In this document: piece after piece, positions 1-64,000 of the stretch
Numbering within the stretch: position 1 is the stretch's first letter
Layout of the letters: each line of letters starts with the position of its first letter
DNA from: an uncultured Dehalococcoidia bacterium
GTDB lineage: Bacteria; Chloroflexota; Dehalococcoidia; Lucifugimonadales; UBA3495
NCBI GenBank assembly: GCA_951813535.1
Contig: OX638345.1
Location: forward strand, 2,963,477-3,027,476
DNA: 64,000 nt
Direction: 5' to 3'
The notes under the pieces: generated by a model
Told to the model about the DNA's origin: nothing
Databases searched by the model: none
What the model saw: the letters and a program-made list of their open reading frames with translations, nothing else
Translations under genes and position numbers: made by a program

Positions 1-450
1 GAGGTATCCGGGAACTACCTGAACCTGCGCGAATGGTACGTTGATTGCGACGCCGACACGATTCTCCTCAAGGTGGAGCCGGACGGCCCGGCCTGCCACA
101 CCGGGGAAATCTCGTGCTTCTACACCAGAATGGACGGCCTGCCCGAGGAGTACACGAGCACCGAGGGCGGCCCGCGTGTGCTCGACGAACTGTTCGCGGT
201 CATCAAGGATCGGCAGCGGGAGATGCCCGAGGGCAGCTACACCGCCAAACTGCTGGCAGAGGGCACCAGCCGGGTCGGCCAGAAGGTGATCGAAGAAGCT
301 GGAGAAGCCGCCCTGGCGGCGGCCACCGGTGAAACGGAAAACCTGCCAGCCGAGATTGCGGACCTGCTCTACCACACGCTGACCCTGATGGCATCTGCCG
401 GCGTGTCGCCGAATGCGGTCTGGGAAGAGTTGCGGTCCCGGCGAGGTTAG
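1..450 (+). CDS. hisI: HisIE, C-terminal part: phosphoribosyl-AMP cyclohydrolase / phosphoribosyl-ATP pyrophosphatase (5' partial)
   Basis: Reading frame 1 is open from the first base, so the gene starts outside the window. The first ~40 codons encode the end of a HisI cyclohydrolase domain: a DCDAD metal-binding stretch followed by GPACHTG and a downstream Cys (SCFYT). The rest matches a HisE pyrophosphohydrolase domain (RQREMPEGSYTAKL, then GQKVIEEAGEAA and a DLLYH motif). The protein would catalyse steps 2 and 3 of histidine biosynthesis in the cytoplasm. Its TAG stop overlaps the stop of the convergent S51 peptidase gene by a few bases. Confidence 0.93.
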   Translation, partial: EVSGNYLNLREWYVDCDADTILLKVEPDGPACHTGEISCFYTRMDGLPEEYTSTEGGPRVLDELFAVIKDRQREMPEGSYTAKLLAEGTSRVGQKVIEEAGEAALAAATGETENLPAEIADLLYHTLTLMASAGVSPNAVWEELRSRRG

Positions 451-1157
451 GATGCCGGGCCGTTGACCGTCAAGTCGGGGACTTTTTCCCGGTCAGCATA
501 CCGGCGCCATTCGCCGGAACGGTAAACGGTGACGTTGCCGGCGCCCAGGGCGGTGGCGCCGTCAGGTTCCAGGAGCACGCCGGAACCGCCGTCGATGCCC
601 AGGACGGTGAGCCCGAACGTAGCCGAACCAGCAAGCTGCTCGATAACGGCGTGAGGATCGCTTCTCTCGTGATGGGGCAGCACCATGACGCCGGGCACCA
701 TGTCCAATGCCGGCGACACCGGCGAGCCCGACGACGGACGGCGCATCACCGAGCCGAGCACCATTGCGCCAGCGCTTGATCCGGCCCAAATCGCCCCTTC
801 CTCACACGCTTCGTTGACCGCCTCGAGAAGCGGCGACCCCGCAAGCACCGAATGCAGATGCTCCGGACTGCCGCCCGTGAAGTAGATGACGTTGGCGCCG
901 TCCAGTTGCGCCACGATCCGCGGGTTTTCGGCGTCTTCGCGACGGACCACGTCCAGACCGAAAGCTGAAGCGCCCAGCCCGGTGAAGTGACGCACACCGT
1001 TGCTCGCCGCGAGGCCGGGGTTCTCAAAGGCTGCGGCCGTTGGTACGATGGCGACGCGGGGGCTCGCTTCCCCGGTCAACCCGAGGACGTGGCGGTCCAT
1101 TCCGGCGCAGGAAGCCCGGAACTCGTCACCCCCGACCAAAAGGATGCGCCTCACCAC
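447..1157 (-). CDS. Peptidase S51 family protein (cyanophycinase / dipeptidase E-like)
   Basis: 236 residues. The N-terminal LLVGG strand, a central YFTGGSPEHL motif and the nucleophile elbow AGSSAGAM (Ser about 128) are typical of the S51 serine peptidase fold, which includes cyanophycinase and alpha-aspartyl dipeptidase. The substrate cannot be told from sequence; an acidic peptide is inferred. The start is a GTG at 1157 with a GGAGG ribosome site about 8 nt upstream. The gene is convergent with hisIE and divergent from the VOC gene. Confidence 0.85.
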   Translation of the reverse strand: MVRRILLVGGDEFRASCAGMDRHVLGLTGEASPRVAIVPTAAAFENPGLAASNGVRHFTGLGASAFGLDVVRREDAENPRIVAQLDGANVIYFTGGSPEHLHSVLAGSPLLEAVNEACEEGAIWAGSSAGAMVLGSVMRRPSSGSPVSPALDMVPGVMVLPHHERSDPHAVIEQLAGSATFGLTVLGIDGGSGVLLEPDGATALGAGNVTVYRSGEWRRYADREKVPDLTVNGPAS

Positions 1158-1207
1158 CGTTCGTGCCTCCGCTTCCCGCGTAGTCTCGTTTCCCAGGAGA
1201 ACTGACG

Positions 1208-1609
1208 ATGTTCGAGTTTATACATCACGTGAGAATCCTTGTCCACGACGCCGAGGCCATGGCCGCATATATGGAGGAGAACTTCGGAATGACGCCGGTG
1301 AAGATCGAGGTGTTTCCAGCCCGGGGGATGAAAAACGCCGTCTACAAGGTGGGCCAGACCAACGTGGAATTCACCGAACCGCTGGATCCCGATTCGGCGA
1401 TGGGTGAATACCTGAAGGCCTTCGGTCCCGGTCCTTACCACATGGCCTTCGGGGTATCCGACATCGCGGACAAAGCGGCGGCCCTGGCCGACAAGGGGAA
1501 CGAGATGCGGGGGGAGAACGGCATGTCCCGGAGCGCCGAAGGATACATGACAGCCAACATCGCCGCAGCCAGCGCCCTGGGTTATCCCTTCCAGATCGCC
1601 GAGGGATAG
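1208..1609 (+). CDS. VOC / glyoxalase family protein, methylmalonyl-CoA epimerase-like
   Basis: 133 residues, one vicinal-oxygen-chelate module pair. The N-terminal FIHHVRILVHDAEAM resembles the metal-binding first strand of methylmalonyl-CoA epimerases. Later candidate ligands are Glu in NVEFTEPL and His in GPYHMAFGV. The end is slightly divergent for an epimerase, so glyoxalase or another VOC role is possible. The ATG is preceded by AGGAGA. No linked propionate or mutase gene is seen, so the function remains open. Confidence 0.75.
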   Translation: MFEFIHHVRILVHDAEAMAAYMEENFGMTPVKIEVFPARGMKNAVYKVGQTNVEFTEPLDPDSAMGEYLKAFGPGPYHMAFGVSDIADKAAALADKGNEMRGENGMSRSAEGYMTANIAAASALGYPFQIAEG

Positions 1610-1834
1610 CCGCTGCGCCTGGAACTTGTGGCGCGCATTTACCCGTTGCGCTCCGAACTTGTGATCGGATAACCAGATTTGCCGAACCGCGAATTCTCCC
1701 GGGGGTCCGGGCGTTCGCCGGGAACGGGCGATTGTTCGAAACCGGCGCCCGCGCGTTTGACGCGACTGTCGCCGGGACGGGAAATCTACCCGGATGCTAC
1801 CATGTAAAGCCCAGCGTAATCTTTTACCCAGTGG

Positions 1835-3535
1835 ATGACCATCATGCTAGTGAAAGACACTGTAGCCGCAATTGTCGCCGCCGCCCTGGAGCAGGCCAAC
1901 CGCGACGGGGTAATCAGCGTGGACGCCGCGCCGGACATCGAGATCGAGCGGCCGAACAACCCGGAGCACGGGGACTTTGCCACCAACCTCCCGCTGCGCC
2001 TGGCGCGGGCGGCCCGAGCGAACCCGATGCAACTGGCTCAACTGATCTCGGAACGCATCCAACCGGGCCCCGAGATCGCCAGCCTGGAACCGGCCCCTCC
2101 CGGGTTCATCAACTTCAAACTCAGCGACGATTGGCTGCAGCGGCAGGTGGAGACCGTCATCGCCGCGGGAGACAAATTCGGCTCGGCCGACGTGGGCACG
2201 GGCCGCAAGGTGATGGTGGAGTTTGTGAGCGTCAACCCGACCGGGCCAGTGCACGTCGGGCATACCAGGGGCGCGGTGCTGGGCAGCGCGCTGGCAAACA
2301 CCATGCAGGCGGCCGGGTACGAAGTTACGCGCGAGTACTACATCAACGACGCCGGTTCCCAAATGGAGGCGTTTTATCGCTCGGTCTGGACCCGATACCA
2401 GCAGGCGCTGGGCCGGGACGCCCAGATGCCGGAGAACGGCTACCAGGGTGATTACATCGCCGATATTGCCGCCGAGATCATCGACACCGAGGGCCCGGGC
2501 TTGTTGGAACTACCCGAGCCGGCAGCCATCCGCCGCATCGGGGATATAGCGCGGGAGAAGATGGTCGAGCTGATTCGCGACGACCTGGACGCCATCGGCG
2601 TGAATTTCGACAACTGGTTCAGTGAACGCTGGCTGTTCCTGAACGAACGCGCACCCACCAGCGACTACGACCAGGCGATTGCCAAATTGCGGGAGGGTGG
2701 TCACCTTGCCGAGCGCAGCGGGGCACTCTGGTTCAATTCCATCGCCCTGGGAGACGACCGCGACAACGTGGTGGTCCGTTCCTCGGGCGAGCCCACCTAT
2801 TTCGCTTCGGACATCGCCTACCACTACAACAAATTCAGCGGGCGCGAGTTCAACCGGGTTATCGATATCTGGGGAGCGGACCACCAGGGACACGTGCCCC
2901 GCATGAAGGCGGCGGTTTCAGCGCTGGGGGTGAAACCGGAAAACCTCACCGTGCTCATTTCCCAGATGGTGACGCTGAAGCGCGGCGACGAGACGGTGCG
3001 CGCCTCAAAGCGGACCGGCGATTTCGTCACACTGCGTGAACTGGTGGACGAGGTGGGGATGGACGCCTGCCGGTACTTTTTCCTGGCCCGAGCGGCCTCC
3101 ACACAGATGGAGTTCGACCTGGAACTGGCCACCCGCGAGTCGTCGGAAAACCCGGTGTACTACGTGCAATACGCGCACGCACGCAACGCCAGCATCCTGA
3201 GCCTGGCCGCCGAGCGCGGCATCGACTACGCAAACGGGGACGTTTCGCTGCTGACGCATCCGAATGAACTCGCGCTGATCCGCACCATGCTGCGCCTGTC
3301 CGAGCTCATCGTCCAGGTGGCGGAAAATCTCGAGCCGCACCACCTGCCCCATTACGCGATGGAGTTGGCGACCGCGTTCCACCACTTCTACGAAAACTGT
3401 CGGGTCATCTCGGCCAACCCGGAGGATAACGAGTTGACGCTGGCGCGCCTCAAGCTGGTGGCCGCGGCGCAGGTCGTGTTCCGACGGACGCTGACCCTTA
3501 TGGGCATGTCTGCGCCAGAACGTATGGAACGATAG
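1835..3535 (+). CDS. argS: Arginyl-tRNA synthetase
   Basis: About 566 residues, normal for class I ArgRS. It charges tRNA-Arg in the cytoplasm. It shows the N-terminal Add1-like domain, the HIGH-type motif in PTGPVHVGHTRGAV (around residue 143), and the KMSKS counterpart in VRASKRTGDFV (around residue 391), then the C-terminal DALR anticodon-binding helices ending with the usual Met-Glu-Arg tail. Two in-frame ATGs lie 9 nt apart (1835 and 1844); neither has a strong ribosome site, so the exact start is uncertain. Confidence 0.96.
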   Translation: MTIMLVKDTVAAIVAAALEQANRDGVISVDAAPDIEIERPNNPEHGDFATNLPLRLARAARANPMQLAQLISERIQPGPEIASLEPAPPGFINFKLSDDWLQRQVETVIAAGDKFGSADVGTGRKVMVEFVSVNPTGPVHVGHTRGAVLGSALANTMQAAGYEVTREYYINDAGSQMEAFYRSVWTRYQQALGRDAQMPENGYQGDYIADIAAEIIDTEGPGLLELPEPAAIRRIGDIAREKMVELIRDDLDAIGVNFDNWFSERWLFLNERAPTSDYDQAIAKLREGGHLAERSGALWFNSIALGDDRDNVVVRSSGEPTYFASDIAYHYNKFSGREFNRVIDIWGADHQGHVPRMKAAVSALGVKPENLTVLISQMVTLKRGDETVRASKRTGDFVTLRELVDEVGMDACRYFFLARAASTQMEFDLELATRESSENPVYYVQYAHARNASILSLAAERGIDYANGDVSLLTHPNELALIRTMLRLSELIVQVAENLEPHHLPHYAMELATAFHHFYENCRVISANPEDNELTLARLKLVAAAQVVFRRTLTLMGMSAPERMER

Positions 3536-3604
3536 ACGTCATTCTGAGGAAGCGCGGGGATTAGACGCTGGTCCCGTCTGCGTGCGCCGGGGCAATCAAA
3601 CAAG

Positions 3605-3638
3605 AGCGCCAAAGGCGGGACAGAGTCGGTCTGGCGCT
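3605..3638 (+). terminator. Possible argS terminator hairpin
   Basis: A 7-bp perfect stem AGCGCCA/TGGCGCT with a 20-nt loop, followed by only a short T stretch. A weak terminator candidate. Confidence 0.35.
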
Positions 3639-3736
3639 TTGGTCGATTGAGCCCTGACGCGAGTAGCAGTGGATCGGGGCATAGAATAACGTTGGCCAGA
3701 CGGCGCCAAAAAGTCGTTACGGGGTCCGCGCAAGCG

Positions 3737-3765
3737 TTGCCGAGCCAACGTTTTAGGTGTATATT
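3737..3765 (+). promoter_or_regulatory. Sigma-70-like promoter upstream of the ABC exporter
   Basis: TTGCCG (3737-3742), a 17-nt spacer and TATATT (3760-3765), about 140 nt before the exporter start. The match is by eye only. Confidence 0.45.
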
Positions 3766-3902
3766 CCAAGCCCTATGCTATCCGATTTCATAATCGCATC
3801 GGGGTTCGTAACGGATGCTGCGCGCCCCTGTGATCCTCGTAGTTTGGTGGCCAACACCCGGAGCAGGTGGCCAACTGACCGTATGGCAGGCAAGGGTCGA
3901 TA

Positions 3903-5711
3903 ATGGGCATACTCTGGCGCATCATCGGCATGGCCGCCGACTACCCGGTCCGGCTGGCGCTGGCTTACATCACAGCACTGCTCGCAATCGGCTTTTCGCT
4001 GGCCATCCCCTGGTTGTTCGGGACCGCCATCGACCTGATGGTCGGCCAGGACCCAGTCACCAAAGGGTTCTTCGAGAAAGCTTTCTCCCTCCAGGCGCTG
4101 GTGGTGTTCGGCGTCGGCATTCTGGCGGTCAGCCTCGGTCGCGGGTTCTGCGACTTTGGGCGGACGTACACCACGGAATCGCTGTCGCAGAAAGTCTCGT
4201 TCGACTGCCGCAACCTGCTCTACGACAAGCTACAGAACGTCAGCTTCGCGTTCCACGACAAGGAACATACCGGCGACCTGATGTCCCGGGCGACCGCCGA
4301 CGTGGAGGCGATGCGCCGGTTCGTAAACATGGGCATGATCCGTTCGCTGGACGTGGTCATCCGCATCCTGGCCATCCCCATCATTCTGTTCGTGGTGCAC
4401 TGGCAATTGGCGCTGGTCAGCATGATATTCGTCCCGGCCATCATCCTGCGGTCGTCCTTCGTTATGCGCGCCCTGCGCCGCAAGTGGCTGCACGTCCAGG
4501 AGGTGATGGGTCAGTCCGTAACCGTGCTCCAGGAAAACCTGGCCGGCATGCACGTCGTCAAAGCCTTTGCTTCCGAAGACTACGAGCGCGCCAAGTACAA
4601 TCGCAAAGCCGAGGAACTGCGCGTTGAGTACTACGACGCGGAACGGATGCAGGGCACCAACAGCGCGTGGATGACCCTGTACTTCACCTTCGCCCTTGGC
4701 ATCATCCTCTGGATCGGCGGCTGGCTGGTGGTCCGGGGCGACCTCACGCTGGGCCAACTGGCGATGTTCTTCCTCTACCTGAACCAGCTTACGTTCCCCG
4801 TACGCATGTCCGCCCAGATCATCAACACCTTTTCGCGGGCGATTTCGTCCGGACAGCGGCTCTTCACCGTTCTGGACACGGTATCCCCGGTCTCGGAGCG
4901 ATCCAACGCGTCGGACATGGGCCGGGCCACCGGCCACGTGAAATTTGAGAACGTAGCGTTCTCCTACGAAGACCGGTCTCCCGCCCTGCGCCAGGTTGAC
5001 CTGGACGCCAAGCCCGGTCAGGTGACCGCGATACTGGGGGCGCCGGGCAGCGGCAAGACCACCGTGGTCAGCCTGTTGCCTCGTTTCTACGACGTGACCT
5101 CCGGAAAGATCACCATCGACGGCTTCGACATCCGGGACTTTACGCTCCAGTCCCTGCGGCACAACGTGGGCATCGTCCACCAGGACGTGTACCTCTTCAG
5201 CGCCAGTATCCGCGACAACATCTCCTACGGCGTTGTGGGCGCCACCCAGGAAGACGTGGAACGCGCCGCCAAGGTTGCCCAACTGCACGATCAGATCATG
5301 TCCCTGCCCGGAGGGTACGATACGTGGGTCGGAGAGCGGGGTACGACTTTGTCGGGGGGGCAGCGCCAGCGCCTGTCCATCGCGCGCACGATCCTGATTG
5401 ACCCGCCGGTACTCATTCTGGACGACTCCACCTCCAGCGTTGACGTGGAGACGGAGCGACAAATTCACCGCGCCATGACTGAGGTGATGAAGGGTCGGAC
5501 GACCTTCGTGATCGCCCATCGCCTGAGCACGGTCCGGGAAGCGGACCAGATCCTGGTGCTGGACAAAGGGGTCATTGCGGAACGAGGCCCCCACGCAGAA
5601 CTGGTACGCACGGGCGGCATCTACCAGAGCATCTACGAGCTCCAGCTCCGGCCGCAGGAGGAAGTCCTCCTCGAGGCGGCGGTGCCGGCCTACGGGAGGG
5701 CTGCCCTATGA
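3903..5711 (+). CDS. ABC exporter half-transporter, subunit A (degenerate Walker B)
   Basis: 602 residues: an N-terminal six-helix transmembrane domain (about 1-320) and a nucleotide-binding domain (about 340-590). Walker A is GAPGSGKTT near residue 379, and the signature LSGGQRQRL near 483 is canonical. The Walker B end is LILDDSTSSVD, with Asp in place of the catalytic Glu. This is the hallmark of the degenerate subunit in heterodimeric multidrug/lipid exporters of the LmrCD or TM287/288 type. The stop overlaps the start of the next subunit (ATGA), so the two are translationally coupled. The substrate is unknown. Confidence 0.92.
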   Translation: MGILWRIIGMAADYPVRLALAYITALLAIGFSLAIPWLFGTAIDLMVGQDPVTKGFFEKAFSLQALVVFGVGILAVSLGRGFCDFGRTYTTESLSQKVSFDCRNLLYDKLQNVSFAFHDKEHTGDLMSRATADVEAMRRFVNMGMIRSLDVVIRILAIPIILFVVHWQLALVSMIFVPAIILRSSFVMRALRRKWLHVQEVMGQSVTVLQENLAGMHVVKAFASEDYERAKYNRKAEELRVEYYDAERMQGTNSAWMTLYFTFALGIILWIGGWLVVRGDLTLGQLAMFFLYLNQLTFPVRMSAQIINTFSRAISSGQRLFTVLDTVSPVSERSNASDMGRATGHVKFENVAFSYEDRSPALRQVDLDAKPGQVTAILGAPGSGKTTVVSLLPRFYDVTSGKITIDGFDIRDFTLQSLRHNVGIVHQDVYLFSASIRDNISYGVVGATQEDVERAAKVAQLHDQIMSLPGGYDTWVGERGTTLSGGQRQRLSIARTILIDPPVLILDDSTSSVDVETERQIHRAMTEVMKGRTTFVIAHRLSTVREADQILVLDKGVIAERGPHAELVRTGGIYQSIYELQLRPQEEVLLEAAVPAYGRAAL

Positions 5712-7633
5712 TGCGCGGCGGAGGCATGGGTGGGGGCATGATGGGGGGGATGCGCGGCACCTCCGCCGACAGTATGTTCGCACCCACCAACGACAACCTC
5801 ACCGACGAAGAGGTGGTGGGGCGCGTTTACGACAACCGGGTCGTAAAACGCTTCGCAACTTACATCCAGCCCTACCGCAAGTACGCGTTTATGGCGCTGG
5901 CGTCCCTGCTCGTTTATGCGGCGGTCAACGCGGCGATCCCTCTGCTCATCAAGTACGGCATCGACTGGGCCGTCGCCGACGGAAACGTCAATCGCGTTCA
6001 CGTCATAGGCGCCGCGTTCATGGTCATCACCGTGATCCACTTCCTGTCGAACCGGTTGCAGTTCATCTTCATCTCGCTAACCGGTCAGCACATCCTGTAC
6101 GACCTGCGATCGGGGATGTTCAGCCACCTGCAGAATCAATCCAACGCCTTTTACCACCGAACGCCGATCGGCCGCATCATGTCCAGGATGCAGTCCGACA
6201 TACTGCAGTTGCAGGAAACCTTTGAGTTGATGGCCCTGGCGCTGGCCGAACTGGTCACGGTGGGCGCGATCATCATACTGATGCTGATCATCGACTGGCA
6301 GTTGGCGTTGGTGTGCATGCTGGTCGTGCCGATCCTGACGCTGATCCTGATGTACTGGCAGCGTTTTGCGCGGCATTCGTTCATGCGGATCCGGCGCGCC
6401 ATTGCGATGGTCAACGGCGAGTACAACCAGAACATCACCGGCGTTAGGGTGGTGCAGAGCCTGAACCGGCAGGACGAAAACCTGGCCCACTTCCGCACCC
6501 TCAACAACGAGTACCTCGACGCCAACCTCGAAGCCGCCCGTTATTCGGGAATGCTGCAACCGATGGTTGAGTTGCTCATCGGCCTGGGCATCGGTATCGG
6601 CGTGGTGCTGTTCGGCGGTTTCCTGTTGCAGCGCGACGCTCTGGAAGTTGGAACTCTCGCCGCGTTCGCCCTGTGGATCCAAAGGTTCTTCGAGCCGATC
6701 CGGCAACTGACCATGCAATACAGCCAACTGCAGCGGGCAATGGCTGCCGGTGTCCGTATCTTCGAGGTCCTGGACCTTGAGCCCGACGTTACGGATAAGC
6801 CCGACGCCACGGCGCTACCGCAGGTCAATGGCGAGATCCGGTACAACGACGTCACCTTCCACTACGTGCCCGGCACCGACGTCCTCAAGAACGTCAACCT
6901 GCACATCAAGGCCGGCGAGAACGTCGCCCTGGTGGGATCTACCGGGGCGGGCAAGAGCACGCTGGTCAATCTGCTGCACCGTTCGGCCGACGTCACCGGC
7001 GGATCAATAACCATCGATGGGCACGACCTGCGCGACGTAACCCGGAACTCTCTGGTACATCAGATGAGCATGGTCCTGCAGGAGCCCTACCTCTTCTCCG
7101 GTACGGTTCGGGAAAACATCCGCTACCAGAGCGCAGGCATCACCGACGAGGAAATGATCGCAGCGTCCAAGGCGGTGGGTGCCCATGACTTCATCATGGA
7201 GCTTGACAGCGGGTACGACTCCGAACTGGCCGAGCGCGGCGTCAACCTCAGCATCGGGCAACGGCAGTTGATCAGCTTCGCCCGCGCCATCGTGGGCAAC
7301 CCCCGAATCCTGGTGCTGGACGAGGCCACGGCCAACATCGATACTCACACCGAACTGCTGATCCAACAGGCGCTCAACCGGATCCTGAAAGGCAGGACTT
7401 CGATAGTGATCGCCCACCGGCTATCGACCATTCGCAACGCCGACAAGATCGTGGTGTTGGACCAGGGCCGCGTCGCCGAGGTAGGTTCCCACGACGAGTT
7501 GCTGGAATCCGGCGGCGTCTACGCTCAGCTCTATGCCATCAACTACGGATTGTCCGGCCCCAGCGTCGACGTCGCGCCCGTAGGCGGCGAAGTCATCGGC
7601 GCCGACGGATTGTCACCGGCAGCCGCCGACTGA
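5708..7633 (+). CDS. ABC exporter half-transporter, subunit B (degenerate signature)
   Basis: 641 residues. A Met/Gly-rich N-terminal tail (residues 1-17, almost only M, G and R) precedes the transmembrane domain (about 45-350) and the nucleotide-binding domain. Walker A is GSTGAGKST near 410. The signature is LSIGQRQLI near 514, with Ile for the usual Gly. Walker B is LVLDEATANID with an intact Glu. Together with subunit A this builds one competent ATP site (Walker A/B of B plus signature of A) and one degenerate site. It overlaps subunit A by 4 nt and is followed by a strong terminator. Confidence 0.93.
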   Translation: MMRGGGMGGGMMGGMRGTSADSMFAPTNDNLTDEEVVGRVYDNRVVKRFATYIQPYRKYAFMALASLLVYAAVNAAIPLLIKYGIDWAVADGNVNRVHVIGAAFMVITVIHFLSNRLQFIFISLTGQHILYDLRSGMFSHLQNQSNAFYHRTPIGRIMSRMQSDILQLQETFELMALALAELVTVGAIIILMLIIDWQLALVCMLVVPILTLILMYWQRFARHSFMRIRRAIAMVNGEYNQNITGVRVVQSLNRQDENLAHFRTLNNEYLDANLEAARYSGMLQPMVELLIGLGIGIGVVLFGGFLLQRDALEVGTLAAFALWIQRFFEPIRQLTMQYSQLQRAMAAGVRIFEVLDLEPDVTDKPDATALPQVNGEIRYNDVTFHYVPGTDVLKNVNLHIKAGENVALVGSTGAGKSTLVNLLHRSADVTGGSITIDGHDLRDVTRNSLVHQMSMVLQEPYLFSGTVRENIRYQSAGITDEEMIAASKAVGAHDFIMELDSGYDSELAERGVNLSIGQRQLISFARAIVGNPRILVLDEATANIDTHTELLIQQALNRILKGRTSIVIAHRLSTIRNADKIVVLDQGRVAEVGSHDELLESGGVYAQLYAINYGLSGPSVDVAPVGGEVIGADGLSPAAAD

Positions 7634-7652
7634 CGAGCCTGAAACGAACCCG

Positions 7653-7684
7653 AAAAGAGCGGCAGATGCAGCCGCTCTTTTTTT
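7653..7684. terminator. Bidirectional rho-independent terminator
   Basis: Stem AAGAGCGGC/GCCGCTCTT with a 7-nt loop, preceded by an A run and followed by a T run. It therefore works for both the exporter operon (+) and the convergent hydrolase (-). Confidence 0.85.
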
Positions 7685-7697
7685 GTGCCTTCCTACG

Positions 7698-8582
7698 CTA
7701 GTCCGCAGACAAAAAATCGCGGATGACCGATGCCAACTCCTCGGGTTTGTGGTAGCCGATGTCGTGAATGGTGTCCTGGATCCAGTGGACCCGTCCGTTG
7801 GGCAGGGCATCCTCCGCAGCGGCGACCATCACCTCGCGCTGCCGAGAGAACTGGGAATTTGCGCGGTCAGCGCGCGGCCCGGCGGCGACCACCAACGCCG
7901 GCACGGAGATCTTCGGAAGCACCACTGAGGGCGGCTCGTTCCACATGGTTACCAGCACCTGAGCGTGATTCTGCGGGCGCAGGTTATCGTGCATCTGGCC
8001 ATCCGGGCCCTCGTGGACCATGGTCAGGGCGATCTCGGCGAGGTCTTCGCCCCAGCAAAACGAAAGATTGTCCGCCAAGCGGATCAGGTACTCCTCACGC
8101 GTTCCGACCACCAGGCGCGGGGCCAAGCGCTGTCGGAACGCTTCCCAGGTGGGTTCCGGCATCAAGCCGCCATCTTGGAAACCGCCGTCGATCATCACCA
8201 CGCCGGCAACCCGGTCCGGGAAGCGCATGGCGAGGTTGCTGGCCACATGTCCGCCCCAGGAATGGCCCAACACCGGGGCGCGGCCAATCCCGAAGTGGTC
8301 CATCAGCCGGACCGCGTCCTCAGCCAAAGTCTGCCAATCGTATCCGGCCGGCGCCTGGGTGGTTGCGCCGTGGCCGCGTTGGTCCGGGGCGATGATACGG
8401 TACTGGCCCGACAGGAACGGAGCAACCCGCCGGTACCAGTGACCGGAAGAAGCCAACCCGTGGAGGGCGAGCAGAGGCTCACCACTGCCGCCCCAATCGA
8501 GGTAGTGCACCTCGAGATCGCCGATTGATGCGACACCGGATTGCGGTTCGGATTCGTTGCGGGGCATCTCAGAGTTAGGCAT
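7698..8582 (-). CDS. Alpha/beta-fold hydrolase
   Basis: 294 residues. It has the oxyanion-side HGLASSGHWY motif, an APDQRGHG loop, and the nucleophile elbow GHSWGG with Ser about 108. A late Asp and the His in the C-terminal DTIHDIGYHKPEE segment can complete the triad. This fits the broad esterase/epoxide-hydrolase/haloalkane-dehalogenase-like superfamily; the substrate is not predictable. The gene is divergent from pgi and its start region lies in the shared upstream DNA. Confidence 0.87.
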   Translation of the reverse strand: MPNSEMPRNESEPQSGVASIGDLEVHYLDWGGSGEPLLALHGLASSGHWYRRVAPFLSGQYRIIAPDQRGHGATTQAPAGYDWQTLAEDAVRLMDHFGIGRAPVLGHSWGGHVASNLAMRFPDRVAGVVMIDGGFQDGGLMPEPTWEAFRQRLAPRLVVGTREEYLIRLADNLSFCWGEDLAEIALTMVHEGPDGQMHDNLRPQNHAQVLVTMWNEPPSVVLPKISVPALVVAAGPRADRANSQFSRQREVMVAAAEDALPNGRVHWIQDTIHDIGYHKPEELASVIRDFLSAD

Positions 8583-8670
8583 GGTCGTCCATCGGCTCCC
8601 ATCATTTGGCGCAGATTATACGCCGGACCCGCAAACATAGTTCGGCTGGCGCAAGGGTCGGGAAATCCGG

Positions 8671-8683
8671 TGTGCTAAAATCG
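8671..8683 (+). promoter_or_regulatory. Extended -10 promoter element for pgi
   Basis: The box tgtgctaaaatcg holds TGC-TAAAAT, an extended -10 form, about 37 nt before the pgi start. An identical 13-mer lies upstream of tRNA-Arg at 37280-37292. Confidence 0.4.
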
Positions 8684-8719
8684 CCTCATAACATCCAGAT
8701 GCCGGGCGAGGGAGTTGCC

Positions 8720-10360
8720 ATGACCGACCGATATCACCTCGGCGACTATTCCCAATTGGTGGCGAATGCTGCGGCCAAACTGGATTCCGACTGCGTTCCG
8801 GCCCGACTTCGTGCCCACGATCATACTCTGTGGAGCGAAGACCGCGCCGAGATATCGGATCGCCTCGCGTGGCTCACCCTCCCGCAGGACATGCGCTCCG
8901 AACTGCCTGGCCTATACGAATTCGCCAACACGATCCGATCGGCCGGATACCGGCACATGGCCCTGCTGGGAATGGGCGGAAGCAGCCTGGGCCCGGAGGT
9001 GATTCGTCGGGTGATCGGGTGTACCTCAGCCGACGGGGAATATCCGGGGATGCTGACGCTGGACAGCACAGTACCGGATTGGGTGGCCGCCGCATCAGCG
9101 GCAATAGATCCGGCGCGCACTCTTTTCGCCGTATCGTCGAAGTCGGGAACCACCACGGAACCTCTGACCTTCTACGCATATTTCCGCGATCTGGCCGAAT
9201 CAGCGCTGGGAGTCGAAGCCGCCGGCGACAATTTCATCGCTGTCACCGATCCCGAAACCCCGCTCGCCGTGCGCGCGCACGCGGAGAATTTTCGTCACGC
9301 GTTTCTGAACAACCCGGACATCGGCGGCCGCTATTCCGTCCTGTCCTACTTTGGCCTGGTGCCAGCCGCGCTGACCGGGGTCGATCTCGGCCGCTTGCTG
9401 GCGTCGGCAGAGCGGATGCAGGTGCGTTGCCTGACCGACGGCCCGGCTTCCGAAAACCCGGGCGGGTGGCTTGGAGCCGCCATCGGAACGATGGTACAGC
9501 ACGGGCGGGACAAGCTCACGCTGATCTCCACTGACAGCATGGAGCCGTTCGGGCTCTGGGTAGAACAACTCCTCGCCGAAAGCACTGGGAAGGACAACAC
9601 GGGCGTGATTCCGGTGGCCGCGGAGCCGCTGCCTGGTAGCGAAGAATTTTGCTACGGAGACGATCGTTTCTTTGTCCAACTGAGATTGACTGACGACGAC
9701 AACGCTGGCCCCGATGGGCTGGTAGCGCAACTGCAAGCTACCGGCCATCCGGTCGCGATTCTTGAGTTGCAGGACGTGTATGACTTGGGGGCCGAGTTCT
9801 ACCGCTGGGAATATGCCACCGCCGTCGCCGGGCACGTCCTGGGCATCCATCCCTTCGATCAGCCCGACGTGCAGGGAGCGAAGGACCGCACCTTGAGCGT
9901 GCTCAACCAGTGGAAACGGGAAGGCAAGTTGCCCTGCGCCCGGTCGGATGACGGAGCCAAACTGGCGCGATTGTTGGAAGCCAGCCAACCGGGCGATTAC
10001 CTGGCGATCATGGCCTATCTGCCGGACACGGACTCGATACGCCAAACCGTCCGCGAGTTACGCCACCGCGTGATGGCGAAATACCAAGTCGCCACGACCT
10101 TGGGATACGGACCGCGTTTCCTGCACTCGACGGGCCAACTGCACAAGGGCGGACCTGCCTCCGGCATTTTCTTGCAGCTCACCCAGGACCACTCTTCGGA
10201 CATCCCGATCCCCGGTTGGGACTTCAGTTTCGGCGTGCTGGCCGACGCGCAGGCCCTGGGAGATCTGCAGGCGCTGGACGATCTCGGCCGCCGCACCATG
10301 GCGGTTCGCTTGGGCAGTGATCCGGCCGGCGATATCAAGCGCATCGTCGAGTCCCTGTGA
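8720..10360 (+). CDS. pgi: Glucose-6-phosphate isomerase (type found fused to transaldolase)
   Basis: 546 residues from the ATG at 8720, which has a GGGAG ribosome site just upstream; an in-frame extension to 8606 looks untranslated. Sugar-isomerase motifs include GMGGSSLGPEV, SSKSGTTTEPLTFY and a C-terminal active-site region with RFLHSTGQLHKGG. The sequence resembles the PGI half of bifunctional transaldolase/PGI proteins, but no transaldolase domain is present here. It interconverts glucose-6-P and fructose-6-P and sits directly before gnd and zwf, suggesting a hexose-phosphate/NADPH operon. Confidence 0.88.
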   Translation: MTDRYHLGDYSQLVANAAAKLDSDCVPARLRAHDHTLWSEDRAEISDRLAWLTLPQDMRSELPGLYEFANTIRSAGYRHMALLGMGGSSLGPEVIRRVIGCTSADGEYPGMLTLDSTVPDWVAAASAAIDPARTLFAVSSKSGTTTEPLTFYAYFRDLAESALGVEAAGDNFIAVTDPETPLAVRAHAENFRHAFLNNPDIGGRYSVLSYFGLVPAALTGVDLGRLLASAERMQVRCLTDGPASENPGGWLGAAIGTMVQHGRDKLTLISTDSMEPFGLWVEQLLAESTGKDNTGVIPVAAEPLPGSEEFCYGDDRFFVQLRLTDDDNAGPDGLVAQLQATGHPVAILELQDVYDLGAEFYRWEYATAVAGHVLGIHPFDQPDVQGAKDRTLSVLNQWKREGKLPCARSDDGAKLARLLEASQPGDYLAIMAYLPDTDSIRQTVRELRHRVMAKYQVATTLGYGPRFLHSTGQLHKGGPASGIFLQLTQDHSSDIPIPGWDFSFGVLADAQALGDLQALDDLGRRTMAVRLGSDPAGDIKRIVESL

Positions 10361-10476
10361 TCCGTTTCGCGTACTCAGCATTCAACCATACGGCGGACTT
10401 TCATAGGTTTATTGCATCGCCTCCCTCCGGCTGGCGACTAAAACGTCCGGCCGAGCGATAACAGGAGAATAGAGTC

Positions 10477-11394
10477 TTGGAAATTGGAATGATCGGCCTG
10501 GGACGGATGGGCGCCAACATGACCCAGCGATTGCTGCTGGCCGGGCATAAAGTCATAGTCTACGATCAAAACCTGGACGCCGTGGCCGCGAGCGGAGCCG
10601 GGGGCGCAGTCGCGGCGGCATCAGTTGCGGATCTGGTGGGCAAACTACACGCTCCGCGAGCCGTATGGATCATGCTACCGGCCGGCGCGGTGACCGACAC
10701 CGTGATCGATGAACTGGCGGGGCTTCTGGCGTCGGGCGACGCGATTATCGACGGTGGCAACGCCAACTACAAGGACACGCTGCGACGGGGAGAGAAGCTT
10801 GCCGCCAGCGGCATCCACCTGCTGGATGCCGGTACCAGCGGCGGAGTCTGGGGTCTGACCGAAGGCTACTCGTTGATGGTCGGCGGCGACGCGGAGGCCT
10901 TCCGGCGACTCGAACCGATCTTCCAGGCCCTGGCCCCCGCCGAGGACAAGGGGTATTCGCACGTTGGTCCCACCGGGGCCGGCCACTTCACCAAGATGGT
11001 GCACAACGGGATTGAGTACGCCCTGATGCAGTCCTACGCGGAAGGTTTCGAGTTGCTCCAGGCCAGGCAGAAGGAGTTCGACCTGGACCTGACGGCCATC
11101 GCCAAGACCTGGCAGCACGGCAGTGTCGTTCGGTCCTGGCTGCTGGATCTGGCGGTGCGCGCGCTGGAAGATGATCCCGGTTTGGACAGTCTCGCCGCAT
11201 ACGTGGACGATTCGGGCGAAGGTCGATGGACGGTCAACGAGTCTGTCGAACTGGCGGTACCCACGCCGGCCATCACGGCCGCGCTGTACCAACGGTTCCG
11301 CTCGCGACAGGAGGAACCCTTCGGCGCACGCCTGCTGGCGGCGCTGCGCAACCAGTTCGGCGGTCACGCCGTCCGTGAGGCCGGCTCACAATGA
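10477..11394 (+). CDS. gnd: 6-phosphogluconate dehydrogenase, short (YqeC/GndA-like) form
   Basis: 305 residues, the short monodomain type rather than the ~470-residue classical enzyme. It has an N-terminal Rossmann motif GLGRMGANM, a substrate loop DGGNANYKD, SGGVWGL, and the catalytic helix GHFTKMVHNGIEYALMQ. The start is a TTG with an ACAGGAG ribosome site 10 nt upstream. Its stop overlaps the zwf start (ATGA), implying coupled synthesis of the two NADPH-producing dehydrogenases. A lactonase gene is not seen nearby. Confidence 0.92.
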   Translation: MEIGMIGLGRMGANMTQRLLLAGHKVIVYDQNLDAVAASGAGGAVAAASVADLVGKLHAPRAVWIMLPAGAVTDTVIDELAGLLASGDAIIDGGNANYKDTLRRGEKLAASGIHLLDAGTSGGVWGLTEGYSLMVGGDAEAFRRLEPIFQALAPAEDKGYSHVGPTGAGHFTKMVHNGIEYALMQSYAEGFELLQARQKEFDLDLTAIAKTWQHGSVVRSWLLDLAVRALEDDPGLDSLAAYVDDSGEGRWTVNESVELAVPTPAITAALYQRFRSRQEEPFGARLLAALRNQFGGHAVREAGSQ

Positions 11395-12893
11395 TGACTT
11401 CCGGGCCCAATCTGCTGCGTGATGATGACGAGGGCAGCGTAACCGCCCTGGTGATAATGGGGGCCAGCGGCAACCTGACGCGCACCAAACTGGCCCCGTC
11501 CCTGTTCAGCCTGTACCGTAAGGGCCGTCTGCCCCCGGACGTGAGGGTCATCGGAGTGGCCCGAGATGTCATGGATGACCACCAGTTCAGGGAACGGCTG
11601 CGCGAGTCGATAAATGATGCGGGCGACGAGGAATGGGAGGAATTCGCGGGCCGACTGACCTATGTGTCGGCGGACGTCACCGACACCGGGGCCTTGGAGA
11701 ACGTGTACCAGAACATCGCCAAGTCCGCGTCAAAACAGGGCGACACGTTCAACTGCCTGTATTACCTGGCGCTGGCTCCCGGGTTATATGAGCCGGTTAT
11801 CCACGCCCTGTCGGCAGCGGGCATGGCCGACGAGCAGCAGGGTTGGCGGCGCATCGTGATCGAAAAGCCATTCGGATCTGACCTGGACACGGCGCAGCGG
11901 TTGAACCGTCACGTTCACAGCGTATTTCGCGAGGAGCAGGTCTATCGTATCGATCACTACCTCGGCAAGGATACGGTGCAAAACCTGCTCGTGTTCCGGT
12001 TCGCGAACTCGATTTTCGAGCCCATCTGGAACCGCAACTACATCGACCAGGTTCAGATCACGGTGGCCGAGGACGTGCTCGTGGGCGAACGGGGCGAGTA
12101 CTACGACCGGTCCGGGGTTCTGAAGGACATGTTCCAGAACCACCTGCTGCAACTGTTGGCGCTCATCACTATGGACCCGCCATACGCGTTCGCAGCAGAC
12201 GCGTTGCGGAACGAAAAGGTCAAGGCGTTGAGCGCGGTACGCCGCATGTCGCTGCGGGACGTGCGCGACAACGTGGTGATCGGACAGTATGACGGCTACC
12301 ACTACGAGCCCGGCGTTTTGCCCGGATCGCACACGCCGACCTACGCGGCGCTGCGCCTTTACGTGGACAACTGGCGTTGGCACGGGGTGCCGTTCTACCT
12401 GCGGTCGGGCAAGGGACTATCGCGCAAGACCACCGAGATGATCATCCAGTTCCGGTCGCCGCCGCACATGCTGTTCCCGGTCCCCGACGACGCCGACATT
12501 CCCGGCAACACCCTGTCGATATGCGTCCAGCCCAACGAGGGGATGCGCCTGGAATTCCAGTCCAAGGTGCCGGATGCGGATTTGGAGATGAAGCCGGTTT
12601 CGCTGGAATTCCACTACCATGACGGATTCGCCGGGATTGACCTGCCGGACGCCTACGAGCGGCTCCTGCTGGACGCGCTTGAGGGCGACGCTTCGCTGTT
12701 CACCCGCAGCGACGAGATCGAATTGGCGTGGAGCATCATCGACCCAATCGTCCACGGGCTGGATCTGCCCGGAGCGCCGGCCCCGTTCCGCTACCTGCCC
12801 GGGATGGACGGTCCTCCCAACGGCGCGGAGTTGCTGCAGAGCGACAACCGTCGCTGGTTGCCGGGCTGTGTGGAAGTGGGATACGGCATATAG
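11391..12893 (+). CDS. zwf: Glucose-6-phosphate 1-dehydrogenase
   Basis: 500 residues. The N-terminal dinucleotide-binding motif GASGNLTRTKLAPSL and the substrate/catalytic motif RIDHYLGKDTVQNL are diagnostic, with EKPFGSDL preceding it. It oxidises glucose-6-P to 6-phosphogluconolactone with NADP+ reduction. It is the last gene of pgi-gnd-zwf and is followed 30 nt later by a palindromic repeat with a T run that can serve as terminator. Confidence 0.96.
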   Translation: MMTSGPNLLRDDDEGSVTALVIMGASGNLTRTKLAPSLFSLYRKGRLPPDVRVIGVARDVMDDHQFRERLRESINDAGDEEWEEFAGRLTYVSADVTDTGALENVYQNIAKSASKQGDTFNCLYYLALAPGLYEPVIHALSAAGMADEQQGWRRIVIEKPFGSDLDTAQRLNRHVHSVFREEQVYRIDHYLGKDTVQNLLVFRFANSIFEPIWNRNYIDQVQITVAEDVLVGERGEYYDRSGVLKDMFQNHLLQLLALITMDPPYAFAADALRNEKVKALSAVRRMSLRDVRDNVVIGQYDGYHYEPGVLPGSHTPTYAALRLYVDNWRWHGVPFYLRSGKGLSRKTTEMIIQFRSPPHMLFPVPDDADIPGNTLSICVQPNEGMRLEFQSKVPDADLEMKPVSLEFHYHDGFAGIDLPDAYERLLLDALEGDASLFTRSDEIELAWSIIDPIVHGLDLPGAPAPFRYLPGMDGPPNGAELLQSDNRRWLPGCVEVGYGI

Positions 12894-12921
12894 ACACCGG
12901 GGGCGGACTGCGGAACAAAGC

Positions 12922-12954
12922 AGGGGCGAATGATCATTCGCCCCTACAATTTTT
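12922..12954 (+). repeat. Dispersed palindromic repeat, copy 1 (also terminator-like)
   Basis: A perfect inverted repeat whose left half is AGGGGCGAATGA and right half its complement, with a T run after it. The same 22-bp core recurs at 19170-19191 and nearly at 44113-44138. It lies between convergent genes zwf and the CMD gene. Confidence 0.8.
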
Positions 12955-12975
12955 GCGTCACGGTTGTTGGGTAAG

Positions 12976-13761
12976 CTAGCCGTTATTGAAGATGTCGTTG
13001 GCGATGTCCATGGCGCCGCGGGCGAAGGGGATGCCGGCGTACAGCGTCATGTGCCCGAACACCTCGATAACCTGGTCCTGGGTGAACCCGATGTTGAGGG
13101 CGCCCCGGATGTGGCTGCGCAACGGCCCCTCGCGACCCAACGCGGCGAGGCAGGTCATGGTGCAGAGGCACCGGCTGGGCAGATCGAGCCCGGGCCGGGT
13201 CCAGGTTGCGCCCCAGTAGTACTCGCCGGTGGTGCGACCGAGTTCGCGCTCGGCGTCGGTAGGTGGAGCGGGCCTGGCTCCTCCTCCGCCGCCCATGTAG
13301 TTGCGGCGGTATTCGTCCCCGCGCTGGAACAGGCTGTCGGGGTCCTCGTTGGAATCGTGGATTCGGGCCGGCGTGAAGTCGATACCGCGCTCTTCGAACA
13401 CCTCCTTGCACAGGGTCAGCGCCTGGATGCCGGCCGGAGCGCCACCGTACCAGGTGTCGTGAATGATGAGCTCGACAACCTGCTCCGGGGTGAGTCCGAC
13501 GTTCAGGGCGTTGCCGAGGTGCCGTTTCAGCTGCACCTCACGGTTCATGACGATCAGGCACGACAGGGTGATCATTTCCCGCTGCACCGGGGTTAACGCC
13601 GGCCGTCGCCAGATGGTGCCGAACAGCGCCTCTCCCAGGATCCGCTCCAGGTCCGGAGCGATGTCCCACGCGCCGGGCGATGAGCCTCCTGTAATCTGCC
13701 CGCCGCCGAACATGCGCCGGGTTTCCTGCCCGCGTTCATAGCGGTCATCAAGTTCAGTCAT
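12976..13761 (-). CDS. Tandem carboxymuconolactone decarboxylase (CMD) family protein
   Basis: 261 residues from the ATG at 13761, which has AGGGAGG upstream. Two homologous CMD-like modules are visible. Each has the 'evaLI..HLR.ALN.GlT.eqv.E.i.h...Y.G.P' pattern: residues ~85-150 (KRHLGNALNVGLTPEQVVELI) and ~205-258 (RSHIRGALNIGFTQDQVIEVF). Neither shows the CxxC of AhpD peroxidases, so a lactone decarboxylase-like or other role is inferred. The gene is monocistronic in context. Confidence 0.85.
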   Translation of the reverse strand: MTELDDRYERGQETRRMFGGGQITGGSSPGAWDIAPDLERILGEALFGTIWRRPALTPVQREMITLSCLIVMNREVQLKRHLGNALNVGLTPEQVVELIIHDTWYGGAPAGIQALTLCKEVFEERGIDFTPARIHDSNEDPDSLFQRGDEYRRNYMGGGGGARPAPPTDAERELGRTTGEYYWGATWTRPGLDLPSRCLCTMTCLAALGREGPLRSHIRGALNIGFTQDQVIEVFGHMTLYAGIPFARGAMDIANDIFNNG

Positions 13762-13855
13762 GCTGTTCCTCCCTAGGTGTTGGACCCTCAGGGTCAGCGG
13801 CAGTGTACGGGGGTGGCCGGGCCCGCGCAACCGCGTTGGCCCGCCGGCCCGGGTG

Positions 13856-14695
13856 TCAGGATTGATCTCCCAGGTTGATGGTATCGGCCATCATCGCGAC
13901 GGAAGCTTCGCGACTGGCTGTCACCGCTTCCAGCACGTCATGCTCGAGTAACGTTTCGATGCACTCAGCGCTGCCGCCGACGTAGGTGGAGTCCAGGTCG
14001 ATGTCGGTGGCGACGAACCACGCACGGTCGGCCGGCCACCAGATATTGGGACGCTCGGACTGGAAATTGGTGTAAAAACCGTCGATTTGCTCCAGCCTGC
14101 CCGCATAGAGCAGATAATTCCGACCCACACCCCTGACGCGCTGGGCCCGCCTGATGTCCCGTGGGGTGCCCAGCCGGCCGCCACGTCCATCGGCGGTGAG
14201 CATGGCGCTGCCGCCTGAGTACTGGCCGTAGCCCTCCCACACTCCGAAATAGCACTGCTCCAGCGTACCCGTGAATTGCGAGAGGAATTCGGCCAACTCC
14301 GTTGCCGTCTCTTCTTCCATGCCTCCGTGATTGGGGTCCTCACTCCACGGGCGCTCACCTGATAGTGGACTGCCTGCTGGCGCACTGATGCCTTCGAAGG
14401 ACATCAACGGGTGGTAAACGCGACCGGACCACTCCGCCACCGCTGACCACTTCACCGGTTGAGGCGTCGCGTCCAGCGCCGGATGCAGCAGGCGGGCGTA
14501 TGCCTCATAGCCGCCCGGCACCAGCGAGCCCACGGAAGCGAAACGAGTGGACAGCGCTGCCTCCAACCAGCGGCCCGGAGTCGCGTCGGTCAGGAACATG
14601 AGGTCGGGGGGATGGACGCTGTACTCCGATGGATCCGGTTGCCCCGGTTCCGGCCGGATCGGCTGCCGCCACAGCTTCGATAGCCAACGCAACAT
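13856..14695 (-). CDS. Conserved hypothetical protein
   Basis: 279 residues, no function recognised. Visible features are a Trp-rich N terminus (LRWLSKLW), a GGYEAYARLLHPA segment, a CYFGVWEGYGQY segment, and an acidic, aromatic motif PNIWWPADRAWFVATDID followed by STYVGGS and CIETLLEH. It is soluble, with no signal peptide or membrane segment. Similar arrangements are seen in uncharacterised actinobacterial proteins (recalled, not checked). It starts 38 nt from, and is divergent to, the amidohydrolase at 14734. Confidence 0.75.
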   Translation of the reverse strand: MLRWLSKLWRQPIRPEPGQPDPSEYSVHPPDLMFLTDATPGRWLEAALSTRFASVGSLVPGGYEAYARLLHPALDATPQPVKWSAVAEWSGRVYHPLMSFEGISAPAGSPLSGERPWSEDPNHGGMEEETATELAEFLSQFTGTLEQCYFGVWEGYGQYSGGSAMLTADGRGGRLGTPRDIRRAQRVRGVGRNYLLYAGRLEQIDGFYTNFQSERPNIWWPADRAWFVATDIDLDSTYVGGSAECIETLLEHDVLEAVTASREASVAMMADTINLGDQS

Positions 14696-14733
14696 TTCAG
14701 CCGGTCCCCAAGTGTCGTGCTATCATTCCGTCC

Positions 14734-16314
14734 ATGATAGACCTACTGATCTCCAATGGGCAGGTGATTGACGGCTCGGGCAGCCCCGGCTTCCACGCGG
14801 CGGTGGCCGTGTCGGGCGATACAGTGACCATCCACCGGGGCGACGACGCGGATCTGCGCGAGAACGCCATCCGCGTGATTGACGCCATCGGGCACGTGGT
14901 CTGCCCCGGGTTCGTCGACCTGCATTCCCACGCCGGCCTGACGATACTGGGGGAGCCACACCACGATCCCAAGGTGCGCCAGGGCGTGACTACCGAACTG
15001 GTGGGCATCGATGGCATCTCCCACGCGCCGTTCAGGACCCAGGAGGATCTGCACCGATACATCTGGCTGGACGCTGGGCTGAACGGCTACCCGCCCATGC
15101 CGGCAGACTGGCTAACCGTGGCCGACCTTCTGGGCAAGTACGACGACTCGGTCGCCATCAACATGGCCTATATCCTGGGCAACTCGCCCGTGCGCATCTG
15201 GAGCGTGGGCTGGGAGCAACGCGAGGCGACCGAAGGCGAGATTGCCGACATGCAGTCGGTGGTTCGGGAGGCCATGGAAGAGGGAGCGTGGGGACTGTCC
15301 ACGGGGCTCGACTACCCGCCGGGAGCCTACGCGGACACCGACGAACTGGTCGCCCTCTCGGAAACGGCGGCATCGCTGGGCGGCATCTACCACACCCACA
15401 CGCGGGCCAGCCTGCTGAGCCAGGGCTACCTGGCGCCGTGGCACGAGGCGGTGGAGATCGGCCGGCGCAGCGGTATCCCGGTGCACCTGACGCATTACCG
15501 GCAGTCGGTGTCGGGGGTGGGCAGTCACCTCGGGCACCTGGGTCTGGTGGAGGACGCCCGGGCCGAGGGCATTGATTGCACCTTTGACTGCTATACCTAC
15601 CCGTATTCCGGTACCACGCCGACCATCGGGTTGCCCCACTGGGCCAAGGACGGCGGGCCGGAGCGGCTGATCGCCGCGCTGCAGGACGCTGATGACCGGG
15701 CCCGGATGAAGCGCGAAATCACGCCGAGCCGGCTGGAAAACAACTGGCTGACCAACTTCACCAGGCCGGAAAACCAGATCTACGACGGCCGGCTCATCAC
15801 CGACATCGCTGAGATGCGCGGTCAGGATCCGGCCGACACGCTGTTCGACCTGCTACTGTCGGAGAACCTGGGCATCAGCACCGTGGGCCTGGGCACCAAC
15901 GCGCAGACGCTGTACGCCTTCGTGTCCCACCCCTACGGCATGATCGCCTCGGACGCCATCCTGTTCGGCGAGTACCCCAATCCCCGCACCTACGGGTGTT
16001 TCCCCATCGTCCTGGCGGAGTTCGTGCGGGCCGAGAAGCACCTGCGGCTGCCTGAGGCCATCCGCAAAATGACGTCCTTCCCGGCGCAGCGGCTGGGAAT
16101 ACCGGATCGGGGACTGCTGCGGGACGGTTTCAAGGCCGACATCGTGGTGTTCAATCCCGACACGGTCAAGGCCCTGGCCACCAAGGAAAACCCCAAGCAG
16201 TACCCGGTGGGCATCGAGTACGTCATCGTGAACGGGCAGGTGGTGATCCAACAGGGCGAGAACACCGGCGCGCTGCCCGGCCGCGCGTTGCGGCGGGGTC
16301 GGACGGCGACCTGA
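14734..16314 (+). CDS. N-acyl-D-amino-acid deacylase-type amidohydrolase
   Basis: 526 residues, matching the D-aminoacylase family. The N-terminal beta-sandwich is followed by the metal motif VDLHSHAGL (His 64 and 66), and a second metal-ligand region lies around THTRAS and HLTHYRQS. The C terminus has the family's GLLRDGFKADIVVFNPDTV pattern. It would hydrolyse N-acyl-D-amino acids or related amides with zinc. The start at MIDLLISNG was chosen because homologues begin with this strand and the upstream codons overlap the divergent gene. Confidence 0.88.
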   Translation: MIDLLISNGQVIDGSGSPGFHAAVAVSGDTVTIHRGDDADLRENAIRVIDAIGHVVCPGFVDLHSHAGLTILGEPHHDPKVRQGVTTELVGIDGISHAPFRTQEDLHRYIWLDAGLNGYPPMPADWLTVADLLGKYDDSVAINMAYILGNSPVRIWSVGWEQREATEGEIADMQSVVREAMEEGAWGLSTGLDYPPGAYADTDELVALSETAASLGGIYHTHTRASLLSQGYLAPWHEAVEIGRRSGIPVHLTHYRQSVSGVGSHLGHLGLVEDARAEGIDCTFDCYTYPYSGTTPTIGLPHWAKDGGPERLIAALQDADDRARMKREITPSRLENNWLTNFTRPENQIYDGRLITDIAEMRGQDPADTLFDLLLSENLGISTVGLGTNAQTLYAFVSHPYGMIASDAILFGEYPNPRTYGCFPIVLAEFVRAEKHLRLPEAIRKMTSFPAQRLGIPDRGLLRDGFKADIVVFNPDTVKALATKENPKQYPVGIEYVIVNGQVVIQQGENTGALPGRALRRGRTAT

Positions 16315-16323
16315 AGCACACCG

Positions 16324-16851
16324 ATGCCGGACTCCGTTTCCCCCGACTACCGCTACTGTCCGCGATGCGCTGAACCTCTGAACGCAAAGGTCAGGGGTGG
16401 TCTACCCCGACCGTCGTGCGGTTCGTGCGGGTTCGTGCATTTCCGCAATCCGGCAGTTGGAGTGGCGGTGGTGGTTGTGGACGAGGAAGGCCGGGTGTTG
16501 CTGGGCCGACGATCGGCAGGTGGCAACGTGGGCGAGTGGTGCATCCCCTGCGGGTACGTGGAGTGGGGCGAGGACATCCGGGAGGCCGCGCGTCGTGAGT
16601 TTGAGGAGGAGACGGGTTTGGTGGTGCGAATTGGGGAAGTCTGCGCGGTGCATTCGAACTTTCACAACCCGGCCTCGCTGACCGTCGGCGTCTGGTTCTA
16701 CGCCAGGATAGTTGGCGGGCATGGAGCAGCATCGGACGACCTGGACCTGATTGGCTGGTTTGCGCCAGACGATCCGCCGGAACCAATGGCGTTTCCGACG
16801 GACCTGCGAGTACTGGCTGATCTGTCTCGCACGCGGATGACGCCACCATGA
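16324..16851 (+). CDS. Nudix hydrolase with N-terminal zinc ribbon
   Basis: 175 residues. An N-terminal four-Cys ribbon (Cys 12, 15, 32, 35) precedes a Nudix domain whose box runs from Gly 77 (GYVEWGE) through REFEEETGL at about 99, matching GX5EX7REUXEEXGU. The architecture resembles NudC-like or ADP-ribose pyrophosphatase-like proteins; it would cleave a nucleoside diphosphate derivative. Its stop overlaps the downstream amidotransferase start by 4 nt, and it starts 9 nt after the amidohydrolase, so these three genes look co-transcribed. Confidence 0.87.
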   Translation: MPDSVSPDYRYCPRCAEPLNAKVRGGLPRPSCGSCGFVHFRNPAVGVAVVVVDEEGRVLLGRRSAGGNVGEWCIPCGYVEWGEDIREAARREFEEETGLVVRIGEVCAVHSNFHNPASLTVGVWFYARIVGGHGAASDDLDLIGWFAPDDPPEPMAFPTDLRVLADLSRTRMTPP

Positions 16852-17624
16852 CCAAGCACGCAGTGATCATCCAGCACCACCCGGTGGAAACGCTCGGGGG
16901 CAACTTCACCGGCATATTGCGCGGTGCCGGCTTCGAACTGACCACAGTGCCGGTGTACGCGTGCGCTCCTGACTTCGACAGGTTTGATGCTCCTGACTCG
17001 TCTGATGTGGATCTGGTAGTGGCGCTGGGCGGGCCGATGTCGGCCAACGACAACCACCCGGCGCTCATTCAGGAGATGGCGTACCTACGTGCGGCCGCTA
17101 CCGGCGACGTGGGCAACCGGGAACCTACACCGGTGGTCGGGATTTGCCTCGGAGCGCAGCTGCTGTCGCGGGCGCTGGGAGGAGCGGTTGCGCCCACCGG
17201 CGGCTACCAGTTTGGGCTGCGCAAGATCGACGTTACCGAGGCGGGCCGCACCGACCCAGTGTTTTGCGAGATCGACATTCCGCTGGTGCCCACGCTGCAC
17301 GGGGAGCAGTTCACGCCGCCGCCGGGTGCGAGATTGCTGGCCGAGGGCACGATGCTGCGGCGCGATGGCGGATACGTACGATTCCCAATGGCGTTCCGGT
17401 ACGGGTCATCCTACGCGTTCCAGTTCGAACCGCAGTTGACGCTGGATGAGCTGCGCATCTGGAACCGGGAGTTGGCGGGCGACTACGACCTGATGGGAGA
17501 CCGGTTCGACCCCAGGGAGGAGGCGGCCCGCAACCTACGGGAGTTCACCGCATTCGCGCCCTACCACGAGGCGCAGATGGGCCGGATGCTCAGGGCGCTG
17601 CTCGTTCAGGCGGGCCTCCCCTGA
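16848..17624 (+). CDS. Class I glutamine amidotransferase-like protein
   Basis: 258 residues. It contains an ALGGPMSAND oxyanion-strand motif and the nucleophile elbow VVGICLGAQLL with Cys at 100, plus a late His (LHGEQF) and Glu. This is the stand-alone GATase1 type (GMP-synthase-like), without a synthetase domain. The acceptor is unknown. It is coupled by overlap to the Nudix gene. Confidence 0.87.
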   Translation: MTKHAVIIQHHPVETLGGNFTGILRGAGFELTTVPVYACAPDFDRFDAPDSSDVDLVVALGGPMSANDNHPALIQEMAYLRAAATGDVGNREPTPVVGICLGAQLLSRALGGAVAPTGGYQFGLRKIDVTEAGRTDPVFCEIDIPLVPTLHGEQFTPPPGARLLAEGTMLRRDGGYVRFPMAFRYGSSYAFQFEPQLTLDELRIWNRELAGDYDLMGDRFDPREEAARNLREFTAFAPYHEAQMGRMLRALLVQAGLP

Positions 17625-17794
17625 CCCGCACACACATCCGAGATGGCAAGTTCAGGCGACCCGCGAATTCGTTTGACTTGCAGCAGGGCCGATAGTAATC
17701 TTCGTTCGTGCGTCGCGAAACCTGCACCAAACGCGTGTCAGGCCGGACGCATGTGCTAACCAAGAAACCATTTTCGCAGCGGAGGTACTACGTT

Positions 17795-18541
17795 ATGCCC
17801 AACCAAGGAATGATGGCCGAACACATCTGGGTAGAAGGACACAACGGCGACGGGATCAACGCCTACCTGGCCCGTCCTCTCGGTGAGGGGCCCTTTCCGG
17901 CGGTGATGCTGTTCCACCACATGCCCGGCTGGGACGAGGCCAGCAAGCAAATGGCCCGGATGTTCGCGCACAACGGCTACATCGCCATCATGCCCAACCT
18001 GCACTACCGGGAGGGCCACGACGACCCGGTCGCCAACAGCAACAGCATCCGCGAGGCGGGCGGCATGCCCGACGACCGGACCCTGGGCGACGCCGATGGC
18101 GCGATCAGCTACCTGCGGCACCTGTCCAATTACAACGGCAAAGTCGGCATCATCGGGTTCTGCTCCGGCGGACGCCAGGTGTTCCTGGCCGCGTGCAAGC
18201 TCAAGGGCCTCAGCGCGGCGGTGGACTGCTGGGGCGGCGGCGTGACTCCGCGGGACAGTGAACCTCCCACGGCGGCCATGCCCCACGCTCCCATCGAGTT
18301 CGTGTCCGACCTGTCGTGCCCGCTGCTGGGGATTTTCGGCGAGGATGACGCGCGACCTTCGGTGGACGAGGTGAAGGTCACCGACGCTGCCATCAAGGCC
18401 GCCGGCAAGTCGTGGGAGTATGAGATCTATCCCAACGCCGGCCACGGGTTCGTCGCCGTTGACCGGCCCAGCTACGCGGTGGAAGCGTCTAACGCCGCTT
18501 GGCCGCGGATCTTCCAGTTCTACGGTCAGCACCTTTCGTAA
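17795..18541 (+). CDS. Dienelactone hydrolase family protein
   Basis: 248 residues from the ATG at 17795, which has a perfect GGAGG 9 nt upstream. DLH family features are FPAVMLFHHMPGWDEA near the N terminus, the nucleophile elbow GFCSGGRQ with a Ser in place of the Cys of classical dienelactone hydrolase, and the C-terminal YPNAGHGFVAVDRPSY with the catalytic His. It probably hydrolyses an ester or lactone. It is followed by a strong palindrome between convergent genes. Confidence 0.9.
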   Translation: MPNQGMMAEHIWVEGHNGDGINAYLARPLGEGPFPAVMLFHHMPGWDEASKQMARMFAHNGYIAIMPNLHYREGHDDPVANSNSIREAGGMPDDRTLGDADGAISYLRHLSNYNGKVGIIGFCSGGRQVFLAACKLKGLSAAVDCWGGGVTPRDSEPPTAAMPHAPIEFVSDLSCPLLGIFGEDDARPSVDEVKVTDAAIKAAGKSWEYEIYPNAGHGFVAVDRPSYAVEASNAAWPRIFQFYGQHLS

Positions 18542-18569
18542 GCGAAACGGTCGCTCGCGAAGCAAAGCA

Positions 18570-18597
18570 TAGGGGCGGGTCGTGGACCCGCCCCTAA
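18570..18597. repeat. Palindromic repeat / terminator, variant of the GGGGCG family
   Basis: Stem TAGGGGCGGGTC paired with its exact complement across a 3-nt loop. It shares the AGGGGCG...CGCCCCT ends with the elements at 12922, 19170 and 44113 but has a different centre. It lies between two convergent genes. Confidence 0.7.
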
Positions 18598-18624
18598 ACG
18601 TGTGCGCCGATTGATTCTAATTGG

Positions 18625-19146
18625 CTAGTTGCCAGTGGACTCGAAGGCCAGGGTGGCGAAGCGCATGAAAACGCCACCGCGCGGTGCCGCCAATGGACCA
18701 TTCAGGCAGAGACAGGCGATTACGTACCGGCTGCCGGGTTCGCCGACCTCAGCGATTTCCACGCGGTGGGGTGTGTTCAGGCCGACGATGCTGCCGTAGG
18801 CCCGGTCGATCTCGCCGTTGACCCAGACCTCGCCGTAGTTGTCGAAATTGGTCTCAAACCAAACGCGGGAGCCGGCGACGCTCACACCATCGATGGTCTC
18901 GGGAAGGGTGACGGCGATGCGGTACCAGGCGAAGGTGAAACCCTCGGACAGGCTCTGGCGAACGTTGTCGCAGACCTCCCAACCGGAGTCGTCGAAATCG
19001 GCCAGCCGGGCCGGCGTGGCCAGCAGCCGGGCGGTCAAGCCTTCGTTTGGCTCGCCGGGAACGAGGCCCGGAGCAACCCGCCAGGGCTGGCCCCCCACCT
19101 TGGCGCGACCGTCTGCGGTGTTGAGGTCAACTGCGAATCTTGGCAT
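18625..19146 (-). CDS. Galactose-binding-like (glycoside-hydrolase 2 jelly-roll) domain protein
   Basis: 173 residues from an ATG with AGGAGG 7 nt upstream. The pattern ADFDDSGWEVCDNV...AWYRIAVTLP...GSRVWFETNFDNYGEVWVNGE resembles the sugar-binding jelly-roll domain at the N terminus of family 2 glycoside hydrolases, here free-standing with no catalytic domain. A carbohydrate-binding or structural role is inferred. It lies downstream of an amidohydrolase on the same strand, separated by a palindromic repeat. Confidence 0.6.
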   Translation of the reverse strand: MPRFAVDLNTADGRAKVGGQPWRVAPGLVPGEPNEGLTARLLATPARLADFDDSGWEVCDNVRQSLSEGFTFAWYRIAVTLPETIDGVSVAGSRVWFETNFDNYGEVWVNGEIDRAYGSIVGLNTPHRVEIAEVGEPGSRYVIACLCLNGPLAAPRGGVFMRFATLAFESTGN

Positions 19147-19168
19147 TTCAACGCCTCCTCTTAAGTTC

Positions 19169-19192
19169 AGGGGCGAATGATCATTCGCCCCC
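19169..19192. repeat. Dispersed palindromic repeat, copy 2
   Basis: Same 22-bp palindromic core as at 12922 (GGGGCGAATGA plus its complement). It lies between the ends of two minus-strand genes, just upstream of the jelly-roll gene's ribosome site. There is no T run on either side. Confidence 0.8.
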
Positions 19193-19220
19193 GATGTGAT
19201 TTTGCCGTGTGCCGAGTGGC

Positions 19221-20030
19221 CTACCTGAATTCCCAGAGATTGGCGGCGGTGCCGCCGAAAACCATGTCCCGCGCCGCCGCGCTGGGGTAGTCGATCAGCT
19301 CCATGGGAAAACGCAGGGCGTTGCGGTAGCCCTCCCGGTTGGCCGAGGGTGGGAAGTCGCTGCCCCACATGAGCCGGTCGCCGCCGAAGGCCTCCACCGC
19401 CATTTCGATCAGCGGCGGGATGTTGTCGAAGGGTATCGGCTGGCGGAAGGGTTGGGGCCGTGGGCAGAACTCACCCAGGCCCGGTATCTTCATGTACACG
19501 TTGAGGTACTTCGACAACTCCAGCGACCTGCGGTAGGCGTCCATGGGAATTTCCGTGTCCGCGCGGCCCGGGCCCCAGAACGCGCCGACGCCGGCCAGGT
19601 GCTCGATCACGATGTTCAGATTGGGCAGTTCCCGAATGATTTCCTCGAACTCGGGCGCAGCGTAGTGTTCCGCGGGACCCATGACGCTGGCCACCACGTC
19701 GAGCTCGGCGCACTTGCGCCAGAGGGCCAGCGGGTCATCGCCCGGAGAACGCCACGAGCACTGGAACCGCAGACCGTCCGCGCCCTGGTCCTTGAGCTCG
19801 GCCACACGGTCGACGGCGTCGGCCTGGGTGTGGTCGACGATGGCGATCACGGCAAAGCGGCCGGGGAAACGCTTCACCGCCTCAATCAGATAGCTGTTGT
19901 CGAACACGCCGAAAAACTGGGTCAGCACCGCCTGGTCAACACCGGCGCGCTCCATCTCATCGAGGAGGATTTCCACGGGCTCGAACCAGTAGGGCGAGGC
20001 GTGGCAGTGGGTGTCGATCACAGTAGCCAT
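19221..20030 (-). CDS. Amidohydrolase 2 family metal-dependent hydrolase
   Basis: 269 residues from the ATG at 20030, with GAGGAG upstream. It begins MATVIDTHCHASP, the HxH metal pair typical of the amidohydrolase-2 (ACMSD/TIM-barrel) group. It contains IVIEHLAGVG with a third His and ends with the metal Asp in LMWGSDFPPS. Members act as decarboxylases, lactonases or hydrolases of aromatic acids; the substrate is not evident. Confidence 0.87.
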   Translation of the reverse strand: MATVIDTHCHASPYWFEPVEILLDEMERAGVDQAVLTQFFGVFDNSYLIEAVKRFPGRFAVIAIVDHTQADAVDRVAELKDQGADGLRFQCSWRSPGDDPLALWRKCAELDVVASVMGPAEHYAAPEFEEIIRELPNLNIVIEHLAGVGAFWGPGRADTEIPMDAYRRSLELSKYLNVYMKIPGLGEFCPRPQPFRQPIPFDNIPPLIEMAVEAFGGDRLMWGSDFPPSANREGYRNALRFPMELIDYPSAAARDMVFGGTAANLWEFR

Positions 20031-20216
20031 TGGAAATTCTCCTCGAAGCCTCACGGAGCGCTTTGTCAGTCCAGGAATGCCGATTCCGGCCAGTTTGATA
20101 TTGAAGGCAACCGGGCCGAACGTCAAGAAGCAGACGCCACCGTCCCGTTCTTTGCCCGCACCGAACTGATGGGCGTCACCTGTGTGATACCGTCGTCACC
20201 GACGCGGACACTGGCG

Positions 20217-21531
20217 TTAACACTGGAGCCAGACAGTGTGGTGACGGCCGGTTTTGACGGCTTGCAATTTGCTCGAGCCCGGACGCTCGCGACCCAGCTT
20301 CTGCAACCTGCGCCGGGCATCGGCCGGCTCGGTGAAATATCCCAGGCTCACGAAGTCGCCGTCCGGGCTGTAGGGAAACCAGTTGGATCCGGTACCGATG
20401 ATGACGTCGGGATCGGCGACGATGATTTGCGCCGAATTGACCTCGCCGCTCCAGCCCGGAACCAGCTCGGAGCCGAGATTGACGCCACCGGCGCGCTCCA
20501 CCAGCAGGCCCAGGTTGGCCTGACCGAAGGTGCGGCAAAAGATTTCCGCGGTCTGGATACCGGCCGCAGTGTCCATGAAGACGACGGGTTTTTCTTCCTC
20601 AAGCTGCGCGACGCGGAAGTGGACCAGGTTGACCTGTTGCTGGTAGAAGTCCTCCTCCTCCTGCGCCCGGTCTTCCTCACCCAGCAGGCGGCCCAGCAGA
20701 TAGGTACTGGGTACGGTGTTTTCCAGGGGTTCCTGGAGATAGTCGATCACGACCACCAGAATGCCCACCTCGTCCAGTTGCTCGATCATGCCGGCCTCAC
20801 GCGCCCGCTCCAGGCCGCCCAGGTTGAGGGTCACGACGTCGGCCTCGAGCGCAATGGCACGTTCTACGCGGAATTCGCCGCTATAGGGACTGCCGAATTC
20901 GGCGATACATTGCACATCGGGGAATATCACCATATATTTGGCGTAAGTATCGCCATCAAATTGGCGGAGGTCATCGCGCCAGCCGATGATCGTGTTGACA
21001 GGATTTCTCGGCTGGAGAGCAGCGACTATGTAAATCTGGCGAGCGTCACCCAGGATGATGCGCTCAACAGGTCCCTCTATCGTGACGGTGCGTCCCGTCA
21101 CGTCGGTCAGCTCGAAAGACTCCACTTCGTCCGGCGTGCCGGGCGCCTGGCGGGCGTCGGTGCCCATACCAGATTGGCTGGCGTTCTGCTCGGCCAGAGC
21201 GTCACCCACAGCTCAGCGGACGGTGTTCTCGAGTTCCTCGGAGGGCACGTATTCTGACGCGGACTGTGCGACAGCCCGATTCACAAGATGTTCAACTTCC
21301 TGGGCGGTAACGGCGTCGGACGAAGATTCTGCCAACGCTTCCTGGACCACGGACCGGAGTTCCTCCCGATCAATTGCCGGGGCCGGGCCTGGCGCCGCCG
21401 CTCCCGACGGCGCGGCCGGCGCAGGCAAGGACCAACAGCAGCGCAAGTATCGCGGGCACCGACAAGAACACACCCCGTCGACGTTTCGCATATATCGTTG
21501 GCTTAACCAGCCTCCTTAGCACAGCATTCAT
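20217..21531 (-). pseudogene. Broken periplasmic substrate-binding lipoprotein gene (BtuF/FecB-like)
   Basis: Three collinear pieces of one gene are visible. From ATG 21531 a membrane-lipoprotein signal (RRRGVFLSVP then LLLVLACAG) is read. The next part, an Ala/Pro linker and helix (IDREELRSVVQEAL), lies in another frame, so a frameshift is needed within about 21385-21437. That frame meets TGA at 21213-21215 and resumes immediately in the same frame with ALAEQ and a BtuF/FecB-like body (TGRTVTIEGPVERII, VVFMDTAAG, PDVIIGTGSNWF). It stops after HHTVWLQC, about 30 residues short of a usual end. Sequencing error is an alternative to gene decay. Confidence 0.6.
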
Positions 21532-21605
21532 TAGCAGCGTAATCTGTTCAACGTCAATCAAATAATTTAAAATATGTGAACACGATAACCAAGCGAGCCT
21601 GCGCA

Positions 21606-21633
21606 CGAAAAACCCCTCCCCGTTACGGGGAGG
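21606..21633 (-). terminator. Rho-independent terminator of the SDR gene
   Basis: Perfect 10-bp stem CCCCTCCCCG/CGGGGAGGGG with a 3-nt loop; on the minus strand it is followed by five T. It lies 35 nt past the SDR stop. Confidence 0.85.
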
Positions 21634-21668
21634 GGTACTTGGCAGTCGTTGGTTCCGAACGGCTCGGG

Positions 21669-22424
21669 TCAGGCGGCGGTGGTACCGCCGTCGATCACTA
21701 CCTCTGAGCCGGTTACGAAGGACGATTCGTCTGAGGCCAGGTAGATGGCTCCGTAGGCGATCTCGCTGGGCTTGCCGACGCGACCCAGGGGCAGGCGCTG
21801 CATGCGCAGGGCCATGTTGGCGGGGTCGTTCAGCGTATCGGCGATCATGTCGGTTTCGATCGGGCCCGGGTGTATGGAGTTGCACCGGATGCCCTCCCGG
21901 GCGTGCTGGATGGCGGTGGACTTGGTGAACAGCCGCACCGCGCCTTTGGTAGCCGTGTAGCTGGCCGAGCCGTTGGGACTGCCGACCAGGCCCGCAGTGG
22001 AGGATATGTTGATAATCGAGCCGCCGCCGGCTTCACGCATGGCCGGGATGGCCGCCTTGGTGCCCAGGAAGACGCCCTTGGCGTTGACCGCGAAGATGCG
22101 GTCCCAATCGTCTTCGGTGGTCTCCTCGATGTTCTTGCGGATCAGGATGCCCGCGTTGTTCAGCAAGACATCGAGTTTGCCGTAGGTGTCCACGGCCGAC
22201 TGCACCGCAGCCTCCCAGTCGGACTCGCTGGTGACGTCGAGATGCACGTAGGTGACGTTGTAGCCGAGTTCCTGCAGCTCGGCCTCGGTCTGGCGACCCT
22301 GGTCATCCAGGATGTCGCCGATGACGACGCTGGCGCCCTCTTCCGCAAACATGCGCGCCTCGACTGCTCCCTGCCCCCGCGCTCCGCCGCTGATGAGGGC
22401 GACCTTACCTTCCAACCTGGCCAT
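21669..22424 (-). CDS. Short-chain dehydrogenase/reductase (SDR)
   Basis: 251 residues, a classical SDR. The cofactor motif GGARGQG is at 13-19, NNAG is near 89, the catalytic Ser is near 142 (NISSTAG), and Tyr 156 and Lys 160 sit in SYTATKGA. The C terminus VTGSEVVIDGGTTAA is typical of glucose-dehydrogenase or cyclopentanol-like SDRs. The Asp after the second strand (IGDILD) suggests NAD(H). The substrate is unknown. Confidence 0.93.
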   Translation of the reverse strand: MARLEGKVALISGGARGQGAVEARMFAEEGASVVIGDILDDQGRQTEAELQELGYNVTYVHLDVTSESDWEAAVQSAVDTYGKLDVLLNNAGILIRKNIEETTEDDWDRIFAVNAKGVFLGTKAAIPAMREAGGGSIINISSTAGLVGSPNGSASYTATKGAVRLFTKSTAIQHAREGIRCNSIHPGPIETDMIADTLNDPANMALRMQRLPLGRVGKPSEIAYGAIYLASDESSFVTGSEVVIDGGTTAA

Positions 22425-22525
22425 GGTGTTGCCTCCTTTTCGTGGATTTTCAATGCCTGTTTACTGCTCCGGGCCCACTTTATATGTGCCGGCAAACGGG
22501 CGCAACCAAACGGTCAGTGGATGCG

Positions 22526-23083
22526 CTACGGGTCCCAAAGGCGTCGATAGGTCATCATCCCATCGCCATCGCCATCGCCGTCGTCGTCGACTCGATACAC
22601 ATCGGGATTGGACAGGTTTTCCCAGCCTGCATAGCCAAAACCGGGATCAATCGAATGGAGAACCAGGGCCAGCAGGTTGCCGTGGGTGACGACTAACGGG
22701 AGTTCCCGGGGGCCGCGCAGCCGCTCGTTCAAGGCAGACCAGGCCCGCGTCAGCACCTCGTTGGCCGACTCCCCGCCCGGTGCGCTCAGTTCGGGATCAG
22801 TGAAGGAATCGTGCACGACCTGCCGCCAGTTGTCGATGGGACACGGCGACAGGATGCGCTCGTTCAGCCGGGGATCGATTTCAACGCTGAGATGCAACAG
22901 GTCAGCCAGCGGTTCGGCGGTTTGCTCCGCACGCCGGTAGGCGCTGGCAACGATTGCATCGACCGGAAGCGCGGACAGGAAGGCCGCCAGTTCACGGGCC
23001 TGACGCTGGCCGGCGTCGGTGAGCGGAGCGTCGGGCTCCTGCCCCACGGCTTCACAATGCCGGACCAGGATCAGGCTCGCCAT
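22526..23083 (-). CDS. Histidine phosphatase family protein
   Basis: 185 residues. It starts LILVRHCEAVG, where the catalytic RHG motif reads RHC (His 9), and has a second-half VVTHGNLLALVLH with the other catalytic His. ASAYRRAEQTAEPLA is typical of the phosphoglycerate-mutase-like superfamily. The C terminus carries a short acidic DDDGDGDGDG tract produced by a DNA microsatellite at about 22559-22590. A general phosphatase role is inferred. It lies 10 nt after the GNAT gene, so the two are probably co-transcribed. Confidence 0.87.
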   Translation of the reverse strand: MASLILVRHCEAVGQEPDAPLTDAGQRQARELAAFLSALPVDAIVASAYRRAEQTAEPLADLLHLSVEIDPRLNERILSPCPIDNWRQVVHDSFTDPELSAPGGESANEVLTRAWSALNERLRGPRELPLVVTHGNLLALVLHSIDPGFGYAGWENLSNPDVYRVDDDGDGDGDGMMTYRRLWDP

Positions 23084-23092
23084 GGTAGGGGC

Positions 23093-23536
23093 TTAAGGAC
23101 GCCAGCGCAGGCGCGCGCCGACATTGGCAAAGCCGGCCCGCTGGTAGAACTGGATCTGCCTCTCCCCCTGATACGGCGTGCCCAGCTCGACCATGCCGCA
23201 GCCGCGAGACACCGCGTGTTCCAGTGCGAAGCGAAGAACCTCCATGCCGACTCCCGAACTGCGCACGCTGGGGTCGACGTACATCTCCTGGATAATCGCG
23301 TAGCGGCCGACACTGCGCAGCGCCTCCACGAAAGAGACCGTGCAAACGGAAACGAAGCGTCCATCATCCTCGGCCAGGACGACGAACCCCGCTGGCCCGT
23401 CGGCGGCGAACCGGCCGAACACCGGAGCCATCGCCTCTGCCGAGGCCGGAGTTCCACCGAGTTCGGTCAGGAGCCGGCGCACCAGGTCTATGGCGACGTC
23501 CTGGTCACGGGCGGTTGCCAATCGGATGGTGGGCAT
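23093..23536 (-). CDS. GNAT family N-acetyltransferase
   Basis: 147 residues. It begins with the GNAT strand PTIRLATARDQDVAIDLVRRL, has an acceptor strand IIQEMYVDPSVRSSGVGMEVLRFALEHA containing the R/Q-x-x-G-x-G/A acetyl-CoA loop (RSSGVG), and ends FYQRAGFANVGARLRW. The substrate amine is unknown. It is upstream of and nearly adjacent to the histidine phosphatase. Confidence 0.9.
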   Translation of the reverse strand: MPTIRLATARDQDVAIDLVRRLLTELGGTPASAEAMAPVFGRFAADGPAGFVVLAEDDGRFVSVCTVSFVEALRSVGRYAIIQEMYVDPSVRSSGVGMEVLRFALEHAVSRGCGMVELGTPYQGERQIQFYQRAGFANVGARLRWRP

Positions 23537-23599
23537 TGCGTCGACGCCAACTTGCGACCAAACGGGATTACGTGCGCTTCGCTCTACCGGTTCGGATCT

Positions 23600-24019
23600 T
23601 CAGGAACCGGTACTCTCGCGCAGCCGCTCTTCCTGTTCGACCAGCTCGGGAGTCAGCGCCTCGCCGAAATCCTCCATCTCGTACAGGGGGCGGATCTCAA
23701 TCTCGCTGGGACCGGGCATGGGGTTCGGGCATCGCCTGACCCACTTCACAGCGTCATCCATGCTCGCGACATCCCAGATCCAAAAGCCGGCTACCAGCTC
23801 ACTGACGCCGGGAAAGGGTCCGTCAACCACCGTGCGGTCCGATCCGTTAAATGCCATGCGCTTGCCCTCTGAGGAAGGCTTCAGACCGTCGCCAGCCTGC
23901 ATCACACCGGCATGCACGAGTTCCTCGTTGAATGCCAGCATGGCCTCGATGAGCTGGGTCGATGGCATAACCCCGGCCTCGCTGTCCTCGGTGGCCTTCA
24001 CCAACACCATCACGCGCAC
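23600..24019 (-). CDS. YciI / DGPF domain protein
   Basis: 139 residues, YCII-related (DGPF) family: MRVMVLVKATEDSEAG, RTVVDGPFPGVSELVAGFWIWDV and EIEIRPLYEMEDF are characteristic. Members are small soluble proteins often encoded next to ECF sigma factors or SRPBCC proteins. Here an SRPBCC gene lies immediately upstream, 42 nt away. The biochemical role is not established. Confidence 0.88.
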   Translation of the reverse strand: MRVMVLVKATEDSEAGVMPSTQLIEAMLAFNEELVHAGVMQAGDGLKPSSEGKRMAFNGSDRTVVDGPFPGVSELVAGFWIWDVASMDDAVKWVRRCPNPMPGPSEIEIRPLYEMEDFGEALTPELVEQEERLRESTGS

Positions 24020-24061
24020 TGCGGTTTCTCCTTGATGTAAGTCCCGGCCGTCACGGACCGT

Positions 24062-24508
24062 TCAGTCTTTGATGGTTTCAGCCAGGTCCTGGATGCGTGC
24101 CAGCGCGTTCGAACAGGTTTCTTCGACAAAGCCCCGATTATCCTCCGGGATTTCGACGGCAACGCGCAGTTGGGTTCCGCCTTCCATCCGCGCCAGGCGG
24201 TATGTTTCGTGCGCCGGGGTCCAGACCCTGGCCTCGGCGCTATCGGTGTCGTCAACGCCGTCGCGGACTACCACGATGTGCTTGCGCGACAGGAACTCGC
24301 CAGGGCGGGTCTCCCCGATTCGGCTGACCATGCCCTGTCCGTCGGGCGTGAGGAACCGCACGGCGCCACCCTCAGTCCGGTGACCCATCTCGTAGAAACC
24401 TTCGCCAAAGGCTCCAGCCCAGATGCGGAACTCATCGTCATGGTGCAAAACGCGCCGGACCTTTGCCGGGCCGGCGTTCACTTCCACCGTAAACTCCAGG
24501 GTGTCCAT
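24062..24508 (-). CDS. SRPBCC / AHSA1-like domain protein
   Basis: 148 residues. The pattern of N-terminal strand (TLEFTVEVNAGPAKVRRVL), conserved Trp (FRIWAGAFGEGF), a central strand pair and the long C-terminal helix (CSNALARIQDLAETI) fits the START/Bet v1-like AHSA1 fold, which binds hydrophobic ligands. It is paired with the YciI gene downstream. No ligand can be inferred. Confidence 0.75.
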   Translation of the reverse strand: MDTLEFTVEVNAGPAKVRRVLHHDDEFRIWAGAFGEGFYEMGHRTEGGAVRFLTPDGQGMVSRIGETRPGEFLSRKHIVVVRDGVDDTDSAEARVWTPAHETYRLARMEGGTQLRVAVEIPEDNRGFVEETCSNALARIQDLAETIKD

Positions 24509-24562
24509 AACGCACTGACTCCGGCTGCCCGAATCGGGTGGGGGCGAGCGATTCCCTGGGAT

Positions 24563-25042
24563 TCACAGGGTGTCGAACCCCTTCCATCCCGGGATGGCGG
24601 ACGCCTGACGCATCCAACTTGCAACGAGCTCTTCGTCGATCACGCCGTCCTCGTAGATGTGGTAGTAACGCGTATCCTCATCCTTGGACTCGACGGGCGG
24701 AAGCGGATCCAGAGCCGATCCGTTGAGGAAAGTGACCTTCACGTAGCGGGTGAAAACGTGGTAGCTGAGGAACCAGCCCTGGCCCGCAACTCCGTAGAAG
24801 GGCGAGTTCCACCGCACCGCCTTGCGCACGCCTGGCACGGTCCGCACGATAAGGTCGTCGATCCGCCGACCGACGTCGCTCTTCCAGCCCGGCATGGCCG
24901 AGATGTAGGCCTGTACCGGCGCGTCGCCGTCCGCCTTGGCAATCTGGGGGTTGCCGCCGGAGAGGAGCCTTACATTCCCGCCAGCGCCGGCGGAGTTCTT
25001 TGCAGGCGCGCTGGTTGAACTGTTGGCAGGATTATCGGCCAT
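24563..25042 (-). CDS. DUF1801 (YdhG/YobT-like) domain protein
   Basis: 159 residues. After a low-complexity N terminus (Ser/Ala/Asn-rich, residues 1-25) it has the DUF1801 core: IDDLIVRTVPGVRKAVRWNSPFYGVAGQGWFLSYHVF and KVTFLNGSALDPLPP. It is related to frataxin-fold proteins of unknown function. It is the most upstream member of a minus-strand run of small proteins (DUF1801, SRPBCC, YciI, GNAT, phosphatase). Confidence 0.85.
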   Translation of the reverse strand: MADNPANSSTSAPAKNSAGAGGNVRLLSGGNPQIAKADGDAPVQAYISAMPGWKSDVGRRIDDLIVRTVPGVRKAVRWNSPFYGVAGQGWFLSYHVFTRYVKVTFLNGSALDPLPPVESKDEDTRYYHIYEDGVIDEELVASWMRQASAIPGWKGFDTL

Positions 25043-25127
25043 GGCACTCCCATCAGATCCGGCATCACAAAACCCGGTTGCCTGGTACCGGTTGCCTGGT
25101 AGGGGACGTACGAGTGCAGGACTATGG

Positions 25128-25200
25128 TGGGCCGTGTGGGGATCGAACCCACGACACCCGGATTAAAAGTCCGGTGCTCTGCCAGCTGAGCTAACGGCCC
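25128..25200 (-). tRNA. tRNA-Lys (TTT)
   Basis: Cloverleaf read on the minus strand: acceptor GGGCCGT/ACGGCCC, D arm GCTCAGCTGGCAGAGC, anticodon loop CTTTTAA with anticodon TTT, T loop TTCGATC, discriminator A. CCA is not encoded. Confidence 0.96.
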
Positions 25201-25290
25201 CTGCGCGCGGCGCTCCGCGGGTCAAAAGCAAGTATAGCATAGGGGTTGTGAACGTCTGGAATTGCCGCAAAATTTCGGGTTCGCCTGCCC

Positions 25291-25319
25291 TTGCCAAGTC
25301 ATCGGATATGAGGCATAAT
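25291..25319 (+). promoter_or_regulatory. Sigma-70 promoter of the 5S rRNA gene
   Basis: TTGCCA (25291-25296), a 17-nt spacer and CATAAT (25314-25319), placing transcription start a few bases before the 5S 5' end. Confidence 0.6.
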
Positions 25320-25330
25320 CGCCGCGTTAC

Positions 25331-25451
25331 TTTCTGGTGGTTCAAGCGGAGTGGCCCCACCCGTACCCATCCCGAACACGGAAGTGAAACGCCCCAGCGC
25401 CGACGATACTGCTCTGGTAACGGAGTGGGAAAATAGGTCACCGCCGGAAAG
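25331..25451 (+). rRNA. rrf: 5S ribosomal RNA (free-standing)
   Basis: The conserved core CCCGTACCCATCCCGAACAC followed by GGAAGTGAAAC and CAGCGCCGA is diagnostic of 5S rRNA. The terminal helix pairs CTTTCTGGTGG (25331-25341) with CCGCCGGAAAG (25441-25451) over 11 bp. No 16S or 23S gene flanks it; it has its own promoter and a downstream terminator and neighbours tRNA-Lys. Confidence 0.93.
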
Positions 25452-25548
25452 TACCAAAACCCACAGGTTAGTCGGGCGGGCGTGATGGCGCACCAAGGCA
25501 TCGCTGGCGATTGTAGGCCAAGTAGCGCGATAGGTTGATAAATCAACC

Positions 25549-25595
25549 AAGCGGCTTCACCGTTACGATTCGGTGGCAAAGCCGCTTTTATTTTT
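25549..25595 (+). terminator. Rho-independent terminator after the 5S rRNA
   Basis: Stem AAGCGGCTT/AAGCCGCTT continuing into an inner CACCG/CGGTG stem, followed by a T-rich run. It ends the 5S transcript before clpC. Confidence 0.85.
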
Positions 25596-25663
25596 GCCCG
25601 AATGCGATACAATAGCGCCGTCAGTATCCACCGATTGGTGTGACCTCAACCCAGGAGAGACTC

Positions 25664-28138
25664 ATGGGCAGCAGATTTGAGAAGTTCTCAGAGCGGGCGC
25701 GGCGGGTTCTGTCCCTGGCCCAAGAAGAAGCGCAGCGGTTCAACCACAACTACATTGGGACCGAGCACATCCTGCTTGGCCTCGTACGGGAGACCGAGGG
25801 CGTAGCCGCTCGAGTGCTGTCGGGGCTGAGCGTCGACCTTACCAAGGTGCGCTCGGCCGTGGAATTCATCATCGGACGCGGCGAACGCCCGGCGCAGGGC
25901 GAGATCGGTCTCACCCCCAGGGCCAAGAAGGTCGTGGAGTTGGCCGTCGACGAAGCCCGAAGGATGAACCATACCTATATCGGCACCGAGCACCTGTTGA
26001 TTGGCCTTTTGCGAGAGGGCGAAGGCGTTGCCGCCGGCGTTCTTGAAAGCCTGGGCGTCAACCTCGAAAAAGTCCGCGCCGAGACGCACCGGATCCTGAG
26101 CAACTCGGGAACCGGAAGCTCCAGCAGCCGGAGTTCGACCACGCGTACCCCCACCCTCGACCAGTTGGGCGTTGATTTGACCAACGCGGCGCTGGGCGGC
26201 AAGTTGGATCCGGTCATCGGCCGCGACACCGAAATCGAGCGCGTGACCCAGATCCTGAGCCGCCGGACCAAGAACAACCCGGTCCTGGTGGGAGAGCCCG
26301 GCGTGGGCAAGACCGCCATCGTGGAAGCGATGGCACAGCAAATATCCTCGGGCGACGTGCCCGACACCCTGCAGGGCAAGCGTCTGGTCACCTTGGACAT
26401 GGGAGCGCTGGTTGCCGGCACCAAGTACCGGGGCGAATTCGAAGAGCGGTTGAAGAAGGTCATTGAGGAGATCAAGACCTCCGGCAACTGCGTGCTCTTC
26501 ATCGACGAAATTCATACGCTGGTGGGAGCCGGCGCCGCCGAAGGCGCCGTGGACGCTTCCAACATCCTGAAGCCTTCGCTGGCTCGCGGCGAAATCCAGT
26601 GCATCGGCGCCACCACGCTGGACGATTACCGCAAGTACGTGGAACGCGATCCGGCCCTCGAGCGACGCCTGCAGCCGGTCCGCGTTGAGGAACCCGACTC
26701 CGAGATGACCGTGGACATCCTGCGCGGAGTCAAGGGCCAGTATGAGGACCATCACAACGTTGAGATTACCGAGGACGCAGTGCGGGCCGCAGCCACGCTA
26801 TCGACCCGGTACATTCCCGACCGCTTCCTGCCCGACAAGGCCATCGACCTGCTGGACGAAGCAGGATCGCGGGTGCGACTGCGCGGCAGCCATGCGCCAC
26901 AGGAAGTCAAGGACGCTATGGAAGTCCTGGAGCGCGTGCGCAAGGAAAAGGACGAGGCCATCGCTTCCCAGCAGTACGAAGTCGCCGCCGAGCTCCGCGA
27001 CCGGGAACTTCATCTATCCGAGAACGTCGGAGACATGGAGCGCGAGTGGAAAGCGGACCGGAGCAAGGAACGCACGCAGGTTACCGAGGAAGACATCGCC
27101 GAGGTAGTCAGCATGTGGACTGGAATCCCGGTGACGCGGCTGGCGCAAGAGGAAACCGACCGATTGCTCCGTATGGAGGAGGAACTGCATAAGCGCATCA
27201 TCGGCCAGGACGAAGCCATCGTCGGCATCTCCAAGGCGGTGCGCCGGGCTCGAGCCGGGCTCAAAGACCCGCGCCATCCCATCGGTGTGTTCCTTTTCCT
27301 GGGTCCCACCGGAGTGGGCAAGACCGAACTGGTACGCGCCATGGCGGAGTTCATGTTCGGGCATGAAGACAACATGATCCGGCTGGACATGTCGGAATTC
27401 CAGGAGCGGCACACCACCGCCCGCCTCATCGGCGCGCCTCCGGGTTACGTGGGCTATGACGAGGGCGGGCAACTCACCGAGGGTGTCCGCAAGAAGAACT
27501 ATTGCGCGATCCTGCTGGACGAAATCGAAAAGGCTCACCCGGAGGTCTTCAACATCCTGCTGCAGATCTTTGACAACGGCCAGCTTACCGACGCCCGCGG
27601 TCGCCGCGTGGACTTCCGCAACTCGATCATCGTCATGACCAGCAACCTCGGTTCTGACCTGATCAAGCGCGATACTTCCCTGGGGTTCACCAGAAAGTCA
27701 GACCAGGCGCAGACCGACCACCAAGCCTACGAACGGATGAAGGACAAGGTGATGGATGAAGTCAAACGCTTCTTCCGCCCCGAGTTCCTGAACCGCTTGG
27801 ACGCCACCATCGTGTTCCACGCTTTGAGCCATGAAGAAATTCACCAGATCGTGGACCTGATGATGAACATGGTCCGTGACGAACTCAAGGAACGGGAGAT
27901 CAGCATCGAGCTGACCGAGCCGGCTCGGGAGTACCTGGGCGAAAACGGCTTCGATCCGGTGTTGGGAGCGCGACCGTTGCGCCGCCTGATCCAGAACGAG
28001 GTCGAGGACCGGTTGTCCGACGAACTCCTCGGAGGCAAGTTCGAGGAGGGAGACACCGCCATCGTGGACATGGACGAGGACGGCAAGATCTGCATCAAGG
28101 TGCGTAAGGGAGAGATGGCCGCCTTGCCTGTGGCCTGA
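25664..28138 (+). CDS. clpC: ATP-dependent Clp protease ATP-binding subunit ClpC
   Basis: 824 residues from the ATG at 25664 with AGGAGA upstream; homologues begin with this [14 protein letters not shown] segment. It has a double Clp N-domain repeat (about 1-145), AAA1 with Walker A GEPGVGKT near 210, a UVR-like middle segment ([15 protein letters not shown]), and AAA2 with Walker [10 protein letters not shown] near 547, then the ClpB D2-small domain. It unfolds substrates for ClpP. No mcsA, mcsB or ctsR lies beside it. A TACAAT element at 25608 may serve as its -10. Confidence 0.96.
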
Positions 28139-28167
28139 TCCGGAACGCACCGTCGACCGCAACCACC

Positions 28168-28194
28168 GGGGGCGCCCTGAAAAAAGGCGCCCCC
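28168..28194 (+). terminator. clpC terminator-like hairpin
   Basis: Perfect 9-bp stem GGGGGCGCC/GGCGCCCCC with a loop containing six A, 30 nt after clpC. No T run follows, so termination strength is uncertain. Confidence 0.5.
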
Positions 28195-28264
28195 GAATGC
28201 TACAATTTATCCATCAAATGCAATGCTTCCGAGGTCCGACTTCCGCGTTTAGCCCGCATTTGGG

Positions 28265-28293
28265 TTGACGGTTGGTCCGGCCTTTTACTATAG
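28265..28293 (+). promoter_or_regulatory. Sigma-70-like promoter upstream of guaB3
   Basis: TTGACG (28265-28270), a 17-nt spacer and CTATAG (28288-28293), 37 nt before the guaB3 start. Confidence 0.45.
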
Positions 28294-28329
28294 TTCGGCA
28301 TTCTTCACGGCAAGCTTTGAGGTGACACT

Positions 28330-29466
28330 ATGGCCAGGCGTTTGCTCAAAGAACTCGAACGGTCCTACGGGTTTGACGAAGTCGCCATCGTACCGGGAGA
28401 GGTCACGATCAACCCGGAAATGACGTCCACGCAGTTGAGCATCGGCCAATACTCCTTCGAAGCTCCCGTCATGGCCTCGGCGATGGACGGGTCGGTGTCG
28501 CCACGATTTGCGACGCTGATGCACGAAATGGGAGGCCTCGGCGTTCTGAATGGCGAGGGCCTCTACACCCGCTACGAAGACCCGTACTCCGTCCTGGAAG
28601 AGATCATTTCCATGGACCAGGGCGAAGTCACGGGGTACCTGCAAGAGGTATACAGCCAGCCGGTCCAGGAACACCTGATCGGCGAGCGGGTGCAGGAAAT
28701 CAAGCAGTCGGGATCCATCGCGGCCATCGCGTTCACGCCTCAGACCACCAAGCGGTTCAGCTCGCTGGCCGTGGAGTCGGGCGCTGATATTATCGTGGTG
28801 CAATCCACGGTGACCACCGCGCGGCACATGTCCCGCAGTTACCGGGGTCTCATCTTTTCCGAATTGATAGAATCGCTCAGTGTCCCTGTGGTCGTGGGCA
28901 ACTGCGTTAGCTACGCCGTTGCCAGCGAACTGATGGAAACCGGAATTGACGCGGTACTGGTTGGGGTTGGCCCCGGCGCGGCCTGCACTACGCGGGAGGT
29001 GACCGGGGTTGGCGTGCCTCAGGTGACGGCGACCCTGGAGTGCGCGGCAGCCCGGGAGGACTACTTCAAGCGCACCGGCCGGTACGTGAGCGTAATCACC
29101 GACGGCGGCCTGCGGACGGGCGGCGACGTGTGCAAGGCGCTGGCCAGCGGCGCTGACGGAGTGATGCTGGGCACGCCCTTTGCTCAAGCGGCGGAAGCGC
29201 CGGGACGTGGCTACAACTGGGGCATGGCGAACGCCCACCCCGAACTACCCCGGGGCACCCGCATCAACGTCGGCACCAAGGGCACACTGAAGCAACTGAT
29301 GCACGGACCATCCAGCGTCACCAACGGCACCCAGAACCTGGTTGGCGCCCTTCGGGTGGCGATGGGCATGTGCGGCGCGTACACGGTGCGCGATTTCCAC
29401 AAGTCTGAAATGGTCATCGCCCCGGCGATCAAGACCGAGGGCAAGCACTACCAGATGCTCGGATAA
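28330..29466 (+). CDS. guaB3: GuaB3-family IMP dehydrogenase-related protein
   Basis: 378 residues with no CBS domains, as in GuaB3 proteins of actinobacteria and Chloroflexota. The TIM barrel has the catalytic-loop motif GPGAACTTREVTGVGVPQ (Cys near 219) and SVITDGGLRTGGDVCKAL with the phosphate-binding Gly. The C-terminal flap region VGTKGTLKQLMHGPSSVTNGTQN differs from canonical IMPDH. GuaB3 enzymes have been linked to GMP reductase-like or alternative purine steps; activity here is uncertain. UGSC selenoprotein 1 begins 55 nt downstream. Confidence 0.9.
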   Translation: MARRLLKELERSYGFDEVAIVPGEVTINPEMTSTQLSIGQYSFEAPVMASAMDGSVSPRFATLMHEMGGLGVLNGEGLYTRYEDPYSVLEEIISMDQGEVTGYLQEVYSQPVQEHLIGERVQEIKQSGSIAAIAFTPQTTKRFSSLAVESGADIIVVQSTVTTARHMSRSYRGLIFSELIESLSVPVVVGNCVSYAVASELMETGIDAVLVGVGPGAACTTREVTGVGVPQVTATLECAAAREDYFKRTGRYVSVITDGGLRTGGDVCKALASGADGVMLGTPFAQAAEAPGRGYNWGMANAHPELPRGTRINVGTKGTLKQLMHGPSSVTNGTQNLVGALRVAMGMCGAYTVRDFHKSEMVIAPAIKTEGKHYQMLG

Positions 29467-29469
29467 ACG

Positions 29470-29506
29470 CTGGATTCCCGATTTCACGGGAATGACGGTT
29501 GAGAGA
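29470..29506 (+). repeat. Dispersed GGATTCC-type inverted repeat between guaB3 and UGSC 1
   Basis: An imperfect palindrome around GGATTCCCG...CGGGAATGACG. A related element is at 45450-45477. Copies are diverged in the stem and loop. Confidence 0.55.
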
Positions 29507-29521
29507 ACAAACGGAGGAACC

Positions 29522-30061
29522 ATGACGACCGCAACCATCCAGATTCTGGACCCTCGTCCGGAGCAAAAAACCGAGGAGCGGGCGGCCACCGACCGGTTGC
29601 CCAGCCTGGCGGGCAAGACCATCGGTCTGTTGGAAAACCGCAAATACCATTCCGACAACTTCCTGCAGGAGCTTCAGGTCATCCTGGAGGAGGAATACGC
29701 CGTCGAGAAGGTGGTCTACCTACGCAAGTTCAGCTTCAGCGCACCGTGCTCGGACGAGACCATCGAGGAACTGATCGAGCAATGCGATGCGGTGGTGCAC
29801 GGAATCGCGGATTGAGGAAGCTGCACGGCGTGGGGTCTCCACGACACAGTAGTTACCGAAACCCGCGGCGTTCCGTCGGTGAGCGTCATCACCGAGAGTT
29901 TCACCCGGGCCGCGCACGCCCGCGCATCCTCGCTGGGAATGCCCGGCGTCCAGATCCTGGCTCTGCCCAGCCCGCTGGCTCCCCGGTCGATACCGGACGT
30001 GCAGCAACTCGCGCACCAATACGCCGGCCAGATAGCCGAGATGCTGACCAACGGGAAGTAA
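29522..30061 (+). CDS. UGSC-family selenoprotein 1 (in-frame TGA = Sec98)
   Basis: 179 residues if the TGA at 29813-29815 is read as selenocysteine. Upstream the product ends ...VVHGIAD; the TGA is followed in frame by GSCTAWGLHDTV and runs 82 more codons to TAA at 30061. The U-G-S-C motif gives this family its name, known from marine metagenome selenoproteomes and also found with Cys. The ATG has GGAGGA upstream. A paralogue at 43543 matches along its length (LxGKxIGL, KxHS, UGSCTAxxxHD). A redox role through the Sec/Cys pair is inferred. A conventional stop would leave a 97-residue product lacking the motif. Confidence 0.9.
29816..29845 (+). promoter_or_regulatory. Bacterial SECIS-like element of UGSC 1
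   Basis: Directly after the TGA, CGTGG (29829-29833) pairs with CCACG (29839-29843) around loop GGTCT. The apical loop starts 18 nt after the TGA and begins with G, matching bacterial SECIS geometry (loop about 16-37 nt downstream, G among its first bases). Confidence 0.75.
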
Positions 30062-30096
30062 ACCCCGTCCGCGTCGGATAGCCAGCCGCTTTCAGC

Positions 30097-30915
30097 ATGA
30101 AGGTGGTCAACTGGAATGTTCAATGGGCTACGCCCGCTTCGGTGCGTAGCCCATACATTTTGAATCGCATCGCGGATCAATCCCCTGACATCGTTTGCCT
30201 CACGGAAACAGATCTCAGGCTGTTGGACACTTGGAGTGGGCACTTGGTTTCCGCTAAACCCGAACCGGGGAAATCAGCGGCCAACTACCAGCGCAAGGTG
30301 GTGATCTGGTCCCGTTTCCCGTGGAAATGCGTTGATGACTTGGGCAGCGAGGACTTGCCGCCGGGGCGGTTCGTGGCCGGAACCGCAGATACGCCTGTAG
30401 GCCAGATCAGGGTTATCGGGGTCTGCATCCCGTGGCACAACGCCAACGTGAACGTGGGAGCCAAGGACAAAGTGTCGTGGGCGGAACATTCCACCTATCT
30501 CCAAGGTTTGGCTTCGATTCTAAAACGCAAAACGTCATACCCGGTCGTTCTGACAGGCGACTTCAACCAACAGATCGGACAAGTCAACCGTCCCTATCCG
30601 CCGCTCTCCAATCCGGTGCGCGCCGGGTTGCAGAAAGCCATGCTTGCCGGGCCGACTCCGGGCTTGACCATAGCGACTGCCGGACTCGGACTGCGGGGCC
30701 GGCGCTCAATCGATCACATCGCCATTAGTAGCGATCTGTCCGCTGGCTCGCTGGCGACCATCGACAACATGGACGGGGAACGGCGGTTGTCAGACCATTT
30801 CGGCGTGGTCGCCGACTTGTCCACACGCGACGCCCCACAAAATCCACCGCAGAAGAGTGAATGTTATGACAAGCAACAGTCGAGCCTTGAACTCGCGCCG
30901 CATCACCGTGCCTGA
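30097..30915 (+). CDS. Endonuclease/exonuclease/phosphatase (EEP) family protein
   Basis: 272 residues. Order of motifs: MKVVNWNVQWA (metal Asn), DIVCLTETD (metal Glu), VVLTGDFNQQIG (Asp/Asn), RRSIDHIAIS and the terminal LSDHFGVVADL with catalytic His. This is the DNase I-like phosphoesterase fold; the substrate could be DNA, an inositol phosphate or a sphingolipid. The last ~30 codons past the domain overlap the next gene's start by about 50 nt. It separates UGSC 1 from its partner gene, unlike the second UGSC locus. Confidence 0.85.
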   Translation: MKVVNWNVQWATPASVRSPYILNRIADQSPDIVCLTETDLRLLDTWSGHLVSAKPEPGKSAANYQRKVVIWSRFPWKCVDDLGSEDLPPGRFVAGTADTPVGQIRVIGVCIPWHNANVNVGAKDKVSWAEHSTYLQGLASILKRKTSYPVVLTGDFNQQIGQVNRPYPPLSNPVRAGLQKAMLAGPTPGLTIATAGLGLRGRRSIDHIAISSDLSAGSLATIDNMDGERRLSDHFGVVADLSTRDAPQNPPQKSECYDKQQSSLELAPHHRA

Positions 30916-31939
30916 CACCTACGACGCGATCCAAGACTACTACGAAGAGCAGGGATGGACCGACGGCATGCCCGTAGTTCCGGCCACTGAGGACGCGGTA
31001 CAGCGCATGCTCGGCCCGTGGGGCGAGGATCCCTCGCTGTCCCTGGGCGTTGCGCAACCGTCCAATTCAGAAGTGAACATCGAGAAGGTCGCCATCAACG
31101 CGGTGATGGCCGGCTGCCGACCGGAGTACTTCCCGGTGGTGGTGGCGTGCGTGAAGGCAGCCCTGCAAACGCCGTTCAACCTGGCCGGGTGCCAGGCAAC
31201 CACGGGTGGCGCCGCCCCGGTGGTCATCGTCAACGGCCCGATTGCCGAGCGCCTGGGAATCAACGGCGATTCCGGGGCGTTCGGCCCCGGATACCGGGCC
31301 AACGCGACCATCGGCCGGGCGCTGCGCCTGTTCGTGCGCAACGTCGCCGGTCTCATCATTGGCGACATGGACAAGGCCACGCTGGCCATGCCCGGAAGAT
31401 ATTCCTTCTGCTTCGCCGAGAACGAGTCGCGCAGCCCGTGGGAGCCCAGACACGTGGAGTTGGGGTTGAATCCGGAAGACAGCATGGTGACCATCCACGC
31501 CATTCGCGCTTTCTATCCGGTCATGGAAACCACGGTGTCGCAGGGCGCCGACGTGCTCAACACGCTGGTGCAGGCGACCCGGGCCACCGGCTTCTCCAAC
31601 TTCTACCAGATCGGCACCGGAGCGCAGGTGACGTTGGTACTCAGCCCCGAGCACGCGGCTGAAATCGCGGCAGACGGGTTCACCAAGCAGGACGTGCGGG
31701 AGTACGTGTTCGAACATGCCAGGATGTCAATCGCGGATCTTTCCGGGCTGGGGCACTGGGGCAACCGGAATTACCCGGATTGGGTAGACGACGAAGATCC
31801 GGATACCATGGTTCCGATCGCACTTCAGGCCGACGATATCGTCGTCGTCGTGGCCGGGGGCGACGGCCGCCACTCCGCCTGGCTGGCCGGTTGGGGGGTG
31901 ACACGGGTGGTAACCGAGAAGATCGAAGTTCCGGGTTAG
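30866..31939 (+). CDS. UGSC-associated uncharacterised protein, paralogue 1
   Basis: About 357 residues from the ATG at 30866 (an in-frame GTG lies 9 nt earlier). Function unknown. It is clearly related to the protein at 42484: both have a W/D-A-xx-YY opening (YEEQGWTDGMPVVPAT), NAVMAGCxPExFPVVxA, an xINGDSG/INxG loop, RANATIGRALRLF, and an ENxxxSPW segment. No membrane segment or signal peptide is visible. Both copies are encoded beside a UGSC selenoprotein, so a shared pathway or complex is inferred. A hairpin (31964-31993) follows. Confidence 0.85.
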   Translation: MTSNSRALNSRRITVPDTYDAIQDYYEEQGWTDGMPVVPATEDAVQRMLGPWGEDPSLSLGVAQPSNSEVNIEKVAINAVMAGCRPEYFPVVVACVKAALQTPFNLAGCQATTGGAAPVVIVNGPIAERLGINGDSGAFGPGYRANATIGRALRLFVRNVAGLIIGDMDKATLAMPGRYSFCFAENESRSPWEPRHVELGLNPEDSMVTIHAIRAFYPVMETTVSQGADVLNTLVQATRATGFSNFYQIGTGAQVTLVLSPEHAAEIAADGFTKQDVREYVFEHARMSIADLSGLGHWGNRNYPDWVDDEDPDTMVPIALQADDIVVVVAGGDGRHSAWLAGWGVTRVVTEKIEVPG

Positions 31940-31963
31940 TTCCATCGCACTTACCCGGTGCAC

Positions 31964-31993
31964 CGGCCCGCCTCCCGGAAACGCGGCGGGCCG
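31964..31993 (+). terminator. Hairpin after UGSC partner 1
   Basis: 9-bp perfect stem CGGCCCGCC/GGCGGGCCG with a 12-nt loop, followed by ATGTTT. A plausible but T-poor terminator before dnaE. Confidence 0.5.
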
Positions 31994-32127
31994 ATGTTTG
32001 ACCGATTTCCCCGGGGGGTATGGAGCGCGGCAAAACATCGCCGGGTGATGGCGCGGAGCGCAGTCCACTGCTATCATTTCCGCGTTACGATATCTTCGAT
32101 TCTTAACCAATAACAGGTTCGCTGATC

Positions 32128-35100
32128 GTGTTCACTCATCTGCACACCCACACCGAATACAGCATGCTGGACGGCATCAGCCGCATCCCTGACCTGGTGA
32201 ACCGGACGCGCGAACTGGGCATGGACGCCATGAGCATCACCGACCACGGTTCGCTCTACGGTGTGGTCGATTTCTACTCGGAGTGCAAGGAAGCCGGCAT
32301 CAAGCCGATCATCGGCTGCGAGTTCTACGTGGCCCACGCCAGCCGGCATGACCGCACTCCCAACGAGCGCACTGCCAACCACCTGGTCCTGATTGCCAGG
32401 GACAACACCGGGTATCGCAACCTGCTGCAACTGGTGACCCTCTCCCACCTGGAAGGTTTCCATTACCGGCCGCGCATCGACAAGGAACTGCTGGAGCGGC
32501 ACCGGCAGGGGTTGATCTGCCTTTCCGGGTGTCCTTCCGCCGAGGTGCCTACCCTTCTGGCCGACGGCAATTACCAGGATGCGAAGCAAATGGTCGGATG
32601 GTATCGGGAGCTGTTCGGCGAGAACTACTTCCTGGAGTTGCAGCGGCACGAGCACATCGAGCAGTTGCCCAGGATCAACGACGGCCTGGTGCGACTCAAC
32701 CGCGAGACCGGCGTGCCGCTCCTGGTCACCAACGACGCACATTACGTGCGCCAGTCCGATTACCAGTACCAGGACGTGTACATCTGCATCCAGACCGGGA
32801 CCAACGTCATGGATGACAAGCGGCTGCGGATGGAGGATTCGTCCTACTACATCAAGTCCGCCGACGAGATGGCGGCGCTGTTCCACGACTTCCCGCAGGC
32901 CGTCGATATCACCGGCGAGATTGCCCAGCAGTGCGAAGTTTCGCTGGGATTCGGGCAGATGCACCTTCCCCGGTACCCCACGCCCAACAACGAAGACGCG
33001 GACGCCTACTTGGAGCGCATCTGCTGGGAGGGGTTCAACCAGCGGTACGGGATAAACAACGATGCTGCCCGCGCCCGCATGGAGTACGAGCTGGAGGTCG
33101 TGCGCCAGACCAGCTTCGCCAACTACTTCCTGGTGGTGTGGGACATCATTTCGTTCGTCCGCAAGCAACAGATCCTTTTCGGAGTCCGGGGCAGCGCCGC
33201 CGCCAGCGTGGTGCTGTACTGCCTTGGCATCACCGACATCGACCCGATGCGGTACAACCTGGTGTTCGAGCGTTTCCTGAACTTCGAGCGGAAGGAAATG
33301 CCGGACATCGACATGGACTTCCAGGACGATCGCCGGGATGAGGTCCTGCGTTACGTCATCGACCGCTACGGCAGCGACCGGGTGGCCCAGATCATTACTT
33401 TCGGAACCCTGGGACCCAAAGCCGCCCTCCGGGACGTGGGCCGCGGGCTGGGCATGAGCTACGGCGACGTCGACCGCATCGCGCGCATGGTGCCCTTCAA
33501 GTCCCGCACGATTTCGGACGCCATGACGGCCAACCAGGAGATGGCGGACACCTACGTCCGCGACGAAGCGATCCGGGAGTTGGTGGACAACGCGCAGGCC
33601 TTGGAGGGCATCGTCCATCACGTCAGCACCCACGCGGCCGGTGTGCTGATCGCCGACGAACCGCTGACCGAGACGGTCCCGCTGCAACGGCCCTCCCGCG
33701 GGGACGAGAGCAGCCCGGTGATGATGACCCAGTACTCCATGGACCCGGTGGCCAAGCTGGGCCTGCTCAAGATGGACTTCCTCGGCCTGACCAACCTGAC
33801 CATTCTGGACCGCACTATCAAGCTATTGGACGAGGAACGGGGCATCCGCATCGACCTGGCCCGGCTGACGCTGGACGACGAGGCCACCTACGACCTGCTG
33901 GGCACCGGCAACACGACGGACCTGTTCCAGCTGGAAAGCGCTGGGATGCAACGGTACATCAAGGAACTGAAGCCGTCGGATCTGGGCGACATCGCGGCCA
34001 TGATCGCCCTCTACCGCCCGGGCCCCATGGAGCACATCGACCGTTTCATCCGGTCCAAGCACGGGAAAGAGCAGGTCACATACCCCCATCCCAGCATGAA
34101 GGAGTTGCTGGACGAGACCTACGGCGTGATCGTGTATCAGGACCAGGTGCTGCACGTCCTGCAGAACTTCGCCGGTTATTCTCTGGGCGAAGCCGACACC
34201 GTCCGCAAGGCAATGGGCAAGAAGATACCGGAGCTGATGGCCGAGGAGCGCGAGCGGTTCGTGTCCGGCGCGGTGCAACAGGGCTACAGCCAGCAGATGG
34301 GCACGGAGATCTTCAACCTGATCGAGCCCTTCGCCGGGTATGCGTTCAACAAGGCGCACAGCGTCAGCTACGGCCTGATCTCCTACTGGACCGCCTATTT
34401 CAAGACCCATTACCCCTTGGAGTACATGGCTTCGGTGCTCAACTGCCGCTTGGACCACGGCGACCGCTACGTCGCGTCGATCAACGAGTGCACGCGAATG
34501 GGGATCGGTATCGAGCTGCCGGACGTAAACGGATCCGGCATCCATTACACCATCGACACTCCAACCGACCGGGCTCAAAGCGGCAAGCTGCGCATCGGGC
34601 TGGCTGCCATCAAGACCGTCGGCGAGGCGGCCATAACGCCCATTGTCACCGAGCGGGTGGCCAAGGGCCCCTACGGGTCGATCACCGATTTCTGCCGGCG
34701 CGTGGACGTGTCGGGTTTGAACCGCCGCACGCTGGAGGGCTTGGCCAAGGCCGGCGCCTTCGATTCGCTGGCGCCGCGGGCGACGGTGATCGGCAACCTG
34801 GACCGCATCTGGGCCCTGGCGCAGCAGGAAACGCGAAACCGAAACTCCGGTCAGTTCGGCATGTTTGGCCAGGAGATGGACAGCGGCGCCGGCGGCACGT
34901 TGCTGGAACTGGATACTTCTTACGCTGACTACACTCCGCAAGAGAAGGCGAATCTGGAGAAGGAGTACCTGGGGGTCGCGCTGTCCTACAACCCGCTGCT
35001 GGCGCTGGCCGCAATCAACCCGGGCGACGCCTACAACTCGGTCGAGCAATTGGACGAAGAGATGATCAGCAGCACGGTGACGCTCCTGGGACACGTGGCC

Positions 35101-35736
35101 GGGGTCACCGAACGCTACACCCGCGACAACCGGAAGTTCCTGCGGGTCGACCTGGCGATGGTGGGCGGGCAGGTTGAGGCCATGGTCTGGCCCGACTCGC
35201 TGGACAAGACGGCGCACGTCTGGCAATCCGGCCGGGTGGCGCGAGTAACCGGCCGGCTCCAGATCCGCGGGGACGACTTCTCCATTGCCTGCTACGACGC
35301 GGAGGAGTACCAACTGCCGGAGACTGCTGCCCCGGCCCCAGCAGATGCGGCGGCCACTGCGACCGCCAGCCGGCCAGCGCCGGCTAGCCCCAGCGCTCCG
35401 GCGAAGCCTGCCCGGTCGAACGGCAACCGGCCGGCCGTGTCCCAGGAAGCGCCCGCTGCATCCAACGGTCATCGGGAATCGGGAGTCCTGGTCCGGATGG
35501 TTGAGACCGACCAGCCGGACGAGGACCGCTACCGGCTCCGGCAGGCCATCCGGGTCATGCTCGAATACACCGGCGAGGACAAGGTCTACCTGGAGCTCAA
35601 CCTCAAGGAGGGGCGCAAGGTGCTGATGGAGATTCCCACCGTGTCAACCGCGGTGTGCGACGAGCTCCAGCAGCGCGTACAGGGCGTGCTGCTCCAGGAC
35701 GAGAGCTGTACGGAGTACCCGGCGAAAGCCGCGTAA
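32128..35736 (+). CDS. dnaE: DNA polymerase III alpha subunit
   Basis: 1,202 residues from a GTG start. It has an N-terminal PHP domain (THLHTHTEYSMLDG), a polymerase active site with the Asp pair in PDIDMDFQDDRRDEV (about 390-405), YRPGPMEHIDRF, helix-hairpin-helix and tau-binding regions, and an OB fold (about 990-1060). Next comes an Ala/Pro/Ser-rich linker (about 1068-1115) and a small C-terminal domain. It is the replicative polymerase subunit of DnaE1 type without an internal proofreading exonuclease. Confidence 0.97.
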   Translation: MFTHLHTHTEYSMLDGISRIPDLVNRTRELGMDAMSITDHGSLYGVVDFYSECKEAGIKPIIGCEFYVAHASRHDRTPNERTANHLVLIARDNTGYRNLLQLVTLSHLEGFHYRPRIDKELLERHRQGLICLSGCPSAEVPTLLADGNYQDAKQMVGWYRELFGENYFLELQRHEHIEQLPRINDGLVRLNRETGVPLLVTNDAHYVRQSDYQYQDVYICIQTGTNVMDDKRLRMEDSSYYIKSADEMAALFHDFPQAVDITGEIAQQCEVSLGFGQMHLPRYPTPNNEDADAYLERICWEGFNQRYGINNDAARARMEYELEVVRQTSFANYFLVVWDIISFVRKQQILFGVRGSAAASVVLYCLGITDIDPMRYNLVFERFLNFERKEMPDIDMDFQDDRRDEVLRYVIDRYGSDRVAQIITFGTLGPKAALRDVGRGLGMSYGDVDRIARMVPFKSRTISDAMTANQEMADTYVRDEAIRELVDNAQALEGIVHHVSTHAAGVLIADEPLTETVPLQRPSRGDESSPVMMTQYSMDPVAKLGLLKMDFLGLTNLTILDRTIKLLDEERGIRIDLARLTLDDEATYDLLGTGNTTDLFQLESAGMQRYIKELKPSDLGDIAAMIALYRPGPMEHIDRFIRSKHGKEQVTYPHPSMKELLDETYGVIVYQDQVLHVLQNFAGYSLGEADTVRKAMGKKIPELMAEERERFVSGAVQQGYSQQMGTEIFNLIEPFAGYAFNKAHSVSYGLISYWTAYFKTHYPLEYMASVLNCRLDHGDRYVASINECTRMGIGIELPDVNGSGIHYTIDTPTDRAQSGKLRIGLAAIKTVGEAAITPIVTERVAKGPYGSITDFCRRVDVSGLNRRTLEGLAKAGAFDSLAPRATVIGNLDRIWALAQQETRNRNSGQFGMFGQEMDSGAGGTLLELDTSYADYTPQEKANLEKEYLGVALSYNPLLALAAINPGDAYNSVEQLDEEMISSTVTLLGHVAGVTERYTRDNRKFLRVDLAMVGGQVEAMVWPDSLDKTAHVWQSGRVARVTGRLQIRGDDFSIACYDAEEYQLPETAAPAPADAAATATASRPAPASPSAPAKPARSNGNRPAVSQEAPAASNGHRESGVLVRMVETDQPDEDRYRLRQAIRVMLEYTGEDKVYLELNLKEGRKVLMEIPTVSTAVCDELQQRVQGVLLQDESCTEYPAKAA

Positions 35737-35773
35737 ACCGCGGGATTGTCCGGCGCTCGCCGCTGGCGAAGCC

Positions 35774-36298
35774 TCATTCAGAGGCGGGGATCTGCAAGCC
35801 CAGACCGGCCGCTATAAAACGCCGGCCGTTCTCCTGGTAGCGCGCAGTTGGATTCTCCAGCCGTTTGCGGTGGACCTCAGGCAGTTCCCGGATCCGTCCG
35901 GGCACACCGATAACCAGCGATTCGTTGGGGATAGGCGTTCCCGTGACGATTGCGCCAGCGCCGATGAGCACATAGTCGCCGACCCTGCAGTCCTCCAGGC
36001 AAACGGCGTTGACCCCGATCATCACGTTGTTGCCGACGATGCCGCCGTGAATTACCGCGCCGTGGGTCATCAGCACGTTGTCGCCCAGCTCCAGGTAGTC
36101 GTCGGTGTGCAGGACGCAGTTGTCCTGGATGGAACAGTTCTTGCCGATGACGATCTGACCGTAGTCGGCCCGTATCACCGCGCCGGGCCAGATGCTGGTC
36201 CCCTCGCCGATTATCACGTCGCCGACGATGTAGGCGGCCTCGCTGACGAAAACGCTGGGGTGGATCTGCGGAGTCTTGCCGTCAATGCTGCGAATCAA
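35774..36298 (-). CDS. Gamma-carbonic anhydrase family protein (left-handed beta helix)
   Basis: 174 residues. Hexapeptide repeats (SEAAYIVGDVIIGEGTSIW, IGKNCSIQDNCVLH, LGDNVLMTHGAVIHGG) form a left-handed beta helix. The three metal-ligand His of gamma-CAs are present in VLHTDD and MTHGAVIHGG. I chose the TTG at 36298 because GGGAGG lies 6 nt upstream; an earlier TTG at 36331 would add 11 residues. It could be a Zn or Fe carbonic anhydrase or a CaiE/PaaY-like transferase relative. Confidence 0.88.
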   Translation of the reverse strand: MIRSIDGKTPQIHPSVFVSEAAYIVGDVIIGEGTSIWPGAVIRADYGQIVIGKNCSIQDNCVLHTDDYLELGDNVLMTHGAVIHGGIVGNNVMIGVNAVCLEDCRVGDYVLIGAGAIVTGTPIPNESLVIGVPGRIRELPEVHRKRLENPTARYQENGRRFIAAGLGLQIPASE

Positions 36299-36379
36299 GG
36301 AGTTCCTCCCGGTGGATATTGGTTCGGGCAATTATAGCCGGCCATCGCCTGGGGCGATGTCGCAAGAATGCAACCTCGT

Positions 36380-36409
36380 TTGACAATACTGCGGGCTGCT
36401 GACTACAAT
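36380..36409 (+). promoter_or_regulatory. Promoter of tRNA-Asp
   Basis: A consensus TTGACA (36380-36385) and TACAAT (36404-36409) separated by 18 nt, 33 nt before the tRNA. Confidence 0.75.
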
Positions 36410-36441
36410 GATTCAACGCGCGATGATCTCGCGTGTTTTCT

Positions 36442-36517
36442 GGCCCGGTGGTGTAGTGGTTAACATACTGCCCTGTCAAGGCAGAGATCGTCGGTTCGAA
36501 TCCGATCCGGGTCGCCA
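36442..36517 (+). tRNA. tRNA-Asp (GTC), CCA encoded
   Basis: Acceptor GGCCCGG/CCGGGTC, anticodon loop CTGTCAA with GTC, T loop TTCGAAT, discriminator G followed by genomic CCA. Confidence 0.96.
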
Positions 36518-36529
36518 CTGGAAATTCCG

Positions 36530-36558
36530 AAACGGCTCACGTTGGTGAGCCGTTTTTT
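36530..36558 (+). terminator. Rho-independent terminator after tRNA-Asp
   Basis: 11-bp stem AAACGGCTCAC/GTGAGCCGTTT with a 4-nt loop and six T. Confidence 0.9.
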
Positions 36559-36772
36559 GTTGCCGGGGATCCGGACGGCTCGACAGGTGGATCCGGTCCG
36601 GTTTGCGCGTTTAGTAGCGCTGGCGCTTAGCGATCCAGGCCACGCGCGGTTACGTATTAGTCTTTAGATAACTCATAACGGCGACCCCTATTTTCCTCGA
36701 AGCCGGAGTGCTCAAAGAGTCCCGTGGATAAAGTTCCTCGAGCACCGCGACTATAAATTTTGGAGGCGCACC

Positions 36773-37249
36773 ATGCGGCACATATTCATACCTCAACGGC
36801 AACTACACTGGGCGTTGATCGGCCTGACGATCTGCGCAGTCGCGGCGGCGACTCTGGGGTTGGCTCGCCCATCGGCCGCGTACAACCTTGACCCACGATC
36901 CGACGCGGTAGTCGGCCACACCTCACCCCACACCAACGCATCGCCATGGGCCCCGGTCGAGCGCGGGCGCCGCGGCACTGCTCGCGTACTGTTGGCACAG
37001 AGGCTGGGCGTCTCTGCTGAGAGCCTGGAGTTCGTCAGTGAACGGGCCGTCAACTGGCCGGACACATCCCTGGGCTGCGGTGAACCCGGCCACGTGTATG
37101 CGAAGGTCATTGTGCCGGGATACCGCATCACCTTCGCTCACGACGGCGCCAACTACGAAGTCCACACGGCAGCGAAGTCGGGATTCGGACAGCACCTGGC
37201 GCCGGTTTCCTGCGAGGCAGGCATTGCATATGACCGCGTGGAACAGTGA
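36773..37249 (+). CDS. Secreted protein with 'WPDTSLGC' motif
   Basis: 158 residues. An N-terminal signal peptide (basic start, hydrophobic core ALIGLTICAVAAATLGLA, AxA-type end near residue 36) indicates export. The mature part holds VNWPDTSLGCGEPGHVYAKVIVPGYRITFAHDGANYEVH. I recall this pattern from many uncharacterised exported bacterial proteins. Two Cys (in SLGC and in PVSCEAG) may form a disulfide. GGAGG precedes the ATG. The function is unknown. Confidence 0.78.
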   Translation: MRHIFIPQRQLHWALIGLTICAVAAATLGLARPSAAYNLDPRSDAVVGHTSPHTNASPWAPVERGRRGTARVLLAQRLGVSAESLEFVSERAVNWPDTSLGCGEPGHVYAKVIVPGYRITFAHDGANYEVHTAAKSGFGQHLAPVSCEAGIAYDRVEQ

Positions 37250-37279
37250 GCCTGACCGTCCAATCGGCGTACAGTCGGT

Positions 37280-37292
37280 TGTGCTAAAATCG
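37280..37292 (+). promoter_or_regulatory. Extended -10 element upstream of tRNA-Arg
   Basis: tgtgctaaaatcg, identical over 13 nt to the element before pgi at 8671, ending 5 nt before the tRNA. Confidence 0.4.
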
Positions 37293-37297
37293 AAGGT

Positions 37298-37369
37298 GCC
37301 CCCGTAGCTCAGTGGATAGAGTGCTGGCCTCCGGAGCCAGAGACCGGAGTTCGAGTCTCCGCGGGGGTA
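37298..37369 (+). tRNA. tRNA-Arg (CCG)
   Basis: Acceptor GCCCCCG/CGGGGGT (one G-T pair), anticodon stem CTGGC/GCCAG around CTCCGGA giving CCG, T arm CGGAG-TTCGAGT-CTCCG, discriminator A. CCA is not encoded. Confidence 0.95.
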
Positions 37370-37405
37370 CTTTTCGGATCGCCAGGCCGATTGGGATAGT
37401 TGTGT

Positions 37406-37480
37406 CGGGGTGTGGCCTAGCGGCAAGGCGCCTGCTTTGGGAGCAGGAGATCGGCAGTTCGAATCTGCCCACCCCGACCA
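37406..37480 (+). tRNA. tRNA-Pro (TGG), CCA encoded
   Basis: Acceptor CGGGGTG/CACCCCG, anticodon stem CCTGC/GCAGG around TTTGGGA giving TGG, T loop TTCGAAT, discriminator A then genomic CCA. Confidence 0.95.
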
Positions 37481-37524
37481 GGCTACAAGCGGAGACTGAG
37501 CACCGCTCAAGCCCACCGCAGGGG

Positions 37525-38190
37525 CTAAACGGGCCAGTCCTCCAGGGTCCAACCCATTTCCCAGAAAGCCTGCTCGTAGCGCGTGCACGTGATGTACGCC
37601 TCTTTCATCGCCGCGATTTCGGCCGATCCAGCGGTGGCGGCGATCCGGTCGCAGATGGCCCGACATTCCTCCGCGACCGACTGCTGCTCGACGGCGGCGT
37701 ACATCTGGATCCACTGCGCGTAACCGTCGTGGTCCGGGAGACCCTGATCGGCCAACCGTTCTCCGACGCGCCAGTATCCCCAGATGCACGGCAGCACGGC
37801 CGCGACCAGCTCGCCGAACGTCCCTTGGTGCGCGACCCGGAGCAGGTAGCTGGTGTAGGAGTAGCAGGTTGGGGCGTGTCTGGTCGCGTCGAGTTCAGCC
37901 TCGGTAATACCGAACTGAGCGCAGTAGGACCGGTGCAGGTCCATCTCCGTGTTCAGGATGTAGTCAACGGCGCGAGCAAACCACGACATGGCCGGCAGAT
38001 CCGGAGCCTTGGCCGCAGCGAGGGCGAGGCAGCGAGCGAAATCAATCAGATAGACGTAGTCCTGGGTGATGAAGTGTTTGAACCGATCCAGGGGGAGCGT
38101 TCCGTCGCCGATCCCCTGTACGAAGGGATGGAACGCCATCGCGTCGCGCTGTTGCTGTGACTCACGCTCGATGTCGTCGCAGAAAGACAT
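37525..38190 (-). CDS. tenA: TenA-family thiaminase II / aminopyrimidine aminohydrolase
   Basis: 221 residues, the usual TenA length. The catalytic Cys lies in AAVLPCIWGYW at residue 135, the position known for the B. subtilis enzyme, and a C-terminal Glu in RYEQAFWEMGW is in place. FKHFITQDYVYLIDFAR lines the pyrimidine pocket. It would salvage degraded thiamin by hydrolysing aminopyrimidines. No other thi genes are linked. Confidence 0.93.
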   Translation of the reverse strand: MSFCDDIERESQQQRDAMAFHPFVQGIGDGTLPLDRFKHFITQDYVYLIDFARCLALAAAKAPDLPAMSWFARAVDYILNTEMDLHRSYCAQFGITEAELDATRHAPTCYSYTSYLLRVAHQGTFGELVAAVLPCIWGYWRVGERLADQGLPDHDGYAQWIQMYAAVEQQSVAEECRAICDRIAATAGSAEIAAMKEAYITCTRYEQAFWEMGWTLEDWPV

Positions 38191-38302
38191 TGGTAGCCTC
38201 CAGGATTGGCCGGGTGTTGTTTGCGGCCCATTCTACCGTACCCGACGGATCGGTCGAGATCGTCAAGGCACGTGGTCAGTGCCGCCCGGAACTCGGATGG
38301 TC

Positions 38303-38308
38303 TATAAT
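38303..38308 (+). promoter_or_regulatory. -10 element (TATAAT) upstream of rplI
   Basis: Exact TATAAT about 90 nt before rplI; no good -35 at the expected spacing. It probably drives rplI-dnaB and the following loader genes. Confidence 0.4.
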
Positions 38309-38400
38309 GTTGTCAGTAAATTGGATCCCCGCAGATTGCGAACGCCGGCGAAGATGAACGGACGGCCGCCGGCAAACGCCAATATTGAGAGGCCCTCCCC

Positions 38401-38850
38401 ATGATGATGCTGTTCCTGCACGACGTTCCCGACCAGGCTCGGGCCGGCGAGATCAAACGCGTCTCGCGCGGCTACGCGCGAAACTATCTGCTGCCGAAAG
38501 GCCTGGCGGAAATCGCCACCGACGAAACGCTGAAACGCCTGGACAAGATCAAGGTCGAGGGCGACCAGCAGCGGGCGCGGGAAACCCAGGTCGTGGAGGA
38601 ACTGGCCGAGGCGCTGGACAACCTCACCGTCACCATCCCGGGCCGGATCACCCCCACCGGCCGCTACTATGGGGCCATCAGCGGGATCAGGATCGCGGAC
38701 GCGGTTGGCGAAATGCTGGAACGGGATATCGACCGCCGCATCACCAACAATGTCGAACCGATCCGCGAACCGGGCGAGTACGAGGTCGTGCTGAATCTGT
38801 CCAGCGAAATCAGGGCGACCATCAACGTCATCGCGGCCGTGGAAGAGTAA
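38401..38850 (+). CDS. rplI: 50S ribosomal protein L9
   Basis: 149 residues. The N-terminal RNA-binding signature FLHDVPDQARAGEIKRVSRGYARNYLLPKGLA is diagnostic. A connecting helix follows, then the C-terminal domain. It binds 23S rRNA near L1. It is followed 68 nt later by dnaB, the common rplI-dnaB arrangement. Confidence 0.96.
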   Translation: MMMLFLHDVPDQARAGEIKRVSRGYARNYLLPKGLAEIATDETLKRLDKIKVEGDQQRARETQVVEELAEALDNLTVTIPGRITPTGRYYGAISGIRIADAVGEMLERDIDRRITNNVEPIREPGEYEVVLNLSSEIRATINVIAAVEE

Positions 38851-38918
38851 AGCGCCGATAGCCGTCAAATTGCCGCGGCGCTTGTCGCTGCGGCTTTCTA
38901 TCAGAGGACCGGTACGCC

Positions 38919-40304
38919 GTGGTTGCCGACCCGTATAGCGAACGGCAGTTGCCCCACGATCTCGAGGCCGAGGCAGCAGTTCTGGGTGCCTTGCTCATAG
39001 ACGGCGACGCCCTGCATCGGGTGACGTCACTGATCAAGCCCGAGGACTTCCACCGGGCCCGCCACCAGTTCTGCTTCGCCGCCGTCCTTGCGGTGTTCCT
39101 GCGCCAGGAGGCCATCGACCAGATCACGGTGGCCCGGGAGTTGCAGACGCAAGGCCGCTTGGAGATGGTGGGCGGACTTCCCTACCTGGGGCAACTCATC
39201 GCCGGCACGCCCACCTCGGTCAACGTGGAGCACTATGCCGCTATCGTCGCCGAGACGGCGGCCAAGCGGCGGATCATAGAGGCTGGCAACCGCATCGCCG
39301 AGTTGGGGTTCGACGAGGGTTCCGACGTCGATGAGACGATGCGCCAGTCAGTGGAGGTGCTTTTCGGCGTGCGTCCCGCGGCCGACGACCGGGGGTTCAT
39401 ACCGCTGAGCTCAGTGCTGGACGTCTACCTGCAGGGCGACATCGGCGACGTGTCCCTGACCGACGAACCGCCGTTGCAGAGCGGCTACAACGACTTCGAC
39501 AGCCTGCTGGGCGGTATGCAGCGGTCCGACTTGCTGATCGTGGGCGCGCGTCCCGGCCTGGGCAAGAGCAGCCTCGCCCTCAACATCTGCACGAACGCGG
39601 CCAAAGCCGGTCAGACCTGCGGCATCTTCAGCCTGGAAATGAGCCGCGAGCAGGTGGCCATGCGCATGCTGGTGGCCGAATCAGGCGTTGACTCGCACCG
39701 GCTGCGTCTCGGTCTACTGTCGGAAAACGAGCAGAACGTGATCTCCGACGCCGTCGGCCTGCTTTCGGGTCTCCCGATCTTCATCGACGACACTCCATTC
39801 CAAACCACCATGGACATGCGGAGCAAGGCCCAACGGCTGCAGTTGGAGCACGGGCTGGACTTTTTGGTGGTCGACTACCTCCAGCTGATAATGGGCGGTG
39901 GCCGCCGCCAGGGTTACGGCGAGAACCGGGTGCAGGAGATCAGCGAGATTTCGCGGTCCCTCAAGGGCATGGCCCGGAACCTGAACGTGCCGGTGTTCAC
40001 GTGCTCTCAGCTCAGCCGGGTGGTGGAAAACCGTCCCGGCCATCGCCCCCAGCTTTCCGACCTGCGCGACAGCGGCAGCATCGAGCAGGACGCGGACGTG
40101 GTGACCTTCCTCTACCGGGAGGACCGAACGTTCACCGGGGAAGAGTGGGAACAGCACGCGCCCGGCCGACCCTATCCGCGAAACCTCGTGGAACTGATCG
40201 TCGCCAAGCACCGGCACGGGCCCACCGGGAGCTTGCACCTGTACTTCCGTGACAACTTGATGCGATTCGACGAACTGGCGCGCTACGAAGAGTCCGTCGC
40301 TTAG
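38919..40304 (+). CDS. dnaB: Replicative DNA helicase DnaB
   Basis: 461 residues from a GTG with AGAGGA upstream. The N-terminal DnaB domain (LPHDLEAEAAVLGALLIDGDAL) precedes a RecA-like helicase core with Walker A GARPGLGKSS near 209, Walker B FLVVDYLQLIMGG, and RDSGSIEQDADVVTFLYRED. It unwinds the replication fork. It ends 1 nt before the dnaD-like gene and is clustered with a loader candidate, suggesting a helicase-loading operon. Confidence 0.97.
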   Translation: MVADPYSERQLPHDLEAEAAVLGALLIDGDALHRVTSLIKPEDFHRARHQFCFAAVLAVFLRQEAIDQITVARELQTQGRLEMVGGLPYLGQLIAGTPTSVNVEHYAAIVAETAAKRRIIEAGNRIAELGFDEGSDVDETMRQSVEVLFGVRPAADDRGFIPLSSVLDVYLQGDIGDVSLTDEPPLQSGYNDFDSLLGGMQRSDLLIVGARPGLGKSSLALNICTNAAKAGQTCGIFSLEMSREQVAMRMLVAESGVDSHRLRLGLLSENEQNVISDAVGLLSGLPIFIDDTPFQTTMDMRSKAQRLQLEHGLDFLVVDYLQLIMGGGRRQGYGENRVQEISEISRSLKGMARNLNVPVFTCSQLSRVVENRPGHRPQLSDLRDSGSIEQDADVVTFLYREDRTFTGEEWEQHAPGRPYPRNLVELIVAKHRHGPTGSLHLYFRDNLMRFDELARYEESVA

Positions 40305-41120
40305 ATGGACGATGTCGCTGGCAAAGCGACTCTCCCGGCCAACGCACGCCGGATCCCGATACCGGCGGCGGCACTCGCGCAATGGCTCGCCGACATCGAC
40401 GACATCGTTGAACTCAAGGTGACCCTCCGGGCGCTGGCCCTCCTGGCGGAGGAGCCACGCCGCCGGTCGGTTCCGCCGTCGATAGACCTTGAAGACCTTC
40501 TGGACGACCAAGTTCTCGGCACTGCGCTGTCCGGCCAAGTAGAGAATTCCGTGCGATCCGGGCTGGCAGCCGCCGTCGGACGCGGCACGTTGGTAGCAAT
40601 TCGGGACGCCGGCACGATGCGCGTCCTGCTGAACGACGAGGACTGCCGGCGATACGTGGAGACCGCGAGCCCCACGGAGTTGACCGCCGCCGACCTGACC
40701 GGACTGGCGGGCGTCGATGCGCCGGAACCGCTGCCGCAGCCGCCGACAACGGAAGAACCGCGTGCTAACATATTCGCCTTATACGAGCAGCACATCGGCC
40801 CGTACGGCCACAGCGTTGCGGAGCAGTTGCGGGCGGCGGAAGAGGAGTATCCGGCGGAATGGATCGCCGACGCCATAGCCTTTGCCGTGGAAAGAAACGC
40901 ACGTACGTGGCGGTATATCGACGCTGTGCTGCGCGGCTGGAAACAAGAGCGCCAGACCGGCCCCGGGGCGGGCATAAACGACCGAGCCAGAGATAACCGC
41001 CATGAGCATGGAGAGCCTGGGAGCGATACTGCGCCGGATAGCCGCACGGGATACCTGGACAGCTATCGACGCCGACACGGCCGACTACCCTGGGAGCCCG
41101 GAGAGCCGGAACGGCGCTGA
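40305..41120 (+). CDS. DnaD-domain protein (primosome-like)
   Basis: 271 residues. The C-terminal half carries a DnaD/DnaB_2 domain: NIFALYEQHIGPYGHSVAEQLRA, then EEYPAEWIADAIAFAVERNARTWRYIDAVLRGW (about 150-210). A basic tail ending in SYRRRHGRLPWEPGE follows. The N-terminal ~130 residues may be a winged-helix part. In Firmicutes such proteins help load DnaB with DnaI. Its start follows dnaB's stop directly, and its last ~119 nt overlap the next gene. Confidence 0.85.
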   Translation: MDDVAGKATLPANARRIPIPAAALAQWLADIDDIVELKVTLRALALLAEEPRRRSVPPSIDLEDLLDDQVLGTALSGQVENSVRSGLAAAVGRGTLVAIRDAGTMRVLLNDEDCRRYVETASPTELTAADLTGLAGVDAPEPLPQPPTTEEPRANIFALYEQHIGPYGHSVAEQLRAAEEEYPAEWIADAIAFAVERNARTWRYIDAVLRGWKQERQTGPGAGINDRARDNRHEHGEPGSDTAPDSRTGYLDSYRRRHGRLPWEPGEPERR

Positions 41121-42399
41121 GGACTGCGAGCGGTGCGGCGGCGCGGGTTGGGTCACGCGCCGGGTCCACGTGACCAATCCCGATTTCGGGAAGGTGTTTC
41201 CCTGCCAGTGCCAGGAACAGGACGTTGATCAGCGTCAGAGGATTGAGGCCCTGGAGCGGTACAGCAACCTGGGTTCACTGCGCCAGGCTACATTCGAAAA
41301 CGCCAACCCGGATGGCCTAAGCCAGGAGACCGCGGCACGACAGGCTTTTCGCAACGCTCTCACCGCGGCTTCCGACTACGCCGAAAGCCCCGAGGGGTGG
41401 CTCACCCTCGTCGGTCCCAGCGGGAGCGGCAAGACCTACCTGGCCGCAGCCATCGCCAACCGCCGTATCGAGTTGGGCAATCCGGCCCTGTTCATCACGG
41501 CGGCTGATCTCATCGATTACCTGCGCAGCGTTTTCGATGACGAAGCCGACCAGCCTTTCGTTGACCTGTTCGAGCAGGTCCGCAACGCTCCGTTGCTGGT
41601 TCTCGACGACCTGCCCACCCGACCGCCCACTCCCTGGACGCAGGAGCGGCTGTTCCAGTTACTGGCCTCCCGGCACGCTGCCCGCCTGCTCACGGTGATC
41701 ACCCTGCGCGGCGACCCAAATCGCCTGGATGACTTCCTCCGCACCCGGGTGGAATCGCCGGACGGGTTCGGACGTGTCTACCGCTTGGGAAGGGTCAGCG
41801 GTTCGACAGCCCGATCCATCGGCTCGGTCCCGCCCAACATGCGGACTAGGATGACTTTCGCGGCGTTCGACCCGTCCGGCAACGGCCAATTGACCGACTA
41901 CCAGCAGCGCAGCCTGCGGGCGGCCAAATCCTACGTGCAACGGTGGGCCAACAGCCCGGACGGCTGGCTCAGCCTCCACGGACCCTACGGCGTCGGCAAG
42001 ACCCACCTGGCAGTTGCGGCGGCGGGTGAGCGCGAAGACCGGGGTGACGAAGTCTTCTTTGCCACAGTTGCCGACCTGCTCGATTACCTGCGAGCCACCT
42101 TCGCGCCGGACAGCGACGTTAGCCATGACGACCTCCTGGACCGTATCCGCAACGCCGACGTGCTGGTGCTGGACGACATGGGAGCCGAGCGCAGTACGCC
42201 CTTCGCCGAGGACAAGCTATTCCAGATCGTGGGGTACCGCTACGAAGAGCGCCTGCCTACCATCATCACCACGTCCCAGCAGATCGAGGCCATTGCATCC
42301 GCGCGCCCGCGCATCGCCTCCCGCCTGCAGGACCCGCTGGTGGTCACCGAAATGCCCATGGAAGCCCCGGACTTCCGGCGGGGCGGTTTGCGCAACTGA
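41002..42399 (+). CDS. DnaC/DnaI-like helicase loader with two AAA+ modules
   Basis: 465 residues. An N-terminal zinc-binding segment (CERCGGAGW...PCQCQ) is followed by two consecutive DnaC-type ATPase modules. Module 1 has Walker A GPSGSGKT near 138 and Walker B LLVLDDLPTRPP. Module 2 has Walker A GPYGVGKT near 327 and Walker B VLVLDDMGAERST, ending with the IASRLQDP sensor/Arg motif. Both share the pattern LFxTxADLxDYLRxxF, indicating an internal duplication. Bacterial loaders normally have one module. Its place after dnaB and a dnaD-like gene supports helicase loading. Confidence 0.85.
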   Translation: MSMESLGAILRRIAARDTWTAIDADTADYPGSPESRNGAEDCERCGGAGWVTRRVHVTNPDFGKVFPCQCQEQDVDQRQRIEALERYSNLGSLRQATFENANPDGLSQETAARQAFRNALTAASDYAESPEGWLTLVGPSGSGKTYLAAAIANRRIELGNPALFITAADLIDYLRSVFDDEADQPFVDLFEQVRNAPLLVLDDLPTRPPTPWTQERLFQLLASRHAARLLTVITLRGDPNRLDDFLRTRVESPDGFGRVYRLGRVSGSTARSIGSVPPNMRTRMTFAAFDPSGNGQLTDYQQRSLRAAKSYVQRWANSPDGWLSLHGPYGVGKTHLAVAAAGEREDRGDEVFFATVADLLDYLRATFAPDSDVSHDDLLDRIRNADVLVLDDMGAERSTPFAEDKLFQIVGYRYEERLPTIITTSQQIEAIASARPRIASRLQDPLVVTEMPMEAPDFRRGGLRN

Positions 42400-42483
42400 A
42401 TCGGCCAGCGGCCACTCGCCCGCATCGGCGAATGATGGCATAATCCCGTATCGCACCAGACCAACGCCGCGAGTGATTGCTTC

Positions 42484-43485
42484 ATGACCACCCTCAGCTT
42501 CGCCGACTGGAACGACGCCCAGGATTACTACTTCGCCAACGGCCTCACCGACGGTCTGCCCATCGTCCCGCCTACTCCGGACCGCGTGCAGGCTATGTTG
42601 GATTACGGCGGCGTCGATGCCGACCACGACCTGGGAACCGAGATCATCCGGCAGAAGCGGTTCACGGCCGGCAAAGCCGCGGTCAACGCCGTGATGGCCG
42701 GTTGCCTACCGGAGCATTTCCCGGTGGTGATGGCGGCGCTGTCGGCGATCACGGACCGCAGTTTCAACCTCCACGCCAGCAGCACCTCCACCAACGGCGC
42801 AACCGTCCTCTCGGTGGTCAGCGGACCCTACGCCGAGGCCATCGGGATGAACGCGGGCGTGGAGATGATGGGCAACGGCAGCCGCGCCAACGCCGCCATC
42901 GGCCGGGCGGTGAACCTGTTCAAGTCCAACTTTTACGGCTCGGTTCCGGTGGTGATGGACAACAGCACCTTCGGCCACGCCGGCAAGATCACCTTCAGCT
43001 TCCCCGAGAACCTGGCCATCAGCCCGTGGCCGTCGCTGGCGTCGGAACTGGGCTACGGCGACGACGCCACCATCGTGAGAGCCTTCGCCACCCTGGCGCC
43101 CCTGCAGGTGACCCTGCTTGGCGGCCGGGATCCGGCCGACTTTCTTACCACCGTGGCCCACTCCATGCTCGCCTTCGGCCCGGGCATGCCGGAAGTGATC
43201 TGCGTCATCAGCCCGGAGGCCATGCAGCATGTGGCGGCGGCCGGCTGGTCACGCCAGCGGGTGGCCGATTTCCTGCACGACAAGGCGAGGCTGCCGGTCG
43301 CGGAGTGGATGCGCTGGAAACGCATGGGGCACGAACTGGACCACGACCGGCTGGTCCCCGTGGTTCCGGAAGCCGACCGGATCACGGTACTGCCCGGGGG
43401 AGGCATGGCTGGAGCATTCGTGAGCCTCATCGCCACCTGGGGTTCCAGCCGCTCAGTCATCCGCCCAGTGGCCGTGCCCGACTGA
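42484..43485 (+). CDS. UGSC-associated uncharacterised protein, paralogue 2
   Basis: 333 residues, function unknown. Motifs shared with the protein at 30866 are a DAQDYYFANGLTDGLPIVPPTP opening, AAVNAVMAGCLPEHFPVVMAAL, an IGMNAG loop, RANAAIGRAVNLF and an ENxxISPW segment. It is soluble with no signal peptide. It directly precedes UGSC selenoprotein 2 (57 nt gap), forming the simplest version of the two-gene unit. The conserved Cys in VMAGCLPE is a candidate functional residue (inference). Confidence 0.87.
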   Translation: MTTLSFADWNDAQDYYFANGLTDGLPIVPPTPDRVQAMLDYGGVDADHDLGTEIIRQKRFTAGKAAVNAVMAGCLPEHFPVVMAALSAITDRSFNLHASSTSTNGATVLSVVSGPYAEAIGMNAGVEMMGNGSRANAAIGRAVNLFKSNFYGSVPVVMDNSTFGHAGKITFSFPENLAISPWPSLASELGYGDDATIVRAFATLAPLQVTLLGGRDPADFLTTVAHSMLAFGPGMPEVICVISPEAMQHVAAAGWSRQRVADFLHDKARLPVAEWMRWKRMGHELDHDRLVPVVPEADRITVLPGGGMAGAFVSLIATWGSSRSVIRPVAVPD

Positions 43486-43542
43486 CACCATCGCTGTCCC
43501 GCGTTATGCCTGCGCCCCGGACCCAAACAAGGAGGTCATCGC

Positions 43543-44085
43543 ATGACAACACAAGGCTCACCCATCGTCACGCTGGACCCGCGTGACGACTCTCCGCCGG
43601 CCCCGTCGCGGTTGGCGCAGCGCCCGGCAACCCTGGACGGCAAGGTGATCGGGTTGTTCGCCAACAACAAGCCTCACTCGGAGGACCTGCTTCGCCGCAT
43701 CGCCGCCATCATCGGCGAGCGCTACGACATCGCCGGCACGGTGGAGCACAACAAGGGCGGATGGCAGTGGCCGGCCCGCATCGAGGACCTGCAGCGCACC
43801 GCAAAGAGCATTGACGTGGCAATACACGCCACGGCGGAATGAGGGTCCTGCACCGCGTGCAGTGTGCACGACGCAATGGAAACCGAGCTGCTGGGCATCC
43901 CGTCCACCGTGTTGACCACCCGGCCGTTCGTGAGCCAGGCCCGCGCCATGTCCCGCATGCGCGGCGATCCCGAGTACGGCCTCGCGATCGTTGAGCACCC
44001 CATCGTCACTCTGACCGACGCCGAGCTGTCCGAGCGGGCAACTACTGCGGCGACCCAGGTGATCGCCTGCGTGGTCGACCGGTAG
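43543..44085 (+). CDS. UGSC-family selenoprotein 2 (in-frame TGA = Sec100)
   Basis: 180 residues if TGA at 43840-43842 encodes selenocysteine. The upstream half ends ...VAIHATAE; the TGA is followed in frame by GSCTACSVHDAMETELLGIPS and a further ~65 codons to TAG at 44085. The ATG has AAGGAGG upstream. It is homologous throughout to selenoprotein 1, including the TGA at the same aligned position and the downstream HD. An additional Cys follows (SCTAC). Sec-dependent redox chemistry is inferred. Ordinary translation would give a 99-residue product without the motif. Confidence 0.9.
43843..43872 (+). promoter_or_regulatory. Bacterial SECIS-like element of UGSC 2
   Basis: CGTGCA (43856-43861) pairs perfectly with TGCACG (43865-43870) around the loop GTG. 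The loop begins 19 nt after the TGA and opens with GT, the bacterial SECIS preference. Confidence 0.78.
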
Positions 44086-44112
44086 CCGCCAGACGGGGTG
44101 AGTTAATCGGGT

Positions 44113-44149
44113 AGGGGGCGAATGATCGTTCGCCCCCTAAAATTTTTCG
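44113..44149 (+). repeat. Dispersed palindromic repeat, copy 3 (terminator-like)
   Basis: AGGGGGCGAATGA and a near-complementary right half (one centre change from copies 1 and 2), followed by AAAATTTTT. It ends the UGSC 2 unit and faces the convergent oxidoreductase gene. Confidence 0.8.
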
Positions 44150-44164
44150 TGTTGGTTCGGCGAG

Positions 44165-45199
44165 CTACAGCGGGAGGTAGACCGCCTCGCCCGTTTGCGC
44201 GCTCACGGTGACCGCTTCGGTCCACTCCATATAGTGCACGCCGATGTTGAACGGGGTGCGCATCACCGGCGCCCCGTCCCGGACGGAGGCGATGAACTCC
44301 TGCTCGACCGACCACGAGTAGCGGTTTTCCGGCGGGTTGGCGATCTCCTGTAACTGGGAGTCGCCGCGCTTACCGCCGTAGACCCGCATCTGGCCGTCCA
44401 CGTGGATGGTGCCGTCGGTGCCATAAATCCAAACGGAGTTGCCGGGGGACAGGCCGGCGCAAGCGCTGAATTTCAGGTGGGCGTTGGCCCCGTTGGCCAG
44501 ACGGCACAGGATGTCGATCGTGTCCGGAACGGTAACCGAACGCCAGTTGCCGTCGTCGTCCCGGCGGTGCGGAACTGTGATCTGGCTCATCGCCATCACC
44601 TGGGTGGCCCGCCCCACCCAACGGATCATTGCCTCGTACCAGATGCCCATGTTCAGGATGTTGAACCCGCTCATGTCGCGGTCCTGCCGCCAGTGAAGCG
44701 TGGAATCCCGGTCGGTAAAACCGGTCTGGGATTGCACATCCACGGAGATGAGGTCTCCAATGAATCCTTCAGCAATCAGGCGGATCATCAGGTCATCGAT
44801 CCCAAAGCTCATGGGCGACGGCACGATCTGGGCGACCAGGTTGGGCGATGCCTGAGACGCGGCGAGCATTTCGTGGGCCTCGGCTGCGCTCATGGCCATC
44901 CGGGCCTCGCACAGCACGTGCTTGCCAGCCTGCAGCGACGCCATGGTCAGCGTGCGATGCATGTAGGGCCAGGTCCCGATGCAGACGGCGTCGAGGCTCT
45001 CGTCCTCCAGCAGTTCTTCCCAGTTGTCGTAGACGTTTGGGATGTTGAACGCGTCGGCGACGCGCTGGCCTGACTCGCGGGAGCGGTTGGCCACGGCGCC
45101 GATCTCCACGCCGGGAGTGCTGTCGAACCCCGGGATGTGTCGATCACGGGTGTTGCGGCCGGCGCCGATCAGACCGACGCGGACGGATTCGATTGCCAC
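44165..45199 (-). CDS. Gfo/Idh/MocA family oxidoreductase
   Basis: 344 residues from the GTG at 45199, with TTAGGAGGT upstream. The Rossmann motif VGLIGAGRNTRDRHIPG opens the protein, with AVCIGTWPYMHRTLT and the substrate motif GKHVLCEARMAMSAAEA (EK in classical members, here EA). The C-terminal beta-sheet domain follows. These enzymes oxidise sugars or inositols with NAD(P). The loss of the Lys of the EKP motif hints at altered catalysis. Confidence 0.88.
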   Translation of the reverse strand: MAIESVRVGLIGAGRNTRDRHIPGFDSTPGVEIGAVANRSRESGQRVADAFNIPNVYDNWEELLEDESLDAVCIGTWPYMHRTLTMASLQAGKHVLCEARMAMSAAEAHEMLAASQASPNLVAQIVPSPMSFGIDDLMIRLIAEGFIGDLISVDVQSQTGFTDRDSTLHWRQDRDMSGFNILNMGIWYEAMIRWVGRATQVMAMSQITVPHRRDDDGNWRSVTVPDTIDILCRLANGANAHLKFSACAGLSPGNSVWIYGTDGTIHVDGQMRVYGGKRGDSQLQEIANPPENRYSWSVEQEFIASVRDGAPVMRTPFNIGVHYMEWTEAVTVSAQTGEAVYLPL

Positions 45200-45618
45200 A
45201 GTAGTACCTCCTAACGATACTTCGAGGCGCGCCAGGGTGCGAAAGTGGGGCGCGGCGCAGCGATTATAGGGTAACCCTCGCGGCACGGTCAAAACGGCGG
45301 TCAACCGCGTGCGCGCCTACTTTCGCTCAAGATGTCATTGCGAGCGCAGCATGGCAATCTCGCCGGCGGAACGGTCAGCATACTTTCAAAGTCCGCCAGT
45401 CCTGCCCGCGAAAGCGGGAACCCAAAACGGCGCTATTCACAGCGGACTCTGGATTCCTGCTTTCGCAGGAATGACGATTTGGCGGTGCGAGGGTTGCTAG
45501 AGTGGCTTTTGAAAAGCCATGCGGAAGGGTCGTTGCTCGCGCTTCGGGATCGCCGCGTCACCACGCTCCTCGCGACGACAATCGGGACACGCGTAACGCT
45601 GTGGCCCTTATTGACACT
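45200..45618. repeat. Intergenic region with remnants of dispersed repeats
   Basis: 419 bp without a supportable gene. It holds a 'tgtcattgcgagcgcagcat' type element near 45330 and a 'cgcgaaagcggg' hairpin near 45402. A GGATTCCTG...CAGGAATGACG palindrome lies near 45450-45477, and an incomplete match to the first element near 45520-45580. These resemble MITE-like elements and look degraded. Confidence 0.55.
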
Positions 45619-46443
45619 TCACCCGATGGCGCCACGTCGAATTTGCTGCAGGGCCATCTGCGCATGCCACTCCATCGCCCCCAGGCCGACCACACGCACC
45701 CCGACCTCGAAGTAGCGTCTGGCCGATGCCGCCATGGCATCGAAGTCCGGCGAGTCCAGGCCCATGTTGTACATGATGGCCGCGCCGTGCTGCTCTGCGG
45801 TCTTCACGGCGTTCTCCAACAGCCTCATTACTTTGGGGTCTTCGTACTTGAAAGGCACGCCCAGAATCTTGGTCACGTCACCTGCGGCCAGCCACACCAA
45901 TCTGATGCCGTCGATAGCCAGGATGTCGTCCAGGTCTCGCAGGCCGCCCTCACTCTCCACGGTTGGCACGATCAAAGTCCCTTCCCGGGTCTTGCGGTTG
46001 AACTCCGGGAAGTCCTCGGCGGTGTCGAAGCGGCGCAGATGTATGAGGCGGTGCCAGTCGTCCCGCAGGCCCATCAATTCCTGCACCTCCTCCTTCGAGC
46101 CCACCGAAACCGTGACGGCGGTGGCTCCGAGCGACAAGGCACGGGCCGCGTCGGAGACGGTGCGTCGGTCGGTGCCGGTGGCCCACGGAAAAGCCTGCAC
46201 GCGGATCATGGGAGAGATTCCGGTGCCGCGGGCCGCTCGAATCAGGTGGGCGATGTTGTCCCAATCGTGAGCGGTGAACATCATGTCGGCCATGAAGCAG
46301 TCAATACCCGCCAGGCCGGCCACTTCCACCATGTTCGGGTGGCTGAACACGTAGGCGCAGAGGGAGGGCTGTCCCGCATCCAGATTGGCCAGCAGCCGAT
46401 CCGTCGATGGGTCCGGAAAGAGCACGGGGCACCTCACAGTCAC
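45619..46443 (-). CDS. HpcH/HpaI aldolase family protein
   Basis: About 274 residues; several GTG codons (46443, 46437, 46422) could be the start. The TIM barrel has the metal-binding Glu in TLIVPTVESEGGLRDLDDIL and DCFMADMMFT earlier. Members cleave or form 2-keto-4-hydroxy acids or citryl/malyl-type substrates. The next gene upstream is the oppositely placed MocA-type oxidoreductase, both possibly in sugar-acid catabolism (inference). Confidence 0.83.
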   Translation of the reverse strand: MTVRCPVLFPDPSTDRLLANLDAGQPSLCAYVFSHPNMVEVAGLAGIDCFMADMMFTAHDWDNIAHLIRAARGTGISPMIRVQAFPWATGTDRRTVSDAARALSLGATAVTVSVGSKEEVQELMGLRDDWHRLIHLRRFDTAEDFPEFNRKTREGTLIVPTVESEGGLRDLDDILAIDGIRLVWLAAGDVTKILGVPFKYEDPKVMRLLENAVKTAEQHGAAIMYNMGLDSPDFDAMAASARRYFEVGVRVVGLGAMEWHAQMALQQIRRGAIG

Positions 46444-46669
46444 AAATTATTGTGAGGGCATCTTACCAGAGGCGGGGCAATTTCCTCCCACGCTGACTTA
46501 ACGCCGGTCACCGCGGATGACAATCAACGCGGCAGTGTTTACCCGAACCCGAGACGGGTCACATTCTTGCCCAGATCGTCATTGCAAGGAGCCAGTCGCC
46601 GCGTCGATTACGTCGCTCGAACGATGCGTTGTCGACACGCAACCGGCGGGTGAATCGCGGCTCCCAAAC
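46444..46669. other. Intergenic region, no gene seen
   Basis: 226 bp between two minus-strand genes. It contains a weak match to the gtcattgc-type repeat near 46578. Nothing else was recognised. Confidence 0.5.
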
Positions 46670-49600
46670 TTACCGATCTGCGACACGGTAGATTGTAGTC
46701 CGGTCGTTGGCGTAGGCCAATTCGAGGGCGCCGTCCGCAATCATCTGCTCGAATTTTTCGATTCCTTGCGCGAGGTAGTAGATCCGCTCCAGATCGCCCA
46801 CCACGACGTAACGAACGCCGTACTGGTCGATCAGGTCAAGGGCCGTGTTCGTGCTGAGCGTGTTGTAGATGGTGGACACGTCCCGCGCCCGTCGCTGCAC
46901 CAGGTCCCAGTCGTTGCGCTGCTGGGTCTGGTGCCACGGCCAGCCAATCACAGTGGGCAATCCGGTGTACACTGACATGCGACCGTTCCAGCGGTACTGG
47001 TCCCCGTGCGCCTCCAGAACCACCGGGGATCCGGAGACATTGTCCTGCAGCCAGCGGATAGCGTCGCCGTCCCAACGCATTTCGATGGGCTCGTCGCGCT
47101 CCCAGTGCACGGCGTTCGACATCCAGGCCTCGCCGTCCAAAGTCAATGGAGTAGGATTGAACCGGTCCTGGATGCGCACGGGCGTCGCCAATACCGGGTA
47201 AACCATCACCCCCAGAGCCACCAAGCCGACCAGCACGGCGAACGACGCCCGAACAGCGCGCCCGAGCACGCCCGGTCGCATGCGCCTCGCCGTCCAGCCT
47301 CTCCAGAACCCGTACGCCCCGGCCACGCCGAACAGCAGCCACGCCACCAGGTAGTACTTGAAGAGGGTGTTCATCCGGGCGATGTCACCTTCGACGCGGA
47401 CGAAGTCCACACCGATGCCAATGGCCAGCGCCACGGCCAGCATGCCCAAGGCCGCCACATCGGACCGAGCGGTCGGTTCACGGCCGGCCAGCAGCGTAGC
47501 GGCCAGCGACCAACAGGTCAGCATTAGCAGGACCATGAGCACGCCGGCGGTCAGAAAGCCGGCGGCCCAGAAGTAACACGCCAGCGCGATTCCTGCCAGC
47601 GCGCCCAACAGGAGCCACTGGTGCGCCGCCGGAACCGGAGTCGCCGCCCTGATTCGCGACCACACCGGGCCGACTGCTTTCGGCAGCGTCGCCGACAGCA
47701 GCGCCAATGCGGCCGACAGCGGCAGCGCATGGATCAGAATGTAGTTGGCCAGCGGGGTGCGCCAGCGAGTCGGCTCGATGCCGGTGCCGAAGGTCTCCGT
47801 CGCGGCGTGGAACGGTAGGAATGCCGCGTAGCTAACCACCAGACCCACCATTGAGAGGGCGATGCCGAGAGCCACCCGCGCCTTGAGGTCGCCCGGCATC
47901 ATCCATGCCGCTGCGACAGCGAACCCGACCATGAGCAGGGCGTACGCCGGATACTCCCAGGAGTTGATGGTCCACAGGCTTCCAACCGCCAGCCCCATCA
48001 GGGCGGCGCACACCCACGTCCAGACGCTTTTCGGTCCGCTCTTCGAAACGCCCAACAGCGCGGCAAACCCCAGGGCCAACGCCAGAAGCGCAAAGGGCAT
48101 GGTCATCATGTGGGCATGGAAATCTGCGAAGAGGAAGGTGAAATACGGGAACTCGGTGATGTGAAACCCAAGGTCGACGCGATCCCGCGCTTCCAGCCAC
48201 GGGGTCAGCGCGTTGGGCTCGAAGTTCGCGATCTCCGGGATGGCGCGACTGCTGCGCCAGAAATCGAAACTCGACAGGGGCGCGGCCATACCTCCGATCC
48301 TGGCCGACAAGATGTGGAACAACTGCACCGCTCCGTCCAGGTTGCCCGCCACCGTCACCATCGCGGCTGACACCAGAGCGGCTGCCGCCGGGCCACCCGG
48401 CAGCCATCGCCGCAAATGGCGCGCGGGGACCGTCAACCACCGGGCCCGGCGAGGCGGCTGGTCGGGTAACGTATTTGCGGCAGGCGCGGTCCGAGCTGCT
48501 TTGACAAAGTAGTACGCCAGGGCTCCGGCGCCGGTGGCGGTCAGCGCGAACAGGGTCGGCACGGCGAGATTGAACGCCGTGGCCGGAGGAATGCCTGTCA
48601 GGCGGGTTGGAATGGAAAGAATGAAGTATCCCCAATAGTAGTAGTTCAGGTACCCGCCGGCGAACCACGGATCGTAGGGTGGAAGCACCGAGGAGCGCGC
48701 CACCGCGGTGAAATACGCCAACTCCATGGGCTTTTCGCCGCCGCGCCACGGATGCCACAGGTCCGGATTGGCGGCCCGGATCAGCACGAACGCCAGGTAG
48801 GCCAGAACGAACAGCGCCTCGGCGGCCAGCGCCATGCGCCAATGTTCGCGCAGCCATCCGACCATTGCCCGCCAACGAACCGCCAGGACCAATGCCGACG
48901 GCATCGCCACGATCAGCATGGCGAAAATTATGGTGGCCAGCGAAAACTGGACAGCGCCGGAGTTGACCAGCAGCCACGCCACCCACGCCACCAGGAGCAG
49001 CCCAACCACCCGGGAGAACAGCAACCCCCGGTCGTGGAGCGGGCGCAGCGCCCACCAAGTCAGGGGAAACGCGACCACGCAGATGACCTCCAGCGCCAGG
49101 AACCAGCCGAGCCAGGGCAGCCGGTTGGCCCATCCATCCCGCCGGAACACCTCCGACCAGGTGCCACCGCTCTGTTGGGCCTCCCGCGCGTCGGGCGTCA
49201 GCGTTAGCGGTGGGGTTTTCTCGTGTATTGCCGAAGCCGCGTCGATCCGCTTGCGTATCTCGGTAGCGGTCATTCGGTCGGTGTTCCGGAACACCAACAC
49301 CTGCGGGTGGTCGTATCCGATGACGTTTTCGTCCGCGTACCCGAGGTTGAGCGTGACGCCGCGTTCCGGGCCAGGTGCGCCGTCCTCAATGCGCGCCGGC
49401 GCGGGGAGGCCGGCGCGCCCGTAGGCGTCGTCCCGCAAACTGAAGCCGGCCAACGAGGGATACGAGGAGAACGACCTCTCCAACCGGTAGCCCAAGTCTC
49501 CGGCGAACAGCAGGCTCAGGAACGCCGCGCTCTGCGGGTATTCCTCCGGTAGTCGGGCCACAGAGCCGTAGGCTCGGTTCGAATAGAAGGCCAGGTAGTC

Positions 49601-51400
49601 GCTTGAGGACAGGCGATCAACAAGCTCTGGGATTTTGCTGCGGTCGCTATCGGGATGGTAGGCGGGGAACGTCCAGACATCGTATCTGCCCAGGTCGGGT
49701 ATTTGCTCGTCCCAGTAAGAGCCTCCGTTGATGATGGACGCGCCGAGCGGGGCATTGGCGTTGATCCACTCTGCGGCCGCGACCGCAGTGTGAGGACGGC
49801 TGTAGATGCTGGAGAAGGCGAGGGCATACAGCAAGGCGGATGCGACAACTACGACCAGCGCCGCAATGCTAACGGGATAGACGTACCGCCGAACCAATGC
49901 GGCGAACGACTGCCAGGGGGATCGTGGAGAGACGGTTTGGGCCATGACCCCCGTCGGCTGTCCCGTGGCCGAAACCACCATGCCACCGGTGGGAGGCGTG
50001 GCGTGCCACTCCTCGGAAAACGGGGCGTCCTCGCCAAACAGCGGCTCGTCGAAAACCAGATCGTCGCCGATGGTGGGCGGGGTGGCGTGCCATTCCTCCG
50101 AAAACGGTGCGTCCTCGGGCATGGCCGGAACATCCTCCGGCTCATTGCTGCGCCGGATCCGCGCCCATTCCACGAAAGCGACCAGCATGCGCGCTCCCAT
50201 GAGCACGTAGAAAGGCATGAGCGGGAACACGTAGCGCAGGAACTTGACCTCAAACAATTCCAGGAACACGAACGCCGGCACGGCCCACGCCAGCAGCAGC
50301 AGGTCGGAACGTTGCGAGAACCCTCCCCGCCATGCCATCCACGCGGTAAAGGGCGCGGCCAGCCAGGCAACGATGCCGAGCGGCAATCCCAATCCCCAAA
50401 TCGAGGTCTGCCGGATCTGGTACCAGAAAGCCGGCGTGTCGGCGTATTGCCAGGTGAAGGGCCAGTGTCCGGCCTCCCGCGCCATTTCCGCCTGGGCCCG
50501 GATGTCGGCGACGAAGGTGCTGAAGTCGAGGAAGGCATATGGAGTGGTGATGAAAAACGCCGCCAATGCCAGCAGCGCGGCCACCAGCACCGTCGGCGCG
50601 AACCGGACGGCCGACCATGGCGTCAGGTCGCTCCACCGGCCGCCGGCACGATCCTTCCAGGTCCAGAGGAACACCAGGGCCAGCGGCGCCAGGATCGGCG
50701 CAACCGACACTTTGGGCGCCATCGCCAGGCCCACCAACAAGCCCAGCAGGGCGGCGTCGCGCATGCGAGCGGTGTCGACGAACCGCAGCATGGCCCACAG
50801 CGCCGCCAGCGACGTGAGAACCGTAAAAGGTTCCGGCCGGTAGAAGTGAGCGTGCTGGATGTGGATGACGGCAAACCCGGTCAAAGCCGCCGCCAGCAGG
50901 CCGGTCCACTTCCCGTACATCCGGCGGCCGAGGGCAAACACCAGCGCCACCGACGCAGTATCGGCCAGCGCAGCCAAGGCCCGCCCGGCGAACCTCATGT
51001 CCATGGCGCCCCAGTCGGTGAACAGTTCGGCCACCGACCGGATCAGCACCAGCGCGTAGATCAGAACGCTGCCCAGCGGGAACCAGTGCGGGTTGAGCGG
51101 GCTGCGCTCGGCGGACAGCGCGGTTCCGATGTCGGGCAAGCCGGCCCGCATTTCGGGCCACTGGCTCAACCAGGTATCGTGGCCCGGCGCTTCGGTAAGC
51201 ACGCGGAACATATCGTCGGCGCGCAGGTAGAACGACCGCTCGTCCGGATGGAACCCATGGCCATCGTCCCAGTCGATGCCGTACAGGCGCAGGGCCAGCG
51301 CCGCAATCAGCAGGGCCGGCAGCAGAAAATTAGGCCCCCACAGCCTGCGCAGGGGGGCAAAGAGGCGACGCCGGTGGTCGTCCATTGGAGGTGAACGCAT
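46670..51400 (-). CDS. Giant membrane protein: GT39-like half plus YYY/DUF2298 half
   Basis: About 1,576 residues with more than 20 hydrophobic segments. The N-terminal half (about 1-780) resembles ArnT/PMT-type (GT39) glycosyltransferases, including an early DWDDGHGFHPDE acidic loop. The C-terminal half (about 800-1576) has the LNYYYWGYFILSIP motif typical of the Chloroflexi/archaeal YYY family (DUF2298). A cytoplasmic or periplasmic loop at ~425-480 carries a two-fold repeat of DAPFSEEWHATPPT. It probably transfers lipid-linked sugars at the cell surface. A TTG at 51403 is an alternative start. Confidence 0.85.
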   Translation of the reverse strand: MRSPPMDDHRRRLFAPLRRLWGPNFLLPALLIAALALRLYGIDWDDGHGFHPDERSFYLRADDMFRVLTEAPGHDTWLSQWPEMRAGLPDIGTALSAERSPLNPHWFPLGSVLIYALVLIRSVAELFTDWGAMDMRFAGRALAALADTASVALVFALGRRMYGKWTGLLAAALTGFAVIHIQHAHFYRPEPFTVLTSLAALWAMLRFVDTARMRDAALLGLLVGLAMAPKVSVAPILAPLALVFLWTWKDRAGGRWSDLTPWSAVRFAPTVLVAALLALAAFFITTPYAFLDFSTFVADIRAQAEMAREAGHWPFTWQYADTPAFWYQIRQTSIWGLGLPLGIVAWLAAPFTAWMAWRGGFSQRSDLLLLAWAVPAFVFLELFEVKFLRYVFPLMPFYVLMGARMLVAFVEWARIRRSNEPEDVPAMPEDAPFSEEWHATPPTIGDDLVFDEPLFGEDAPFSEEWHATPPTGGMVVSATGQPTGVMAQTVSPRSPWQSFAALVRRYVYPVSIAALVVVVASALLYALAFSSIYSRPHTAVAAAEWINANAPLGASIINGGSYWDEQIPDLGRYDVWTFPAYHPDSDRSKIPELVDRLSSSDYLAFYSNRAYGSVARLPEEYPQSAAFLSLLFAGDLGYRLERSFSSYPSLAGFSLRDDAYGRAGLPAPARIEDGAPGPERGVTLNLGYADENVIGYDHPQVLVFRNTDRMTATEIRKRIDAASAIHEKTPPLTLTPDAREAQQSGGTWSEVFRRDGWANRLPWLGWFLALEVICVVAFPLTWWALRPLHDRGLLFSRVVGLLLVAWVAWLLVNSGAVQFSLATIIFAMLIVAMPSALVLAVRWRAMVGWLREHWRMALAAEALFVLAYLAFVLIRAANPDLWHPWRGGEKPMELAYFTAVARSSVLPPYDPWFAGGYLNYYYWGYFILSIPTRLTGIPPATAFNLAVPTLFALTATGAGALAYYFVKAARTAPAANTLPDQPPRRARWLTVPARHLRRWLPGGPAAAALVSAAMVTVAGNLDGAVQLFHILSARIGGMAAPLSSFDFWRSSRAIPEIANFEPNALTPWLEARDRVDLGFHITEFPYFTFLFADFHAHMMTMPFALLALALGFAALLGVSKSGPKSVWTWVCAALMGLAVGSLWTINSWEYPAYALLMVGFAVAAAWMMPGDLKARVALGIALSMVGLVVSYAAFLPFHAATETFGTGIEPTRWRTPLANYILIHALPLSAALALLSATLPKAVGPVWSRIRAATPVPAAHQWLLLGALAGIALACYFWAAGFLTAGVLMVLLMLTCWSLAATLLAGREPTARSDVAALGMLAVALAIGIGVDFVRVEGDIARMNTLFKYYLVAWLLFGVAGAYGFWRGWTARRMRPGVLGRAVRASFAVLVGLVALGVMVYPVLATPVRIQDRFNPTPLTLDGEAWMSNAVHWERDEPIEMRWDGDAIRWLQDNVSGSPVVLEAHGDQYRWNGRMSVYTGLPTVIGWPWHQTQQRNDWDLVQRRARDVSTIYNTLSTNTALDLIDQYGVRYVVVGDLERIYYLAQGIEKFEQMIADGALELAYANDRTTIYRVADR

Positions 51401-51416
51401 CAACCGCCAGGAACTG

Positions 51417-52424
51417 CTACGAAATCAGGCAGCACAGGTCAGCCGTGCGACAGGAGTAGCCCCACTCGTTGTCGTACCAGCCCAGGATCTTGACCATGCT
51501 GTCGTCCAGGACCATGGTACTCAGGCCGTCGAAGACGCAACTGTGGGTATTGCCGCGAATGTCGGAACTGACAATGGGGTCCTCGGTGTATTCCAGTATG
51601 CCCTTCAATGGGCCCTCGGCAGCGGCCCGGAAGGCGGCGTTGACCTCGTCCTTGGTGACGTTCTGCTTGAGGTCGGCCACGAAATCGGTGGCGGATCCGA
51701 CGGAAGTGGGGATGCGGTAGGCGATTCCGTGGAGCTTGCCGTTGAGTTCGGGCAGCACCACTCCCACGGAACGGGCCGCTCCGGTGCTGGTGGGGATGAT
51801 GTTCTGCGCCGCCGCCCGGGCCCGGCGCAGATCCCGGTGGTTGCGGTCCAGGATGCTCTGGTCGTTGGTGTAAGCGTGGATGGTGGACATCAGGCCGCGC
51901 TCCACGCCGAAGGCGTCGTGCAGCACCTTGACCATGGGCGCAAAGCAGTTGGTGGTGCATGAGGCATTGGAGATGATGCGATGTTCTCCATCGTCGTAAA
52001 TCTCGTCGTTCACCCCAAGCACGATGGTGGCATCCGCGCCGCTTGCCGGAGCTGAGATGATGACCTTGTTGGCGCCGCCGCTGTCGATATGGGCCGCCGC
52101 TTTGGCCGCGTCGGTGAAGCTGCCGGTGCATTCCACGACGATGTCTACGCCCATCTCCGACCACGGGATATTGGCCGGCTCTGCTTCCTGGAACATCCGG
52201 ATCGCTCGGCCATCGATGACTATATTGCCGTTGTCGGTCCCCACCGTGCCGGCGTAGGGCCCGTACGTGCTGTCGTATTTGAAAAGATGGGCAGCGGTAT
52301 CGGTGTCTCCCAGTCCGTTCACGGCAACCAGATCCAACCGGTCTTGGTACGTGGGTGAAAGAGCCGCCCGGGCTACCAAGCGTCCGATCCGCCCGAACCC
52401 GTTGATACCGATGCGCGTCGCCAT
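51417..52424 (-). CDS. gap: Glyceraldehyde-3-phosphate dehydrogenase, type I
   Basis: 335 residues. It has the NAD-binding GINGFGRIGRLVAR, catalytic Cys 156 in SNASCTTNCFAP, and WYDNEWGYS near the C terminus. It performs the phosphorylating oxidation step in glycolysis. The terminal residues (SCRTADLCCLIS) contain three extra Cys and deviate from the usual NRLVDL ending. It lies 16 nt upstream of the GT39/YYY gene and downstream of eno on the same strand. Confidence 0.95.
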   Translation of the reverse strand: MATRIGINGFGRIGRLVARAALSPTYQDRLDLVAVNGLGDTDTAAHLFKYDSTYGPYAGTVGTDNGNIVIDGRAIRMFQEAEPANIPWSEMGVDIVVECTGSFTDAAKAAAHIDSGGANKVIISAPASGADATIVLGVNDEIYDDGEHRIISNASCTTNCFAPMVKVLHDAFGVERGLMSTIHAYTNDQSILDRNHRDLRRARAAAQNIIPTSTGAARSVGVVLPELNGKLHGIAYRIPTSVGSATDFVADLKQNVTKDEVNAAFRAAAEGPLKGILEYTEDPIVSSDIRGNTHSCVFDGLSTMVLDDSMVKILGWYDNEWGYSCRTADLCCLIS

Positions 52425-52609
52425 CGTGGAATGCCTCCCGTCAGTTCAATCGTGGCCCAGAGTTATGAAAGGCAAAGCACGCGATATACGTACTGTCCAG
52501 CCGGCGGCTGTGTGTTTCCCATATGGAAACCAGCCCTCCCGGCGTCCGCGATTATACCACCGAAACGGAGAATCCGGGCCGGTTCCGAACTCAACCACGG
52601 ACTGCGACG

Positions 52610-53914
52610 CTACCGAAAACCGAGCCGGCGGTACACCTCTTCTCCTGCGTAACGGGCCGCGCCCCCCAGCTCCGCTTCGATTCGCAGCAGCCGGTTGTAC
52701 TTGGCCACGCGCTCGGACCGCGCCGGCGCGCCGGTCTTGATCTGGCCCACGTTCCACGCCACCGCCAGGTCGGCGATGGTGGTGTCCTCGGTTTCGCCGG
52801 AGCGATGGCTCATGACCGCTGTCCAGCCGGCGTCCCGCGCCATTCCCAGGGCTGCGGCAGTTTCGGATAGCGTGCCGATCTGGTTGGGCTTGAGCAGGAT
52901 GGCGTTGCCGGCCTCATCGGAGATACCCCGCCGGAGCCGGCCAATGTTGGTCACCAGCAGGTCGTCGCCCACCAGTTGCACCGAATCGCCGAGCCGCTGC
53001 GTCATGGTTGACCAGCCGGCCCAGTCGTCTTCGAACAGGCCGTCCTCGATGCTGATGATGGGATACTCGTCGCACCACCCGGCGTACAAATCCACGAGTT
53101 CCCCGGCATTGAGCGAAACCCCTTCCCGTTCCAGGTGGTAATTCGACTCGTCAGCGTCCCACAGTTCCGACGCCGCAACGTCGAGGGCGATGTGGACCTG
53201 TTCGCCCGGCCGGTATCCGGCAGACTCGATAGCCCGCAACACCACCTCGATGGCGTCACGGTTGGACGGCAGGGTCGGGGCGAATCCGCCCTCGTCGCCG
53301 ACATTCAGGTTGTGCCCGCCGCTCCTGAGGATGGATTTCAGCGCCTGATAGATCTCCACGCCGGCGCGCAGCGCGTCCGAAAAACGGCCGAACCCGGCGG
53401 GGGCGACCATGAACTCCTGCACATCGGCGGAGTTGGACGCGTGCCGGCCGCCGTTGAGGATGTTGAGCAGCGGCACCGGCAGGCTCACCTCGCCGCCATC
53501 GGCCAGGTGTCGCCAGAGGGACCCGCCGGTTGCGGACGCGGCGGCGGCGCGGGCCGTGGCCATGGAAACGGCCAACACCGCGTTGGCGCCCAGGCCGCTC
53601 TTGTCGTCGGTGCCGTCCAGTTCGTTCAATCGGCTGTCTATAGCCGCCTGGTCGAACGGCGACGCTCCGGCCAGCGCGGGACCAATGCGTTGGTTCACGT
53701 TGGCAACGGCGGTCAACGTGCCGCCGCCGCCAAACCGGGTCCGGTCGCCGTCGCGCAGTTCCAGGGCCTCGTAGCTGCCGGTGCTTGCGCCGGAAGGGAC
53801 CAGCGCCAGGCCTACGCTGTCGTCGTTCAGGGCGACCTCGGCTTCGACCGTCGGGTTGCCCCGGGAGTCCAGTGCTTCCCGGCCGATTACGGATGCGATG
53901 GTGGCATCAGCCAT
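52610..53914 (-). CDS. eno: Enolase
   Basis: 434 residues from the ATG at 53914, with GGAGG 6 nt upstream. [15 protein letters not shown] opens the protein; [34 protein letters not shown] and [17 protein letters not shown] are the metal and catalytic motifs. It converts 2-phosphoglycerate to phosphoenolpyruvate. It overlaps the upstream LOG-like gene by 8 nt and precedes gap, giving a small glycolytic cluster. Confidence 0.97.
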
Positions 53915-54443
53915 TGGGTACCTCCGGCAGGGGTTCGGAGAAAGCGACGGTCTGGGTCTCATCGGTGCGGGCCAGGGCCGCCACCACCGCCTTATCCACA
54001 GCATCGACCGGGTCATCGGCGATAATGTAGTTGTCACCCACGGGCAGCCCGTCGCCGCGCCGGGTCAGCGGCCAACTGTTCAGCGAGACCACGGGGATGC
54101 CATAGCTGAGCGCGTAGGCGATTTCCGAGAGGGTGCCGAACGCTCCGCCCACCGCGATGACCGCCTGCCCGGTGCTGACCACCGCCACATTCCGCGCGAA
54201 CCCCATGTTGGTGGCGACGGGGAAGTCCACCCACTCGTTGGCGGTATGAGGAGATCCGCCCGGTAGTATACCGATGGTGGTGCCATTCTCCGACTTGGAC
54301 CCTTTGCACACCGCCTCCATCACACCGGTGAGACCACCGCAAACCAGGGTGATGCCCCGGCGGCCCAGTTCCTTGCCGACGCCTTCGGCCAGAGTGTACA
54401 CGTGGGGCGGCGGGTCGTAGTTGCCGATTACTGCGATGATCAT
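53907..54443 (-). CDS. LOG-family / TIGR00725-type Rossmann nucleotide-binding protein
   Basis: 178 residues. [15 protein letters not shown] and [19 protein letters not shown] match the PGGxGTxxE region of lysine-decarboxylase-like LOG proteins, which often act as nucleoside-5'-monophosphate phosphoribohydrolases. Here the motif reads GGAFGTLSE, as in the TIGR00725 subgroup. Its stop lies inside the start of eno, so the two are translationally coupled. Confidence 0.85.
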
Positions 54444-54633
54444 GGGGTTTTACCTCGCACAAATCCGTCGTTTCACCAAGCACTGTAACTAAAAACTACC
54501 CGACGCAGCTCCACATTTGGTGCATACCAAGACTCGGCGCCAATAATAAACGCACTTGCTGGCGACACGTTACTTTCCGCCGGTGGGTGTTTCGGCATCA
54601 AATCCGTCTGCGAGCGGGTCGTCAAGATTTGGA

Positions 54634-55101
54634 TCAAAATAACCGGGTTAAACACTTCCCGTATCGTGTAAGCAGCATCGCGGCGATGGCTAATGTTGTC
54701 CATTGGACCAGCCCAAAAAAGGAACTTGCCAATCGTTCGTCGGAGTGTGCTTGATTCCATGCCTCTAAGACCTGCTTCCAGAGGCAGCTCCGGCAACGAA
54801 TCGATCCTGCGACATCTTTTGCTTGAGTCGCAATGGCCCCTATCCATGCCAGGCCGAGGATTACCAAAACAAACAGAATTTCCTTCGCAAAATCGTCATG
54901 TGCAACCGTGGCCCACGACACGAGAACGGCGGGAACCACGACTACGGCGACCGCAAAAACAACCATTGCTTCACGAAAATATCTAACCAACTCAGCCTTA
55001 CCTACCGTGGCCTTTGCGCTTTTCTGGCGCTGAAACGCATGAGGCGGATTTATTGCCTTCGGCCAAGGTGTGAACAAACGAATACTAGCAACCAGCGACA
55101 T
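54634..55101 (-). CDS. Small membrane protein with QAKDVA motif, copy 1
   Basis: Up to 155 residues; the start is uncertain and could lie at a TTG or ATG near 54966-54980. Three hydrophobic segments are visible: VVFAVAVVVVPAVLVSW, EILFVLVILGLAWIGAIA and WTTLAIAAMLLTRY. Between the second and third lies QAKDVAGSIRCRS...W. The protein at 57323 has the same topology and the same QAKDVA...W...A pattern. DNA here is richer in A and T than its neighbours, which suggests acquired DNA. The function is unknown. Confidence 0.6.
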   Translation of the reverse strand: MSLVASIRLFTPWPKAINPPHAFQRQKSAKATVGKAELVRYFREAMVVFAVAVVVVPAVLVSWATVAHDDFAKEILFVLVILGLAWIGAIATQAKDVAGSIRCRSCLWKQVLEAWNQAHSDERLASSFFGLVQWTTLAIAAMLLTRYGKCLTRLF

Positions 55102-55149
55102 TGCAGATCAGATCGTTAGGGAAAAGCTTGGCGCTATCAGAACGAGCCC

Positions 55150-55226
55150 ATGGGGTCATCCCAGGGGAACGATTGCCGCGCTGGCTGCATCGATCAGGCC
55201 CAGCAGCAGCGCCGGGTAGATGCTCA
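55150..55226 (-). pseudogene. Second copy of the nuoN 3' end (fragment)
   Basis: On the minus strand this encodes SIYPALLLGLIDAASAAIV then PLG and a stop, matching the last residues of NuoN (GVYPAPLLGLIDAASAAIV then PLG). DNA identity is about 80 percent with differences mostly at third codon positions, and weaker similarity extends upstream. It has no start and is separated from nuoN by an aspartyl-protease gene. Confidence 0.75.
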
Positions 55227-55248
55227 ACCGCTTCACTACTATTCCCGG

Positions 55249-55605
55249 TCAGTACCGCAGCAGGTTGGTCGGTATCAGTTGCCCACCCACAGGGTCGACA
55301 GCCAGCCCTGCTTCCTCGAGGGTGACTACCCCCAGCAAGCTGGGTTCGCCCGGCTCGGCAAATATGACCGGCGTGGGAAATTCGAGACCCTCCAGCCTAA
55401 TCGTGGTGTGGGCGACGTCCACCGGGACGATCCGTCCGTCGGCTGTCACTGAGGGCATCGACCTTTCGACCCGCACGCCCAGCCTTTGCAGCATTTCCCT
55501 GGGCACCGCCGTGAAGGTTGAGCCGGTATCGACAGTGACCGCGAGTTCCTCGAACTGCCGTCCCTGTGGGGCGCCGACTCCTATGGTCACTGTTACGGTT
55601 CCCAT
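55249..55605 (-). CDS. Retropepsin-like aspartyl protease family protein
   Basis: 118 residues from the ATG at 55605, with GAGGAGG upstream. The catalytic motif AVTVDTGSTFTAVPREML (Asp 26) marks a single-domain retropepsin-like fold; the second half has PSLLGVVTLEEAGLAVDPVGGQLIP, typical of bacterial members. It acts probably as a dimer. It lies between nuoN and a diverged second nuoN tail, so it appears inserted. Confidence 0.85.
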   Translation of the reverse strand: MGTVTVTIGVGAPQGRQFEELAVTVDTGSTFTAVPREMLQRLGVRVERSMPSVTADGRIVPVDVAHTTIRLEGLEFPTPVIFAEPGEPSLLGVVTLEEAGLAVDPVGGQLIPTNLLRY

Positions 55606-55709
55606 CGTGTTCCTCCTCAGGCTGTATCCGTTGACTGCGTTGCGCGCCCTACCACGACACCAGTTTTGCGAGTCATGCAGGGTTTGTCCATCTTTGGCGC
55701 AAAACCCGG

Positions 55710-57266
55710 TTAGCCCAGCGGCACAATCGCCGCGCTGGCCGCATCGATCAACCCCAGCAGCGGCGCCGGGTAGACGCCCAACCAAACGACCACCAGCAAT
55801 CCCGCACTCATGGTGGCCGTGAGCAGCAGCGACGGACGCGGCATCGGTGCAACCGGCGGTTCTTCGTGGTCGCCGTGGCCGTGGTCCTCACCGTGATCTT
55901 CGGCCAATTCGTGGCCGTCCCCCGCGTGGTCAGGGTTCGGAGGCCGCTCGATGTACATCTGCCGGAGCACCTGCAGGTAGTAGTACAGGGAGATCAGGCT
56001 GGCGAAAATCGCGACGCCGGCCAGCCACAGGAACCCGCCGTCGGCCACGGCCGCGAACAGGTAGAACTTGGCGGTGAACCCGGCGAAGATGGGCAGTCCC
56101 GCCAGGGAGAACAGGCCGATGGCGATGGCGGCGGCGACAAACGGCTGTCGGTCGGCCAGCCCGGCCAGGTCCGCGATGTTGTCCTGCCCGGTGCGATTGT
56201 AGTAGGCGGTGACGCCGGCGAACACTACCAGGTTGGTCACGGCATACACCACCAGGTAGAACACCACCGACTTGGCGGCCAGGGCGAAGTCGCTGCCCAG
56301 GACGGCGATGCCGGCCAGTGCATAGCCCACATGACCGATGCTGCTGTAGGCCATGAGTCGTTTCAGGTTCCGCTGGGCCAATGCCACCAGGTTGCCCACG
56401 AGCATGGTGATGGCGGCCAGTACGGCGATTACCAGTTGCCATTCGTCCCAGCGATCTACGGCGGGAACGATGGCTTCCGCGAACAGTCGCAGGGTCAGGG
56501 CGAAAGCGGCCGCCTTGGAGCCGATGGCCAGGTAGGCCGTCACCGGCAGGGGCGCCCCCTCGTAGGCGTCGGGGGCCCACATGTGGAAGGGCACCGCGGA
56601 GAGCTTAAACCCCAATCCCACCACCAGCAGCGCGACACCCACCCACAGGACCGGGCTCACGGTGCCCGGCGACGCCAACTCCTCGGCGATGCCGGCAAAG
56701 AAGGTGGTCCCCAGAGCGGCGTAGATGTTGCTCAGGCCGTAGAGCATGATGGCCGACGACAGTGCGCCGATGATGATGTACTTGATGCCAGCCTCGTTGG
56801 AGCGGGCCTCGCGCAGGCCATACGCCACCATGACGTACAGACTGAAGGACAGCAGCTCCAGGGCGATGTAGGCGGTGAGCAGTTCCCGGGACATGGCCAT
56901 CAGGTTCATGCCCAGGATGGAGAACAGCAGTAGACCGTAGAACTCGCCGCGATACTCAAAACGGTCGCGTCCGTACTCAACCGACAGCGCGATGATGCCG
57001 ACGCCGATAGCCAGGAAGAATATCTTGAAGAACAGGCCGAAACTGTCGACGACGATCAGTCCACCGTACAGCTCAACGGAACCGGACGGACGCATGAGAA
57101 TGGCGATAACCATCACGGCCACCAAGCTGACCACCGACAGGCCGGCCAGCCATTCCTTCCTGCTCTCCGGCAGGAAGAGGTCCACCGTGAACACCAGGAA
57201 CGCCAGCGCCGTGAGGACGAACTCCGGCGTCAGCAGGTGGAGGTTGGCGGTGTAGTCGATGGGCAT
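55710..57266 (-). CDS. nuoN: NADH-quinone oxidoreductase subunit N
   Basis: 518 residues, about 14 transmembrane helices, with the antiporter-like core: conserved Glu in TAYIALELLSFSLYVMVAY, Lys in the GLGFKLSAVPFHMWAPDAYEGAP segment, and LKRLMAYSSIGHVGYAL. It forms one of the proton-pumping modules of respiratory complex I. It is the last core nuo gene here; its 3' end exists in a second diverged copy at 55150. Confidence 0.95.
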   Translation of the reverse strand: MPIDYTANLHLLTPEFVLTALAFLVFTVDLFLPESRKEWLAGLSVVSLVAVMVIAILMRPSGSVELYGGLIVVDSFGLFFKIFFLAIGVGIIALSVEYGRDRFEYRGEFYGLLLFSILGMNLMAMSRELLTAYIALELLSFSLYVMVAYGLREARSNEAGIKYIIIGALSSAIMLYGLSNIYAALGTTFFAGIAEELASPGTVSPVLWVGVALLVVGLGFKLSAVPFHMWAPDAYEGAPLPVTAYLAIGSKAAAFALTLRLFAEAIVPAVDRWDEWQLVIAVLAAITMLVGNLVALAQRNLKRLMAYSSIGHVGYALAGIAVLGSDFALAAKSVVFYLVVYAVTNLVVFAGVTAYYNRTGQDNIADLAGLADRQPFVAAAIAIGLFSLAGLPIFAGFTAKFYLFAAVADGGFLWLAGVAIFASLISLYYYLQVLRQMYIERPPNPDHAGDGHELAEDHGEDHGHGDHEEPPVAPMPRPSLLLTATMSAGLLVVVWLGVYPAPLLGLIDAASAAIVPLG

Positions 57267-57322
57267 TGCGTCACAACCAGATTGGGAACGATGGGTCGGT
57301 CAGAAAACTAGACGAATATCCA

Positions 57323-57706
57323 TCACCCGTTAACCTGACGGGCCGTAAACACAGCGGCCAACAGCACACCAGCAATGGTCAAACCCAACCATCCCAGCAG
57401 TCGGAAGAGGAACGGCGGGCCATACTCGTCGCAAGTGTACGCAACCTTTAGGTCAGACCAAGCATTTGACCATGGGTTGCCAGAGCGGTGTCGCTGGGAA
57501 GCGACATCCTTTGCTTGTTCAAACAATACCCCTAAAAGGAACGCTGCTGGAAACCCGATCACTCCCCACCAACTCCAAGCGTCCCTCAGGGCTTCGAGTA
57601 CCGGGACACTAATTAGAGCGACAAATAATCCGCTCGCTAAGACCAACGATGCCAACATCGCCGTCAAGGCCGCAGATCTTGCCACGCCTGTCATCCAGGT
57701 GATCAT
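57323..57706 (-). CDS. Small membrane protein with QAKDVA motif, copy 2
   Basis: 127 residues, function unknown. Three hydrophobic segments (about 12-34, 46-62, 103-122). The segment FEQAKDVASQRHRSGNPW between the second and third matches copy 1 at 54634. It sits between nuoM and nuoN, where complex I operons normally have no gene, and its DNA is more A/T-rich than nuo. Probably an acquired gene. Confidence 0.65.
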   Translation of the reverse strand: MITWMTGVARSAALTAMLASLVLASGLFVALISVPVLEALRDAWSWWGVIGFPAAFLLGVLFEQAKDVASQRHRSGNPWSNAWSDLKVAYTCDEYGPPFLFRLLGWLGLTIAGVLLAAVFTARQVNG

Positions 57707-57758
57707 TTGACCGACTCCAACCCTAAATTGCGGTACAGTTGTCTTCCGACCATATACG

Positions 57759-59273
57759 CTAAAACACCGCCAGCGCGCTTTCCACGCCGGTGTTGATCAC
57801 GCGCAGCAGCGGCGCCGGCCAGACGCCCACGGCGATGAGGATCAGGACGAAGGCCGCGCCCACGCCCTTTTCCACCGGGCTGGCGTCGGTGAGGTGGTCC
57901 CATTGCGGGTCAGCCTCGCCGAAGAACGAGCGGGCCAGCAGGCGCAGGATGTACACCGCCGTGATCGCCGCGCCGATGACGCCCAGTACCGCCAGGGGCA
58001 GGTAGGTGCGGAATGCGCCGGTGAACACCATGAATTCGGCGATGAACCCGCTCAACCCGGGAAGTCCCAGCGAAGCGAGACCGGCGATGGCGAAGAAGAA
58101 GGTCGTCGTGCCCATGCGCTTGATCAGGCCGTTCAGGATCATGCTGTCGCGGATGTGGGCCCGCTCGTAAATGGCTCCCACCATGGCGAACATGAGGGCC
58201 GTCATAATACCGTGCGAGAACATCTGCAGGACCGCGCCCGCCAAACCCACCGGGTGCAGCGTGGCAATGCCCATGAGCACGTAACCCATGTGGCTGACGC
58301 TGGAATAGCCGATGACGTACTTGAGGTCGTTCTGCGACAGGGCGGAAATCGCGCCGTAGATCACGTTCACCGTGCCGAGGCCGATCAGCACCGGCATCCA
58401 CACCTCCGCGCCCTGGGGCGCGAGGATCATGCCCACCTGGATGATGCCGAAGGCTCCCAGCTTCATCAGCACGCCGGCGTGCAGCATGCTGACCCCGGTG
58501 GGCGCGGCCACGTGACCGTCCGGCGACCAGGTGTGGAAGGGCCACAGGCCGGCCAGCACGCCGAACCCCAACGCGAAAAACGGGAACACCCACATCTGGG
58601 TTAGTCGCGAGACGGCGCCACTTTGTTGCAGCGCGGCCAGCTTGTCGATGTTGAAGGTGGGGTCGCCCGCTTGCGACGACGCGACGTACAGGGCTAGGAT
58701 TCCGACCCAGATCAGGATGCTGCCGGCCACCAGCATCAGCATCAGCTTCATCGCGCCGTATTCCTTGGTGCGCAGGAAGGAGCCGAAGTCGGTGCTGCTG
58801 CCCCAAACGCCGATCAGCAGGTACATGGGCAGCACGGCCAGTTCGTAGAAGAAGAACAGGAAGAACAGGTCACGCACCACGAACACGCCGAAGACGCCGG
58901 CGCCCAGGGCCAGAAGCAGCACGAAGAAGTCCCGCGTCCGCCGGGTGATGGTCTGGCTGATCAGCACCGCGCCGAGCAGCACGATGCCGTTGAGCAGGAC
59001 CAGGGGCGCGCCGATGCCGTTGAGCCCGAAGTGCAGCGTTATGTTGACCGGATGGCCGATCCAGTCGTATGCCCGCACCATCTGGACGCCGCCGGCCCCG
59101 TAGTCGTAGCGCACGAACACGATGACCGAAAGCACGAAGCACACGACGGCCACGAAGATGGCGAACTGCCACGCATCTCGCGGACGATCCTTGGGCAGGA
59201 ACATTGCCAAGGCCGCGCCGGCCAGAGGCACCAGCACCAAGAGCAGCAGGGATACCTGGTCGAAATTGCCCAT
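57759..59273 (-). CDS. nuoM: NADH-quinone oxidoreductase subunit M
   Basis: 504 residues, polytopic. Antiporter-like motifs: FFFYELAVLPMYLLIG with conserved Glu, LWPFHTWSPDGHVAAPTGVSMLHAGVLMKLGAFG with Lys and His, and LKYVIGYSSVSHMGYVLMG. It is a proton-translocating subunit of complex I. It is 25 nt downstream of nuoL on the minus strand. Confidence 0.96.
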   Translation of the reverse strand: MGNFDQVSLLLLVLVPLAGAALAMFLPKDRPRDAWQFAIFVAVVCFVLSVIVFVRYDYGAGGVQMVRAYDWIGHPVNITLHFGLNGIGAPLVLLNGIVLLGAVLISQTITRRTRDFFVLLLALGAGVFGVFVVRDLFFLFFFYELAVLPMYLLIGVWGSSTDFGSFLRTKEYGAMKLMLMLVAGSILIWVGILALYVASSQAGDPTFNIDKLAALQQSGAVSRLTQMWVFPFFALGFGVLAGLWPFHTWSPDGHVAAPTGVSMLHAGVLMKLGAFGIIQVGMILAPQGAEVWMPVLIGLGTVNVIYGAISALSQNDLKYVIGYSSVSHMGYVLMGIATLHPVGLAGAVLQMFSHGIMTALMFAMVGAIYERAHIRDSMILNGLIKRMGTTTFFFAIAGLASLGLPGLSGFIAEFMVFTGAFRTYLPLAVLGVIGAAITAVYILRLLARSFFGEADPQWDHLTDASPVEKGVGAAFVLILIAVGVWPAPLLRVINTGVESALAVF

Positions 59274-59298
59274 CGTCAGTGTCGGTCAGCCACGTCAG

Positions 59299-61236
59299 CT
59301 AAACGGACCGCAGCCACCAGAAAATCGCGAGTCCGATCACGCCCAACGCCACGGCCAGGGCATAGGTGTAAACGTGGCCGGTGACGTGGAGCCGCAGAGC
59401 GACACCCGCCTTGCGGACGACGTCGGCCGGACCGTTCACCGCAACGTCGTTCACCACGGCGCGGTCGAAGAACGCCAGGGCAGCGGACACCGTCAGCACC
59501 ACGCGATCGATGGACCACTGGTAGGCTTCGTCCACGTAATATCGGCCTTCCACAACCCGGAGGATCGACGCAAAACGGGCTCGCCACGGTTCGTGCGAGA
59601 TCGCCCGGCGCACGTAGACCAGCCACGCCAGGACGAACGCGCCCACCGCCAGGATTATCGACAGCGCACCCAGCACGTAGTTGAAGTGGAATTTCTCCGC
59701 GTGGTCGTAGAACACAAAGCCGCCGATACCGTCGAATGCGCCAGGCCAGTTGAAGGCGATCCAGCCAAAGCCGATTGCCAGCACCGCCAGCACCGACATG
59801 ACCCCGGTCATCAGCACGGGCGATTCGTGCGCGTGGTGGCTGTCCTCGCCTTCGGGTCCGAAGAACACCACGAACATGGCCCGGGCCATGTACAGCGCGC
59901 TCAGGAACGCAGTGAGCATCGTCAGGACGATGAATATCACCGGCAGGTTGTGCTCCACCGCGATCAGGATTTCGTCCTTGCTCCAGAAGCCGGACAGGAT
60001 CGGTATTCCGCCCAGGGACAGCGCGCCGATGGAGAACACGACGGCCGTAACCGGCATGGCCCGTCGTAATCCGCCGACGCGACGGATGTCCACATCGCCG
60101 TGGGCGCCCACGCCGTGCATCACGCTGCCCGCGCCCAGGAACAGCAGCGCCTTGGCGAATCCGTGCGCCATCAGGTGGAACACCGCCGCCGTCCACCCGA
60201 ACGCCCCCAGCGAGAGCATCATCAGACCCAGGTGGGACACGGTGGAATACGCCAGGATGCGCTTCAGGTCGGTGGACACCAGCGCAATGGTCGCCGCGCC
60301 GAGGGCGGTAATCAACCCGACGATAGCCACGATCATCATCGCTTCCGGGGACGCCGCGAAGATGGGATAGGCGCGGGCTACCAGGTACACCCCGGCGATC
60401 ACCATGGTCGCCGCGTGAATGAGCGCGCTGACCGGGGTCGGGCCTTCCATGGCGTCCGGCAGCCACACGTGGAAGGGGAACTGGGCGGACTTGCCCATGG
60501 CTCCCAGCAGCAGGAGGATGGCGGCGGCGGTGGTGACGCCACTGCCCAGCTCACCGGACGCGGCAGCCGCAAAGGCATCCGTCATGCTGAAGCTGCCCAC
60601 GTTGACCCACAGGAGCAGGATGCCCACCAACAGACCGACGTCGCCGATGCGGGTCACCACGAAAGCCTTCTTGGCGGCCTCCCGTGGCCCGGGGTTTTCA
60701 AACCAGAACCCGATGAGCAGGTATGAACACAGGCCCACCAGTTCCCACGCGATGTACAGCAGCAGGAAGTTGTCGGCCAGCGCCAACGTGAGCATCGCGG
60801 CCACGAACAGGGCCTGCCACGCGAAGTACCAGCCGAAGCGCGGGTCTCCCTTCATGTATTCCAGCGAATAGAGCTGAACGCCCAGGGCGACGAAGGTGAC
60901 CAGCCCGAGAAGCACCACCGTCAACGGGTCGATGATGATGCCCCAGTCCAGGTGGATCGCCTGGTCAACGGTCGCGGAGACGCCGGGTAATCCCGCCTCG
61001 AACCACGACGTGGAGAAATGGCAGGTCAACGCGCCGGTGATCCCGCTTACTTCACAGGCCGGGTGCTCAGCCGACGCCCCCAGGAAACTCACCGCCGTCA
61101 GCGCCCACACGACGAAACCGCCGCCGATGGCCAGGATAGCCAGGGGCGCGCCGCGCAACGGCAGCCAACGCTGGAACAGAATGATCAGCGGGCAGGCGGC
61201 GAAGGAAAAGACTGGGATCAGGAATGCCAGCGGCAT
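59299..61236 (-). CDS. nuoL: NADH-quinone oxidoreductase subunit L
   Basis: 645 residues from the ATG at 61236, 1 nt after the nuoK stop. It has the usual antiporter core (AWELVGLCSYLLIGFW, SAQFPFHVWLPDAMEGPTPVSALIHAATMV, LKRILAYSTVSHLGLMML) and the long C-terminal lateral region, ending in a transmembrane anchor. It is the distal proton-pumping subunit. Confidence 0.96.
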   Translation of the reverse strand: MPLAFLIPVFSFAACPLIILFQRWLPLRGAPLAILAIGGGFVVWALTAVSFLGASAEHPACEVSGITGALTCHFSTSWFEAGLPGVSATVDQAIHLDWGIIIDPLTVVLLGLVTFVALGVQLYSLEYMKGDPRFGWYFAWQALFVAAMLTLALADNFLLLYIAWELVGLCSYLLIGFWFENPGPREAAKKAFVVTRIGDVGLLVGILLLWVNVGSFSMTDAFAAAASGELGSGVTTAAAILLLLGAMGKSAQFPFHVWLPDAMEGPTPVSALIHAATMVIAGVYLVARAYPIFAASPEAMMIVAIVGLITALGAATIALVSTDLKRILAYSTVSHLGLMMLSLGAFGWTAAVFHLMAHGFAKALLFLGAGSVMHGVGAHGDVDIRRVGGLRRAMPVTAVVFSIGALSLGGIPILSGFWSKDEILIAVEHNLPVIFIVLTMLTAFLSALYMARAMFVVFFGPEGEDSHHAHESPVLMTGVMSVLAVLAIGFGWIAFNWPGAFDGIGGFVFYDHAEKFHFNYVLGALSIILAVGAFVLAWLVYVRRAISHEPWRARFASILRVVEGRYYVDEAYQWSIDRVVLTVSAALAFFDRAVVNDVAVNGPADVVRKAGVALRLHVTGHVYTYALAVALGVIGLAIFWWLRSV

Positions 61237-61237
61237 A

Positions 61238-61558
61238 TCACCACTTGAGCAGGTTGATTTCGTCGACGTTGACGGTCCCGCGGTTGCGGTACATCCGCAG
61301 GATGATGGCGAAGGCCAGTCCGACTTCCGCCGCCGCCACCGTGATGACAAAGATCGCGATGATCTGGCCGTCGAATGCGGCGAAACGGCCAGTACCATTG
61401 AGGTAGGAGGCCGCTGCGATCAGGTTGATGTTGACGGCGTTCAGCATCAACTCGATGGACAACACGATGAGCACCGCGCTCCGGCGCGCAAGGACTCCAT
61501 AGAAGCCAATCCCGAACAGGGCGGCGCCCAAAAGCTGGAAGTACAGCAGAGGGACCAT
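61238..61558 (-). CDS. nuoK: NADH-quinone oxidoreductase subunit K
   Basis: 106 residues with three helices, of which two carry the conserved Glu residues (VLIVLSIELMLNAVNINLIA and ITVAAAEVGLAFAIIL). The start at MVPLLYFQLLGAALF was chosen by family length and its position 7 nt after nuoJ. Confidence 0.95.
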   Translation of the reverse strand: MVPLLYFQLLGAALFGIGFYGVLARRSAVLIVLSIELMLNAVNINLIAAASYLNGTGRFAAFDGQIIAIFVITVAAAEVGLAFAIILRMYRNRGTVNVDEINLLKW

Positions 61559-61565
61559 CTCCCGG

Positions 61566-62084
61566 CTAACCCTCGCCTTCCATGGCCGCATCGTCCTGGG
61601 CCGCCACGTTCTGCGTCCGGGCGATGATGATGGCTCCGATGAGGGCGACCAGCAGCACCAGGGAGGCGATCTCAAAGGGCAACGCCCACTTGGTGAACAG
61701 GGAAGCGCCCAGCTCCGTGAATGCGGGGGCCTGGGGCTCTGCCACAACTTCCGGAGCCAGCCAGAAAGCCGCGCCCAGCACCACCGCCAGCACCGTGGCC
61801 GTAATCAGGCCCAGTGGCCATTGCCGGTTGTCGGTGATGCGCGGGTACTCCGAGGACCGGGTGAGCATCACCGCGAACAGCACCACGATGGTGACGGCGC
61901 CGCCGTAGATGAGCACCTGCACCAGGGCCAGGAACTCGGCGAACAGCAACAGGTACGCGCCGGCCGCGCCCAACAGGGACAGCAACAGGAAGAGCGCCGC
62001 GTGGACCACGTTGCGCGTCGCCACCACACCCACGGCTCCGCCGAGGGTGAAAATGGCCACGATTACGAAAAGGGCCAGCGCCAC
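61566..62084 (-). CDS. nuoJ: NADH-quinone oxidoreductase subunit J
   Basis: 172 residues from a GTG at 62084; a longer reading to 62243 lacks NuoJ-like sequence. Helices include TRNVVHAALFLLLSLLGAAGAYLLLFAEFLALVQVLIYGGAV, the NuoJ signature, and VLLVALIGAIIIART near the end. The ribosome site is weak (CGGGAC). Confidence 0.92.
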   Translation of the reverse strand: MALALFVIVAIFTLGGAVGVVATRNVVHAALFLLLSLLGAAGAYLLLFAEFLALVQVLIYGGAVTIVVLFAVMLTRSSEYPRITDNRQWPLGLITATVLAVVLGAAFWLAPEVVAEPQAPAFTELGASLFTKWALPFEIASLVLLVALIGAIIIARTQNVAAQDDAAMEGEG

Positions 62085-62243
62085 GGGTCTATGCGTCCCG
62101 GCTTGCCGGGTTCCGCACGTAGACGCCCGGCACACTGCCAAAGTATGAGCCGCCCCGCTGGCGGCTCCGGTGGTGAGGGTGTGGTTTCGGTATCGGCATT
62201 GCTGGATAGGCGGACCGGTCCTGGATTCCTGGTGGACCAACAC

Positions 62244-62549
62244 CTAAATTGACTTGAGGAGCGTACAGGTCGCACACTCGCAGTCTTCTTTATGCTTTCG
62301 CACCGGCTCGGATACCGACTCCGTTCGCCCGCGAGATTTTCCCGAAGCGCCGGTCTTGCCGCGCTTTTTGCCCTTCCCGATCTTTCCGGCTTTGGCCGCC
62401 TTGCCGGCGAGTTTGCCCGCAATTTTGCCGACTTTGCCGCTGACCGTGGCATCCTCGCCGGATTTCCGCTTCTCCACGCACTCAACACACGTGCAATATT
62501 GCGGGTGGCGCGATGATATGTTGCGGAAAGTTTCGTCTTCTCTCGGCAT
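62244..62549 (-). CDS. Small Cys-rich, Lys-rich protein inside the nuo operon
   Basis: 101 residues, function unknown. Two matching motifs frame a basic linker: HPQYCTCVECVEKR near residues 15-28 and HKEDCECATC near 86-95, both with the spacing H-x-x-x-C-x-C-x-x-C. The middle (about 35-80) is dominated by Lys, Gly and Ala. A zinc or iron site made from two half-motifs is inferred. The ATG has GAGG upstream and lies 13 nt past nuoI. Confidence 0.75.
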   Translation of the reverse strand: MPREDETFRNISSRHPQYCTCVECVEKRKSGEDATVSGKVGKIAGKLAGKAAKAGKIGKGKKRGKTGASGKSRGRTESVSEPVRKHKEDCECATCTLLKSI

Positions 62550-62562
62550 GATCAGCCTCGGT

Positions 62563-63093
62563 TCAGGCTGGGGATTCTGCTTCCGCCGCCGCTTTGGCGG
62601 CGTCAGCTTTCTGCTTCGCCAGCACGGTAGGCGGGATCCACGCAGTATCGTCCTGGTATTTTTTGCCGATGTTCAGCAAAACCGGGAGGTCAACCCGATC
62701 CCCGTTGCGCGCGTAGGTGCTCATTTCGTGCTCGTGGCTCATGACGATGGCGTCGAAATTACAGTACTCGACGCAGATGCCGCACAATATACAACGGTTC
62801 AAATTGATTTCAAAGTAATCGACGATCTTGCGGCGACTGCTGTCGCCATCAGCATGCTTGGGATTGTCCATCATGCTGGCCGACATGCACTGAGTCGGAC
62901 AGTTGCGGATGCACACCATGCAGCCGGTGCAGTATGGCTCGCTGATTTGGCCATCCCACGTGAGCGCCGGGAACCCCATGAAACGCGGCCGCACCGGGGT
63001 TGCTTCCTTGGGATACTGCTGCGTAACCGGACGGCGCAGCCCTGAGACCGTCGACGCGAGGGTGAGCATCATCCCTTTCAGGCTTTCCAACAT
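62563..63093 (-). CDS. nuoI: NADH-quinone oxidoreductase subunit I (2x[4Fe-4S])
   Basis: 176 residues. Two ferredoxin motifs are present, CTGCMVCIRNCPTQC and CILCGICVEYCNFDA, carrying clusters N6a and N6b. An N-terminal amphipathic helix and an Ala/Lys-rich C-terminal tail flank them. It links the peripheral arm to the quinone site. It lies between the Uma2 gene and the Cys-rich protein on the minus strand. Confidence 0.94.
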   Translation of the reverse strand: MLESLKGMMLTLASTVSGLRRPVTQQYPKEATPVRPRFMGFPALTWDGQISEPYCTGCMVCIRNCPTQCMSASMMDNPKHADGDSSRRKIVDYFEINLNRCILCGICVEYCNFDAIVMSHEHEMSTYARNGDRVDLPVLLNIGKKYQDDTAWIPPTVLAKQKADAAKAAAEAESPA

Positions 63094-63095
63094 GG

Positions 63096-63683
63096 CTACG
63101 CGTCCTCTGGAGTGGGTGCGCCGGGCCGGTCTAACACCGCGAAAATTTCGGCCACGGCGCAGGTAAAGCCGGGTATTTCGGGTTCGCCGGTGAGCGTGTC
63201 TTCCGGTCCGAACACATCATCGGGGACACCCGGGCGTCGGATGATCACGGAGCGAGGGCCGGAATCTGCAATCCACATTGCAAGAGTGCCGTTGGCGAAA
63301 TATTCTGCGGCCTTGCGTCGTAACTCGGACGGTGTGTTGCTGGGTGACACCACCTCGATGGCCACGTCCGGGGCGAAGTGGGGCCAACCTCCAGCCTCAT
63401 CATCATGCGATTCCATGCGCTCCCACCGGGTCACATGCACGTCGGGGAAGCGCATGGTATCGCGACCCATGACAAATCCGGTAGTTACGCCTACATCCAA
63501 GGGTAGTCGCTGGAGATCCACATGACCACGGATCAGATGACCGATCTGCATGGTAATCCGCCCGTGCTTAGGCGTACCATCCATATCAACCAATTCTCCA
63601 TCCACAAGCTCATAACGATGGTCGGGATCAGCGGCCATGTCCCAGAATTCGTCGACGGTGATTTTGCGGGTGTTAGTGACCAT
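63096..63683 (-). CDS. Uma2 family endonuclease-like protein (DUF820)
   Basis: 195 residues. The Uma2/DUF820 pattern is clear: EFWDMAADPDHRYELVDGELVDMDGTPKHGRI, then FPDVHVTRWER, FAPDVAIEVVSPSNTPSELRRKAAEYFANGTLAMWIAD (a PD-(D/E)XK-like core with Asp, Glu and Lys). The family is abundant in Cyanobacteria and Chloroflexota; its biological role is unclear. It is inserted between nuoH and nuoI, 2 nt from nuoI. Confidence 0.88.
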   Translation of the reverse strand: MVTNTRKITVDEFWDMAADPDHRYELVDGELVDMDGTPKHGRITMQIGHLIRGHVDLQRLPLDVGVTTGFVMGRDTMRFPDVHVTRWERMESHDDEAGGWPHFAPDVAIEVVSPSNTPSELRRKAAEYFANGTLAMWIADSGPRSVIIRRPGVPDDVFGPEDTLTGEPEIPGFTCAVAEIFAVLDRPGAPTPEDA

Positions 63684-63731
63684 GGAAGGCTCCCCCGGCT
63701 AGGGGTAGCAATATGATACCAGCATCGGCTG

Positions 63732-64000
63732 TCAGGTGCGTGCTCCGGATGCCGCCCGCCGCGCGGCTAGCTGCCGCTGCACCTCCGCGACGCGGCGTGC
63801 CGGTCCGGTCATGCGCCGGTAGATGATCCACCCCGCTACCGCCAGCCCGGCGGCGGACATGATGGTCAGGCTCCACCAGGGCAGGCCGTAGAACCGGTAC
63901 ACGGCGGCAATAATCACCGTGTAGAACGACAGCGGTACCATCACCTTCCAGGCAAAGGCCATCAGCTGGTCGATGCGGAGGCGCGGGAAAGTTCCCCGGA
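63732..64000 (-). CDS. nuoH: NADH-quinone oxidoreductase subunit H, C-terminal part (partial)
   Basis: Open to the window edge. The visible residues read FPRLRIDQLMAFAWKVMVPLSFYTVI, the conserved NuoH/Nqo8 C-terminal helix with its preceding loop, then one further helix (LTIMSAAGLAVAGWIIYR) and a basic tail. The N-terminal majority lies outside the window. Confidence 0.92.
   Translation of the reverse strand, partial: RGTFPRLRIDQLMAFAWKVMVPLSFYTVIIAAVYRFYGLPWWSLTIMSAAGLAVAGWIIYRRMTGPARRVAEVQRQLAARRAASGART

Follow-up and report, generated by a model that had tools for sequence, protein, structure and literature searches.

In the survey of the Global Ocean Sampling data in which selenoproteins of the UGSC family were described in 2008, they ranked, with 255 sequences, in the top five selenoprotein families by number, and no function is given for them (PMC2398784). 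A 2026 review still regards the functions of such families as largely uncharacterised (PMC13188914), and no assignment of a function to UGSC was found in the literature searched. The family is represented by the Pfam entry PF24696 and the NCBIfam entry NF041046 ('UGSC family (seleno)protein') and corresponds to the 'UGSC-containing protein' of the 2008 survey. Two further groups of selenoproteins have to be considered for comparison, namely the selenoproteins B of the Stickland reductases, i.e. the glycine reductase type (GrdB/GrdF/GrdH) and PrdB of D-proline reductase, and the selenoproteins with a thioredoxin fold. In glycine reductase, a selenocysteine (Sec) selenolate cleaves the carbon-nitrogen bond via a selenoether and the electrons are given by thioredoxin (PMC10298544).

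The window analysed here comprises 64,000 nucleotides of contig OX638345.1 of an uncultured Dehalococcoidia bacterium (Chloroflexota), the genome of which consists of a single contig of 4.38 Mb. The gene under study, here termed UGSC copy 2, is located at positions 43543..44085 on the plus strand, starts with ATG preceded by AGGAGG at 43530-43535, ends with TAG and encodes 180 aa including Sec at residue 100. Its frame is open except for a single TGA (43840..43842, plus strand), which lies in the context ...IHATAE-U-GSCTACSVHD.... With this TGA read as Sec, copy 2 is a full-length Pfam UGSC protein (PF24696, 144.4 bits, E 4.8e-42, gathering score 25), and the defining motif with Sec or Cys in first place is found as the TGA followed by GSC. 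Domain length, UGSC motif, TGA column and the N-terminal LDP motif are shared with the described family, whereas the score of copy 2 against NF041046 is below the NCBI equivalog cut-off (107.6 versus 125 bits). By its profile scores copy 2 thus belongs in PF24696 and not in the NF041046 equivalog. Among selenoproteins, copy 2 thus adds a member to an already known family; the interest lies in the functional proposal.

When all six frames of the window were searched for [U/C]GSC, this yielded copy 2, one match in a zinc-ribbon-like context and a further UGSC gene, copy 1 (29522..30061, plus strand; 179 aa with Sec; PF24696 164.6 bits), the NF041046 score of which is above the cut-off (130.9 bits). 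The in-frame TGA of copy 1 (29813..29815, plus strand; ...VHGIAD-U-GSCTAWGLHD...) and that of copy 2 fall into one alignment column, as the initial annotation had stated. The two proteins are 30% identical overall, and copy 2 is nearer to UGSC proteins of other Chloroflexota (L041 and L042; 45-47% identity) than to copy 1. Judged by these identities, the copies are old paralogues and not the product of a recent duplication, and the shared TGA would therefore be an inherited, ancient Sec codon. The initial annotation had called copy 2 an independent paralogue and had argued that two independent nonsense mutations at one motif are very unlikely; the paralogy was borne out, but not an independent origin of the TGA, and the wording is imprecise for a codon that is ancestral to the family, even if its inheritance by old paralogues still argues against nonsense mutation. 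The source genome contains eight UGSC genes in total, and every one of them has a single TGA in frame. Copy 1 is immediately preceded by a gene for an IMP dehydrogenase/GMP reductase-like protein (28330-29466, plus strand).

Standard annotation would stop copy 2 at 99 aa, and 43543-44085 could accordingly be read as a pseudogene in which the TGA arose by nonsense mutation or sequencing error, or as a gene under an alternative code with TGA for Trp or Gly. The codon was compared at 118 distinct homologous sites, taken from loci and genomes: it was TGA in 117 cases and TGC in one, the haloarchaeon Natrialba (L080), and never TAA or TAG, and all 13 same-genus orthologues of copy 2 carry TGA. In a sample of 251 evenly chosen genomes of the phylum, one TGA was present in 68 of the 69 UGSC matches listed. 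Cys forms of UGSC occur in haloarchaea and Arthrobacter. Rare UGSC-like matches without an in-frame TGA were also observed (G229:C21:50387-50908 and G009:C45:46603-47109), both in genomes that hold TGA forms as well. Selection beyond the TGA, proposed as a check in the initial annotation, proved to be purifying, with a median dN/dS of 0.055 downstream versus 0.074 upstream of the codon in 91 pairs drawn from copy 2 and its 13 same-genus orthologues, compared with pN/pS values of 2.3 and 6.1 in the shifted frames of the copy 2 orthologue set; the pairs are not independent and the synonymous sites are moderately diverged, and the contrast with the shifted frames is very large.

The machinery for Sec incorporation is complete in the source genome, which encodes SelA (542 bits), SelB (355 bits), a tRNA-Sec with anticodon TCA (66 bits) and SelD, the gene of the latter carrying a TGA itself. 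The co-occurrence of SelA with UGSC is weak evidence, since 203 of the 251 genomes in the phylum sample encode SelA, as do 26 of the 27 in which UGSC was detected. TGA is a real stop in the copy 2 orthologues L128 and L138 and in the neighbouring partner gene at 42484-43485, so that it is not reassigned in the source genome. Taken with the retention of the TGA in all same-genus orthologues and the low dN/dS beyond it, this leaves a pseudogene or a recoded gene with a negligible probability.

Just downstream of the TGA, a putative bacterial SECIS element was found, the apical part of which is a hairpin at 43856..43870 (plus strand; CGTGC-AGTGT-GCACG) with a stem of 5 bp and a loop of five bases beginning 18 nt past the TGA. 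The hairpin is conserved at a fixed distance from the TGA and occurs at the same distance in copy 1 (29829..29843, plus strand; CGTGG-GGTCT-CCACG). The stem was completely paired in 94% of 116 sequences versus 17% after synonymous-codon shuffling, and 98.6% of the pairs were formed versus 91.0% after column shuffling. Two-sided changes were seen at three of the five stem pairs, including the compensatory change that distinguishes copy 1 from copy 2 (CGTGG/CCACG versus CGTGC/GCACG). The folding energy of the hairpin in single sequences is unexceptional (z -0.65 and -1.81), and no matching Rfam family was found in this stretch. Three of four Cys forms keep all five pairs with a different loop, and protein constraint therefore accounts for part of the signal. 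What was found corresponds to the description of a bacterial SECIS element, namely a conserved putative stem-loop just past the UGA with compensatory changes; elements of this kind may be specific to their bacterial host. Codon conservation, Sec machinery, selection and the SECIS-like hairpin all support the Sec decoding that had been proposed in the initial annotation. From this comparative evidence it appears virtually certain that copy 2 is a genuine selenoprotein, Sec decoding being strongly supported, and Sec would be inserted at this position in vivo.

Directly upstream of copy 2, at 42484..43485 on the plus strand, lies the gene of a 333-aa protein, here termed the partner, which has no match in Pfam, NCBIfam or PDB and was modelled with a pLDDT of 94.8. 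Conserved residues of the partner are D23, C74, R134, R141, D159, E175 and W182. Exactly eight members of this family of approximately 335 aa are encoded in the source genome, one beside, near or fused to each UGSC gene. The partner of copy 1 (30866..31939, plus strand; a GTG start at 30857 is also possible) is 38% identical to that of copy 2 and is located approximately 0.8 kb downstream of copy 1, and in copy 8 UGSC and partner form a single open frame read through the TGA, i.e. a natural fusion. Between copy 1 and its partner, an endonuclease/exonuclease/phosphatase-family gene was observed (30097-30915, plus strand). Upstream of the copy 2 pair, the window contains a gene (41002-42399, plus strand) whose single product of 465 aa has two IstB/DnaC-like AAA ATPase regions in tandem (residues ~130-230 and ~285-448), a doubled helicase-loader-like arrangement, which adjoins the genes of a DnaB_2-domain protein (40305-41120) and of a replicative-helicase-like open reading frame (38919-40304).

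When 84,980 species genomes were scanned with a profile of the partner, the best 80 loci came from many phyla, and UGSC was present in 76 of these 80, in 75 cases on the same strand and with a median gap of 73 nt. This near-constant pairing of UGSC with one uncharacterised partner gene is new here. The 2008 survey, in the part describing the family, mentions a fusion of UGSC to a domain called Unknown_1 (PMC2398784), which as named there may be the partner family described here. Relatives on plasmids include haloarchaeal Cys forms and UGSC-partner fusions of Sporomusa and Vibrio. In 49 partner proteins, only one-off NCBIfam hits were obtained, and none of the matches in Pfam, NCBIfam or, by sequence, PDB describes the family; PDB sequence searches with the UGSC and partner profiles likewise revealed no relative. 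Modelling 42484-44082 as one chain, in which partner and copy 2 share a frame, served as a device and implies no fusion; the joined chain was predicted with a pLDDT of 91 and a pTM of 0.87, scores which suggest a defined arrangement of the UGSC and partner parts. Given the conserved pairing, it is very likely that UGSC and partner operate as a pair, and they would do so as a complex. The genes adjoining such pairs elsewhere encode transporters, amidohydrolases, CoA transferases, luciferase-like (flavin) monooxygenases and LysR regulators; in the survey of neighbouring genes nothing was recurrent enough to indicate a substrate, and the varied neighbours would fit catabolism.

Profile comparisons point to the Stickland reductases. 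Among 34 UGSC proteins, the only strong NCBIfam matches other than UGSC that recurred were those to GrdB (16), PrdB (11), GrdF (8) and, in six proteins, the combined model of selenoprotein B; these matches cover the Sec motif, and other families appeared only sporadically. The similarity to GrdB is weak, with a best E value of 5e-5 and a limitation to ~80-155 residues, and the best relative reached 22.4 bits versus 602, under all cut-offs of TIGR01917, TIGR01918, TIGR04483 and PF07355. Copy 2 itself gave no GrdB match in the NCBIfam scan. When six GrdB proteins of the same taxonomic family or order were translated across their own Sec codon and compared with the UGSC profile, 85.7% was obtained at an E value of 5e-6, and the Sec motifs were aligned with each other; a PDB sequence search with GrdB from the same taxonomic family found no relative. 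Apart from the profile similarity at the Sec motif, UGSC shares with Grd selenoprotein B and PrdB the UxxC motif, a probable two-subunit arrangement and, beside one pair, thioredoxin genes. In contrast to GrdB and PrdB, it scores far under the curated cut-offs, resembles the Sec-bearing half only, occurs in many lineages beyond amino-acid fermenters and has no detected pyruvoyl partner, as no likeness of the partner to the pyruvoyl subunit (GrdE/PrdA) and no recurrent NCBIfam or Pfam match was seen in the 49 partner proteins. By profile comparison, UGSC would accordingly appear to be distantly related to the half of GrdB/PrdB that carries Sec, in the sense of remote homology and not of membership. 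A second Sec family was observed in the same genus, a PrdB/GRDB-like protein (PF07355) with TGA in a UPLC motif (UPLCTHAVSVLARVFE...), beyond which the frame continues; the example at G000:C1:4347088-4347501 and onward (L173) has relatives L162-L183, and the TGA is conserved across the same-genus genomes.

The UGSC selenoprotein could instead be a general thiol-disulfide oxidoreductase of thioredoxin or peroxidase type, with the partner as its client or regulator. Motifs of the UxxC type are characteristic of thiol redox proteins, and the family is described as likely Trx-fold in the 2008 survey (PMC2398784). Furthermore, the order trxB-trxA-partner-UGSC(Cys) was found in an operon on an Arthrobacter plasmid, the one clear case in which thioredoxin and its reductase adjoin the pair. 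However, the UGSC model is built from five beta/alpha units in strict alternation. Sec is placed at the junction of a strand and the helix after it, with the UxxC cysteine further on; the order in the thioredoxin fold is beta-alpha-beta-alpha-beta-beta-alpha. The top structural matches of the model were general alpha/beta folds (Rossmann- and flavodoxin-like) and not thioredoxin; the Foldseek and VIA lists contained only such general matches for UGSC and only weak matches for the partner. The fold as modelled would thus tend to count against the 2008 assumption of a thioredoxin fold. With the thioredoxin-fold selenoproteins (Trx-like, Prx-like and SelW) UGSC has in common a Sec and, three positions further, a Cys, and it differs from them by this predicted fold and by its dedicated large partner. 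Near-obligate pairing or fusion with a large conserved partner amid variable catabolic neighbours suits a substrate-specific enzyme better, and with the profile similarity pointing to GrdB/PrdB a general oxidoreductase is considered unlikely.

The Cys form of the Arthrobacter plasmid (L151:5944-6759) carries an extra C-terminal NifU-like domain with a weak NifU match, and a PF01106 match (E 4.3e-6) was seen in one member of the scanned UGSC set. The same operon also holds genes for thioredoxin, thioredoxin reductase, phosphosulfolactate synthase and a CocE/NonD hydrolase.

The fusions of Sporomusa (L155:5320-7044) and Vibrio (L156:5368-7053) have MGTS in place of UGSC, so that a branch of the superfamily functions with neither Sec nor Cys, and they lie near genes for aconitase X and DUF126. 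These fusions could also reflect an ancestral non-redox role, the pair then being of lyase or hydratase type, with Sec or Cys binding a metal or the substrate without redox turnover. A weak fumarase match in one UGSC member goes in the same direction, as does the first rank of class I fumarate hydratases in the Foldseek search with the partner (E 3.7e-5); the latter identification was rejected, as its rmsd of 16-17 and VIA Z of ~5 are under the trust level. The fused forms are remote, and the main family exchanges Sec only for Cys, which argues for a redox or nucleophile role. A lyase or hydratase is therefore regarded as distinctly improbable, even more so than a general thiol oxidoreductase.

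The preferred reading is a Sec-decoded UGSC protein that acts together with its partner in the manner of a Stickland reductase and is coupled to thioredoxin; as a whole, this reading is given a probability of about 0.5. SelB and tRNA-Sec would decode UGA 100 as Sec, aided by the SECIS-like hairpin just downstream, and the UGSC product would probably form a two-subunit enzyme together with the adjacent protein of ~335 aa. The selenolate would attack a small organic substrate held jointly with the partner, and the outcome would be reductive cleavage of a bond to carbon or a related reduction by two electrons. In the course of this a selenenylsulfide would form between Sec and the UxxC cysteine, which thioredoxin and thioredoxin reductase would restore. 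Chemistry, electron donor and substrate class are proposed here by analogy, and for the Stickland-like chemistry as such the odds are even at best. The presence of several parallel pairs in one genome suggests that these would act on different substrates.

For annotation, it follows that standard gene calling would truncate eight genes of the source genome at the Sec codon. UGSC and its partner may, more tentatively and with the balance leaning slightly against it, represent a new and widespread class of two-subunit, thioredoxin-coupled selenoenzymes of shared ancestry with the Stickland reductases, which would degrade small organic compounds, with as many as eight or more parallel pairs in a single genome. 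With the partner gene, the natural fusions, the thioredoxin operon and the link to GrdB/PrdB, an orphan selenoprotein would become a concrete two-protein enzyme that is open to purification and assay.
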